The notes beneath the pieces are model-generated. The model ran no database searches and was not told the DNA's origin. It saw only the letters and a list, made by a program, of their open reading frames with translations. The translations under genes and the position numbers were made by a program. From a virus, in the IMG/VR virus record IMGVR_UViG_3300047089_000067, positions 1 through 34,332 of that record: a DNA stretch of 34,332 bases, one strand, 5' to 3'. Below are positions 1 to 34,332 of the stretch, one piece after another (position 1 is the stretch's first letter; the number at the start of each line of letters is the position of its first letter).

Positions 1-347
1 AATCGGCTGACTATTTCTTCGGCTAGGCCGCGAGCATCGTTGTATCCGTCTGCAATCTTGACCAGTGCTTCGAAGAACTCTTTTCCATGCCATTCCAGGC
101 GCCGAGCGTTCCACTGCTCTTGACTGCGCTGCCTTGAGACTTCGTCACGCGCCTTGACCGCATCGGGATCGTGCTGCTTGCAATAAGCGCCGTCAGGCCC
201 GTGACCTCGCTTACGAGAGCACTGATTATACTTGGGCCAGTTCAGGCCAGCAACGCGCACACTTTCACAGCATCGCGAAAGGTCGGGCGGGATGTTTTCA
301 TAGCTTGCCCCATAGTTCTTGGGGTACAGATTTGATTGCTGCGTCAT
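1..347 (-). CDS. Phage hypothetical protein, partial (C-terminus outside window)
   Basis: The first 115 residues of a leftward gene are visible and the frame is open to the window edge. The ATG at 345-347 overlaps the stop of the upstream gene as ATGA (344-347), so translation is probably coupled. Around residues 43-60 a Cys/His pattern (QCSRKRGH, then YCKQHDPDAVKAR) looks like a small zinc-binding motif. A charged helical stretch rich in Arg, Glu and Trp follows. Similar short Cys/His proteins occur in proteobacterial prophages, but I cannot name a function. This shows that the leftward operon continues beyond the window. Confidence 0.75.
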   Translation of the reverse strand, partial: MTQQSNLYPKNYGASYENIPPDLSRCCESVRVAGLNWPKYNQCSRKRGHGPDGAYCKQHDPDAVKARDEVSRQRSQEQWNARRLEWHGKEFFEALVKIADGYNDARGLAEEIVSR

Positions 348-538
348 TTCTCTAACTGCTGATTATCGTCGATCTTCAACTCGAAAACATGGCAGATCCT
401 TGGGCCGTCCTCTGGCTGATCCCAGATAACCCAAACCCAATCTTCGTCGATCTTATCGATGGTCCCCGACTTATCGCGCCCGCGCCAGATGACGCGCTGT
501 CCCTTTTCAGTCGGAGAATCTTTGGGCCGTTTTGCCAT
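344..538 (-). CDS. Small SH3-barrel-like phage hypothetical protein
   Basis: This encodes 64 residues. I place the start at the ATG at 536-538 and not at the TTG one codon upstream, because AGGT lies at a suitable distance before it. Short alternating hydrophobic strands (RVIWRGRDKSGTIDKI, then WVWVIWD) suggest a small SH3- or KOW-like beta barrel; this is a guess from the pattern. It lies in the leftward operon and shares ATGA with the next gene. The function is unknown. Confidence 0.65.
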   Translation of the reverse strand: MAKRPKDSPTEKGQRVIWRGRDKSGTIDKIDEDWVWVIWDQPEDGPRICHVFELKIDDNQQLEK

Positions 539-542
539 CAAA

Positions 543-755
543 CTACCTATGAACGTGAATTGTAGCGCCCTTCACGAAGCGCGGAAATAGCCTACCGCTT
601 TTCTCCCGGTCGGTATTCAGCTTCCACCGTATCGCCCTAGTGGTGCGCCCAAGTCGTTCAGCGATCTGCTCATGGAGCATTCCGAGATCGACGAGGCGGT
701 ACAACGTCGCTGTGTCTCGCTCATCCCAAGGCGATCTGTGGCCATTTAAGTTCAT
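543..755 (-). CDS. Myb/SANT-like helix-turn-helix small protein
   Basis: This encodes 70 residues from an ATG at 753-755, preceded by AGGTAG. Residues 8-46 have the pattern SPWDERDTATLYRLVDLG followed by IAERLGRTTRAIRWKL. That matches the SANT/Myb or GcrA-like trihelical DNA-binding fold: a Trp-Asp start and a recognition helix RTTRAIRWKL. It probably binds DNA. It ends 5 bp before the next gene in the operon. Its target is unknown. Confidence 0.7.
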   Translation of the reverse strand: MNLNGHRSPWDERDTATLYRLVDLGMLHEQIAERLGRTTRAIRWKLNTDREKSGRLFPRFVKGATIHVHR

Positions 756-770
756 CGCGCTACCTGTCTA

Positions 771-1025
771 TTAGATCGACTCTGCCAAAACTTCCTGCCG
801 GCGTCGATGCCGTAATAGAAGGTCAGGCATAGGGCAATCCACCTCTCTCATGAACTCAAAAAACGGGTCACCATAGGGAAGCTTTGATCCCCTAGAGTTT
901 CTGAACCTCGCCAGCAATTGGCGATGGGCCGATATCGCTGCATCGCGGATTGATGTCGGCGCCTTGTGCGATCCAGCCAGGGCCTTGATGGCGATCTTCT
1001 CTTCCTTGGTGTGGTCAATCTTCAT
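771..1025 (-). CDS. Phage hypothetical protein
   Basis: This encodes 84 residues from an ATG at 1023-1025. The protein is basic and mostly helical by composition, with an Arg-rich C-terminus (LLLRHRRRQEVLAE). It has no recognisable domain, signal peptide or membrane segment. It is one of a run of short genes transcribed leftward with gaps below 25 bp, which supports it being real. Confidence 0.6.
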   Translation of the reverse strand: MKIDHTKEEKIAIKALAGSHKAPTSIRDAAISAHRQLLARFRNSRGSKLPYGDPFFEFMREVDCPMPDLLLRHRRRQEVLAESI

Positions 1026-1044
1026 GGTTCACCCAATCGACGCG

Positions 1045-1251
1045 TTAACGGCGCGGCCCGTCTTTTGTCACCCGCTCAATCGGGAACTCAAGTTCGGCCA
1101 TCCATCGATACGGATATGGTCCGCGATCCATGCGCCACGCCCCCAACGGATAGGCGTGACCCTCGATGTGAGCCCACCAACCTCCGCGTCCTTTATGGAC
1201 CGAAAACTTCTTTGCGGGTTGGATGATTGCTGGCGTCTGTTCAATCGGCAT
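1045..1251 (-). CDS. Aromatic-rich phage hypothetical protein
   Basis: This encodes 68 residues from an ATG at 1249-1251. It has an unusual density of aromatic residues and glycine in the middle (GRGGWWAHIEGHAYPLGAW, then GPYPYRWMAELEF). That suggests a small compact beta domain. No family is recognised. It sits 19 bp before the next gene of the leftward operon. Confidence 0.6.
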   Translation of the reverse strand: MPIEQTPAIIQPAKKFSVHKGRGGWWAHIEGHAYPLGAWRMDRGPYPYRWMAELEFPIERVTKDGPRR

Positions 1252-1274
1252 ATATTTTCCTTGATGTCGGTCGG

Positions 1275-1457
1275 TTAGGGTTTTTTGATCTCAATGCACT
1301 GATATATGTCTCTATTGTCGTTAGACTTTTTCTTCCAATCGTCGCCAGCCGCCCGGCAGTTGGCTTCGGTGGGGAAATGGTATGGCACCACAGCGATGCT
1401 AGACCCGTAATAGACATGGGGCTGTAGGGTCAAAAACCAGAACATCACTTCGGGCAC
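1275..1457 (-). CDS. Small phage hypothetical protein with GTG start
   Basis: This encodes 60 residues. The chosen GTG at 1455-1457 has the strong ribosome-binding sequence GGAGAGG a few bases upstream; an internal ATG at codon 5 lacks one. The N-terminus is hydrophobic (MFWFLTLQP), perhaps a weak signal or membrane anchor. It is followed by FPTEANCRAAGDDW and a Cys near the end. This arrangement resembles short exported phage proteins with two cysteines. The function is unknown. Confidence 0.6.
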   Translation of the reverse strand: MPEVMFWFLTLQPHVYYGSSIAVVPYHFPTEANCRAAGDDWKKKSNDNRDIYQCIEIKKP

Positions 1458-1481
1458 TTAACCTCTCCTTCGTTCGACGCG

Positions 1482-1694
1482 TTAGCGAAAGAAGCGTTCG
1501 CCGTGTTTGTCCGGCGGCGTGATGAACTCGGCTTCAAGGTGATCCATAATTGCAGCGGCATGATTATAGCCGAGGCCCATCTTGCGCTGGATATAGCTCG
1601 TGCATCCGGTCAGCTTTCCAGCTTCGCGGTGACGCTGCCGGAGAAAATCTCGGGCTAGGGTAAGCTGAACCCCGTCAATCGGCTGGTTGCTCAT
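1482..1694 (-). CDS. Stand-alone FtsK-gamma-like winged-helix protein
   Basis: This encodes 70 residues from an ATG at 1692-1694. Residues 32-61 (TSYIQRKMGLGYNHAAAIMD, then HLEAEFITPP) match the gamma domain of the DNA translocase FtsK. In FtsK this winged helix reads KOPS sequences and contacts XerD. Here only that domain is present, with no motor. As established knowledge, FtsK gamma binds specific octamers and activates Xer recombination. By inference this protein may bind DNA as a small regulator, or imitate the host domain. It lies 1.5 kb downstream of the integrase in the same operon. The domain call is fairly sure; the role is open. Confidence 0.75.
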   Translation of the reverse strand: MSNQPIDGVQLTLARDFLRQRHREAGKLTGCTSYIQRKMGLGYNHAAAIMDHLEAEFITPPDKHGERFFR

Positions 1695-1711
1695 GTTCGT
1701 TGACCTCTCCT

Positions 1712-1942
1712 TTACTCGCAGTCTTCCGAGATGTCGTTCAGCGCATCTTCAACGTCGGTGCCTTCGATGTTCTCGTAGGCAATGACGGCCATCTGCCACA
1801 CCGCAACCTCTTGCGGGTGGGTGGCTTGGTCGAAGCGGTATCCGTGCGCGACTTCGTATCCCAAGCGCCCGTAGAAGATGCGCGCCAACTCGTTGGCGTC
1901 GGCCACGATCTGGTGTGAAGTCCTCGGTTCGTTTTCGTCCAT
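1712..1942 (-). CDS. Acidic helical phage hypothetical protein
   Basis: This encodes 76 residues. I use the ATG at 1940-1942, which has AGGAG eight bases upstream; a TTG further upstream would add a non-conserved extension. The protein is acidic, especially at the C-terminus (GTDVEDALNDISEDCE). A helical middle section contains ADANELARIFYGRLGYEV. No domain is recognised. It is in the leftward operon, 17 bp before the FtsK-gamma-like gene. Confidence 0.7.
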   Translation of the reverse strand: MDENEPRTSHQIVADANELARIFYGRLGYEVAHGYRFDQATHPQEVAVWQMAVIAYENIEGTDVEDALNDISEDCE

Positions 1943-1964
1943 GGTTATGCTCCTAAAGGGCGCG

Positions 1965-2327
1965 TCAACAAACAATGGTGGGCTGGCTTTCGGGTGGGTA
2001 TCGGCCTGACAGTGCCTTCGCCTCCCTACTCGCCAGTTTCGTCACCCGAGGGGCTATCCGCTGTCCATCGGCTCCCCACTCCGCTACCGAGAATCTACGA
2101 CTGGTCAGCTTGTCGGTAGAGCCTGTGCCAGAAGTCCACCCACGACCGTCGTGGTGGGGGATGGTGGGACCAGATGATGCGAAGGGGGCCTTCGGCTCGC
2201 ACGAGGCAGCCCCATCCCCTACAGCCATCTTCGCGCTACCGGCCACTACGCGACCTATAGGCCAACGCTGGCATCCGTCCACATGGCAGAAGCATAACGG
2301 TTCGGTACGTGCGATTGGGAGCATCAT
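1965..2327 (-). CDS. Doubtful phage hypothetical protein
   Basis: This open frame of 120 codons fills the gap between two better-supported genes of the leftward operon. The ATG at 2325-2327 lies 18 bp after the upstream stop. The N-terminus contains CFCHVDGCQRWPIGRV, which could bind metal. The rest is low in predicted structure and rich in Gly, Ser and Pro. The other strand is also open across this stretch, so an open frame alone is weak evidence. No strong ribosome-binding site is present. Confidence 0.35.
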   Translation of the reverse strand: MMLPIARTEPLCFCHVDGCQRWPIGRVVAGSAKMAVGDGAASCEPKAPFASSGPTIPHHDGRGWTSGTGSTDKLTSRRFSVAEWGADGQRIAPRVTKLASREAKALSGRYPPESQPTIVC

Positions 2328-2345
2328 CTGGTTTCTCAATGTTCG

Positions 2346-2642
2346 TTATCTTGCCGATAGTTCTGAATTGGCCATTTCGAGCAAAACATCTGCGTGGCAC
2401 GCTTGGTCGGTCCTGCACCAGCATGCGAGGTTCTTGCCTCGCAACAGCGCTAGATCGTCCATGCCGGAAGATGTCTTCGAAAGCCTCTCCCAACGAACAC
2501 GGAAAAAGCGAACGGCCTGGTCTCGGGTCATAGCCGACGTCTGGTAGGGATTGCCCCAGCGGGTCGGTCGTCCAACATAGACAGCGCCTTCCGGCATCCG
2601 CCATCCCTTGGTCCGCTTTCGTTGGATGCGCTCTGGTTTCAT
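2346..2642 (-). CDS. DUF4326 family phage protein
   Basis: This encodes 98 residues from an ATG at 2640-2642. The family signature is clear: VYVGRPTRWGNPY at residues 21-33, and LRGKNLACWCRTDQACHADV at 67-86, with a CWC...CH cluster at residues 74-83. DUF4326 proteins are common in phages and some bacteria, and their biochemical role is not established. The conserved Cys/His set suggests a metal- or nucleotide-related function. It is in the leftward operon, 18 bp after the 55-residue gene at 2661-2828. Confidence 0.85.
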   Translation of the reverse strand: MKPERIQRKRTKGWRMPEGAVYVGRPTRWGNPYQTSAMTRDQAVRFFRVRWERLSKTSSGMDDLALLRGKNLACWCRTDQACHADVLLEMANSELSAR

Positions 2643-2660
2643 CGCTAAGCTGCCATGAAG

Positions 2661-2828
2661 TCAGTAGTTGTCGCTCGGCCAGTCCTTGCCGTACCTCGAC
2701 TTAAGATATTTCAGGGTGGCGATGCGCTCCTCGGAATCCATCACATCCATCGCCTTGAGGACCGTCGTTAGACGATTGATCCATGCCTCTGGATTGCGCG
2801 GCGGTTGAGCGGTCTTTGTTTTGGCCAT
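2661..2828 (-). CDS. 55-residue helical phage protein
   Basis: This short gene runs from an ATG at 2826-2828 to a TGA at 2661-2663. Its start overlaps the stop of the upstream gene by one base (TAATG), so translation is probably coupled. The protein has a Pro-rich start (AQPPRNPEAWINRL). A helical hairpin-like part follows (VMDSEERIATLKYLKSRYGK), ending in DWPSDNY. This resembles small DNA-binding or scaffold-type phage proteins. No function can be given. Confidence 0.65.
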   Translation of the reverse strand: MAKTKTAQPPRNPEAWINRLTTVLKAMDVMDSEERIATLKYLKSRYGKDWPSDNY

Positions 2829-3118
2829 TACTTAACCGCCTCAAGATCCCAGCCGTCGCGGCCGTTCTCGTGGTTTCGCTGCTCCACGCCAGACCAGAGC
2901 TTTGCCGCAGCCTCAGCCGCCTGTTGAGCGGTGTCGTAAATGCCTACCGGAAAGCCATCGATATCGATGAGTCGGAAGCGAACAGGCCGCGAACGTCTCT
3001 GTGCTGCTGGTGTGCTCGTCTGCGCACATGTTTGTGCTTCGTTCTGCAAATCAGGCACAGTTTCGTGCAAGGCAGACGCATTTTGTTCTGATGAAGTCAT
3101 TGATTTCATTAGCTCCAT
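2828..3118 (-). CDS. Phage hypothetical protein downstream of the integrase
   Basis: This encodes 96 residues from an ATG at 3116-3118. Met codons 4 and 7 are other possible starts, and GGAG lies just before codon 4. The N-terminal 40 residues are Gln/Ser/Thr-rich and look disordered. Residues 45-90 form a compact unit (RFRLIDIDGFPVGIYDTAQQ, then AAEAAAKLWSG). It begins 50 bp after the integrase stop on the same strand, with no terminator seen between, so the integrase is not the last gene of its transcript. Confidence 0.6.
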   Translation of the reverse strand: MELMKSMTSSEQNASALHETVPDLQNEAQTCAQTSTPAAQRRSRPVRFRLIDIDGFPVGIYDTAQQAAEAAAKLWSGVEQRNHENGRDGWDLEAVK

Positions 3119-3168
3119 ATCAAAAGTTGCGGCCTCCGTCAGGGGAATTTCCTCTCACGTCTCACCCC

Positions 3169-4152
3169 TTATTTTATAGTCTTTCCGAGTTCTTCGCTTG
3201 GGAATTGTGCTTGTGGTGTGCTCGTCAGCCGGTCGGTAATGGTCTTATCCTCGATCGCGTGACCGTAGGTTTCGAATACGTGGCGGGCAGACTTCCACCC
3301 GCCATGCTTGGCGACCGTGACCGGATCGAACCCGGCATGAAGCATGGACGTTGCGAAGCCGTGGCGAAGGCAATGGGGCGATAGATATTCAATCCCCGCT
3401 CGCTTGCAGGCCGTCTGCCAAACCCTCACTAGCAAGCCCCTATGGCCATATTTGAACGGCGGCGCATCCTTTGATAGATTTGCCAAGGCAATGAACAGCG
3501 GGGCGGGAAGGTGGGCCGTGCGTTCAGCTCCGATCTTGGTTTGCCTAATCAAGACCGTCCGTTTTTGAAGGTTGATGTCCTTCCAGGTGACCGCCAGAGC
3601 CTCGCTAATGCGTGCGCCAGTCAAGAACATGAACATGGCAAGCGCGCCGATCTGCGGCTTGTTGGCCTTCGCAAAGGCTTGCACCCACTCCCATGTGGCC
3701 GGCGTCTTTTCCTTGGTCTCGACCTCGAACCGCTTGACGCGGATAGGCGGACACTGGCCTAGCTCGGCGCAATGGTTGATGATCGCCTGAGTGGGAACGA
3801 TCACATGCCGATTCCACGTTGCCGTACCGGCCTTGGGATAAAGGTCGATCGCTGACTGCTTGATCCCTCCCGGAGTGATGTCCTTCACCAGCGTCTCTTT
3901 CCAATGATCCAGGATCTTGGATAGGAAGCGATCAGGCTTCCCAGCCTTCAAATAAGCGGCGGCGGCGTCCGAAAACCTCAGGACTGCTTGGGGGCCATCA
4001 AGACTACGTTTGAACTCGCGGGCCTCGATGCGGTTCGCGATTTGCTCGGCGACTTCCTTGAGAGTTGTTCCCGTAGTTTCTCGTATGACACGTCCGGCAA
4101 CCTTGCCCCTGACGTGGTAGACTTCGCCCCTCTTGTAGACCGTGAGTGGCAT
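3169..4152 (-). CDS. int: Tyrosine-type site-specific integrase
   Basis: The 327-residue recombinase would insert the phage chromosome into the host and remove it by cutting DNA through a tyrosine. The catalytic set is complete: Arg181 (LTGARISE), Lys206 (RQTKIG), His260 and Arg263 (PHCLRHGFAT), His283 (AKHGGW) and Tyr296 (FETYGH). The N-terminal 50 residues (MPLTVYKRGEVYHVRG onward) form an arm-type DNA-binding domain, followed by a core-binding SAM-like domain. The ATG at 4150-4152 has GGAG nine bases upstream. Its first 57 codons overlap the upstream helix-turn-helix gene in another frame. It lies inside a longer leftward operon and not at its end. No attachment site was recognised. Confidence 0.96.
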   Translation of the reverse strand: MPLTVYKRGEVYHVRGKVAGRVIRETTGTTLKEVAEQIANRIEAREFKRSLDGPQAVLRFSDAAAAYLKAGKPDRFLSKILDHWKETLVKDITPGGIKQSAIDLYPKAGTATWNRHVIVPTQAIINHCAELGQCPPIRVKRFEVETKEKTPATWEWVQAFAKANKPQIGALAMFMFLTGARISEALAVTWKDINLQKRTVLIRQTKIGAERTAHLPAPLFIALANLSKDAPPFKYGHRGLLVRVWQTACKRAGIEYLSPHCLRHGFATSMLHAGFDPVTVAKHGGWKSARHVFETYGHAIEDKTITDRLTSTPQAQFPSEELGKTIK

Positions 4153-4319
4153 CGGAATGACTCCATAATGGCTAGGACATCCTCTTCTGTGAGGGCGATC
4201 CTATTCTTTCCTAAAATCAGGCAGGCGTTAAGTTCTCTTGCACGCTCACGCACACGTCTTTCCGATGTCCCCAACCTCTTGGCGACTTCCCCAGGTTGAT
4301 AAAGGTCGGGCATCGGCAT
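3978..4319 (-). CDS. Helix-turn-helix protein, candidate excisionase
   Basis: This encodes 113 residues. I start it at the ATG at 4317-4319, with AAGG ten bases upstream; an adjacent TTG is also possible. Residues 4-54 (LYQPGEVAKRLGTSERRVRE, then ILGKNRIALTEEDVLAIME) form a MerR/excisionase-type winged helix. Such genes next to an integrase usually encode the directionality factor (established for many phages; inferred here). The last 57 codons overlap the integrase gene in another frame and are Ser/Lys/Arg-rich, so the tail is unusual. It probably binds near the attachment site or regulates the integrase. Confidence 0.75.
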   Translation of the reverse strand: MPMPDLYQPGEVAKRLGTSERRVRERARELNACLILGKNRIALTEEDVLAIMESFRCHSRSTRGAKSTTSGARLPDVSYEKLREQLSRKSPSKSRTASRPASSNVVLMAPKQS

Positions 4320-4341
4320 CAAAGTTGACCTTGAGTTAAAG

Positions 4342-4557
4342 CTATTTCATCCGTTTGGCTTCGATTTGCTGTTGCTGAAGCGTCTTGAACTGCGTCGCCC
4401 CGCCGTCATGGAAGTCCTCGCAGAAGCGCTCGTAAGCAGCCTCAGCCTTGTTCTGCTCACAGTCGTCACAGATGAACTCGCCATATTCGTTTTCGACCAT
4501 CCAAGCTTCGTGATTGCATTCGTCGCATAGGGTATGTCTGCGGGTATCGGTGGTCAT
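4342..4557 (-). CDS. Small zinc-ribbon protein
   Basis: This encodes 71 residues from an ATG at 4555-4557. Two Cys pairs, CDEC at residues 11-14 and CDDC at 30-33, define a small zinc ribbon. A charged helix with a Gln run follows (FKTLQQQQIEAKRMK). The start overlaps the upstream stop as ATGA. Binding of DNA, RNA or a protein is likely, but the partner is unknown. It is in the operon that leads into the integrase. Confidence 0.7.
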   Translation of the reverse strand: MTTDTRRHTLCDECNHEAWMVENEYGEFICDDCEQNKAEAAYERFCEDFHDGGATQFKTLQQQQIEAKRMK

Positions 4558-4727
4558 GCCTCATCCCTCATTTTCTCGTATTCGTAATCTGGATCGCGAA
4601 AGCTTTGCCGGCACTCGCCGGTGCAGCCGCTTGGCTGCCAGCCGCCGCGGAATTCCCAGGGAGACGCGCCACAATGCTCGCAGCGGTCATCGTCAGGGTT
4701 GTGCGTTTTCCAGTCGTCGTATGACAT
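4554..4727 (-). CDS. 57-residue Cys-rich (zinc-binding) protein
   Basis: The ATG at 4725-4727 is preceded by GGTGAT; the longer frame from a TTG upstream would run into the preceding gene and is not used. CEHC near residue 15, followed by CTGEC about 20 residues later, suggests one zinc site. The segment between is Trp/Gly-rich (SPWEFRGGWQPSG). The stop overlaps the next start. It is the second gene of the leftward operon driven from the RHH-controlled promoter. Confidence 0.65.
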   Translation of the reverse strand: MSYDDWKTHNPDDDRCEHCGASPWEFRGGWQPSGCTGECRQSFRDPDYEYEKMRDEA

Positions 4728-4732
4728 CTGGA

Positions 4733-4954
4733 TCACCACGCGCGGGCTTGTTCGAGCGACATGCAACGGCTCAGACCGTTGTGAGGCACGAAGGAGTAAA
4801 GATTGCCGCTGCGGCGTTGACGGAGGACGTACTGATCTGGAAGGTAGTTCTTCGGGGTGGCGATTTTTTCGAGGACTTCGAGATCGTCAACGAACCCGAC
4901 GCGGACTACGTTTCCGATGGACCAGTCTTGCTTTGCTTTGCGGTGGAAGGCCAT
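4733..4954 (-). CDS. First gene of the integrase operon, hypothetical
   Basis: This encodes 73 residues. The ATG at 4952-4954 is chosen because GGGAG lies six bases upstream; the ATG two codons earlier is too close to that site. The protein starts MAFHRKAKQDWSIGNVVRVG and has several short beta strands (QYVLRQRRSGNLYSFVPHNG), suggesting a small barrel. No family is recognised. It stands directly downstream of the promoter and operator at 4976-5008, so it would be the first product when the integrase operon is switched on. Confidence 0.7.
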   Translation of the reverse strand: MAFHRKAKQDWSIGNVVRVGFVDDLEVLEKIATPKNYLPDQYVLRQRRSGNLYSFVPHNGLSRCMSLEQARAW

Positions 4955-4975
4955 GTTCATCTCCCGTTTCGATGG

Positions 4976-4995
4976 GATAGATGATATCAGGTATT
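4976..4995. promoter_or_regulatory. Operator-like site 3 of the RHH node
   Basis: The 20-bp site matches the near-perfect palindrome at 5041-5060 at 16 of 20 positions, sharing the core TGATATCA and the end GTATT. It covers the -10 box (4981-4986) of the leftward promoter, so a bound protein would block that promoter. Confidence 0.6.
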
Positions 4996-5008
4996 CGACC
5001 TTTTGCAA
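4981..5008 (-). promoter_or_regulatory. Predicted leftward sigma70 promoter of the integrase operon
   Basis: Read on the minus strand: -35 TTGCAA (5008-5003), a 16-bp spacer, and -10 TATCAT (4986-4981). Transcription would begin near 4975. That leaves about 20 bases before the ATG at 4954, including a GGGAG ribosome-binding site. The -10 lies inside operator site 3, and the -35 overlaps site 2. Confidence 0.55.
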
Positions 5009-5026
5009 TAGGTGATGTCGTTTATT
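5007..5026. promoter_or_regulatory. Operator-like site 2 of the RHH node
   Basis: AATAGGTGATGTCGTTTATT matches the site at 5041-5060 at 16 of 20 positions and is less symmetrical. It starts 31 bp from site 3 and 34 bp from site 1, close to three helical turns each. The three sites would therefore lie on nearly the same face of the DNA. Confidence 0.5.
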
Positions 5027-5034
5027 TTGGCCCT

Positions 5035-5062
5035 TGTAACAATACGTGATATCATGTATTGT
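5035..5062 (+). promoter_or_regulatory. Predicted promoter of the RHH gene (short or no leader)
   Basis: The -35 is TTGTAA (5035-5040), followed by a 16-bp spacer that is almost wholly operator site 1, and a weak -10 TATTGT (5057-5062). Transcription from this promoter would start at about 5069, next to the ATG at 5070. No ribosome-binding site precedes that ATG. Confidence 0.35.
5041..5060. promoter_or_regulatory. Operator-like site 1 (near-perfect 20-bp palindrome)
   Basis: AATACGTGATATCATGTATT is a palindrome with a single mismatched pair. It begins 29 bp upstream of the RHH gene start, between its predicted -35 and -10. It is the best copy of the three and is probably the main site for autorepression. 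Confidence 0.65.
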
Positions 5063-5069
5063 CGCTGCC

Positions 5070-5237
5070 ATGGGACGCAAACAGATCAACGAAGAGCAAA
5101 TGCCGGCCCGGCTTCCGGGAGGAACCCTAGAGCGGATCGACGCCGTTTTGGACCCGGAAACCAACGAAAAGCGGGCAGACTTCCTTCGGGAAGCTGTGGA
5201 ACGGGAACTGAAAAGGCGAGAGCGCATTGCACGCTAA
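5070..5237 (+). CDS. Ribbon-helix-helix (CopG/Arc-type) regulator
   Basis: The 55-residue protein has the RHH layout. A short strand (EQMPARLP, residues 9-16) is followed by helix 1 (GTLERIDAVL) and helix 2 (KRADFLREAVERELKRRE). RHH proteins bind DNA as dimers of dimers on short repeats (established). Here three matching palindromic sites lie just upstream and cover both this gene's promoter and the leftward integrase-operon promoter, so it probably represses both (inference). The ATG at 5070 has no ribosome-binding site and may be read from a leaderless transcript. It is the only rightward gene among leftward ones between 1 and 11220. Its 3' end overlaps the convergent gene at 5234 by 4 bp. 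Confidence 0.85.
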   Translation: MGRKQINEEQMPARLPGGTLERIDAVLDPETNEKRADFLREAVERELKRRERIAR

Positions 5238-5458
5238 CCCCGAGATTGCTTTGCTTTGTGCATCTTCAGAAGTGGAACGCGAACTGCCGAATACTGATCG
5301 ACAGTGTAATTTTCAATGAGGTCTTCGATCGCGAGCTTCTTGGACCTGAAAACACCCTCAGAAGAAAACCAGAAATCGTCCTCCTCGCAGTAGCCAACAG
5401 CAATCCACCCGAACTTATGTCGGTTGTTGCATCCTGTGCTATCGCGTGCGGGCATCAT
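5234..5458 (-). CDS. Phage hypothetical protein, last gene of the early left operon
   Basis: This encodes 74 residues from an ATG at 5456-5458, with a GGAGG-rich stretch just upstream; codon 2 is also Met and has better spacing. It carries the pattern FGWIAVGYCEEDDFWFSSEG, then LAIEDLIENYTVDQYSAVRV, giving a small alpha/beta protein. Its stop meets the convergent RHH gene tail to tail with no space for a terminator. Transcripts of this operon could therefore read antisense through the RHH gene. Confidence 0.65.
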   Translation of the reverse strand: MMPARDSTGCNNRHKFGWIAVGYCEEDDFWFSSEGVFRSKKLAIEDLIENYTVDQYSAVRVPLLKMHKAKQSRG

Positions 5459-5655
5459 CCCTCCTCCATACGAGTTAATGTGCTTATCGTGATCCGTTTA
5501 CGACCAACATTTTCTCTTAATTCAACCGCCCCATCCCGGCGATAGACTTTTAGATAATGCATTGCCTCACCCATCGCGATATCACGATTAGCGGCGGAAA
5601 CCGAAGCAACGCTGATGCCGTCCTGCCAAATCTCGAATGTGAACCAGTTACTCAT
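5455..5655 (-). CDS. Small alpha/beta phage hypothetical protein
   Basis: This encodes 66 residues from an ATG at 5653-5655. The pattern is WFTFEIWQDGISVASVSAAN, then DIAMGEAMHYLKVYRRDGAV, then RKRITISTLTR. It alternates strand, helix and strand like many small phage accessory proteins. Both ends overlap neighbouring genes by a few bases, which supports coupled translation. No function is known. Confidence 0.65.
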   Translation of the reverse strand: MSNWFTFEIWQDGISVASVSAANRDIAMGEAMHYLKVYRRDGAVELRENVGRKRITISTLTRMEEG

Positions 5656-5846
5656 TTCTCATGCAAACCCGAGGTTATAGCGGAAGAAAGACGTTCTATT
5701 TCATCGGCTGCGTCGCGCATTTCGTCCGTATCGATATCATCCAAGGTGATCCATTGGGTGGGAGATCCGATGCGGTCTCTCGCCTCATCTATCCATTGAG
5801 CCTGTTGTCGCAGCCTATCGGCATATCCAAGCGGGTCTTTGTCCAT
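5652..5846 (-). CDS. Helical phage hypothetical protein
   Basis: This encodes 64 residues from the ATG at 5844-5846; a GTG two codons earlier is an alternative. It is highly charged and almost entirely helical (YADRLRQQAQWIDEARDRIG, then DEMRDAADEIERLSSAI), so it may form a coiled coil. The stop region overlaps the next gene start by 4 bp. No family is known to me. Confidence 0.65.
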   Translation of the reverse strand: MDKDPLGYADRLRQQAQWIDEARDRIGSPTQWITLDDIDTDEMRDAADEIERLSSAITSGLHEK

Positions 5847-5863
5847 GCGCACTAACCGATGGT

Positions 5864-6046
5864 TTAATCGACTTTGATCGTTGCTGCGGGCCTGACGGAA
5901 TAAATCTTTCCGCTCTGCTTTACATAGCCGAAGCTCACCGCGTTATTGATAACGGTTGCCTCGGTGATGGAGTGGACAAGCATGCAAAGCAGAAAGATAC
6001 CCGCCAGCGTGAGCGCACCCATGAAAGCCGAAAATCCGTCGAACAT
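5864..6046 (-). CDS. Small single-span membrane protein
   Basis: This encodes 60 residues from an ATG at 6044-6046, with AGGAG upstream. Residues 7-27 (AFMGALTLAGIFLLCMLVHS) form one clear transmembrane segment. A polar part of about 33 residues containing SFGYVKQSGKIYSVRP follows. It should sit in the inner membrane. In phages such proteins can act in lysis, exclusion or host take-over, but nothing here decides between them. Confidence 0.65.
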   Translation of the reverse strand: MFDGFSAFMGALTLAGIFLLCMLVHSITEATVINNAVSFGYVKQSGKIYSVRPAATIKVD

Positions 6047-6066
6047 GATTGCTCCTTTTCAACTCG

Positions 6067-6583
6067 TTATCGCAACTCGGTTGTTGCTTCGACGCCAGAC
6101 ATTATGCGGCGCCCCTGCATGACCATGCCGACTGACCATCCTGCCTTGCAGGTCGCCAACCATTGTTCATAGGTCGCTGTCATGTTGCCGAAGGCGCTCG
6201 CTCCACTATCGGCCAGCCAGCGCGCCAGTTCCTCAGGCGTCGCAAAGGCGGGCGAGATGGGTGTGCCCTCACTGGTGTCCTCGTACATCATCAGCATCGT
6301 CGCTGTGCCTTCTGGAAACACCGGCATATAGTCGTCGGGACTGGGCCGTGGCCCGCTCCAATCGGTGAACGTATCGCAGGCCAACGCAGATTCACATTTT
6401 GGCTCCCACTTCTGGTCGCCCTTGCCGTAGCAGCGGACCTCGCCGCGTTGCCAAGCCGTCGTATTCCTCGCTCCATATAGCATCGGCTTCGGAAAACGAG
6501 CCTTTCAGCAGCGGGATATAGCGGCCATCGCCGTTCTTCGGATGCTGCCAGCCGGGAGGAACCATTCTGATCTGTCGTCCCAT
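6067..6583 (-). pseudogene. Frameshifted phage protein gene (two frames, one product)
   Basis: The first 42 codons, from the ATG at 6581-6583 (AGGA upstream), encode MVPPGWQHPKNGDGRYIPLL and EADAIWSEEYD. The rest of the same protein continues in another frame down to 6067 (KWEPKCESALACDTFTDW, DDYMPVFPEGTATMLMMYED, TPISPAFATPEELARWLAD). Together they match a familiar prophage family of about 170 residues that starts with a PPGWxHPxxxDGxYIPL motif. Removing one C of the CC at 6456-6457 restores a single frame of 171 codons. The function of the family is unknown. This is either a true inactivating insertion or a sequence error. Confidence 0.75.
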
Positions 6584-6585
6584 TT

Positions 6586-7332
6586 TCAGTCCTTTCGTAT
6601 TTCGTCAGTTAAGTCTGTGTCGTCAGACGTTGATCCGGAACGGTTGTCGGGGTGGTATGACGTGCCGCGCAATACTCTGCCCTTGTGTTCTGCCAGCTTG
6701 GCGAATGCCTGATCGGTCTCGTCAGTTTGCGCCATTTTTCGCCTAGCGAATGAAATTGCAAACCGCAATGACGCTTTGAATATCTCGCGCTGCCCCTTCG
6801 TCGCTTTAACCTCATTGACAGACTCCGCCAGATATTCGACGAAACGATCGTTGGCCGTAACAAGCTGTTTGCGCAATTTCTCGATTTCGGCGGCGTGGGG
6901 CAATGCCAACCCGTCAACCATGTGCCGCACCATCGCAATAGCTTGCGTTGCATCGAAAAGATTGGTGCCGAAAGGCATTGGGCGCGGTGAACTCGGTTTT
7001 CTATGAGCGCCGCCACCATACATATTCCATTGTCTTGTGAATCTGATCCCGGCATCAGGCTTGAAGTCAGAAGGAAGTTGCCATCCGAGGAAACGATCAG
7101 CCATGCGCTTGATCGTTTCCTCACTAATGGGAGCTGCTGGGGTTTGCTCGCGCGCCATCAGCGCGTGCCAGTCGCGCAACGGTTTGACAATCACATGGCC
7201 CCCAACGTCAATTCCGATGCTATCATCGGTGGTAGCAAAGACGCGCGGAGCATACGGGTCCTGCGACACTATCGGCCACAGGTGGGTATCTGTGTTCTTA
7301 GATTCGACTGGTCCAGGTTCTGGTCCGCTCAT
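6586..7332 (-). CDS. Phage hypothetical protein, 248 residues
   Basis: The ATG at 7330-7332 has GAGG five bases upstream. The middle contains ADRFLGWQLPSDFKPDAGI and PFGTNLFDATQAIAMVRHMV. I recognise both as conserved blocks of a prophage-associated family with no assigned function. A helical region (EIEKLRKQLVTANDRFVEYL) follows, probably a coiled coil, then a polar tail. It stops 2 bp before the frameshifted gene, so the two are one transcriptional unit with the methyltransferase upstream. Confidence 0.75.
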   Translation of the reverse strand: MSGPEPGPVESKNTDTHLWPIVSQDPYAPRVFATTDDSIGIDVGGHVIVKPLRDWHALMAREQTPAAPISEETIKRMADRFLGWQLPSDFKPDAGIRFTRQWNMYGGGAHRKPSSPRPMPFGTNLFDATQAIAMVRHMVDGLALPHAAEIEKLRKQLVTANDRFVEYLAESVNEVKATKGQREIFKASLRFAISFARRKMAQTDETDQAFAKLAEHKGRVLRGTSYHPDNRSGSTSDDTDLTDEIRKD

Positions 7333-7354
7333 GGGGCCTCGCGTAGATTTAATA

Positions 7355-8167
7355 TTAAGTCGAAACGTGTTTCATGATTGCTCGCCCGATGATTTCCGGG
7401 ATTTGCGGGACGACTGAATTTCCAAGGGCGTGCATTCTGTCCACCCGATCTGGTATCCCATCCTCGCCTCTGCCCAAGACGGGCGAATCAGCCCCGTCGA
7501 GTTCGGGAAAAGTAATCGGAGAACAGAGGGCAAGTCCAAGCCGCGCGCTGATTGCTCGCGCATCCGCTCCGATCGTTCTGGCTTGCAGCCCCCTCGGTAA
7601 TCGTGCGCCGTCACTGTTGGCAGCATCTTCGCCCACTTCTTCCGGGCGTTGCTTCCCCCAGCCGAAGTGAAGCGGGAGACACCCTGCGCTGTTGGGGTAG
7701 GCAACGATCCAGACACGATCTCGCCAATGATCGGCACCAACGGCGGCAGCAGGAATGCAGTGCCATTCCGCATCATACCCGAGCGCGGCCAAGTCTCCGA
7801 GAACTCGGCCCATCCCTCGAACAAGCAGGTCTGCGACGTTCTCCACGACGACGTATCGCGGTCGAAGTTCGCCAATAATTCTGGCGTACTCGCTCCATAA
7901 TCCCGAGCGCTCGCCGTCAATTCCGATACGCGCTCCGGCTGAGCTGATGTCCTGGCACGGAAAGCCTCCGCATATGATGTCCACAGGTCCGACTGCCGCC
8001 CCTGTGATGGTTCTAACGTCGTCGAAGATCGGGATGCCAGGCCAGTGCTTGGCGAGGACTCGTCGGCAGAAGGGGTCAATCTCACAGAACGCGACGGTTC
8101 GCATCCCAGCTCTTTCGAGCCCGAGGCTGAATCCGCCAATTCCTGAGAAGAGATCGAGGACATTCAC
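7355..8167 (-). CDS. C5-cytosine DNA methyltransferase
   Basis: The 270-residue enzyme transfers a methyl group from S-adenosylmethionine to carbon 5 of cytosine. Motif I is LDLFSGIGGFSLG (residues 4-16). Motif IV, GGFPCQDIS, holds the catalytic Cys71. Motif VI is VVVENVADL (Glu109). Motif VIII is RDRVWIVA (149-156), and the last motif is ALGNSVVPQIPEIIG near 246-260. The target-recognition part is short, so the protein is at the small end of the family. No restriction enzyme is next to it, so it is probably an orphan that protects phage DNA or alters expression (inference). The start is a GTG at 8165-8167. A second long frame is nested inside it. Confidence 0.93.
   Translation of the reverse strand: MNVLDLFSGIGGFSLGLERAGMRTVAFCEIDPFCRRVLAKHWPGIPIFDDVRTITGAAVGPVDIICGGFPCQDISSAGARIGIDGERSGLWSEYARIIGELRPRYVVVENVADLLVRGMGRVLGDLAALGYDAEWHCIPAAAVGADHWRDRVWIVAYPNSAGCLPLHFGWGKQRPEEVGEDAANSDGARLPRGLQARTIGADARAISARLGLALCSPITFPELDGADSPVLGRGEDGIPDRVDRMHALGNSVVPQIPEIIGRAIMKHVST
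7372..8163 (-). CDS. Long ORF nested in the methyltransferase gene (coding status uncertain)
   Basis: A 263-codon frame starts at the ATG 4 bp inside the methyltransferase gene and ends 17 bp before its stop, on the same strand in another frame. Its product contains FSETWPRSGMMRNGTAF, LVPIIGEIVSGSLPTPTA and SWAEARMGYQIGWTE, then a Ser/Arg/Lys tail. Proteins with these phrases are often annotated beside phage C5 methyltransferases, so it may be real. Equally, the resemblance may be only the out-of-frame reading of conserved methyltransferase motifs, because LVPIIGEIVSG is the same DNA as the RDRVWIVA region. Confidence 0.25.
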   Translation of the reverse strand: MSSISSQELADSASGSKELGCEPSRSVRLTPSADESSPSTGLASRSSTTLEPSQGRQSDLWTSYAEAFRARTSAQPERVSELTASARDYGASTPELLANFDRDTSSWRTSQTCLFEGWAEFSETWPRSGMMRNGTAFLLPPLVPIIGEIVSGSLPTPTAQGVSRFTSAGGSNARKKWAKMLPTVTAHDYRGGCKPERSERMREQSARGLDLPSVLRLLFPNSTGLIRPSWAEARMGYQIGWTECTPLEIQSSRKSRKSSGEQS

Positions 8168-8200
8168 TTTTTGCCTATATTCCCAATTAGGTCTGCGGCT

Positions 8201-8656
8201 TTACCAACCAATGAACTGGATCGGGTCCGGCGCAATTTGTTTTGCCTCAACTTTACCAGCGACGAGATCGCGAATTCGCTTTGCGACATTGCGCTCTCCG
8301 CGAGCGCCTTTTGTGTTGCCCTGGTAGTAGGAGGCGTTGAACAAAAACGCTGCCTGAAGTTCGGATATACCGAATACATGCATGGCGGCTCGGTCGTAAT
8401 CGCGACGGCGGCCGTTAATGGTGGTTTCGACCCAAATGCCGTCTGTCTTGTATGAAAGGCCAGCGCGCTTGAATTCTCCGGAAATTGCTGCCAATCCCAT
8501 CGCGCAAGCAACGGTCCCGCAGTTCAATGCGGGCTGATAATCTTCCGACCAATCCTCGGCCACGCCGACATAATCGAGATCAAACTTGATTCCCTTCTTG
8601 TTCTTTGCGTCGGCCTCAAGCATGTCGGCCAGCTTCAAAAGACGCCTCTTGTTCAT
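8201..8656 (-). CDS. Phage hypothetical protein with CGTxxCAxG motif
   Basis: This encodes 151 residues from an ATG at 8654-8656, with GGGG upstream. The centre holds NCGTVACAMGLAA (residues 46-58). Later comes MHVFGISELQAAFLFNASYY. I have seen this combination (CGTxAC, then a Leu-Gly-type stretch ending in ALF) in uncharacterised bacterial and phage proteins. The two Cys could be structural. It lies 33 bp upstream of the methyltransferase in the same operon. Confidence 0.7.
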   Translation of the reverse strand: MNKRRLLKLADMLEADAKNKKGIKFDLDYVGVAEDWSEDYQPALNCGTVACAMGLAAISGEFKRAGLSYKTDGIWVETTINGRRRDYDRAAMHVFGISELQAAFLFNASYYQGNTKGARGERNVAKRIRDLVAGKVEAKQIAPDPIQFIGW

Positions 8657-8691
8657 TGTTTTCCCCTTTTAAAAATCGCCTTAACTTCCCA

Positions 8692-8751
8692 TCAGTGCGA
8701 TGCCAGAAACGCAAACACGAAGAGCCAGAAAATCAAACCAAGCGGAATCAT
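8692..8751 (-). CDS. Possible 19-residue membrane micropeptide
   Basis: In the gap between the HNH gene and the next gene, a frame from an ATG at 8749-8751 to a TGA at 8692-8694 encodes MIPLGLIFWLFVFAFLASH, almost wholly hydrophobic. The ribosome-binding site is weak (GGTGA about 12 bases upstream). The length and clean single-span composition make it a candidate; nothing else supports it. Confidence 0.3.
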   Translation of the reverse strand: MIPLGLIFWLFVFAFLASH

Positions 8752-8762
8752 GTCTTGTTCGG

Positions 8763-9131
8763 TCACCGCAGCACCACGCTTCCATCGATCTTTTTCTTGA
8801 ACCTGGAATCGCGCGAGCAGGCGAATGTTGATCGTTTGCGAATTCCAAAATGCTTCTTGCTCACTCGCGCATTCTTCGACTTGATCGCGACATCCAGTTT
8901 CGTTTTTTGCTTGTGCGGCTCGACTAGCGCAGGAGCAAGGTTAGATTCACGATGCTCCCCGCCAGCAACAAGAGGCACAATATGATCGCACTGCCACGCC
9001 TCGCCAGCGCGAATTGTGCGTCTCGATATATGGCATATGCCGCGATACCGCTCGAACACACGAAGACGAACGCGAGGAGGAATCGCAGTATCATCTGTCT
9101 TTCCTATCCATTCGGGAACTGATCGGCTCAT
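8763..9131 (-). CDS. HNH endonuclease
   Basis: The 122-residue nuclease belongs to the HNH beta-beta-alpha metal family. The motif is QCDHIVPLVAGGEHRESNL, then PHKQKT, with His50, Asn64 and His73 as the metal and catalytic set. A basic tail follows. The ATG at 9129-9131 overlaps the upstream stop as ATGA; a longer start at 9188 is rejected for that reason. It is encoded among early recombination genes and not beside the terminase. I therefore infer a role in recombination or host DNA cleavage; homing is possible but it is not inside another gene. Confidence 0.88.
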   Translation of the reverse strand: MSRSVPEWIGKTDDTAIPPRVRLRVFERYRGICHISRRTIRAGEAWQCDHIVPLVAGGEHRESNLAPALVEPHKQKTKLDVAIKSKNARVSKKHFGIRKRSTFACSRDSRFKKKIDGSVVLR

Positions 9132-9598
9132 GCTCCGATGCGCTCCTTTGCAAGCCAACCCTGATATTCCTGATCGAGTGTGTGCCATAGAACGCGGGCG
9201 CGATGATCAATGCCAAGTTCAACGCGAGAACGAACGCCGCAGATCAAGCGAACGCATTCCGTTGCGTCTTGACTTTCGTGCCAATCATCCGGCTTTGTCT
9301 CTTTGAGGAAAGCCGCGAAAGTCGGCTCAGCACATCGAATGCCGGCCTGTTGCTGCGGTTGAAGTTCTCGCCAGTCGCGTTTCCCGGCAGGCGTACTCGT
9401 ACTCACCTGCCGGGGTTGCGCCGCCTCCGCCGAAATTGCTGCTATTCCGAACCACTGTTCAGTTCCGAAATTCGGCATCCCGCCCAAGACCTCATATGCC
9501 TTATCGGAATCCTCAATCGGAATTTCGAATACGACCTGGACAACCTGTCTCGTCTTGACAAGCTTCCAATCCGAGTATGTGGCGCGGAATGCGGTCAC
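9128..9598 (-). CDS. Phage hypothetical protein next to Rad52-like gene
   Basis: This encodes 156 residues from a GTG at 9596-9598 that overlaps the preceding gene's stop as GTGA. The N-terminus reads TAFRATYSDWKLVKTRQVVQ, then VVFEIPIEDSDKAYEVLGGM. This is a block I know from many proteobacterial prophages, found near recombination genes without assigned function. A Gln/Ala-rich middle and a helical end follow. By context it may assist the annealing protein. Confidence 0.75.
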   Translation of the reverse strand: MTAFRATYSDWKLVKTRQVVQVVFEIPIEDSDKAYEVLGGMPNFGTEQWFGIAAISAEAAQPRQVSTSTPAGKRDWRELQPQQQAGIRCAEPTFAAFLKETKPDDWHESQDATECVRLICGVRSRVELGIDHRARVLWHTLDQEYQGWLAKERIGA

Positions 9599-9762
9599 GC
9601 TCTCTGCCCCCGATAATATCGCCAGACTGCTTTTTGGACCGCATCTGTCGTATAAGTCTGCCCATTATCGCGGATCAGGCGTAATGCAACTTCTCGCCAG
9701 TTACGCCAGATCAGCCAAAGTCGAAGGGCTTCTCTTGTATTGATGCTATCGCGCATAATCAT
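9595..9762 (-). CDS. 55-residue early-operon protein
   Basis: A short gene runs from an ATG at 9760-9762 to a TGA at 9595-9597. It overlaps the upstream stop as ATGA and the downstream start as GTGA, so it fits exactly between its neighbours. The product (NTREALRLWLIWRNWREVAL, then DNGQTYTTDAVQKAVWRYYR) is basic, helical and Trp-rich. It looks like a small helix-turn-helix or protein-binding unit. The exact fit at both ends is strong evidence that it is real. Confidence 0.75.
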   Translation of the reverse strand: MIMRDSINTREALRLWLIWRNWREVALRLIRDNGQTYTTDAVQKAVWRYYRGQRA

Positions 9763-10409
9763 GCTGCCTGCTGAGATTTAGGAAGCTTGGCAATGACAAG
9801 CGCCTTGAGTTCATCGACCTCGGATTGATAGAGGCCGAAGTCGCGACGGGCCTGCATCTGCTCTTGCGAGGACCACCAATCGCGAAGCTCGGTGCCGCTC
9901 AAGACCGCAATCTTATCCTTGCACTTCCCGATGAAAAGCTGCTTGCCATCGACTTCATCGACGACATTGGCCTGAGTGCGATCATAGAGCGCGAGACCAA
10001 ATGGATTGCCGAACGTCATCAAGGCGCGCTTCATCGCATCCGTTTCGGCTTCCTTGATTGCGCTTTCGTGGGCCTGACCCAGATCCTGGTCGATGCCATG
10101 GCCAGCGCCGACGCCCTCGCGCGTTACTATGCTGTCGCCAGCGAAGGCGATGATCTTGACCTTTGCGATATAGGAAACGCCGAAGCCGGGCTTCTTGGCT
10201 TGGCCGATTTCTCGGTCCTTTTCGGCAACGCATTTGAGATCGATGGTTTCGCGGGTCCAGCCATCGAAACCGAAAATGCGATTGGCTTCTGCAATGGCGT
10301 GCCATCCCTCGATATAGGAGACGCTGCGACCGCCCTGCTGGCGTCCCTTGACGTTCTCGCGGCTGAGGGGAGAGGCCAAATCAGCCTTTTGTTTATCACT
10401 GAAACTCAT
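9759..10409 (-). CDS. Rad52/Rad22-family single-strand annealing protein
   Basis: This 216-residue phage recombinase anneals complementary single strands. The core runs from about residue 10 to 145. It contains SYIEGWHAIAEANRIFGFDG (31-50), FGVSYIAKVKIIAF (76-89), GVGAGHGIDQDLGQAHESAI (99-118), and ETDAMKRALMTFGNPFGLAL (122-141), all typical of the Rad52/Rad22 fold. The C-terminal 70 residues are poorly conserved in the family and may bind partners. No exonuclease is recognised nearby. The start ATG is at 10407-10409. It is translationally coupled to both neighbours. Confidence 0.92.
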   Translation of the reverse strand: MSFSDKQKADLASPLSRENVKGRQQGGRSVSYIEGWHAIAEANRIFGFDGWTRETIDLKCVAEKDREIGQAKKPGFGVSYIAKVKIIAFAGDSIVTREGVGAGHGIDQDLGQAHESAIKEAETDAMKRALMTFGNPFGLALYDRTQANVVDEVDGKQLFIGKCKDKIAVLSGTELRDWWSSQEQMQARRDFGLYQSEVDELKALVIAKLPKSQQAA

Positions 10410-10636
10410 AACCCGTTTTCCTTCTGACCATCACGACGACGAACAAAGCAGGGGCAATGACCTAGATTTATATTGGCGCAGCGGTTGTATGGCTCGGCAT
10501 GGACCCATAGTGTCGGCGCAACGGCATTGAGGTTTTCCAGTCGAGGAAACTTGACGCAGAGCCATGAGCGCGGAGATTGTTTCCGGCTTTGCTCATGCAC
10601 GTTGTCGCAATCCTCACATGGCGTGATGTGGGCCAT
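10406..10636 (-). CDS. Cys-rich small phage protein
   Basis: I start this at the ATG at 10634-10636, which gives 76 residues beginning MAHITPCEDCDNVHEQSRKQ; a frame extension upstream overlaps another gene. Cysteines at CEDC, SWLCVKFPRLE and NLGHCPCF make a likely zinc site. This is a recurring phage family of unknown role with a conserved SWLCVKFPRLE block. It overlaps both neighbours and lies directly upstream of the Rad52-like gene. Confidence 0.75.
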   Translation of the reverse strand: MAHITPCEDCDNVHEQSRKQSPRSWLCVKFPRLENLNAVAPTLWVHAEPYNRCANINLGHCPCFVRRRDGQKENGL

Positions 10637-10832
10637 TGCAAATCCGTTGAATAAGTTGGCTAAGACGCGCATGTGCAAGCTCGAGGTCGTCGATTTCTGA
10701 TTCGAGCTGATCAGGCGGCAGCTCGAATAAATCTTGCGTGGCGCGCATCAGCGAATAGACGCAAACCTCAGCTTTGATTTCTTCATCAGTCGGGCCGTGA
10801 TAAATTCCAAGCACAGGATGATGTTTGTTCAT
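10614..10832 (-). CDS. Helical phage hypothetical protein
   Basis: This encodes 72 residues from the ATG at 10830-10832, chosen because AGG lies nine bases upstream and because it overlaps the stop of the preceding small gene as ATGA. The sequence has PVLGIYHGPTDEEIKAEV and a long helix ESEIDDLELAHARLSQLIQR. The end runs 23 bp into the next gene. No function is recognised. Confidence 0.65.
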   Translation of the reverse strand: MNKHHPVLGIYHGPTDEEIKAEVCVYSLMRATQDLFELPPDQLESEIDDLELAHARLSQLIQRICNGPHHAM

Positions 10833-10945
10833 GAGAACCATCCTTCGAAAACGGCAAATACAACTGAAGCTGTGAGGATGAGTGTTGGCGTTCCGAAGAT
10901 CGCCAGCAGATCAATGGCCATGCCGCCAGTGAAACGGGTGCTCAT
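10829..10945 (-). CDS. 38-residue membrane protein
   Basis: A short gene runs from an ATG at 10943-10945 to a TGA at 10829-10831. It shares ATGA with both the upstream and downstream genes, so it fits its slot exactly. The product is MSTRFTGGMAIDLLAIFGTP, then TLILTASVVFAVFEGWFS, with one probable membrane span. Early phage membrane peptides often modulate lysis, entry exclusion or host division, but no specific role can be assigned here. Confidence 0.65.
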   Translation of the reverse strand: MSTRFTGGMAIDLLAIFGTPTLILTASVVFAVFEGWFS

Positions 10946-11220
10946 GCGGGCTCCCAATTCTTGCGATGGTCGCGTGCGTGGTCGAACCTGATAGCGCGAT
11001 GATCCACGTCAGGCTCTGGCGTTTCGAAGAAGCCTGCCTCGGAAAGCAGCTCATTCGTCACGTCTTCGACGAGGCAGTCACGGATGCGATGAATGAATGA
11101 GATGTTGGTGAGTTCGCCGGACCGGATGAGATCAACGACGTTGCGGCGCGTCTTCTCGGGATCGACGATGGCCTCGCGGCCCCGACGCCCGTGATCGATC
11201 ATGCAAACGAAGTATTCCAT
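10942..11220 (-). CDS. First gene of the PL early operon, hypothetical
   Basis: This encodes 92 residues from the ATG at 11218-11220, with GGAG eight bases upstream. The protein starts MEYFVCMIDHGRRGREAIVD. It then has a helical middle part (NVVDLIRSGELTNISFIHRI) ending in an Arg/His-rich tail. It is in the position where lambda has N, directly after the leftward early promoter, but nothing in it resembles N or any antiterminator I know. It would be the first and most abundant early left product. Confidence 0.7.
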   Translation of the reverse strand: MEYFVCMIDHGRRGREAIVDPEKTRRNVVDLIRSGELTNISFIHRIRDCLVEDVTNELLSEAGFFETPEPDVDHRAIRFDHARDHRKNWEPA

Positions 11221-11245
11221 TGCCGTGCTCCGATTTGATGCGGAG

Positions 11246-11274
11246 ATAGTTGCACAAGTAGCAACCATTGGCAA
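11246..11274 (-). promoter_or_regulatory. PL-type early leftward promoter
   Basis: Read on the minus strand: -35 TTGCCA (11274-11269), a 17-bp spacer, and -10 AACTAT (11251-11246). Initiation is expected near 11240, which gives a 20-base leader with a GGAG site before the ATG at 11220. The -10 and spacer end lie in the operator at 11247-11260. The layout is the same as in the rightward promoter at 11773-11801, and the stretch TTGTGCAACTATCTCCG is identical in both. Confidence 0.7.
11247..11260. promoter_or_regulatory. Operator OL1-like site
   Basis: TAGTTGCACAAGTA is an imperfect palindrome matching the perfect site at 11787-11800 at 11 of 14 positions. It overlaps the -10 of the leftward promoter. 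A second inverted repeat, GTTGC-N7-GCAAC (11249-11265), overlaps it. Confidence 0.65.
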
Positions 11275-11279
11275 TAGAA

Positions 11280-11293
11280 AATATGCACAACTT
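11280..11293. promoter_or_regulatory. Operator OL2-like site
   Basis: AATATGCACAACTT matches the operator consensus at 10 of 14 positions, with one good half (GCACAACT). It lies just upstream of the leftward -35. GTTGCAAGT on the minus strand continues the repeat. The 33-bp spacing to the first site is about three helical turns. Confidence 0.45.
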
Positions 11294-11340
11294 GCAACTT
11301 TTTTCTAGTGAAAAGCCACAAACATAATTAAATCATATAG

Positions 11341-11733
11341 TTATTTGGATCCGACCTTGCGATCGGGGAAGGCGGCCTCGAGCATTTGCCGGGCTCGCGC
11401 GAGTTCGTCTTCCGTGCGGCCCTGTAGGAACCTGGCCAGCCAATCCAGATCGGGGTCCACGAAGATATCCACGGGATCGTGGCCCTTGCCGAAAAACTCG
11501 CCTAGTTTGGCCGCCCAAGGGGAGGATGGCGTGCTGGGCTTTTCATCATCCAGCCAGCGAGACAAGAGGCCTTTGTCCACTCCGAGGCTTTCGATTAATT
11601 CGCTTCTCTCGGTGTTCTGGCGCTCCATGAGCTTCGCAAGATAGTGCGGGCGTCTTGGCTGCCGGCTGGCGTAGATGCGCTCTACGGGGCGTTTCTGAGG
11701 CTTGGCGGGCATGGTTGCAAGTATGTCAATCAT
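11341..11733 (-). CDS. Lysogeny repressor, XRE-type helix-turn-helix (CI analogue)
   Basis: This encodes 130 residues from the ATG at 11731-11733; an internal ATG at 11712 is possible. A basic N-terminal arm (MPAKPQKRPVERIYASRQPR) precedes an XRE-type helix-turn-helix at about residues 34-64 (TERSELIESLGVDKGLLSRW). A C-terminal helical part (LDWLARFLQGRTEDELARAR) follows, probably for dimerisation. There is no LexA/CI-type self-cleaving peptidase domain, so induction must work differently from lambda. The gene sits between two operator groups and diverges from the Cro-like gene, as in lambdoid immunity regions. Its role as CI analogue is inferred from that. Confidence 0.82.
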   Translation of the reverse strand: MIDILATMPAKPQKRPVERIYASRQPRRPHYLAKLMERQNTERSELIESLGVDKGLLSRWLDDEKPSTPSSPWAAKLGEFFGKGHDPVDIFVDPDLDWLARFLQGRTEDELARARQMLEAAFPDRKVGSK

Positions 11734-11752
11734 GGCTTCCGAAGTCGTTAGC

Positions 11753-11766
11753 GGCTTGTGCAACAG
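11753..11766. promoter_or_regulatory. Operator OR2-like site
   Basis: GGCTTGTGCAACAG contains the core TTGTGCAAC shared with the other operators (9 of 14 to the best site). An overlapping palindrome GCAAC-A-GTTGC spans 11760-11770. It lies upstream of the rightward -35 and just ahead of the repressor gene, where a bound repressor could control its own gene. Confidence 0.45.
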
Positions 11767-11772
11767 TTGCCC

Positions 11773-11801
11773 TTGACCATCGTTGTTAGTTGTGCAACTA
11801 T
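11773..11801 (+). promoter_or_regulatory. PR-type early rightward promoter
   Basis: The -35 is TTGACC (11773-11778), followed by a 17-bp spacer and -10 AACTAT (11796-11801). The expected start at 11807-11809 is next to the ATG of the Cro-like gene at 11810, so the mRNA should have almost no leader. The promoter has the same -10, spacer length and operator placement as the leftward early promoter. Confidence 0.68.
11787..11800. promoter_or_regulatory. Operator OR1-like site (perfect palindrome)
   Basis: TAGTTG-TG-CAACTA has perfect 6-bp arms around a 2-bp centre and covers most of the rightward -10. It is the best match of four related sites, two on each side of the repressor gene, and is probably the highest-affinity site. 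Confidence 0.7.
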
Positions 11802-11809
11802 CTCCGGCC

Positions 11810-12019
11810 ATGAGCAAACAACTAACCGTCTTGTTGGCTGAGAAGGGACTTCGGCACGCCGATTTGGCGCGCAAGCTCTCGGTCGATAAAAGCACCGTCA
11901 CCCGCTGGGTTGAACGCGGCGTGCCCTTGGTTCGAGTTTTCCAGATCGAAAGGGAAACTGGCATCCCCCGGGAAAAGATCAGGCCTGATTTCTTTGAACC
12001 CGATGAGGCGCACGCATGA
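11810..12019 (+). CDS. cro: Cro-like helix-turn-helix repressor
   Basis: The 69-residue protein has a helix-turn-helix at residues 14-37 (LRHADLARKLSVDKSTVTRW). The tail GIPREKIRPDFFEPDEA is typical of short Cro/YdaS-type phage regulators. It is the first gene of the rightward early transcript and diverges from the repressor. Cro-type proteins turn down the repressor gene and later both early promoters (known for the family). The ATG at 11810 has no ribosome-binding site; its predicted transcript starts within about three bases of it, so translation may be leaderless. The symbol is by analogy of position and fold. Confidence 0.85.
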   Translation: MSKQLTVLLAEKGLRHADLARKLSVDKSTVTRWVERGVPLVRVFQIERETGIPREKIRPDFFEPDEAHA

Positions 12020-12233
12020 CGCCTCGGGAAAACGATGATCGTTCCCATGGTCGCTCCCGGAAGTATTTTTGGCGCTGGTATGTCGGGAGCATGACAAACT
12101 TACGCGGCACTGACAATTTAAATTTGAGTTTATCGATTCCGCACCGCGCAGGTAGATCGCTGCGTTTTGAAGGGTCGCGCGTAACTCAAGCGAGATCATC
12201 ACGGGGTTTTGTTTTTGCGTTGGGGGTTGCGTC
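12016..12233 (+). other. Gap of about 215 bp after the Cro gene, no confident gene
   Basis: An open frame starts at an ATG overlapping the Cro stop (ATGA at 12016-12019) and is open to 12537, but from 12234 it conflicts with a better-supported gene in another frame. Its first 72 codons (MTPRENDDRSHGRSRKYFWR onward) have no recognisable domain. The stretch also holds an AT-rich patch (12110-12140) and one GATTC (12135-12139), a possible CcrM methylation site in an alphaproteobacterium. It could be a small gene, a leader with regulatory elements, or both. Confidence 0.4.
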
Positions 12234-12557
12234 ATGCGTGCAGTTATCGGTGGGAAACTCGACAAAATCGACGGACAGAAAAAACCAATTCCGTTCGAGG
12301 GACAAGAAACCAAACAAAATCAGGCGGAACGCACGGACAGAATTGTCCGCAACGTCGTTTCGATTTCAGCGGCGCGCATCAGTTTTGGCGATCTCGCACG
12401 CTTCGCGTGGCCTCAAAAGGCTGAAGCCAACCTTTCACTTCTCACCGGATACGACGGCCGCACATGCAGGCGATGGCTTGCGGGTGACACCGAGCCGCCG
12501 GCCGAAGCTCTTGGCGTCATTCTCGCTGAGATCATGAAGCGCTTTCACCAGCGCTGA
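12234..12557 (+). CDS. Probable HTH-type phage regulator (CII position)
   Basis: This encodes 107 residues from the ATG at 12234, with GGGG about nine bases upstream. The N-terminal third is polar. The C-terminal part (SISAARISFGDLARFAWPQK, then LSLLTGYDGRTCRRWLAGD, then EPPAEALGVILAEIMKRF) has the layout of a helix-turn-helix followed by a closing helix. I recognise the WPxKAExxLxxLTGxDxRTxRRWL block from rhizobial prophages. It is second in the rightward operon, where lambda has cII. DNA binding is likely; the CII role is only positional. Confidence 0.7.
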   Translation: MRAVIGGKLDKIDGQKKPIPFEGQETKQNQAERTDRIVRNVVSISAARISFGDLARFAWPQKAEANLSLLTGYDGRTCRRWLAGDTEPPAEALGVILAEIMKRFHQR

Positions 12558-12619
12558 GTTGTTTGTTGCATCACCGCGTCGCGCCGGCCTGCGGAAGGGC
12601 CATTGGGGGTCATTATGCG

Positions 12620-12817
12620 ATGGCAACGCTTCCTATCAGCCCTTTTATCTTCGATCCGGACCGTCGTTTCATCCTGGATGAGCGCAAATTCTTCGAAGAC
12701 ATCATCGTCGGATATCTCGACCTTGAAGCGGCGCCGCCGAGCTTTCTGAGCGCGCCTCGTCCGGAATATCTCAAGGCAACTGAGATCGCTCCTCTTCTGA
12801 AGACGGTGTTCGCATGA
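12620..12817 (+). CDS. Phage hypothetical protein
   Basis: This encodes 65 residues starting MATLPISPFIFDPDRRFILD at the ATG at 12620; GGGGGTC lies upstream at a somewhat long distance. The middle part KFFEDIIVGYLDLEAAPPSF is helical. The stop overlaps the next start as ATGA. No domain is known. It belongs to the rightward early operon between the regulator and the replication gene. Confidence 0.65.
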   Translation: MATLPISPFIFDPDRRFILDERKFFEDIIVGYLDLEAAPPSFLSAPRPEYLKATEIAPLLKTVFA

Positions 12818-13026
12818 GTTCTGCCGGAGTGGTGATGCCTTCGGTGGATACGGCCGGCACGTCAAGCCCCACACCCCCGCGAGACGTGCCGGCCAAACGT
12901 TGCGAGAACTGCGGAAAGCCTCTGGTGCGAAAGCGCCAGCCTAACGGCAAACTTCATTCTCTCGCGTATCAGCGCAAGAAGCGATTTTGCTCCCGGACCT
13001 GTGCTGCGATCGGGAGGAAACGGTGA
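12814..13026 (+). CDS. Small zinc-finger protein
   Basis: This encodes 70 residues from the ATG at 12814, overlapping the previous stop. Residues 1-26 are Pro/Ser/Thr-rich. Then CENCGKPLVRKRQ and, 25 residues on, FCSRTCAAIG give two CxxC-type pairs of a treble-clef-like zinc finger with basic residues between. It probably binds DNA or RNA. It is coupled to the next gene, whose GTG overlaps this stop. Confidence 0.7.
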   Translation: MSSAGVVMPSVDTAGTSSPTPPRDVPAKRCENCGKPLVRKRQPNGKLHSLAYQRKKRFCSRTCAAIGRKR

Positions 13027-13220
13027 TCAAGACAATGGCCGATGTTTTACGACGAATGGAGGATCGCATGAAGCTATCCGAACAAATCGAGCGGACAAAG
13101 CGTGAGCTGTCGCGCGTCAAGCCAAGATCCTATCGCCGCGTTGAGCTTGAGACGCGGTTGAAGCTTCTGATGATCAGGCAAATCAAACACGAAAACCGGC
13201 AGGACAAGCGCGCTGCATGA
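13023..13220 (+). CDS. Coiled-coil phage protein
   Basis: This encodes 65 residues from a GTG at 13023-13025, chosen because GGAGG lies five bases upstream and the GTGA overlaps the previous stop; an ATG at 13035 is the alternative. The product is basic and helical throughout (MADVLRRMEDRMKLSEQIER, then LETRLKLLMIRQIKHENRQD), a probable short coiled coil. It is coupled to the following replication gene (ATGA at 13217-13220), so it may assist that protein. Confidence 0.65.
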   Translation: MIKTMADVLRRMEDRMKLSEQIERTKRELSRVKPRSYRRVELETRLKLLMIRQIKHENRQDKRAA

Positions 13221-13759
13221 CTCGATGGTTTCGATTTTACGATGACGTGATCAACGACCCGAAAATCCTTCGGCTCTCGGACAGGCTATTCCGAATTTGG
13301 ATGGGGCTGCTTTGCATTGCGTCAAAGCATCATGGGATTTTACCCAGCATTGAGGATTGCGCTTTGCTTCTTCGCATGAAAGCCGACAAGGCCAGAGAAG
13401 TGATGACCGAGCTTGCCGGCCATGGCTTGCTGGATACGGATGGCACAACCTGGGTTCCTCATAATTGGAACGAAAGGCAGTTTGTGAGTGACGCTAACGA
13501 TCCTACCAATGCAGCTCGACAGAAGCGTTATAGAGCGAAGCAAGCAGCGTTACGTAACGGTGTTACGGCCGTTACTGACAAACGACCAGAGACAGATACA
13601 GAAACAGAAAGAAAGATTCTATCTGTTGAGAGAGGCGGTTCGCTCGCTACGGCGCCCAATGGGGGCGCTCTTCGCTCACCGCCGAGAAAACTCTCCAACC
13701 TTCCCAATGCGAGTCCTGAACTTGTTGCATCCCTTACGAAAAAAGGGGCTTTGCAATGA
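13217..13759 (+). CDS. Probable phage replication initiator (replisome-organiser type)
   Basis: This encodes 180 residues from the ATG at 13217. The N-terminal 95 residues (WFRFYDDVINDPKILRLSDR, RIWMGLLCIASKHHGILP, then TWVPHNWNERQF) match the winged-helix N-terminal domain of phage replication proteins. The next block, AARQKRYRAKQAALRNGVTA, is the basic linker common in that group. The C-terminus is polar and Pro/Ser-rich with no helicase-loader domain, so the protein is shorter than full-size initiators. It probably opens the phage origin; no iterons were recognised inside or near the gene. Confidence 0.75.
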   Translation: MTRWFRFYDDVINDPKILRLSDRLFRIWMGLLCIASKHHGILPSIEDCALLLRMKADKAREVMTELAGHGLLDTDGTTWVPHNWNERQFVSDANDPTNAARQKRYRAKQAALRNGVTAVTDKRPETDTETERKILSVERGGSLATAPNGGALRSPPRKLSNLPNASPELVASLTKKGALQ

Positions 13760-13771
13760 GCGCAGTGCGCT
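13759..13771. repeat. 13-bp inverted repeat after the replication gene
   Basis: AGCGCA-G-TGCGCT is a perfect palindrome around one base, starting on the last base of the replication gene. There is no T-run after it, so it is not a standard terminator. It lies 31 bp before the GcrA-like gene and could be an operator. Confidence 0.4.
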
Positions 13772-13801
13772 GAGAGACCTTTCGTTCATTAGGGGATTTT
13801 T

Positions 13802-14341
13802 ATGCCTTTCCAAACACATAACCCGAGACTTTCCGATCAATGGACGCCTGAGAGAATAACTATTTTGCTGCAATTGGACGCCGAAAACAAACTCAGCCGC
13901 GCAGGCATCGCTGGGGAATTGCGCCGATTAACCGGGTGTAAATTCAGCCGCAATGCGGTCATCGGAAAGCTTGCCAGGCTTGGTGTTCCGAAGAAAGAAC
14001 CTCGCCCGATGTCGAACCGGGTCAGGCGCGATCTCGAAAGACCATTCCGTCCGAAAATTTTCAAACAAATTCCAAAACCGCCAGCAGAGCCATTGCAAGA
14101 CTCGCTGAAGCTTTCCCTGAATGACCTGACCGAAACCACCTGTCATTTTCCGACAAGCGCTGACGGCCCTCCCTTTGAGTATTGCGGGCATCCTGTGAGT
14201 TGTCACAGCTATTGCGCCGCGCATTACCGGCTTTGCTACGTCAAGCCCGCTAGGCCAAATCCAGAACAGGCGGTTCTGCGAGTTATCAACCGCCGCCTAT
14301 TTCAAAAATCGCTGCTGAAAACTTCATGTGAAGCAGCGTAA
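13802..14341 (+). CDS. GcrA-family regulator
   Basis: This encodes 179 residues from an ATG at 13802, with AGGGG six bases upstream. The N-terminal domain starts QWTPERITILLQLDAENKLS and has the recognition helix SRNAVIGKLARLG (residues 49-61), the hallmark of GcrA. The C-terminal block TCHFPTS, YCGHPVSCHSYCAAHYRLCY (Cys114, Cys128, Cys134, Cys138, His141) corresponds to the conserved sigma-contact end of the family. In Caulobacter, GcrA works with sigma70 at promoters carrying methylated GANTC (established). Here it stands between early and late genes, where lambda has Q, so I infer a role in turning on late transcription or adjusting host cell-cycle genes. Confidence 0.88.
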   Translation: MPFQTHNPRLSDQWTPERITILLQLDAENKLSRAGIAGELRRLTGCKFSRNAVIGKLARLGVPKKEPRPMSNRVRRDLERPFRPKIFKQIPKPPAEPLQDSLKLSLNDLTETTCHFPTSADGPPFEYCGHPVSCHSYCAAHYRLCYVKPARPNPEQAVLRVINRRLFQKSLLKTSCEAA

Positions 14342-14352
14342 AAGGAATTCAA

Positions 14353-14574
14353 ATGCCTGATCATCTGGAAGCCGCACAAAGCCTGATCTTGCAGCTAAAG
14401 CTGCCGGCGCAATTCCATTCCGTATGGGTGCGAACCGATGTTGACCAGGAGACCAGGGAATTTGTGAAAAGCCTGTGCGTCTCAATCCGTCCAGCTCACG
14501 TCAACAAGGTTCAGGTTCCGTCCGAGCACATGGGATTTCCTGTTGTGCAAGTGCCCTGGCCGAAGGGTAGCTAA
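14353..14574 (+). CDS. Phage hypothetical protein
   Basis: This encodes 73 residues from an ATG at 14353, with AAGGAATTC upstream. The product (EAAQSLILQLKLPAQFHSVW, then TREFVKSLCVSIRP, then MGFPVVQVPWP) is a small alpha/beta protein. It carries no recognisable domain or membrane segment. Its stop (TAA at 14572-14574) overlaps the next ATG by one base. It is part of the short genes leading to the terminase. Confidence 0.65.
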   Translation: MPDHLEAAQSLILQLKLPAQFHSVWVRTDVDQETREFVKSLCVSIRPAHVNKVQVPSEHMGFPVVQVPWPKGS

Positions 14575-14855
14575 TGGCCAGGCTTCCTACTGATATCAAA
14601 GCTTTAGCGCGCGTTCATACTGAGACCGCACTGCATACGCTTGCCAAGATCATGACGACAGAGGATGCGCCGGCGGCCGCTCGAGTTGCGGCGGCTCAAG
14701 CGCTATTGGCGCGGGGCTGGGGTCAACCTCAGCAGTCGGTTGAAATATCTGGTGAAATTACTTCGAAGGTCATTCGTACACCAATGATATCGCCCGACAA
14801 TTCCGCTTGGCTCAAACAGCACGGGGATCAAAATGCCTCTCAAGAAATCCACTAG
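14574..14855 (+). CDS. Helical protein upstream of terminase, candidate small terminase
   Basis: This encodes 93 residues starting MARLPTDIKALARVHTETAL. The block HTLAKIMTTEDAPAAARVAA, then AQALLARGWGQPQQS belongs to a family common just upstream of large-terminase genes in proteobacterial phages. No small terminase is otherwise visible in this window. This protein is short for that role (small terminases are usually 130-200 residues) but is all-helical in the first 55 residues and DNA binding is plausible. The role is a positional inference. Confidence 0.65.
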   Translation: MARLPTDIKALARVHTETALHTLAKIMTTEDAPAAARVAAAQALLARGWGQPQQSVEISGEITSKVIRTPMISPDNSAWLKQHGDQNASQEIH

Positions 14856-14967
14856 CAAGAAAGCTTTCAAATCCAACATTCGCGCCGAGGTCAAAGCAGG
14901 CAAGCCCGTCCGTCAGGCCGTCGCAATCGCGTATTCTGAAAAGCGGGCGGCCGAGCGCAAGAAATGA
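14833..14967 (+). CDS. 44-residue basic phage protein
   Basis: A short gene starts at an ATG at 14833-14835, with GGGG seven bases upstream, and ends with a TGA at 14965-14967. The product (MPLKKSTSKKAFKSNIRAEV, then KAGKPVRQAVAIAYSEKRAA) is a well-known type of tiny phage protein, NI(K/R)xE(M/V)KAGKPxxQAVAIA, found near packaging or head genes. The function is unknown; it is strongly basic and may bind nucleic acid. It overlaps the next gene as ATGA. Confidence 0.8.
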   Translation: MPLKKSTSKKAFKSNIRAEVKAGKPVRQAVAIAYSEKRAAERKK

Positions 14968-15455
14968 AAATCGAACGCGATGCATTTCTGTTCCTCAAGC
15001 CAATGCACTTGGATGAGGACTTTGCACAATGCGGACCGTGCCGGATGTACGTTCCTGCCGAGGCCTTGGACGGCAAGATGAAGGGCCGCTGCATCCTGCA
15101 CGGCTCAAAGGTTGATATCGATGAGGACGACTCCTGTGGGTTCATGGCGCCATGGCCAACGTCTGACGGCAAGCCAAATCCGAAGGTCGTTGGTGATCAT
15201 GCTGCCGAACTGCTGAAGAACATCCCAGGATCTGTGACACCAGAGGATTCTGGCTTGGTCTCGCGTCGCGTTCAATGCCATCGCTGCGTCTATGCAGATC
15301 AGTCGGTTTCGAAATGCGGGCTATATGCCAAGCTTAATCGGTTGATGTCCGATGAGTTTAATCTGGACACGAAGATCGAGCGGCATTCGTGTTGCAATGC
15401 TCAAATGCCAAAGAACAGCATGAGAGAGACCATTGCGCAGGCGGTGAAGGGCTAG
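14964..15455 (+). CDS. Cys-rich phage protein upstream of terminase
   Basis: This encodes 163 residues from the ATG at 14964, overlapping the previous gene. Many cysteines occur in pairs: QCGPCRMYVP (residues 23-32), GRCILHGSKV, DSCGFM, then QCHRCVYAD (104-112) and HSCCNAQMP (141-149). One or more metal sites are likely, perhaps even an iron-sulfur cluster given the resemblance of the first half to small ferredoxin-like or high-potential iron folds. That last point is speculative. It ends immediately before the terminase GTG. Confidence 0.7.
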   Translation: MKIERDAFLFLKPMHLDEDFAQCGPCRMYVPAEALDGKMKGRCILHGSKVDIDEDDSCGFMAPWPTSDGKPNPKVVGDHAAELLKNIPGSVTPEDSGLVSRRVQCHRCVYADQSVSKCGLYAKLNRLMSDEFNLDTKIERHSCCNAQMPKNSMRETIAQAVKG

Positions 15456-16955
15456 GTGGCCAAGCCTGAATATGAGGTCATCTGGGAAGCTCAGCGAAAG
15501 CAAGCCGCCTTCATTGCGTGCCCCTGTGATGATGTAGCTTTTGGCGGGGCTCGAGGCGGTGGCAAATCAGATGGCGTTGTAGGGGATTGGGCGAGCCATG
15601 AAGATGCTTATAAGCAACACGCGATTGGCCTCGCGCTACGACGTGAGCGAACTCAACTCATTGAGCTTATTGAGCGAGCTAAGCAAATTCTTGTCCCGAT
15701 CGGACACAAGTGGCACGAACAGGATAAGTATTTCCGTGGACCAAATGGGGGTCGTCTCAGGTTTGCCTATCTGGAAAATGACAGTGACGCAGACGCCTAT
15801 CAAGGTCATGGCTATACCCGCCTGTACTTCGAGGAAGTCGGCACGTTCCCGAGCGAGGCGCCGGTTGCCAAGCTGATGGCTACGCTGCGATCTGGTGCCG
15901 GCGTGCCATGCCAAATGAAGTCAACCTGCAACCCGGGCGGTCCAGGTCATCAATGGGTCAAGGCACGATACAAGCTCGATACCAACCCGAACGGCATGGA
16001 GATCTACAAGTTCGAGTTTGTGAACCCGTTCACAAAGAAGAAGATCGAAAAGACGCGGGTGTTCATCCCGTCCAAAGTGATCGACAACAAATATCTGGGC
16101 GATGACTATGTGGCGAACCTATTTCAAGTCGGATCAGAAAACCTCGTCAAGGCGTGGCTGACTGGCGATTGGTCGGTTATTGAAGGCGCATTCTTCCCCG
16201 AATGGAGCACAGAAAAGCATGTCATCAGACCGTTTGAAATCCCCGCCAACTGGACAAGATTTCGGTCAGGTGACTGGGGAAGTGCAAAGCCGTTTTCAAT
16301 CGGTTGGTGGGCCGTTATCGGGGATGAGTTTGTATTGCCGCTATCTGGGGGAGGGCGCGTACTCCCGCGTGGTGGACTTATTCGTTACCGCGAATGGTAT
16401 GGAGCTTCGTCGCCAAACGTCGGGCTCAAACTTCCCGCCGAAGACGTCGCCCAAGGCATAGTTGACAGGGAACGGGATGAGCCACGAGACATCGACGGAA
16501 ACCCGGCCATTACCTATGGGGTACTCGATCCCGCTGCGTTTGCGTCTGATGGAGGTCCAAGCATCGCAGAGCGCATGGCTAGTCGTAAGGTATTCTTCCG
16601 ACGGGCCGATAATGCCAGGGTATCTGCCCGAGGAGCTATGGGTGGCTGGGACCATGTACGTGCGCGTCTCATCGGAGACGGTGAGCGACCGGGGATTTAT
16701 TTCTTTTCCACCTGCCGAGACTCAATAAGAACGCTGCCGGCGCTCCAGCACGACACCAACAAGCCTGAAGACGTTGACACCGAGTCTGAGGACCATGCGC
16801 CGGACGAAATTCGGTATGCCTGCATGTCACGACCTTATGTGAAGCAGTTTATAACCCGACCGGAGCAAAAGCTCCTTGCGGTCGGTGCGGGCAATCAAGT
16901 CAGCCTTGACGATCTCTGGGAGGCGAAAGCGCCGCGCAAAAACCAGAGGGTCTGA
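15456..16955 (+). CDS. terL: Terminase large subunit
   Basis: This 499-residue motor packages DNA into the prohead and cuts the concatemer. The ATPase domain has Walker A GGARGGGKS (residues 30-38, Lys37) and Walker B RLYFEEVG (122-129, with the Glu pair at 126-127). The nuclease domain has its acidic residues in SGDWGS (Asp273), YGVLDPAAF (Asp358) and HAPDEIRYA (Asp450). The GTG at 15456 follows the upstream stop directly and has GAAGGG four bases upstream. Both domains are complete and the length is normal for phage TerL. Confidence 0.96.
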   Translation: MAKPEYEVIWEAQRKQAAFIACPCDDVAFGGARGGGKSDGVVGDWASHEDAYKQHAIGLALRRERTQLIELIERAKQILVPIGHKWHEQDKYFRGPNGGRLRFAYLENDSDADAYQGHGYTRLYFEEVGTFPSEAPVAKLMATLRSGAGVPCQMKSTCNPGGPGHQWVKARYKLDTNPNGMEIYKFEFVNPFTKKKIEKTRVFIPSKVIDNKYLGDDYVANLFQVGSENLVKAWLTGDWSVIEGAFFPEWSTEKHVIRPFEIPANWTRFRSGDWGSAKPFSIGWWAVIGDEFVLPLSGGGRVLPRGGLIRYREWYGASSPNVGLKLPAEDVAQGIVDRERDEPRDIDGNPAITYGVLDPAAFASDGGPSIAERMASRKVFFRRADNARVSARGAMGGWDHVRARLIGDGERPGIYFFSTCRDSIRTLPALQHDTNKPEDVDTESEDHAPDEIRYACMSRPYVKQFITRPEQKLLAVGAGNQVSLDDLWEAKAPRKNQRV

Positions 16956-17155
16956 TGTCAAGGATTTCAGAACTAGCTCACGAGATCGAGCATCTATCCG
17001 AGCAATGGACCCATGCGGCGGCGGCGCGGTTGAAACGCATTGCGGCCGAGCTGCATTTGATTGCATCGCCTCCGATTGAGCCGCCTCCAGTCGAAACGCC
17101 GGCGCCAAGTGTGATCGAGCGCGCGGATGGCCAGATCGTTGAGGATCATCCATGA
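16955..17155 (+). CDS. Small phage protein between terminase and portal
   Basis: This encodes 66 residues; the ATG at 16955 overlaps the terminase stop (TGATG). The first 38 residues form an amphipathic helix (LAHEIEHLSEQWTHAAAARL). The rest is Pro/Glu-rich (PPIEPPPVETPAPS) and probably disordered. It overlaps the next gene by 4 bp. It may be a minor virion or packaging protein; nothing more can be said. Confidence 0.65.
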   Translation: MSRISELAHEIEHLSEQWTHAAAARLKRIAAELHLIASPPIEPPPVETPAPSVIERADGQIVEDHP

Positions 17156-17589
17156 CCGACTCAACCTTGATGACCAACCCGGTTACGCCCGTCATTAACG
17201 GCGCGGCGCTTTCGGCGGCGAATCCCCTCCCAGTTCAATCAACGCCATCACTGCCATCAACGGTGACAGCAATTGCAGGCAATGCGACTGGCACTACAGG
17301 CGCCGTGGTTGGCACGCTGACATCAGCAGCGGCAAAGACGGCTTATATCTCCGGGTTTACGGTTTCGGCGATTGGTGGCACCGCTGCGGTTGGCCCTATC
17401 ACAGTCGCGGGGCTTGCTGGCGGTTCTCAGGTTTATTCGCTGAACTCGTCGGCGGGCGGAAGTACGCTGGTGGTTAACTTCGCACAGGCAATCCCTGCCA
17501 GCGCAGTCAATACCAACATCACGGTGACGACGACGGCTGATGGCACGGCCACCGCAGTTGCAGTCAACTCATGGGGCTTTTTGCTCTAA
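17152..17589 (+). CDS. Ala/Thr/Gly-rich probable virion protein
   Basis: This encodes 145 residues from the ATG at 17152. The composition is dominated by Ala, Thr, Gly, Ser and Val in beta-strand-like alternation (AAAKTAYISGFTVSAIGG, then VGPITVAGLAGGSQVYSL). There are no charged helices and no signal peptide. This is typical of phage decoration or fibre-type surface proteins. It stands between terminase and portal. The virion assignment is inferred from composition and position. Confidence 0.7.
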   Translation: MTDSTLMTNPVTPVINGAALSAANPLPVQSTPSLPSTVTAIAGNATGTTGAVVGTLTSAAAKTAYISGFTVSAIGGTAAVGPITVAGLAGGSQVYSLNSSAGGSTLVVNFAQAIPASAVNTNITVTTTADGTATAVAVNSWGFLL

Positions 17590-17592
17590 GCC

Positions 17593-19923
17593 ATGACAAT
17601 CGCCCTCCAACCAGATCAGGAGATGGCGGCTCACTGGAAAACCCAGATTGAGCAGTGCGACAAATCTACTGAGAAATGGCGCAAGCGCGCTGAGAAGATT
17701 TCCAAGCACTATCGCGATGAGCGCGAGGACTCAGACAAGGGCATTGCCAAGCGCCTGAACCTGTTCTGGTCCAATGTCGAAACTTTGAAGCCTGTCATTT
17801 ATTCCAAGACGCCAGTTCCAATCTGCGAACGGCGATTCTTGGACAAGGACATTTCGGGCAGGGCGGCGTCAACCATTCTTGAGCGCGTATTGCGATACGA
17901 AGTAGCGATGAGCGGCTTCGACCCTACTATGCGCCGCTGCCGGAATGATTATCTGATCCCAGGTCGTGGCCAGTCGTGGGTTAGGTATGATCCAAAATTT
18001 GGCGAGCCAATCAGCCCGGAGCAGACCGCAGAAGACGATATTTCGGCCAAGGACAACGGCACGGAAATCGTTGATGAAGCGCGCGACGATGAAGTAGCGA
18101 GCGAAGAACGCGAGTTCTTATCGGAAAGCCTTGCGGTCGATTACGTCCATTGGCAGGACTTCTTTACGTTCCCTGCAAATGCCCGCACATGGACCGAGGT
18201 TGAAGGTGTGGGACGCAGGCTGTTCATGTCGCGCAATGACATGAAAGACGCTGACTTCAAGGACTGGAAAACCATTCCGCTCGACCATGTGCCAAAGATG
18301 GAAGGCAATCAGGGTGGTGGCAGCACGGTTTCCGGTCAGGAAGGCGTGCAGGCAACCGTTTACGAAATCTGGTGGAAGCCGGAGCGGCGGGTTTATTTCA
18401 TCGCCAAGAGCTATGACAAGGTTTGCAAGGAGGCCGATGACCCCTTGAAGCTGGAAGGCTTCTTTCCTTGCCCAGAGCCATTATCGGCCACCATGACCAA
18501 CGACAGCATGATCCCCGTGCCGGATTATGCCGAAAGTCAGGATCAATATACCCAGATTGATGACCTGACCAAACGCATCGATATCTTGACGGCCTCGACC
18601 AAGGTGATTGGTGTTTATGACGCGGCTGCGCAGTCATTGAAACGTGTCTTCGAGGAAGCGAGCGAGCCGAACCTGATCCCAGTTGATAGCTGGGCAATGT
18701 TTGCCGAAAAGGGCGGCATCAAGGGCGCAATTGATTGGGTGCCGATCGAAGCCATCGCCAAGACGCTGAATATCCTGATTGAAGTGCGCACCAAGATCAT
18801 TGAGGATCTGGACCGCACGACCGGCATTTCCGATATCATGCGCGGCACATCAGATGCCCGCGAAACCATGGGCGGGCAGCGCCTCAAGAGCAATAACAGC
18901 TCCACGCGGGTTCGCGAACGTCAGGATGACATGGCGCGATTTGCTCGCGATGTCATCTCGATCATGGCAGAGATCGTCTCGGAGCATTATTCGCCAGAGA
19001 CACTGATTCAGATTTCAGGTGCGATGAATGATGAGGGGCTTGATCCTCCGTCATTGCCGAGCCCACCCTTACAACCGTCCGCGCAGCCATTGCCTCCTGC
19101 GCAGATGCCCCCGCAGGCCGGGCCGCCAGGTCATATGCAGACAGCAGCGCCTGCGGGGCCGCCATTGGAAACGCCTGAGCAAAAGCAGGCGCGCAAGCTC
19201 GAGCTGATTTCGCAAGCCATCATGCTTTTGCGCCAAGACAAGCTTCGGGGATTCCGGATCGACATTGAGACGGACTCGACCGTTCAGGGCGATGCCGAGC
19301 AGGAAAAGGCGCAGCGGATCGAGTTCCTGACCGCAACAACCAAGTTTATCGAGACAGCGGCACAAGTCACGGGGCTTGTCCCTGAGTTTGCGCCATTGGC
19401 CGCCAAGATGCTTGGCTTTGGCGTGCGTGGCTTCCGGGTTGGCCGCGACCTTGAAAGCGCGATTGACGACTTCTGCGACAAGGCAGAGCAGGACGCCAAG
19501 GAGCGCGCCGCCAATCCGCAACAGAAGCCTGACCCTGAAACGATCAAGGCCCAGACGGAGCAGATGAAGGCGCAAGCCGAGATCGATCGGCAGCGGGTTG
19601 AGAACGAAGGGGAGGCGGCTAATTCGGCTGCCAATCTCCGCATGAAAGAGATTGACATGCAGATGGAGCAAATGCGGCTCCGCATGGCTGAAATCAAGCT
19701 TGAGGAAACTCGCCTTCAGGTCATGGGAAAGGCTCATGAAGCCTCGGAAGGCGAGGCCGGCTCAACCAAGGGATTTGGTATTCATCCGGTCATTGCCGGC
19801 GAGCATATCGTAAAGGCAGCGCAGGCGATTGATTTAGCATCACGGCGTAATGCAGCTCCCAAGCGAATTATACGCGGGCCAGATGGCAAGGCATCTCATG
19901 TCGTGACGGAGTTTGCCGAATGA
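17593..19923 (+). CDS. Portal protein
   Basis: This 776-residue protein would form the twelve-subunit ring at one head vertex through which DNA enters and leaves. It sits directly downstream of the terminase block. Characteristic blocks are FWSNVETLKPVIYSKTPVP (residues 58-76), YVHWQDFFTFPANART (184-199), TGISDIMRGTSDARETMGGQ (410-429) and STRVRERQDDMARFARDV (437-454). A Pro/Gln-rich stretch at about 484-528 links to a C-terminal part with a long coiled coil (about 650-715), which may form a barrel inside the head as in P22. It is long for a portal and similar in size to P22 gp1. The ATG follows the previous stop by 3 bp without a good ribosome-binding site, so coupling is likely. Confidence 0.9.
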   Translation: MTIALQPDQEMAAHWKTQIEQCDKSTEKWRKRAEKISKHYRDEREDSDKGIAKRLNLFWSNVETLKPVIYSKTPVPICERRFLDKDISGRAASTILERVLRYEVAMSGFDPTMRRCRNDYLIPGRGQSWVRYDPKFGEPISPEQTAEDDISAKDNGTEIVDEARDDEVASEEREFLSESLAVDYVHWQDFFTFPANARTWTEVEGVGRRLFMSRNDMKDADFKDWKTIPLDHVPKMEGNQGGGSTVSGQEGVQATVYEIWWKPERRVYFIAKSYDKVCKEADDPLKLEGFFPCPEPLSATMTNDSMIPVPDYAESQDQYTQIDDLTKRIDILTASTKVIGVYDAAAQSLKRVFEEASEPNLIPVDSWAMFAEKGGIKGAIDWVPIEAIAKTLNILIEVRTKIIEDLDRTTGISDIMRGTSDARETMGGQRLKSNNSSTRVRERQDDMARFARDVISIMAEIVSEHYSPETLIQISGAMNDEGLDPPSLPSPPLQPSAQPLPPAQMPPQAGPPGHMQTAAPAGPPLETPEQKQARKLELISQAIMLLRQDKLRGFRIDIETDSTVQGDAEQEKAQRIEFLTATTKFIETAAQVTGLVPEFAPLAAKMLGFGVRGFRVGRDLESAIDDFCDKAEQDAKERAANPQQKPDPETIKAQTEQMKAQAEIDRQRVENEGEAANSAANLRMKEIDMQMEQMRLRMAEIKLEETRLQVMGKAHEASEGEAGSTKGFGIHPVIAGEHIVKAAQAIDLASRRNAAPKRIIRGPDGKASHVVTEFAE

Positions 19924-20261
19924 AGCAAATGGGCGAAATCATCGTTGATCATCGCGCATCGCCTGGATTGCCGGAAGATGTCGCGCGGTGGGCTGGATAT
20001 GACCCAAGGTTCTGCCGTGAAGGCAAAATATACAAGCAGGAAACGCTACACTGCTCGCATTGCGATGCTCACATGGTGAAGAATCCATTTCGCGTTAGAG
20101 AGCGACACTACTGCTCGAAATGTGCTGGGCACTACATCTGCGATGCTTGCGCCTTTCTTGCCGTGCAGCCGGATTATGTCCACACGCCATATAAAAAGGT
20201 TGTCGATACCCTTCTCACCAAAGCAGCGATGGGTAGTCCCGTGAAACTGTTAACTCCATAG
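19920..20261 (+). CDS. Zinc-ribbon protein after the portal gene
   Basis: This encodes 113 residues from the ATG at 19920, overlapping the portal stop. There are three pairs of cysteines: HCSHCDAHM (residues 44-52), HYCSKCAGHY and ICDACAFLA. They form one or two zinc ribbons in the middle of the protein. It is coupled to the portal gene and precedes a virion gene, so it may take part in head assembly. No family name is known to me. Confidence 0.7.
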   Translation: MKQMGEIIVDHRASPGLPEDVARWAGYDPRFCREGKIYKQETLHCSHCDAHMVKNPFRVRERHYCSKCAGHYICDACAFLAVQPDYVHTPYKKVVDTLLTKAAMGSPVKLLTP

Positions 20262-20271
20262 AGGAAATACA

Positions 20272-20787
20272 ATGTCGAAGCGCATCTTTCAGGTTTCTAC
20301 GTTCACCCCGACCGCGCAGGCAGATGGCGTTCTGTCTGCCGGCACGTTTGCTGCCCTCAAAGCAGGTTCGGCAACTGACATTCTGAAAATCGGAAAAGTC
20401 CTGCTTGAAGGGCAGGCTAGCTCGAGTTCGGTCACGGCGACCTGTCTTGCGCGATCCTCGACGCTGGCAATCACCCCGACTGCTCTTGCGCTGCCTAACT
20501 CGGATGCCCCGGTCAACATCGCGGCGACCGCGGTATCGACGGCGCCGGTTGCCATGGTCGCGGCCGCAACCCCTCCGAACCGTTCGCCGGCCGTTACTGT
20601 TGCGCGCCTCAATCTGACCTTCAATGCGTTCGGGGGAATCATTCAGTGGCAGACCAATCCGGGCTCCGAAGAGGAATGGGTTTCGGTCGGCACTGCAACA
20701 ACCTCGAACTCTGAAACGGTCCTATCATCGGCTAACGTCGGCACAGCCGGCGCTATCGGGGCCAATATCTTCTACGAGGTTCTGTAA
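20272..20787 (+). CDS. Beta-rich probable head decoration protein
   Basis: This encodes 171 residues from the ATG at 20272, preceded by AGGAAATACA. It is rich in Ala, Thr, Ser and Val, with short strands (FQVSTFTPTAQADGVLSAGT, then AVTVARLNLTFNAFGGIIQW), and few charged residues except EEEW. No enzyme motif. The position after the portal block suggests a head decoration or head-completion protein. Confidence 0.65.
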   Translation: MSKRIFQVSTFTPTAQADGVLSAGTFAALKAGSATDILKIGKVLLEGQASSSSVTATCLARSSTLAITPTALALPNSDAPVNIAATAVSTAPVAMVAAATPPNRSPAVTVARLNLTFNAFGGIIQWQTNPGSEEEWVSVGTATTSNSETVLSSANVGTAGAIGANIFYEVL

Positions 20788-20798
20788 GAAAATTTTAA

Positions 20799-21458
20799 AT
20801 GCCGACGCTATTCAACCTAGCGCGCATGACGACGGCCACGACGGGAACGGGGACAATTACGCTTGGATCCGCGGTTTCCGGATATCTCACATTTGCATTG
20901 GCCGGAGTCACCAATGGAACAGTGGTATCCTACGGAATCAAGGACGGCGCAAATTCGGAAGTAGGAACGGGGACCTATACATCGTCAGGAACAACACTTT
21001 CGAGAACCGTCACTGTATCGACCAACAGCAATTCGGCGATAAATCTTTCCGGAACTGCTGAAGTTTATATCACGGCTCGAGCAGAGGATATTGTTACTTA
21101 TAGCGCTCCGGCATGGACGGTGTGGACACCGACGGTCACACCTGGCACTGGATCGTTTACGACTGTAAGCGCCACAGGCGGTTATTTTGCTATCGGAAAA
21201 CTTGTTAATTTTTCTGTCACCATAACAATCACAACTGCTGGAACGGCATCCGGAGCGATGTCAATCCCATTGCCAATAGGCACAGCAGCTCGCCCTGCGA
21301 TGGCTATGGTAGGCGAGACTAATGTAGTTGGTTTCAGTGGGTATGGCCGTATCGCATCGGGCGCAACTACAATTGGTGTCATCAATAAATATGACAACAC
21401 AACTTTCATTGGAAATGGAAACGTCGTCACAATAACCGGCATTTATGAGCAAACCTGA
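20799..21458 (+). CDS. Fibre-like phage surface protein
   Basis: This encodes 219 residues from the ATG at 20799. The first 100 residues (MPTLFNLARMTTATTGTGTI, then LTFALAGVTNGTVVSYGIKD) are a conserved module of phage tail-fibre or receptor-binding proteins. The second half is Gly/Thr/Val-rich with repeated beta strands. A ribosome-binding site is barely visible, so expression may depend on the upstream gene. Its stop overlaps the next start (TGATG). A virion surface role is likely; the exact place (head fibre or tail fibre) is unknown. Confidence 0.7.
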   Translation: MPTLFNLARMTTATTGTGTITLGSAVSGYLTFALAGVTNGTVVSYGIKDGANSEVGTGTYTSSGTTLSRTVTVSTNSNSAINLSGTAEVYITARAEDIVTYSAPAWTVWTPTVTPGTGSFTTVSATGGYFAIGKLVNFSVTITITTAGTASGAMSIPLPIGTAARPAMAMVGETNVVGFSGYGRIASGATTIGVINKYDNTTFIGNGNVVTITGIYEQT

Positions 21459-22393
21459 TGCTGGGGTTTGATGCACTAGCACGCTTGGCTCTTGGTCAAG
21501 TTCCTTTTGCCGATGCGCCATTTCGTCAATTAAATTTTGATCCTACCAAGCTGATTAGGTCAGCACCGCCGCAATTACTGCCCATCAATCTTAATCTCTA
21601 TACCGTTCAGGTCGTAGCGAATCCGTTTAGTCAGTCGTCATGGCCGCCATCGAGGTTTGCGCGATTTACTCATGCGAAAATCCAGCAGTTAAATCTGCCA
21701 TTACTCGCAAATCTAGGACCGTTTAGCCAAACATCGGTGCCATCATTCAGGGCAAGGTCGGCATCGGCGTTTCAGCCCCAGAATATTGCCTTAACTGCTT
21801 CTATCGGGCCGTTCAGGCAGGGAGATTTTGGCTCACCAAAGATATTGCGATCGTCGCCGCTTCAAGCGGTTCCATTCAATCTCAATCTGATCGCAAACCT
21901 TGGTCCGTTTACGCAGATCAATTGGCTTGCGCCGCAGCGGTCAATCGTTGCGCTCGCACTGGCACCTCCAAATGTGCCGCTGCTTGATATCCAGTCGAGG
22001 CCATTTGCGAACTTCATATTTACGGGGGCTGCCAGAGCCAGACTCAGCATTCCGGCTTATCCGGTCTTCAATATCCCGCTTGAAACGCCGGTTGATACTA
22101 ACGATGGCGTTTGGGTTAAGCGCAAGCGCAAAAAGGTCGGTCCAGATCCGATTGAGCTTGAACTGGCAGAGAAGTCCAGCCGGCGCGCTGCGCTCGAGTT
22201 GGCGATCTACGGGCCTGAAGTCGAATTCACGATTCCAGCGCCTGTTTTTGAGTCGCCCAAGCCCTATGTTGACGTGAGCGAACTGGCAAAGGTCATTGCG
22301 CAGGCGCAGGCAGACCAGCATCAGGAATTGCGGTTAAAGGCCGAGGCTGACGAGGAAGCCGATCTGGAATCCATCTTGCGGGAGATTTTGTGA
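21458..22393 (+). CDS. Protein with five degenerate repeats, probable virion protein
   Basis: This encodes 311 residues from the ATG at 21458. Residues 41-200 hold five degenerate repeats of about 32 residues built around NLxLxANLGPFxQ: PINLNLYTVQVVANPFSQSS, LNLPLLANLGPFSQT, IALTASIGPFRQG, FNLNLIANLGPFTQI, and a last weaker copy NVPLLDIQSRPFANF. A basic stretch (WVKRKRKKVGPD) follows at about 219-230, then an acidic helix (ELRLKAEADEEADLESILRE). This suggests an elongated beta structure with a head-binding or DNA-binding tail. The family is not known to me. Confidence 0.7.
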   Translation: MLGFDALARLALGQVPFADAPFRQLNFDPTKLIRSAPPQLLPINLNLYTVQVVANPFSQSSWPPSRFARFTHAKIQQLNLPLLANLGPFSQTSVPSFRARSASAFQPQNIALTASIGPFRQGDFGSPKILRSSPLQAVPFNLNLIANLGPFTQINWLAPQRSIVALALAPPNVPLLDIQSRPFANFIFTGAARARLSIPAYPVFNIPLETPVDTNDGVWVKRKRKKVGPDPIELELAEKSSRRAALELAIYGPEVEFTIPAPVFESPKPYVDVSELAKVIAQAQADQHQELRLKAEADEEADLESILREIL

Positions 22394-22707
22394 TGCAAAG
22401 AATGTGTAAATCATGCGGGCAATGGCATGATCTGGACGAACCATGGCCTGAGAAGTGTTTCCGGCATTTTGAACGTAAGGGTTCGGCGCCCTATGTGATT
22501 TCTGACAATATGGATCCGACCAAACACCATGCGACAGGAAATATGATTTCGAGCAAGCGGGCGTTTTCCAAGGAAACCCGCGCGGCGGGGTGTGTCGAAA
22601 TCGGAAATGAGCCAATTAAAGCCCGCAAGCCGATTCCGCTGGATAAAAGTCAACGCCGGGAGGCAATTAAGCGGACGATTTACGAATTGCGGAATGGCCG
22701 TGCGTAG
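22393..22707 (+). CDS. Zinc-ribbon phage protein upstream of scaffold
   Basis: This encodes 104 residues from the ATG at 22393 overlapping the previous stop (TGATG); a GTG one codon earlier is possible. The N-terminal CKSCGQWHDLDEPWPEKC gives a small metal site. It is followed by VISDNMDPTKHHATGNMISS, SKETRAAGCVEIGNE and a helical C-terminus. This combination, with conserved His-His and a late Cys, recurs next to scaffold genes in proteobacterial podoviruses. The function is unknown. Confidence 0.75.
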   Translation: MQRMCKSCGQWHDLDEPWPEKCFRHFERKGSAPYVISDNMDPTKHHATGNMISSKRAFSKETRAAGCVEIGNEPIKARKPIPLDKSQRREAIKRTIYELRNGRA

Positions 22708-22741
22708 AAAAAAACAGCTATTTCTGCTATCTATGTAAATC

Positions 22742-23863
22742 ATGAGCGAGCTGGCCGATGATCAGACAATTGAAAATGATGTTGGCGGCATTTCGCCTGC
22801 GGAAATTCCTGCGGAACAATCATCCGGAACTGCTGAACGAGTAATTCCGGAGAAGACCGAAAAGCTTTCGCTTCGGGATCAGCTCAATAAATCGGTTGAG
22901 ACGGTCAGGACCGAGGAAGCCAAGCGCGTCCGTGACGCAGCGACCGGCAAATTCACCAAATCAGATGCCAGCGCGGCTATTGAAAAGCCTGCTGCGGCAG
23001 AAATTCCCAAGCCTGAACAGAACGCGCAACCCGAGGCGTCAAAAACCGATGGGCCGCCCTCTGCATGGGCCAAAATCTGGGAAGGCCTAACTCCCGAGGC
23101 GCGGGCGATCGCAGTCAAACGCGAAACCGAAGTTGCCAAGGGATTTGAAGAGTACCGAGGTAAAACCGCTCAACTCCAGGAAATCTCGCAAGCCCTAGAG
23201 CCTCTCAAGCCTATGCTTCAACAGCAAGGCATTCAGAACGAGGCCCAAGCCGTCAAAAGGCTTTTGGAATGGGAAGGAAGCTTTCGCAATCCGCAGACGC
23301 GGATGCAGGCTTTCCAAAACCTTGCGCAGCAATACGGGGTTGATCTTTCAACACTGGTCCAAAATCCATCCCAAGCTCATCAAACGGCGCAGGACATTCC
23401 CGAGCCGCTACGGCCGGTTATCGACCAGTTCGGCAATATCGTTCAGGAAGTAAACGGCCTCAAGCAGGAGTTTCAACGCTCCCGCGAGGAACGCATTTCC
23501 AATGAACTGACTGCTTTCGCCAAGGATAAGCCGCACTTTGAAAAGGTGCGCGTGATCATGGGGCAACTCATGACATCAGGCATTGTCCAGCCCGGGGATC
23601 TTGAAGGCGCTTATCAAAAGGCGACTTCTCTTCATCCGGAAGTCTCGGCCGCGATAAGAGCGGAAGAGACGGCAAAAGCAGCAGCCGAACTTGCCAAGAC
23701 CAACGCTGAAAAGGCTGCACGAGCTCGCGCGGCCGCCGTATCGCCATCACAGCGCTCTCCCAACGGAGCGTCGAATGGTGCGGCCGGCAAGCCGCGATCA
23801 AGCAGCGTCCGGGAAAGTCTCAATAACGCCATTGGTGAGTTGAGGGAGGGACAGCGGGCCTAA
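22742..23863 (+). CDS. Head scaffolding protein
   Basis: The 373-residue protein is placed immediately before the major capsid gene. It has the typical make-up: a charged, disordered N-terminus (residues 1-105), a long helical part rich in Glu, Gln, Lys and Ala (LQEISQALEPLKPMLQQQGI, IVQEVNGLKQEFQRSREERI), and an Ala/Lys-rich C-terminal helix followed by a Ser/Asn/Gly linker and basic end, which would contact capsid protein. There is no protease motif. The start at 22742 lies in an AT-rich 34-bp gap with no ribosome-binding site; an internal promoter is possible but its boxes are weak. Confidence 0.82.
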   Translation: MSELADDQTIENDVGGISPAEIPAEQSSGTAERVIPEKTEKLSLRDQLNKSVETVRTEEAKRVRDAATGKFTKSDASAAIEKPAAAEIPKPEQNAQPEASKTDGPPSAWAKIWEGLTPEARAIAVKRETEVAKGFEEYRGKTAQLQEISQALEPLKPMLQQQGIQNEAQAVKRLLEWEGSFRNPQTRMQAFQNLAQQYGVDLSTLVQNPSQAHQTAQDIPEPLRPVIDQFGNIVQEVNGLKQEFQRSREERISNELTAFAKDKPHFEKVRVIMGQLMTSGIVQPGDLEGAYQKATSLHPEVSAAIRAEETAKAAAELAKTNAEKAARARAAAVSPSQRSPNGASNGAAGKPRSSSVRESLNNAIGELREGQRA

Positions 23864-23880
23864 CCCATGAGGGGTAGGCT

Positions 23881-24912
23881 ATGGCCTTTCCGAATCTTTC
23901 TGAAATCGTGACGACCACCTTGCGTTCGCGCACGGGTGAACTTGCAGACAACATGAGCCGCAACAACGCTCTGTTGGCTCGTCTTTCCCGCAGGGGAAAG
24001 ATCAAGACGTTCTCTGGCGGTCGAACCATCGTCCAGGAATTGAACTACGCCAATAACCAGACCTTCCAATGGTACTCCGGTTATCAGGTTCTCAACATCG
24101 CGCCTTCGCAGACCTTCTCTGCGGCTGAATTCCCCATTCGTCAGTCTGCCGTGGCTGTCTCCATCTCCGGTCTGGAAGAACTCCAGAACTCCGGCGAGGA
24201 AGCCATCATCGATCTCTTGGAAAGCCGTATCGAGAACGCAGAAGAGACGTTCATGAACGGCATGAGCCAAGGCATCTATGGCGACGGTACGGTGACGGGA
24301 TCGGTCAATGGCCTTCAGCTCCTGATCGCGACATCTCCGACCTCAGGCCTTGTCGGCGGCATTGATCGATCGACGTGGACGTTCTGGCAGAACCAGGCTT
24401 ATTCGTCGCTTACCAATGGCGGCGCGGCGGCAACGGCTGCGAACATCCAGCAGTATATGGATTCGCTTTGGGTGACGCTGGTGCGTGGGCGCGATTGCCC
24501 GGATCTGATCGTCGCTGACAACAACTACTACAAGCTTTACTGGCAGAGCTTGCAGGCCATTCAGCGCATTGCGAGCGAGAACGGCTCCGGTGAGCATGGC
24601 GCCCTGGGCTATCAGTCGCTCAAGTACAACACCGCTGATGTGGTGCTTGACGGCGGCTTCCAGGGCTTCTCGTCCGATCCGTTCCCCGGCGAGGTTTCCT
24701 CGACCGTGACCGGCCTCGGCGGTGCGCCGACCAATACGATGTACTTCGTCAACACGAAGTATCTGCATTGGCGTCCGCACGCTCGCCGCAACATGGTGCC
24801 GCTCGATCCCGATCGGTTCTCCGTCAATCAGGACGCAATGGTGAAACTCATGGGCTGGGCGGGCAATATGACGCTCAGCAATGCGTTCCTCCAAGGCGTG
24901 CTTTCGGCTTAA
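23881..24912 (+). CDS. Major capsid protein
   Basis: The 343-residue protein follows the scaffold gene after 17 bp and has GGGGTAGG before its ATG. Blocks such as SEIVTTTLRSRTGELADNMS, VQELNYANNQTFQWYSGYQV, SAVAVSISGLEELQNSGEEA and FVNTKYLHWRPHARRNMVPL fit HK97-fold capsid proteins of short-tailed phages. The start helix, the long E-loop-like strand region and the spine helix (AIIDLLESRIENAEETF) are in the expected order. It lacks a long N-terminal delta domain, which agrees with the separate scaffold. Confidence 0.9.
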   Translation: MAFPNLSEIVTTTLRSRTGELADNMSRNNALLARLSRRGKIKTFSGGRTIVQELNYANNQTFQWYSGYQVLNIAPSQTFSAAEFPIRQSAVAVSISGLEELQNSGEEAIIDLLESRIENAEETFMNGMSQGIYGDGTVTGSVNGLQLLIATSPTSGLVGGIDRSTWTFWQNQAYSSLTNGGAAATAANIQQYMDSLWVTLVRGRDCPDLIVADNNYYKLYWQSLQAIQRIASENGSGEHGALGYQSLKYNTADVVLDGGFQGFSSDPFPGEVSSTVTGLGGAPTNTMYFVNTKYLHWRPHARRNMVPLDPDRFSVNQDAMVKLMGWAGNMTLSNAFLQGVLSA

Positions 24913-24924
24913 GGAGCAGAACAC

Positions 24925-25488
24925 ATGACTGTCGCAGGTTATAATACCCTCAACACCGAAGGCATTGATTTTACGGCGACCTATACCGGCTACAATCAGG
25001 CCAGCGCCGTATCATCGACCAACACGCCTGATTATCCAGGCCCGACTGGCCCGTTTGTTCTTGGCCAAGTTGCCAAGGGCATCGATGGATCTGAGTTCGT
25101 CTACGTTCTCGCGGGTGGCACGATTGCCGCTGGTGATGTGCTGATCATCACCAACACCGCTGCATTGTGGACGGCCAACTCCATCACGACAAACAACGCG
25201 GTCGGCCTTCTGGGCGACCTTGTTGCGGTTGCTCTCGTGGCGATTGCGTCCGGTTCCTATGGCTGGGTGCAGCGCGCGGGCAAGTGCGCCACGCTGAACA
25301 CCGTCGCATCTGTTGCGGCGAATGCCCAGCTTCGCACCACGTCAACGGCTGGTCGTTTGACCGGCACGAGCACGGCTGGATCGACCACGAAGATCAGCGG
25401 CATCGTGTTGGCGGCTTCTGCAACGGGCACGGCAGGCGCCTTCCAGGAAGGCGTCCTCAACTTCCCGACCATCAGCACGGGCGATTAA
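24925..25488 (+). CDS. Head decoration-type protein
   Basis: This encodes 187 residues from the ATG at 24925, with GGAG nearby upstream. It is Gly/Ala/Thr/Val-rich with many short strands (GPFVLGQVAKGIDGSEFVYV, then LAGGTIAAGDVLIITN). The phrase SGSYGWVQRAGKCATL is common in phage head-decoration and capsid-accessory proteins next to capsid genes. The stop overlaps the next ATG (TAATG). Confidence 0.75.
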   Translation: MTVAGYNTLNTEGIDFTATYTGYNQASAVSSTNTPDYPGPTGPFVLGQVAKGIDGSEFVYVLAGGTIAAGDVLIITNTAALWTANSITTNNAVGLLGDLVAVALVAIASGSYGWVQRAGKCATLNTVASVAANAQLRTTSTAGRLTGTSTAGSTTKISGIVLAASATGTAGAFQEGVLNFPTISTGD

Positions 25489-26330
25489 TGTTCGCGCCAG
25501 CGATCAACATCAACGACTCGGGCGGGGTTCAGTCCCCGCCCGAACCTATTGAAATTGAGATCTACACGAATTTTCCAGCAGAAACGCTTGAGCGAAACAT
25601 TCGGGAGAATGCGAAGCGCAACCTTCCATTCCTGACAAGCCAGAGTTTCGAAAATACCAATGAGCCGTTGGCGATCGTCGCGGGAGGTCCAACCCTCAAA
25701 ACGACAATCAATGAACTGCGCAAATTCAAGCATGTGATGGTTTGCGGGTCAGCGCACGATCATCTGATTTCGCAAGGTATCAAGCCAAGCTATGCCGTGT
25801 TTTGTGACGGAATGCCTCATCCTCCGTTCTTTTCCGAGATAGCTAAGAACTGCCAGTATCTACTGGCCACGCAATGCGATCCATCGTTGTTTGATCATCT
25901 GGCAGACCGCAAGATCATGATGTGGGATTGCGAGGATGCCGGCCTTGATGTCGGAACTTACGCGGGGCGTAAACGTATCGTTGGCGGATCAACGGTGGCC
26001 ATGCGAGCGCCTGCGCTTGGCATGTTGCTTGGATTTTCAGATTTTCATTTCTTTGGCGTAGATTCCTCGTTCGAAGACGAGATCGATCGTCACGCTTATG
26101 ATTATGCAGACGAGAGCGATGTCTTGCCGGCGCGGATGGTCGAATTCAACGGGCGCCTGTTCAAGACATGCAACGCCTTTGTGGCGCAGGCGCAGGACTT
26201 CCAAAGCACACTGAAAAAATACGGAACGCTTTTCAACGTCACCGTTCACGGCGATAGCCTTCTGCGCGCCGTCTGGATGGACATGGTTGAAAAGCGAGAT
26301 GCGTTATTCAAACGGGAGAAAGCAGCATGA
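25488..26330 (+). CDS. DUF115 / MptE-like protein in the head operon
   Basis: This encodes 280 residues from the ATG at 25488, coupled to the decoration gene. The Rossmann-type core has LAIVAGGPTLKTTINELRKF (residues 61-80), VMVCGSAHDHLISQGIKPSY (83-102), AVFCDGMPH, IVGGSTVAMRAPALGMLLGF (164-183) and FHFFGVDSSFED. These match the DUF115/MptE-like fold, shared by 6-hydroxymethylpterin pyrophosphokinase and the flagellin-modifying motility accessory factors. The phage could use it to attach a sugar or nucleotide to a virion protein (inference). An enzyme of this type among head genes is unusual. Confidence 0.78.
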   Translation: MFAPAININDSGGVQSPPEPIEIEIYTNFPAETLERNIRENAKRNLPFLTSQSFENTNEPLAIVAGGPTLKTTINELRKFKHVMVCGSAHDHLISQGIKPSYAVFCDGMPHPPFFSEIAKNCQYLLATQCDPSLFDHLADRKIMMWDCEDAGLDVGTYAGRKRIVGGSTVAMRAPALGMLLGFSDFHFFGVDSSFEDEIDRHAYDYADESDVLPARMVEFNGRLFKTCNAFVAQAQDFQSTLKKYGTLFNVTVHGDSLLRAVWMDMVEKRDALFKREKAA

Positions 26331-27094
26331 GTGATTCATATACGGAGTTTCGGCCGGCAACGGGAATGGATCGCGCCTCGATCGATTCCCAAGGCTACGG
26401 CATGGTTCAGTATGGGCCGACCGACGACAAGCTGATTGTCGGCTTCTACAAGAAGTCGGTTCTCAATGCCGCGCGCTCGCGAGAAATGGGCAAGCCGGTT
26501 CACGAGGGCCGAGATTTCGTCAAGATCCAGCACCCCGGCGAAACGCTTAATATCGTCGATCGTCCAGTCAAGGATGACGACAAGCAGCGCTGGCCTCGGC
26601 AATGGCACAGCTATCAGCAAGGCGTTCGTCAAGTACCAGATGGCGTGCCGATCAATCTCTTGTTTCCGTCGAAGCCTGAAATCGAAACCATGCTTCGCGG
26701 TTACAATATCCATACGGTTGAGCAGCTCGCCAATCTATCAGGCGAAGCCATTGGCACGGTCGGCATGGGTGCGCAGGATTGGGTCAATGCAGCCCAGCGC
26801 TATATGGAGCGCGCCAACAAGGGCGTGAACCATCATCAATTTGAGAAGGCCTTAGCGGAGAAGGATTCTCGCATCGCCATGCTTGAGCGTCAGGTGGCAG
26901 AGGTCACTGCACTGGTTCGCCAGCAGCAGACGCAGCCAAATCCTCAGACGACTGATTTCCAGACGCTTCAAATCAATGCACTGCATGAAAGCGAAGTCAG
27001 GCCGTACACGCCGCCTGGTGCCGAGTTCGTACAGGACTTGTCTGGAATGACCACGCAACCGAAACGCCGAGGCCGTCCGCCAAAGCAACACTAG
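26327..27094 (+). CDS. Probable virion protein with coiled coil and AT-hook-like tail
   Basis: This encodes 255 residues from the ATG at 26327, overlapping the DUF115 gene. A compact N-terminal half (MVQYGPTDDKLIVGFYKKSV, then GRDFVKIQHPGETLNIVDRP) is followed by a helical hairpin (NIHTVEQLANLSGEAIGTVG). A coiled coil comes next (EKDSRIAMLERQVAEVTALV), and a disordered tail ends in KRRGRPPK (residues 246-253). That last motif is like an AT-hook or nuclear-type DNA-minor-groove binder. The first half resembles a family seen near phage capsid genes. It may link capsid and DNA. Confidence 0.7.
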   Translation: MSDSYTEFRPATGMDRASIDSQGYGMVQYGPTDDKLIVGFYKKSVLNAARSREMGKPVHEGRDFVKIQHPGETLNIVDRPVKDDDKQRWPRQWHSYQQGVRQVPDGVPINLLFPSKPEIETMLRGYNIHTVEQLANLSGEAIGTVGMGAQDWVNAAQRYMERANKGVNHHQFEKALAEKDSRIAMLERQVAEVTALVRQQQTQPNPQTTDFQTLQINALHESEVRPYTPPGAEFVQDLSGMTTQPKRRGRPPKQH

Positions 27095-27105
27095 GAGATC
27101 ATGAA

Positions 27106-27474
27106 ATGACGAGTGCAAAGGACTTGATGAGTCTTGGTTTAGCATGGGGTCTGGCCCAGGCAGAAGGGTTTTCAGATATTGCCATTACGGCGGCTGGGTC
27201 TGCCACGACAGACGCGACGGTATGTGACGCACAGAACGATGTGTTTCGCATGACGGCGACAGGTGCCGACGGCATTCGCATGAATACCAGCACGCCATTG
27301 TTGCAGCCAATTTTCATCTCCAATGTTTCTGGGTCAACCGGGAAGGTCTATCCAGCGACTGGTGGCAACTTCAATGGCGGCTCGACCGATGCCGCGATTT
27401 CTGTCGGTGCTAACAAGTGCCTAATCGTCATGCGGTTTTCGACCACGGGCTGGCTTTCAAACCTGTCGGCATAA
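27106..27474 (+). CDS. Beta-rich probable virion protein
   Basis: This encodes 122 residues from the ATG at 27106, with AGGAG eight bases upstream. Gly, Ala, Ser and Thr make up much of it (SDIAITAAGSATTDATVCDA, then GSTGKVYPATGGNFNGGSTD). Like the proteins at 17152 and 20272 it looks like a beta-sandwich virion surface part. No motif for an enzyme. It stands between the head proteins and the tail adaptor. Confidence 0.65.
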   Translation: MTSAKDLMSLGLAWGLAQAEGFSDIAITAAGSATTDATVCDAQNDVFRMTATGADGIRMNTSTPLLQPIFISNVSGSTGKVYPATGGNFNGGSTDAAISVGANKCLIVMRFSTTGWLSNLSA

Positions 27475-27477
27475 TCC

Positions 27478-28452
27478 ATGGCGCAACTGACCCTTTTGCA
27501 GATCGCACAGGCCGTCACGGGTGAGCTTGGATTAGTCCAGCCATCCGTGGTCGTCGGCGCGACAGATTTGCAGACGGTTCAGATCCTTAACTTGATCAAT
27601 CGCGAGGGTGACAATCTCAAGCGGACACACAACTGGACGCAACTCCAGACCTTGTTCACGCTCAATGTTGGTCCTCCGACCGTCACGACGGGGAATGTCA
27701 CGTTAAGCTCTCCTGTCATCACCAATATACCATCGACGGCTGGCCTTACCGCTGAACTGTTCTGCGTGTCAGGATCGCAGATTCCGGTTGCAGCAAGACT
27801 TCTAAATTTAGGGGACCAGAACGGAAACAATCCAACCACATCAGTAACACTCGATATGGTCGCGACGGGAACGGTTGCGAATACTGCGTTGACGTTCGCG
27901 CAGGATACATACCCTGAAAATGCGGACTTTGATCGATTCCTGAATGGCACGGCATGGGATCGAACAAACCGGTGGGCATTGCTTGGTCCTGATAGTCCCC
28001 AACTGGACGAATATCATCGCTCTGGCATCGTCACGACGGGACCACGGCGGCATTTTCGCCAAGTCGGCAATCTAACTGCCGGTACGTATCGCATTTGGCC
28101 GGCGCCGGCCATCGTTGACACGCCATTCCAGATTGCGTGGGAATATCTCTCGCTGAACTGGGTTCGGGTGAACGGCGGATCGACGCTCGCTGCATCCATG
28201 GTCAATGATGCAGATACGCCGATCCTGGATAGCCAGGCGCTTATCCTCGGAGCTAAGTGGCGCTTCCTGCAAGCCAAGGGCATTCCGACTGCTGCATCGA
28301 TGCAGACGGAATATCTTGATTATGTCCAGCAACTGATTGCGCGCGATGGCGGTGCGCCGACGCTGACGATGGGACGGCGTTGGACGCCATATCTGTTGAA
28401 CACTGGCAATGTTCAGGATGCCAACTTCCCTGCCGGCGCGGGGAGTGCCTGA
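27478..28452 (+). CDS. Probable head-tail adaptor (tail accessory) protein
   Basis: This encodes 324 residues from the ATG at 27478. The N-terminus (MAQLTLLQIAQAVTGELGL, then LQTVQILNLINREGDNLKRT) gives a helical adaptor-like start. A beta-rich centre and a helical end (ILGAKWRFLQAKGIPTAASM, then MQTEYLDYVQQLIARDGG) follow. Its position after the capsid genes and before the hub-like gene is that of P22 gp4 or T7 gp11, so I assign adaptor by context. It is longer than P22 gp4. The stop overlaps the next start. Confidence 0.65.
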   Translation: MAQLTLLQIAQAVTGELGLVQPSVVVGATDLQTVQILNLINREGDNLKRTHNWTQLQTLFTLNVGPPTVTTGNVTLSSPVITNIPSTAGLTAELFCVSGSQIPVAARLLNLGDQNGNNPTTSVTLDMVATGTVANTALTFAQDTYPENADFDRFLNGTAWDRTNRWALLGPDSPQLDEYHRSGIVTTGPRRHFRQVGNLTAGTYRIWPAPAIVDTPFQIAWEYLSLNWVRVNGGSTLAASMVNDADTPILDSQALILGAKWRFLQAKGIPTAASMQTEYLDYVQQLIARDGGAPTLTMGRRWTPYLLNTGNVQDANFPAGAGSA

Positions 28453-30074
28453 TGCGCGCCACGATCGCACGGGAAATGAACCACAAGACTGCCAATCCAT
28501 TCATGGGTGGAACGGGTCAGGCTTATCCGATGTCGATTCCTGCCTCGGTAGGCGGATGGGATCAGATTTCATCTTTGGCAAATATGCCGCCTGATCATGC
28601 GGTGCAGCTCGACAACTGGATTCCTCGTCCCGGCTATCTTGAAATCCGCAGGGGCTCGAGGTCTTGGGCATCCGGGATTGGGACTTCGACTTCTCCCGTC
28701 GAAACCATCATGGCCTATAATTCTCCGAACACGAGCAATTCAAAACTGTTCGCGGTCGGCGGCGGTGCTTTCTATGATGCTACGGCCGGAGGCGTTGCGA
28801 CGATCACGACTGTCACGGGCCTTTCCAGCAACCGTTGGCAATATACCAATTTTACGAACGCAGCAGTTAATGCGTGGCTTGTATGCGCCAATGGCGTCGA
28901 TGCGCCGCGCATCTATGACGGCACAAGCTGGGCAGCAATGACGCTTTCAGGCGTCACGTCGAACAATATCGCGTCATGGACTTCGTGGAAGGGCAGGCTT
29001 TGGTGCACGCTCGTTAATTCGACGAATGTCGGCTATCTCGGCAATAGCGCGATTTCCGGCGCTGTGACGACGTTTGATCTCGGCCAGCAGATGACGCGCG
29101 GCGGATATATCGTCGCAATCTCGACATGGACGCAGGATTCCAAGCAGACGGTTGATGAATACATCGCGTTCATCTCTTCACGTGGTCAGGTCATAGTCTA
29201 TCAGGGCACTGACCCAACCACGGCAAACACGTTTGCGCTCGTGGGTGTCTACGATCTCGGCGCGCCGATCGGGAAGCGCTGTTTTCTTCGGATTTCAGGC
29301 AATCTCTGGATCATCTGTGTTGATGGCGTTCTGCCGATGTCAGAAATGCTGACGCAGGATCGTGCGGCTGCGGCCAAGGTTGCGCCGACCACGAATATTC
29401 AGAACGCCATGATGAATTCTGCGCGTCTCTATAATGGCAATTTTGGGTGGCAGTTCATCGAATATGCCAAGGGACAATTGGCGATCCTGAACATTCCGCA
29501 GGTCGAGAACAACACATCCGTTCAGTATGTCATGAACACGCTGACAGGCGCATGGTGCCAGTTCACAGGTATCGATGCCAATTGCTGGGAAGTGTTGAAC
29601 GATGTCCCGTACTTCGGCGCTAACGATGGCCGCATCTATCAATGGGACTATGGTTCAGGCGACTATATCGGAGATGAAGGTTTTCCGATTACGGCAACGG
29701 TTCAGACCGCGTTCAATTATTTTGACAGTCGCGGGCATCTCAAGCGCTGGACAATGGTTCGCCCAATCCTGACGACAGATGGCAGCGTCACGCCTGGGGT
29801 TGGTCTTAACATCGATTTCGGAACTGATGCGCCGATCTCCATTCCATCGGATGCCACGACAGTCTCCGCGCTGTGGGACGTTGCGCTGTGGGACGTTGCA
29901 TTGTGGCCCGTGAATTCGTCTGTTGTAGCGAACTGGACAACGGTTGAAGGCATCGGACAATGCGCTTCGATCCTAACGAAGGTTTCGACTGTCGATAATG
30001 GGCAGGCCAATGGCGTTACACTGCAATTGAATAGCTGGGATTTGATTGCTGAACCGGGGAGGGCATTCTTTTGA
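28452..30074 (+). CDS. Probable tail hub / packaged-DNA stabilisation protein
   Basis: This encodes 540 residues from the ATG at 28452, coupled to the adaptor gene. The sequence is made of many short strand repeats with Trp and Gly (SKLFAVGGGAFYDATAGGVA, RWQYTNFTNAAVNAWLVCAN, YFGANDGRIYQWDYGSG), as expected for a propeller-like tail-hub or nozzle protein. P22 gp10, in the same gene position, is about 470 residues. A 15-bp tandem duplication gives the internal repeat ALWDVALWDVALW. The role is inferred from order and fold-like pattern. Confidence 0.7.
   Translation: MRATIAREMNHKTANPFMGGTGQAYPMSIPASVGGWDQISSLANMPPDHAVQLDNWIPRPGYLEIRRGSRSWASGIGTSTSPVETIMAYNSPNTSNSKLFAVGGGAFYDATAGGVATITTVTGLSSNRWQYTNFTNAAVNAWLVCANGVDAPRIYDGTSWAAMTLSGVTSNNIASWTSWKGRLWCTLVNSTNVGYLGNSAISGAVTTFDLGQQMTRGGYIVAISTWTQDSKQTVDEYIAFISSRGQVIVYQGTDPTTANTFALVGVYDLGAPIGKRCFLRISGNLWIICVDGVLPMSEMLTQDRAAAAKVAPTTNIQNAMMNSARLYNGNFGWQFIEYAKGQLAILNIPQVENNTSVQYVMNTLTGAWCQFTGIDANCWEVLNDVPYFGANDGRIYQWDYGSGDYIGDEGFPITATVQTAFNYFDSRGHLKRWTMVRPILTTDGSVTPGVGLNIDFGTDAPISIPSDATTVSALWDVALWDVALWPVNSSVVANWTTVEGIGQCASILTKVSTVDNGQANGVTLQLNSWDLIAEPGRAFF
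29871..29900 (+). repeat. 15-bp tandem duplication in the tail hub gene
   Basis: Two copies of CTGTGGGACGTTGCG lie side by side (29871-29885 and 29886-29900, one mismatch), with six bases of a third. They encode ALWDV twice. The length is a multiple of three, so the frame is kept. Confidence 0.85.
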
Positions 30075-30487
30075 AAACATTCCTTCTCGGTCAGGACGTG
30101 ATGGTTGCGAATTGGGTGTTCAAGACATTCAATTTTCATCCTGTGCCGTTCTGCATGGCGGTTGGCATCATTGAGAAAGACTGCCTGATCGGCGGCTGTC
30201 TCTTTCATGCCCATAACGGACCCGATGTCGAAGTCTCGTTCTATGGACCGGGAGCGCTTGATCTAAGCGTTTGCCGTGGGCTTGCGCGTCTTGCGATCAA
30301 CCGTCTTGGCGTGTCGCGGATTACGGCTCGCACATCTCGTTCAAATAAAACCATGACACGCGGCATTCGCAAGGTTGGCTTCCAATATGAAGGCGTCCGC
30401 AAGTTCGGTTACGGCGAACAGGACGCCATCATGTACGGCCTCTATGGCAAAAACCTCGCTAAACTCGCGGGAAGGGCGCTTCACTAA
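30071..30487 (+). CDS. GNAT-fold acetyltransferase-like protein
   Basis: This encodes 138 residues. The start is a TTG at 30071-30073 whose last two bases lie in the previous stop; it has a strong GGGGAGGG seven bases upstream, and the next ATG is ten codons later. The fold pattern is that of GNAT enzymes: strands FCMAVGIIEKDCLIGGCLF and VEVSFYGPG, a helix LSVCRGLARLAINRLG, then TSRSNKTMTRGIRKVGFQYE and a final AIMYGLYGKN. Such proteins recur in podovirus tail modules. It may acetylate a virion or host protein, or be structural with a dead GNAT fold. Confidence 0.75.
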   Translation: MKTFLLGQDVMVANWVFKTFNFHPVPFCMAVGIIEKDCLIGGCLFHAHNGPDVEVSFYGPGALDLSVCRGLARLAINRLGVSRITARTSRSNKTMTRGIRKVGFQYEGVRKFGYGEQDAIMYGLYGKNLAKLAGRALH

Positions 30488-31335
30488 TGAGCTTCAGCGC
30501 ACCTAAAGCACCTGATCCGACAGCAACGTCAAATACTCAGCAGCAATTTAATGTGCAAGCTGCGGGTGATCAGAACAAGATAAACTCATATAACCAATCA
30601 AATGCATTTGGTTCGCAGAACTATGTGCAGGACGCTAGTTCGCCATCAGGATATCGGCTGAATACAAGCTTGTCTGCGCCTCTCCAGTCTATCTTCAACA
30701 CGCAGACAGGAACAGTCAATGATCTTGCGAACAATTCTGCTGGAATGTATTCGCGGCCGTATGACTTGAATGCTGCGTCGGCGGCGACGGCCAAGAATCT
30801 CAATTCATGGCAGCAGCAATATCTTCAGCCTATTTTCGACCAGCAGGCGTCCAACACGGAAGCACAGCTTCGCAATCAGGGACTGATGCCTGGAACTGAG
30901 GCGTACGACAATGCAAAGAATCTATTGGCTCGCAATCAGGGCGATATCACTAATCAATATTTGACGAATAACCAAGGGCAGGCGTTCGGTCAGGCATTGC
31001 AGGCCTATCAGACGCCATTGCAGACAATCGCCGGATTACAGCAAACGATTCCCGGCAATCCTCAGTTTGCCAATACGCCGACTTCGCAAATTCAGCCGGC
31101 TAACTATCAGGGTGCGGTTCAATCGAACTACCAGAACCAGCTTCAGAACTACGAAAACACTTGGAACAACATCGGGAAGCTTGGAACGGCTGCGGTTGGC
31201 TTGGCGGCTGCGCCGCTCACTGGCGGTACGTCGTTGGCCGCATCAATTCCGGGAATGTTCAATAGCGCGACAAACGGCATGTTCCAGTCAAATCCATATG
31301 GCTCGATGCCTAGGATCGGCGGAGGGTGGGGCTGA
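30487..31335 (+). CDS. Gln/Asn-rich probable internal virion (ejection) protein
   Basis: This encodes 282 residues from the ATG at 30487. It starts MSFSAPKAPDPTATSNTQQQ, is rich in Gln, Asn, Ser and Ala throughout (NNQGQAFGQALQAYQTPLQT), and ends with a Gly/Ala-rich hydrophobic part (GTAAVGLAAAPLTGGTSLAA). This make-up is typical of phage internal or DNA-ejection proteins that pass into the host membrane. It lies between the GNAT gene and two more such genes. No sequence family is certain. Confidence 0.7.
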   Translation: MSFSAPKAPDPTATSNTQQQFNVQAAGDQNKINSYNQSNAFGSQNYVQDASSPSGYRLNTSLSAPLQSIFNTQTGTVNDLANNSAGMYSRPYDLNAASAATAKNLNSWQQQYLQPIFDQQASNTEAQLRNQGLMPGTEAYDNAKNLLARNQGDITNQYLTNNQGQAFGQALQAYQTPLQTIAGLQQTIPGNPQFANTPTSQIQPANYQGAVQSNYQNQLQNYENTWNNIGKLGTAAVGLAAAPLTGGTSLAASIPGMFNSATNGMFQSNPYGSMPRIGGGWG

Positions 31336-32714
31336 TGGCTGACTATTTTTCGCAGCAACCTAACTTCGTGAATCCGTCCTATGCAACACCTGAGCAGCTT
31401 GCGAACCAGCGCGCCTATGCGGAAGCATTGACGAAGCGTAGCGGTGAAAACGTCAATCGCCCGACCGGCGCATTGGCCAACATGATTACGGCTTTGACGG
31501 CTGGCCTTGAGCGTAACCGCGCCAACGAAATCCAGTCGCAGGCGGCGGGGCAGAACGCGGGCGATGTCAGCTCGTTGATTGCTCAGTTGCAGGGAGGTCA
31601 GAAGATAGATCCGCAGACGGCGGGAAGGGTTTACGCAAACCCGATGGCATCTCCAGAGCATCGCGCCCTCATAGGTGCTCTGGTGACTCCGCAGCCTATC
31701 AAATCAGAATATGGGCAGCCAGCATATCAAAGCCCATCCAGCGGGGTTCAGCCTGCTCCTATCGCAGGACAGCCCGGAAACTTTCAGCCAGCGTATCGCG
31801 TCAATCAAGGCGCGGAAGGCGTTCACACGGATGCGCCTGTTGCGGCTCCCGGCGCTCCAATTCCATCCACTCCGCGCGTCGTCGGTGACAAGGAAGCCGT
31901 TGCAAGAGGTCTTTATCCAGCTCCGCAAGCGCTGGGGAGCGGCGGCGGGGAGCCGACGCCTGGTGCGGTTCTCCCGACTGCGCCGGCGTCGGCTGTTCCC
32001 AATAGGCCAATGAACCTTGATGAACTGGCGGCGAAGGGACGCCAGTTCGCGGCGGAAAAGGAACGCACGCAAGGCGGCGCAAAAGGCGAAGCCGGTGTCA
32101 TCGAAAGCGATGTCAAGCGCGCCGCAGCGGCTCCTGAAACCCTCAAGGGTTTGGGGATTATGAAAAACACCATTCAGAGTGTAGGCGACCAAATGACATT
32201 TGGGCCGACCGCAAAGCTTTCAAACGAGGCGCGTCGCGTCATCTCTAACTATGCACCTGGCCTTGTTGATGAGAAGGCATTGGCTGGATCTGATGCCATT
32301 GAAAAACTCAATCTCGGTTTGGCCGGTTCGCTATCTCAGCAACTCGGTTTGAACCCATCCGATATTTACCGATCAGTGGCCTCCGTTCCCGGAAATGAAA
32401 AGAGCAAGGCTGGCACGCTTGCGCTCATCAATATGATGGAACAGGCCGCGCGCAATGATCAGTATGTCGGAACAGCGCTATATCAGCAGCACAAGGGCGA
32501 TCTTGGAGGATTCCAGCAGGCGCGCGCTGACTACTACGCGCATCATCCGATCATCAATCCGATCACGGGTAATGCGGTCGAGATTGACGCCAAGAATACG
32601 TCTCAGCAGCAACAGGGAGGGCCGATCAGCGTTTCGTCTCCCGAGGAAGCCAGAAAACTTCCCAAGGGAACGCCAATTCGTTTGCCTGACGGTCGAACCG
32701 GAGTTGTGCCTTGA
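31335..32714 (+). CDS. Probable internal virion / DNA ejection protein
   Basis: This encodes 459 residues from the ATG at 31335 (overlap TGATG; strong GGAGGG upstream). A helical N-terminus (NPSYATPEQLANQRAYAEAL) is followed by a long Pro/Ala/Gly-rich linker (about 125-235). The C-terminal region is helical (TLKGLGIMKNTIQSVGDQMT, then SDAIEKLNLGLAGSLSQQLG). It ends with a short strand segment (PKGTPIRLPDGRTGVV). Length and position correspond to P22 gp20-type ejection proteins. This is inference from context only. Confidence 0.68.
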   Translation: MADYFSQQPNFVNPSYATPEQLANQRAYAEALTKRSGENVNRPTGALANMITALTAGLERNRANEIQSQAAGQNAGDVSSLIAQLQGGQKIDPQTAGRVYANPMASPEHRALIGALVTPQPIKSEYGQPAYQSPSSGVQPAPIAGQPGNFQPAYRVNQGAEGVHTDAPVAAPGAPIPSTPRVVGDKEAVARGLYPAPQALGSGGGEPTPGAVLPTAPASAVPNRPMNLDELAAKGRQFAAEKERTQGGAKGEAGVIESDVKRAAAAPETLKGLGIMKNTIQSVGDQMTFGPTAKLSNEARRVISNYAPGLVDEKALAGSDAIEKLNLGLAGSLSQQLGLNPSDIYRSVASVPGNEKSKAGTLALINMMEQAARNDQYVGTALYQQHKGDLGGFQQARADYYAHHPIINPITGNAVEIDAKNTSQQQQGGPISVSSPEEARKLPKGTPIRLPDGRTGVVP

Positions 32715-34332
32715 TGGCCGATCCATGGGCAGAATTCATCCCGCAGGCTGCACCGAAACAGGGTGGTGCAGATCCATGGGCTGAGTTTGTCGCGCCGGAA
32801 ATGTCTGCCGGCGAGAAAGCCATCGACGCATATAAAGGACTCGGAACAGGTGCCATCAAAGGCACGCTTGCGCTTGGGGGCTTGCCGGGTGATTTGATCG
32901 GTCTTGGTGCAAAGGGCATCGAGAAGGCTTCCAATGCGGTCTCTGACGCGCTTGGCGTCGAGCGCTATCAGCGTCCCGCACCGGGCGAGTCTCCCATTCT
33001 TGATACGATCAAGTCTGGCCTTGAGAAGATTCCGACTACGCAAAGCCTGACTGAAAATCTTAGATCGGCATTGGGGGAGGATTTCTATCATCCAAAATCA
33101 GAGTACGGAAAGGCGGCCGAAAAAATCGGTGAATTCGTTCCGGGGTCGGTAGCTGCTATTCCATCTGGCGGCGGTTCCGTTCTTGGAAACATGGCGAGTG
33201 GAGGCCTTCGCTATGCCGTGGCTCCTGGGCTTGCGACTTATGCCGCTGAAAAATATCTGCCTGAAAGCGACTATAAACCTTATCTTGTGGCTGGTGCTGG
33301 CGTTGCTGGTAGCATCCCAAATCCAGCTCGCATTATTACGCCAATTGAGGCGTCACCAGCAAAGCAGGCTGCGGTTGCTGCGCTCGAGCGCGAAGGCATC
33401 ACGTCGCTGACGGCAGGCCAGCGCACCGGAAACAAATCGCTTCAATATCTCGAAAGCGCTGCGAGCCATGCTCCGGGTGCAGGTGGCGTCGCCCATCGCA
33501 TGGAAGAGGAAGCCGGCCACCAATTCACTGAAGCAGCCATGCGTCGCGCCGGTGCTGAAGGCATTGCCACCCCGGAAGTTCTCGCAGCCAATCAGCGGCG
33601 TCTCGGTCGGGCATTCGAGGACTTATCCGCGCGCAATAGTCTTGTCCCTGATAATCACTTCATCAACGATCTGACGGATGCAGTGCGTGATTATCGCAAT
33701 GTCCCTCCATCTCAGCAACGCCAGATCGTCCAAGGCTACATCGACGATATTGTTAATCACGTGAATAGCGGTCACATGCCTGGTGCTCAGTATCAGGAAA
33801 TGCGCTCGCGTCTTTCGCGGCAATCAAAGGCTTACGCCAACGCAGATCCGGCCTTGTCTGGCGCGCTAGGGGACATGAGAAACGCGCTCGATAGCGCCAT
33901 GGGCCGGTCCATTTCGCCGGCAGATCAGGAAGCATGGCAGGCCGCGCGCCGCGAATATGGTGCTCAAAAAGTTTTGGAGAAGTCTGCTTCTCGTGCCGGC
34001 GAGGCAACTGCCGAAGGCCGCATAACGCCGGCTAATCTACGCAACACGGTTTCAGCAGAAAATCGCGGCGCTTATGCGCGTGGCGAAGGACCGTTCAACG
34101 AACTCGCGCGATCAGGCGTTAGCGTCATGACACCACTGCCAAATTCTGGCACGGCTCAGCGTACGAATGCCTTTCATCTCTTGAACGCCGGATTACTCGG
34201 TATCCCGCAGGCGTTGGCTGGGCGCGTGGTGATGTCGCCTCCGGTGCAATCCTATCTCGCAAATCAACTGATGAATGGCGCGCTACCAAAAAATCAGGCA
34301 GCGCAGCACCTACTCATGATCGAGGCGCTTCA
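32714..34332 (+). CDS. Large probable ejection protein, partial at window end
   Basis: The ATG at 32714 overlaps the previous stop (TGATG) and the frame stays open to the window end, giving at least 539 residues. It begins MADPWAEFIPQAAPKQG and repeats DPWAEF 19 residues later. A glycine-rich hydrophobic region follows (IKGTLALGGLPGDLIGLGAK). Later helical parts contain QQRQIVQGYIDDIVNHVNSG and SRQSKAYANADPALSGALGD. N-terminal DPWAEF repeats occur in large phage internal proteins, some with transglycosylase or peptidase domains. No such domain lies in the visible part. Confidence 0.72.
   Translation, partial: MADPWAEFIPQAAPKQGGADPWAEFVAPEMSAGEKAIDAYKGLGTGAIKGTLALGGLPGDLIGLGAKGIEKASNAVSDALGVERYQRPAPGESPILDTIKSGLEKIPTTQSLTENLRSALGEDFYHPKSEYGKAAEKIGEFVPGSVAAIPSGGGSVLGNMASGGLRYAVAPGLATYAAEKYLPESDYKPYLVAGAGVAGSIPNPARIITPIEASPAKQAAVAALEREGITSLTAGQRTGNKSLQYLESAASHAPGAGGVAHRMEEEAGHQFTEAAMRRAGAEGIATPEVLAANQRRLGRAFEDLSARNSLVPDNHFINDLTDAVRDYRNVPPSQQRQIVQGYIDDIVNHVNSGHMPGAQYQEMRSRLSRQSKAYANADPALSGALGDMRNALDSAMGRSISPADQEAWQAARREYGAQKVLEKSASRAGEATAEGRITPANLRNTVSAENRGAYARGEGPFNELARSGVSVMTPLPNSGTAQRTNAFHLLNAGLLGIPQALAGRVVMSPPVQSYLANQLMNGALPKNQAAQHLLMIEAL

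Follow-up and report, generated by a model that had tools for sequence, protein, structure and literature searches.

An RHH repressor with a promoter-overlapping operator array probably controls itself and a hypervariable divergent operon in temperate phages and plasmids

A predicted 55-residue RHH repressor is encoded in the window, by which we mean the whole 34,332-nucleotide stretch of viral DNA analyzed here (IMG/VR record IMGVR_UViG_3300047089_000067). It is likely that this protein shuts off both its own promoter and that of a divergent, hypervariable operon after a transient burst of transcription, in a module common to temperate phages and plasmids. We read the cassette as a self-contained module of many temperate phages and some plasmids of Alphaproteobacteria, not as a one-off integration switch. 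The features concerned are listed below.

3169-4152, minus strand: tyrosine integrase, 327 aa (PF00589, E 3e-25)
3978-4322, minus strand: excisionase-like HTH protein (phrog_66, E 2.3e-9; phrog_1840, E 1.9e-4)
4342-4557 and 4554-4727, minus strand: two further small leftward genes
4733-4960, minus strand: first leftward gene, 75 aa (73 aa if translation starts at the better-spaced ATG at 4954, after GGGAG)
4976-4995: predicted distal RHH site, plus-strand sequence GATAGATGATATCAGGTATT, over the -10 of the leftward promoter
4981-5008, minus strand: leftward promoter (consensus match), TTGCAA-16-TATCAT, with its -10 within the distal site
5007-5026: predicted middle RHH site, plus-strand sequence AATAGGTGATGTCGTTTATT, adjoining and slightly overlapping the leftward -35
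5034-5062, plus strand: RHH promoter (consensus match), TTGTAA-17-TATTGT, with the proximal site as its spacer
5041-5060: predicted proximal RHH site, plus-strand sequence AATACGTGATATCATGTATT, in the spacer of the RHH promoter
5070-5237, plus strand: predicted RHH repressor, 55 aa, with Gln10 and Pro12 as putative specificity residues

The three sites are 20-bp near-palindromes that start 31 and 34 bp apart, the two weaker copies matching the best one at 16 of 20 positions. Their coordinates, spacings, and match counts had been given correctly in the original prediction. The core TGATATCA is present in both the distal (4982-4989) and the proximal (5047-5054) site, while that of the middle site (TGATGTCG, 5013-5020) is degenerate. 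With up to 3 mismatches allowed, the 20-mer had no match across 100 dinucleotide shuffles of the window. A 20-bp profile built from 74 GATATC-type sites taken from other loci only (consensus AATAGATGATATCATCTATT) recovered exactly these three sites, with scores of 27.6 (proximal), 27.0 (distal), and 15.9 (middle). No further strong site was found by this profile in the 34-kb window, where the next best match scored 9.0, as in shuffled sequence. As the sites occur nowhere else in the window, the targets there would be the two promoters of the array.

The placement originally claimed for the sites was borne out as well: the proximal site lies inside the -35/-10 spacer of the RHH promoter and the distal site covers the leftward -10, such that both divergent promoters are overlapped. 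An alternative rightward reading (TTGGCC-17-TATCAT, 5027-5055) was ranked higher by a mechanical scan; TTGTAA-17-TATTGT is the reading conserved in relatives, appearing as TTGACC-17-TATTGT in loci L032, L007, and L008, and the RHH promoter spacing was the same in 14 loci of the scan. An equivalent of the leftward promoter was present in most relatives belonging to the window's array class. The two promoters of the array were the only sigma-70-like matches with an extended -10 in the region from 2.9 to 12.4 kb, where the total count of matches was no higher than in shuffled sequence. Because the -10 of the RHH promoter ends 7 nt ahead of the ATG, the RHH mRNA is probably leaderless. On the minus strand, a frame of 164 codons at 4733-5227 stays open across the operators and the region complementary to the RHH gene, and given this frame, leftward read-through could be translated across the array. 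One speculation is that an early operon to the right of the array reads through leftward, antisense to the RHH gene, and in this way reduces RHH expression during lytic growth.

The sites had also been described as lying on nearly the same face of the helix. Spacings of 31 and 34 bp are indeed roughly in phase, but this phase is not kept in the wider set; helical phasing as a design principle was rejected, as relatives have spacings of 18, 25, 31, 34 to 36, and 40 bp or more. With spacing so variable among relatives, the sites seem to be positioned by promoter elements and not by phase.

Relatives of the RHH protein were numerous in IMG/VR and were also found in a few named phages (Sinorhizobium phage StopSmel and Caulobacter phage DMCA) and on plasmids of Alphaproteobacteria. 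Among loci encoding relatives of the 55-residue RHH protein, at least 63 besides the window, most of them IMG/VR contigs, carry 2 to 4 copies of a site upstream of that gene. The original prediction implied that close relatives of the RHH gene should be accompanied by the sites, and reading upstream of each start codon located them beside nearly all intact ones. The RHH relatives without an array (L040, L074, L080/L081, L092, and L013) were distant, truncated, or set in other contexts, and a scan of genome contigs yielded a single distant relative, also without an array. A three-site similarity score exceeded those of all 40 shuffles in 58 of 85 loci, in a test that is blind to two-site arrays.

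In the layout class of the window, the cores lie at -23, -57, and -88 from the start codon, and the layout is base-identical in L016, L017, L019, L020, and L083. A four-site class has cores near -23, -58, -83, and -101, and a two-site class has spacings of 25 to 40. Across all classes, 38 of 64 arrays had the proximal core at -22 or -23; in most three- and four-site arrays, it stays at this position, inside the spacer of the RHH promoter. The statement that no described phage has such a layout held for the papers found, as literature searches on phage RHH proteins brought up nothing specific on arrays of this kind, but among phage contigs that carry no annotation such a layout is common.

The array recurs with identical geometry but different cores, repressor and target having changed together. 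In Arc, Gln9, Asn11, and Arg13 contact bases (PMC12645479), and residues 10, 12, and 14 of the RHH protein were singled out from an alignment with the Arc strand ahead of any statistics, residues 10 and 12 corresponding to Arc Gln9 and Asn11. All proteins with Q10/P12 were associated with GATATC sites, and those with D10/Q12 were associated with CATATG. Likewise, I12 proteins had mostly GTAATC or GTTATC, S12 proteins had GATAGC, K10/M12 proteins had GGTATC, and P10 proteins had the core CGATATCG. Among 52 positions, 12 and 10 were the most informative on the core (1.85 and 1.76 bits out of 2.31, against means of 0.60 and 0.53 after shuffling), in a set that is related by descent and with core classes that were assigned by hand from repeated hexamers, the reverse complements GATAAC and GTTATC being left as two separate classes. 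Pairs of loci alike at residues 10 and 12 had the same core in 98 to 100% of cases, whatever their identity elsewhere, and pairs unlike at these residues had the same core in 6 to 24% (at 40 to 80% identity). For residues 12 and 10, there is thus statistical support for the RHH mode of base recognition, in which every other residue of the N-terminal strand takes part.

Held-out plasmid loci, which were fetched afterwards, had the predicted core in four of five cases (L095, L096, L098, and L099). The exception, L097 (D10, V12), had AGATATCT versus the CATATG predicted from L057. In this locus, from an Azospirillum oryzae plasmid, five AGATATC-type sites were observed at 4870-5000, upstream of the D10/V12 RHH gene. 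Overall, a single small RHH family offers a natural series of more than 60 repressor-operator pairs that share a fixed geometry and comprise about ten different cores, so that residue swaps could test the DNA code of the RHH strand directly.

By sequence relation, the protein belongs to the RHH (CopG/Arc/MetJ) superfamily. The family profile matched the solved CopG-family regulator 7by2 (E 3.1e-5 and 0.0016), and Pfam RHH_1 matched 13 of 69 members at an E value of 0.1 or below (best, 2e-4), the window protein itself being without a match. The Arc family (PF03869) matched one of the 69 members, at E 0.028, which is no clear sequence match. In the AlphaFold monomer (pLDDT 89.8), an extended N-terminal part precedes helices at residues 19-26 and 35-54; the strand forms only in the dimer. 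A Foldseek search of the PDB with the 55-residue monomer returned nothing useful, and VIA-align gave a Z score of 5.7 to YiiF (2k5j) over 53 residues, in a comparison where only five chains were aligned and Foldseek itself was weak. The YlcI/YnfO family (NF041551) was matched weakly by most of 12 sampled members, and one plasmid relative is so annotated; the window protein scored 21.6 bits, below the curated cutoff of 30. The papers searched contained nothing specific on YlcI/YnfO function and yielded no operator or function for that family.

Most array loci have a divergent gene that is preceded by a ribosome-binding site and starts about 45 to 130 bases before the RHH start codon, and further small leftward genes usually come after it. 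The first leftward genes are hypervariable: 66 genes fell into 60 clusters. A conserved leftward partner gene was rejected, as 55 of the 66 share a cluster with no other first gene. Among the loci examined, only L007 and L008 contain relatives of the window's first leftward gene, which is otherwise an orphan. Retention of the window's neighbors beside other RHH copies was also rejected, given these two loci and the presence of integrase relatives near few copies. Matches to Pfam, PHROGs, or NCBIfam were few and mostly to HNH endonucleases or uncharacterized families, with HNH endonucleases among the first genes and methyltransferases and HNH endonucleases among the second or third genes. With a conserved regulator next to small genes that are unrelated to each other, the cassette points to a cargo slot in phages whose annotation is poor, and guilt-by-association searches could use it to find genes needed early on entry.

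We suggest that the RHH protein binds the three palindromic sites and that, once bound, it would exclude RNA polymerase from its own rightward promoter and from the promoter of the leftward operon. On entry of the DNA into a repressor-free cell, both promoters would fire; as RHH protein builds up, both would be shut, giving a leftward burst followed by low steady levels. In the window, the cargo of this burst would consist of the 73- to 75-aa orphan, the two small genes, the excisionase-like gene, and the integrase, reached by read-through. The transient timing is proposed by analogy with two known systems. With Reg, the RHH repressor of p576-type plasmids, expression on entry is followed by silencing as the repressor accumulates, and its authors likened the system to phage anti-CRISPR regulation, in which the phage repressors were noted to be helix-turn-helix proteins (PMC8708921). 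The same shut-off logic has been described for Aca repressors (PMC9410906).

Like Reg, which is found in p576 and clade II pLS20-family conjugative plasmids and acts on its own and establishment-gene promoters (PMC8708921), the proposed repressor is an RHH protein with a transient-entry logic and, judging from the placement of sites and promoters, has sites in its own promoter. However, the Reg operator occurs at several separate promoters across the plasmid, whereas the window has one array at one divergent promoter pair, of a compact two- to four-site type. Aca1 to Aca10 are also small repressors with inverted-repeat sites in the promoter of variable phage accessory genes (PMC9410906). They differ in being helix-turn-helix proteins encoded after acr genes in one operon, whereas the window protein is RHH-type in sequence and divergently encoded with no known acr gene detected, nor was any acr family found among the 66 first leftward genes. 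Arc of phage P22 is another small phage RHH repressor, with Gln/x/Asn/x/Arg contacts comparable to Gln10/x/Pro12/x/Arg14 and a 21-bp operator bound by a tetramer (PMC12645479), similar in length to the sites of about 20 bp in the window. It differs in the lack of a clear sequence match and in that the window family combines a variable divergent cargo with arrays that can have as many as four sites.

The RHH protein could alternatively regulate a slot for anti-defense cargo, directed against restriction or CRISPR, with the array giving a short burst on entry. The leftward genes are small and hypervariable, DNA methyltransferases are second or third genes in several loci, and Reg of p576-type plasmids likewise controls establishment genes, including anti-restriction genes (PMC8708921). 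However, in searches of Pfam, PHROGs, and NCBIfam, none of the 66 first leftward genes matched a family known to act against CRISPR or restriction, several leftward genes encode HNH endonucleases, and other copies have partition-gene neighbors, so we consider this function possible but doubtful. Similarly tentative is the broader view of a widespread, undescribed module of Alphaproteobacteria phages and plasmids, in which a two-residue, evolving operator code guards a swappable divergent slot, probably for anti-defense or establishment genes. If true, the module would be the RHH counterpart of the Aca system and could serve as bait in the search for new anti-defense genes.

A dedicated switch for integration, as originally predicted, agrees with the array being tied to the RHH gene and both promoters, apart from the immunity region at about 11.3 to 12.0 kb, but it is not supported as a general function, as integrase placement varies and the first leftward gene differs almost every time. 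That the RHH protein mainly controls xis/int for integration and excision is unlikely. The leftward genes of the window are tightly packed up to xis/int, a scan found no terminator-like site on the minus strand between them, and, of 44 contigs with a tyrosine integrase hit, 33 have the integrase no more than 6 kb away from the RHH gene and almost always on the other strand. However, only 19 contigs have it on the leftward, divergent side, as in the window; in about a dozen, it lies on the other side of the RHH gene and is transcribed towards it, and in others, it is far away. Furthermore, no tyrosine integrase was detected in the Mu-like phage StopSmel, which carries the cassette, and plasmid copies adjoin parA/parB (Sphingobium and Sphingomonas) or conjugation genes; the gene that would be directly controlled is almost never the same. 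The integrase is therefore a frequent neighbor and not a conserved target, and in the window phage it is probably a downstream passenger of the divergent operon that we propose to be repressed.

Some neighboring features were also observed. In the likely immunity region of the window (11341-12019), an HTH protein is encoded leftward and a YdaS/Cro-like protein (PF15943) divergently from it. A C5-cytosine methyltransferase-like gene lies at 7355-8167, where a second same-strand frame (7372-8163) is open for 263 codons. In L096 and L099, which are Sphingobium and Sphingomonas plasmid loci, the leftward part of the cassette (at about 2900-5000) consists of a gene for a small protein and, after it, parA and parB.

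Many RHH proteins that regulate their own genes through palindromic operators are antitoxins, and the array could by that token be a toxin-antitoxin operator. We regard this as very improbable, as the RHH gene stands singly, with no conserved codirectional partner and a next gene that is usually convergent, and the divergent genes are unrelated to one another. A partition or centromere site bound by the RHH protein, as by ParG or omega, is scarcely credible: the iterated sites, the RHH protein, and the parA/parB genes adjoining the cassette on Sphingobium and Sphingomonas plasmids would fit, but these plasmids have their own ParB, the site positions follow promoter elements at a constant distance to the start codon, and no ParA family match was found in the leftward genes scanned from phage loci.

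Two minor arrangements of the RHH gene were noted. In L015 (4181-5500), L024 (6183-7493), and L029 (6189-7475), the gene immediately downstream of the RHH gene, and codirectional with it, encodes an ISL3-family transposase, and L026 has an open reading frame of similar size to this transposase. The RHH gene may ride as a passenger of an ISL3 element, or the spot may be an insertion target. In L018 (1100-1570) and L033 (5650-6125), the RHH domain forms the C-terminal part of a longer protein, whose N-terminal part resembles, by eye, a GIY-YIG/T5orf172-type domain; in L018, two GATATC sites precede the start of the fused open reading frame.
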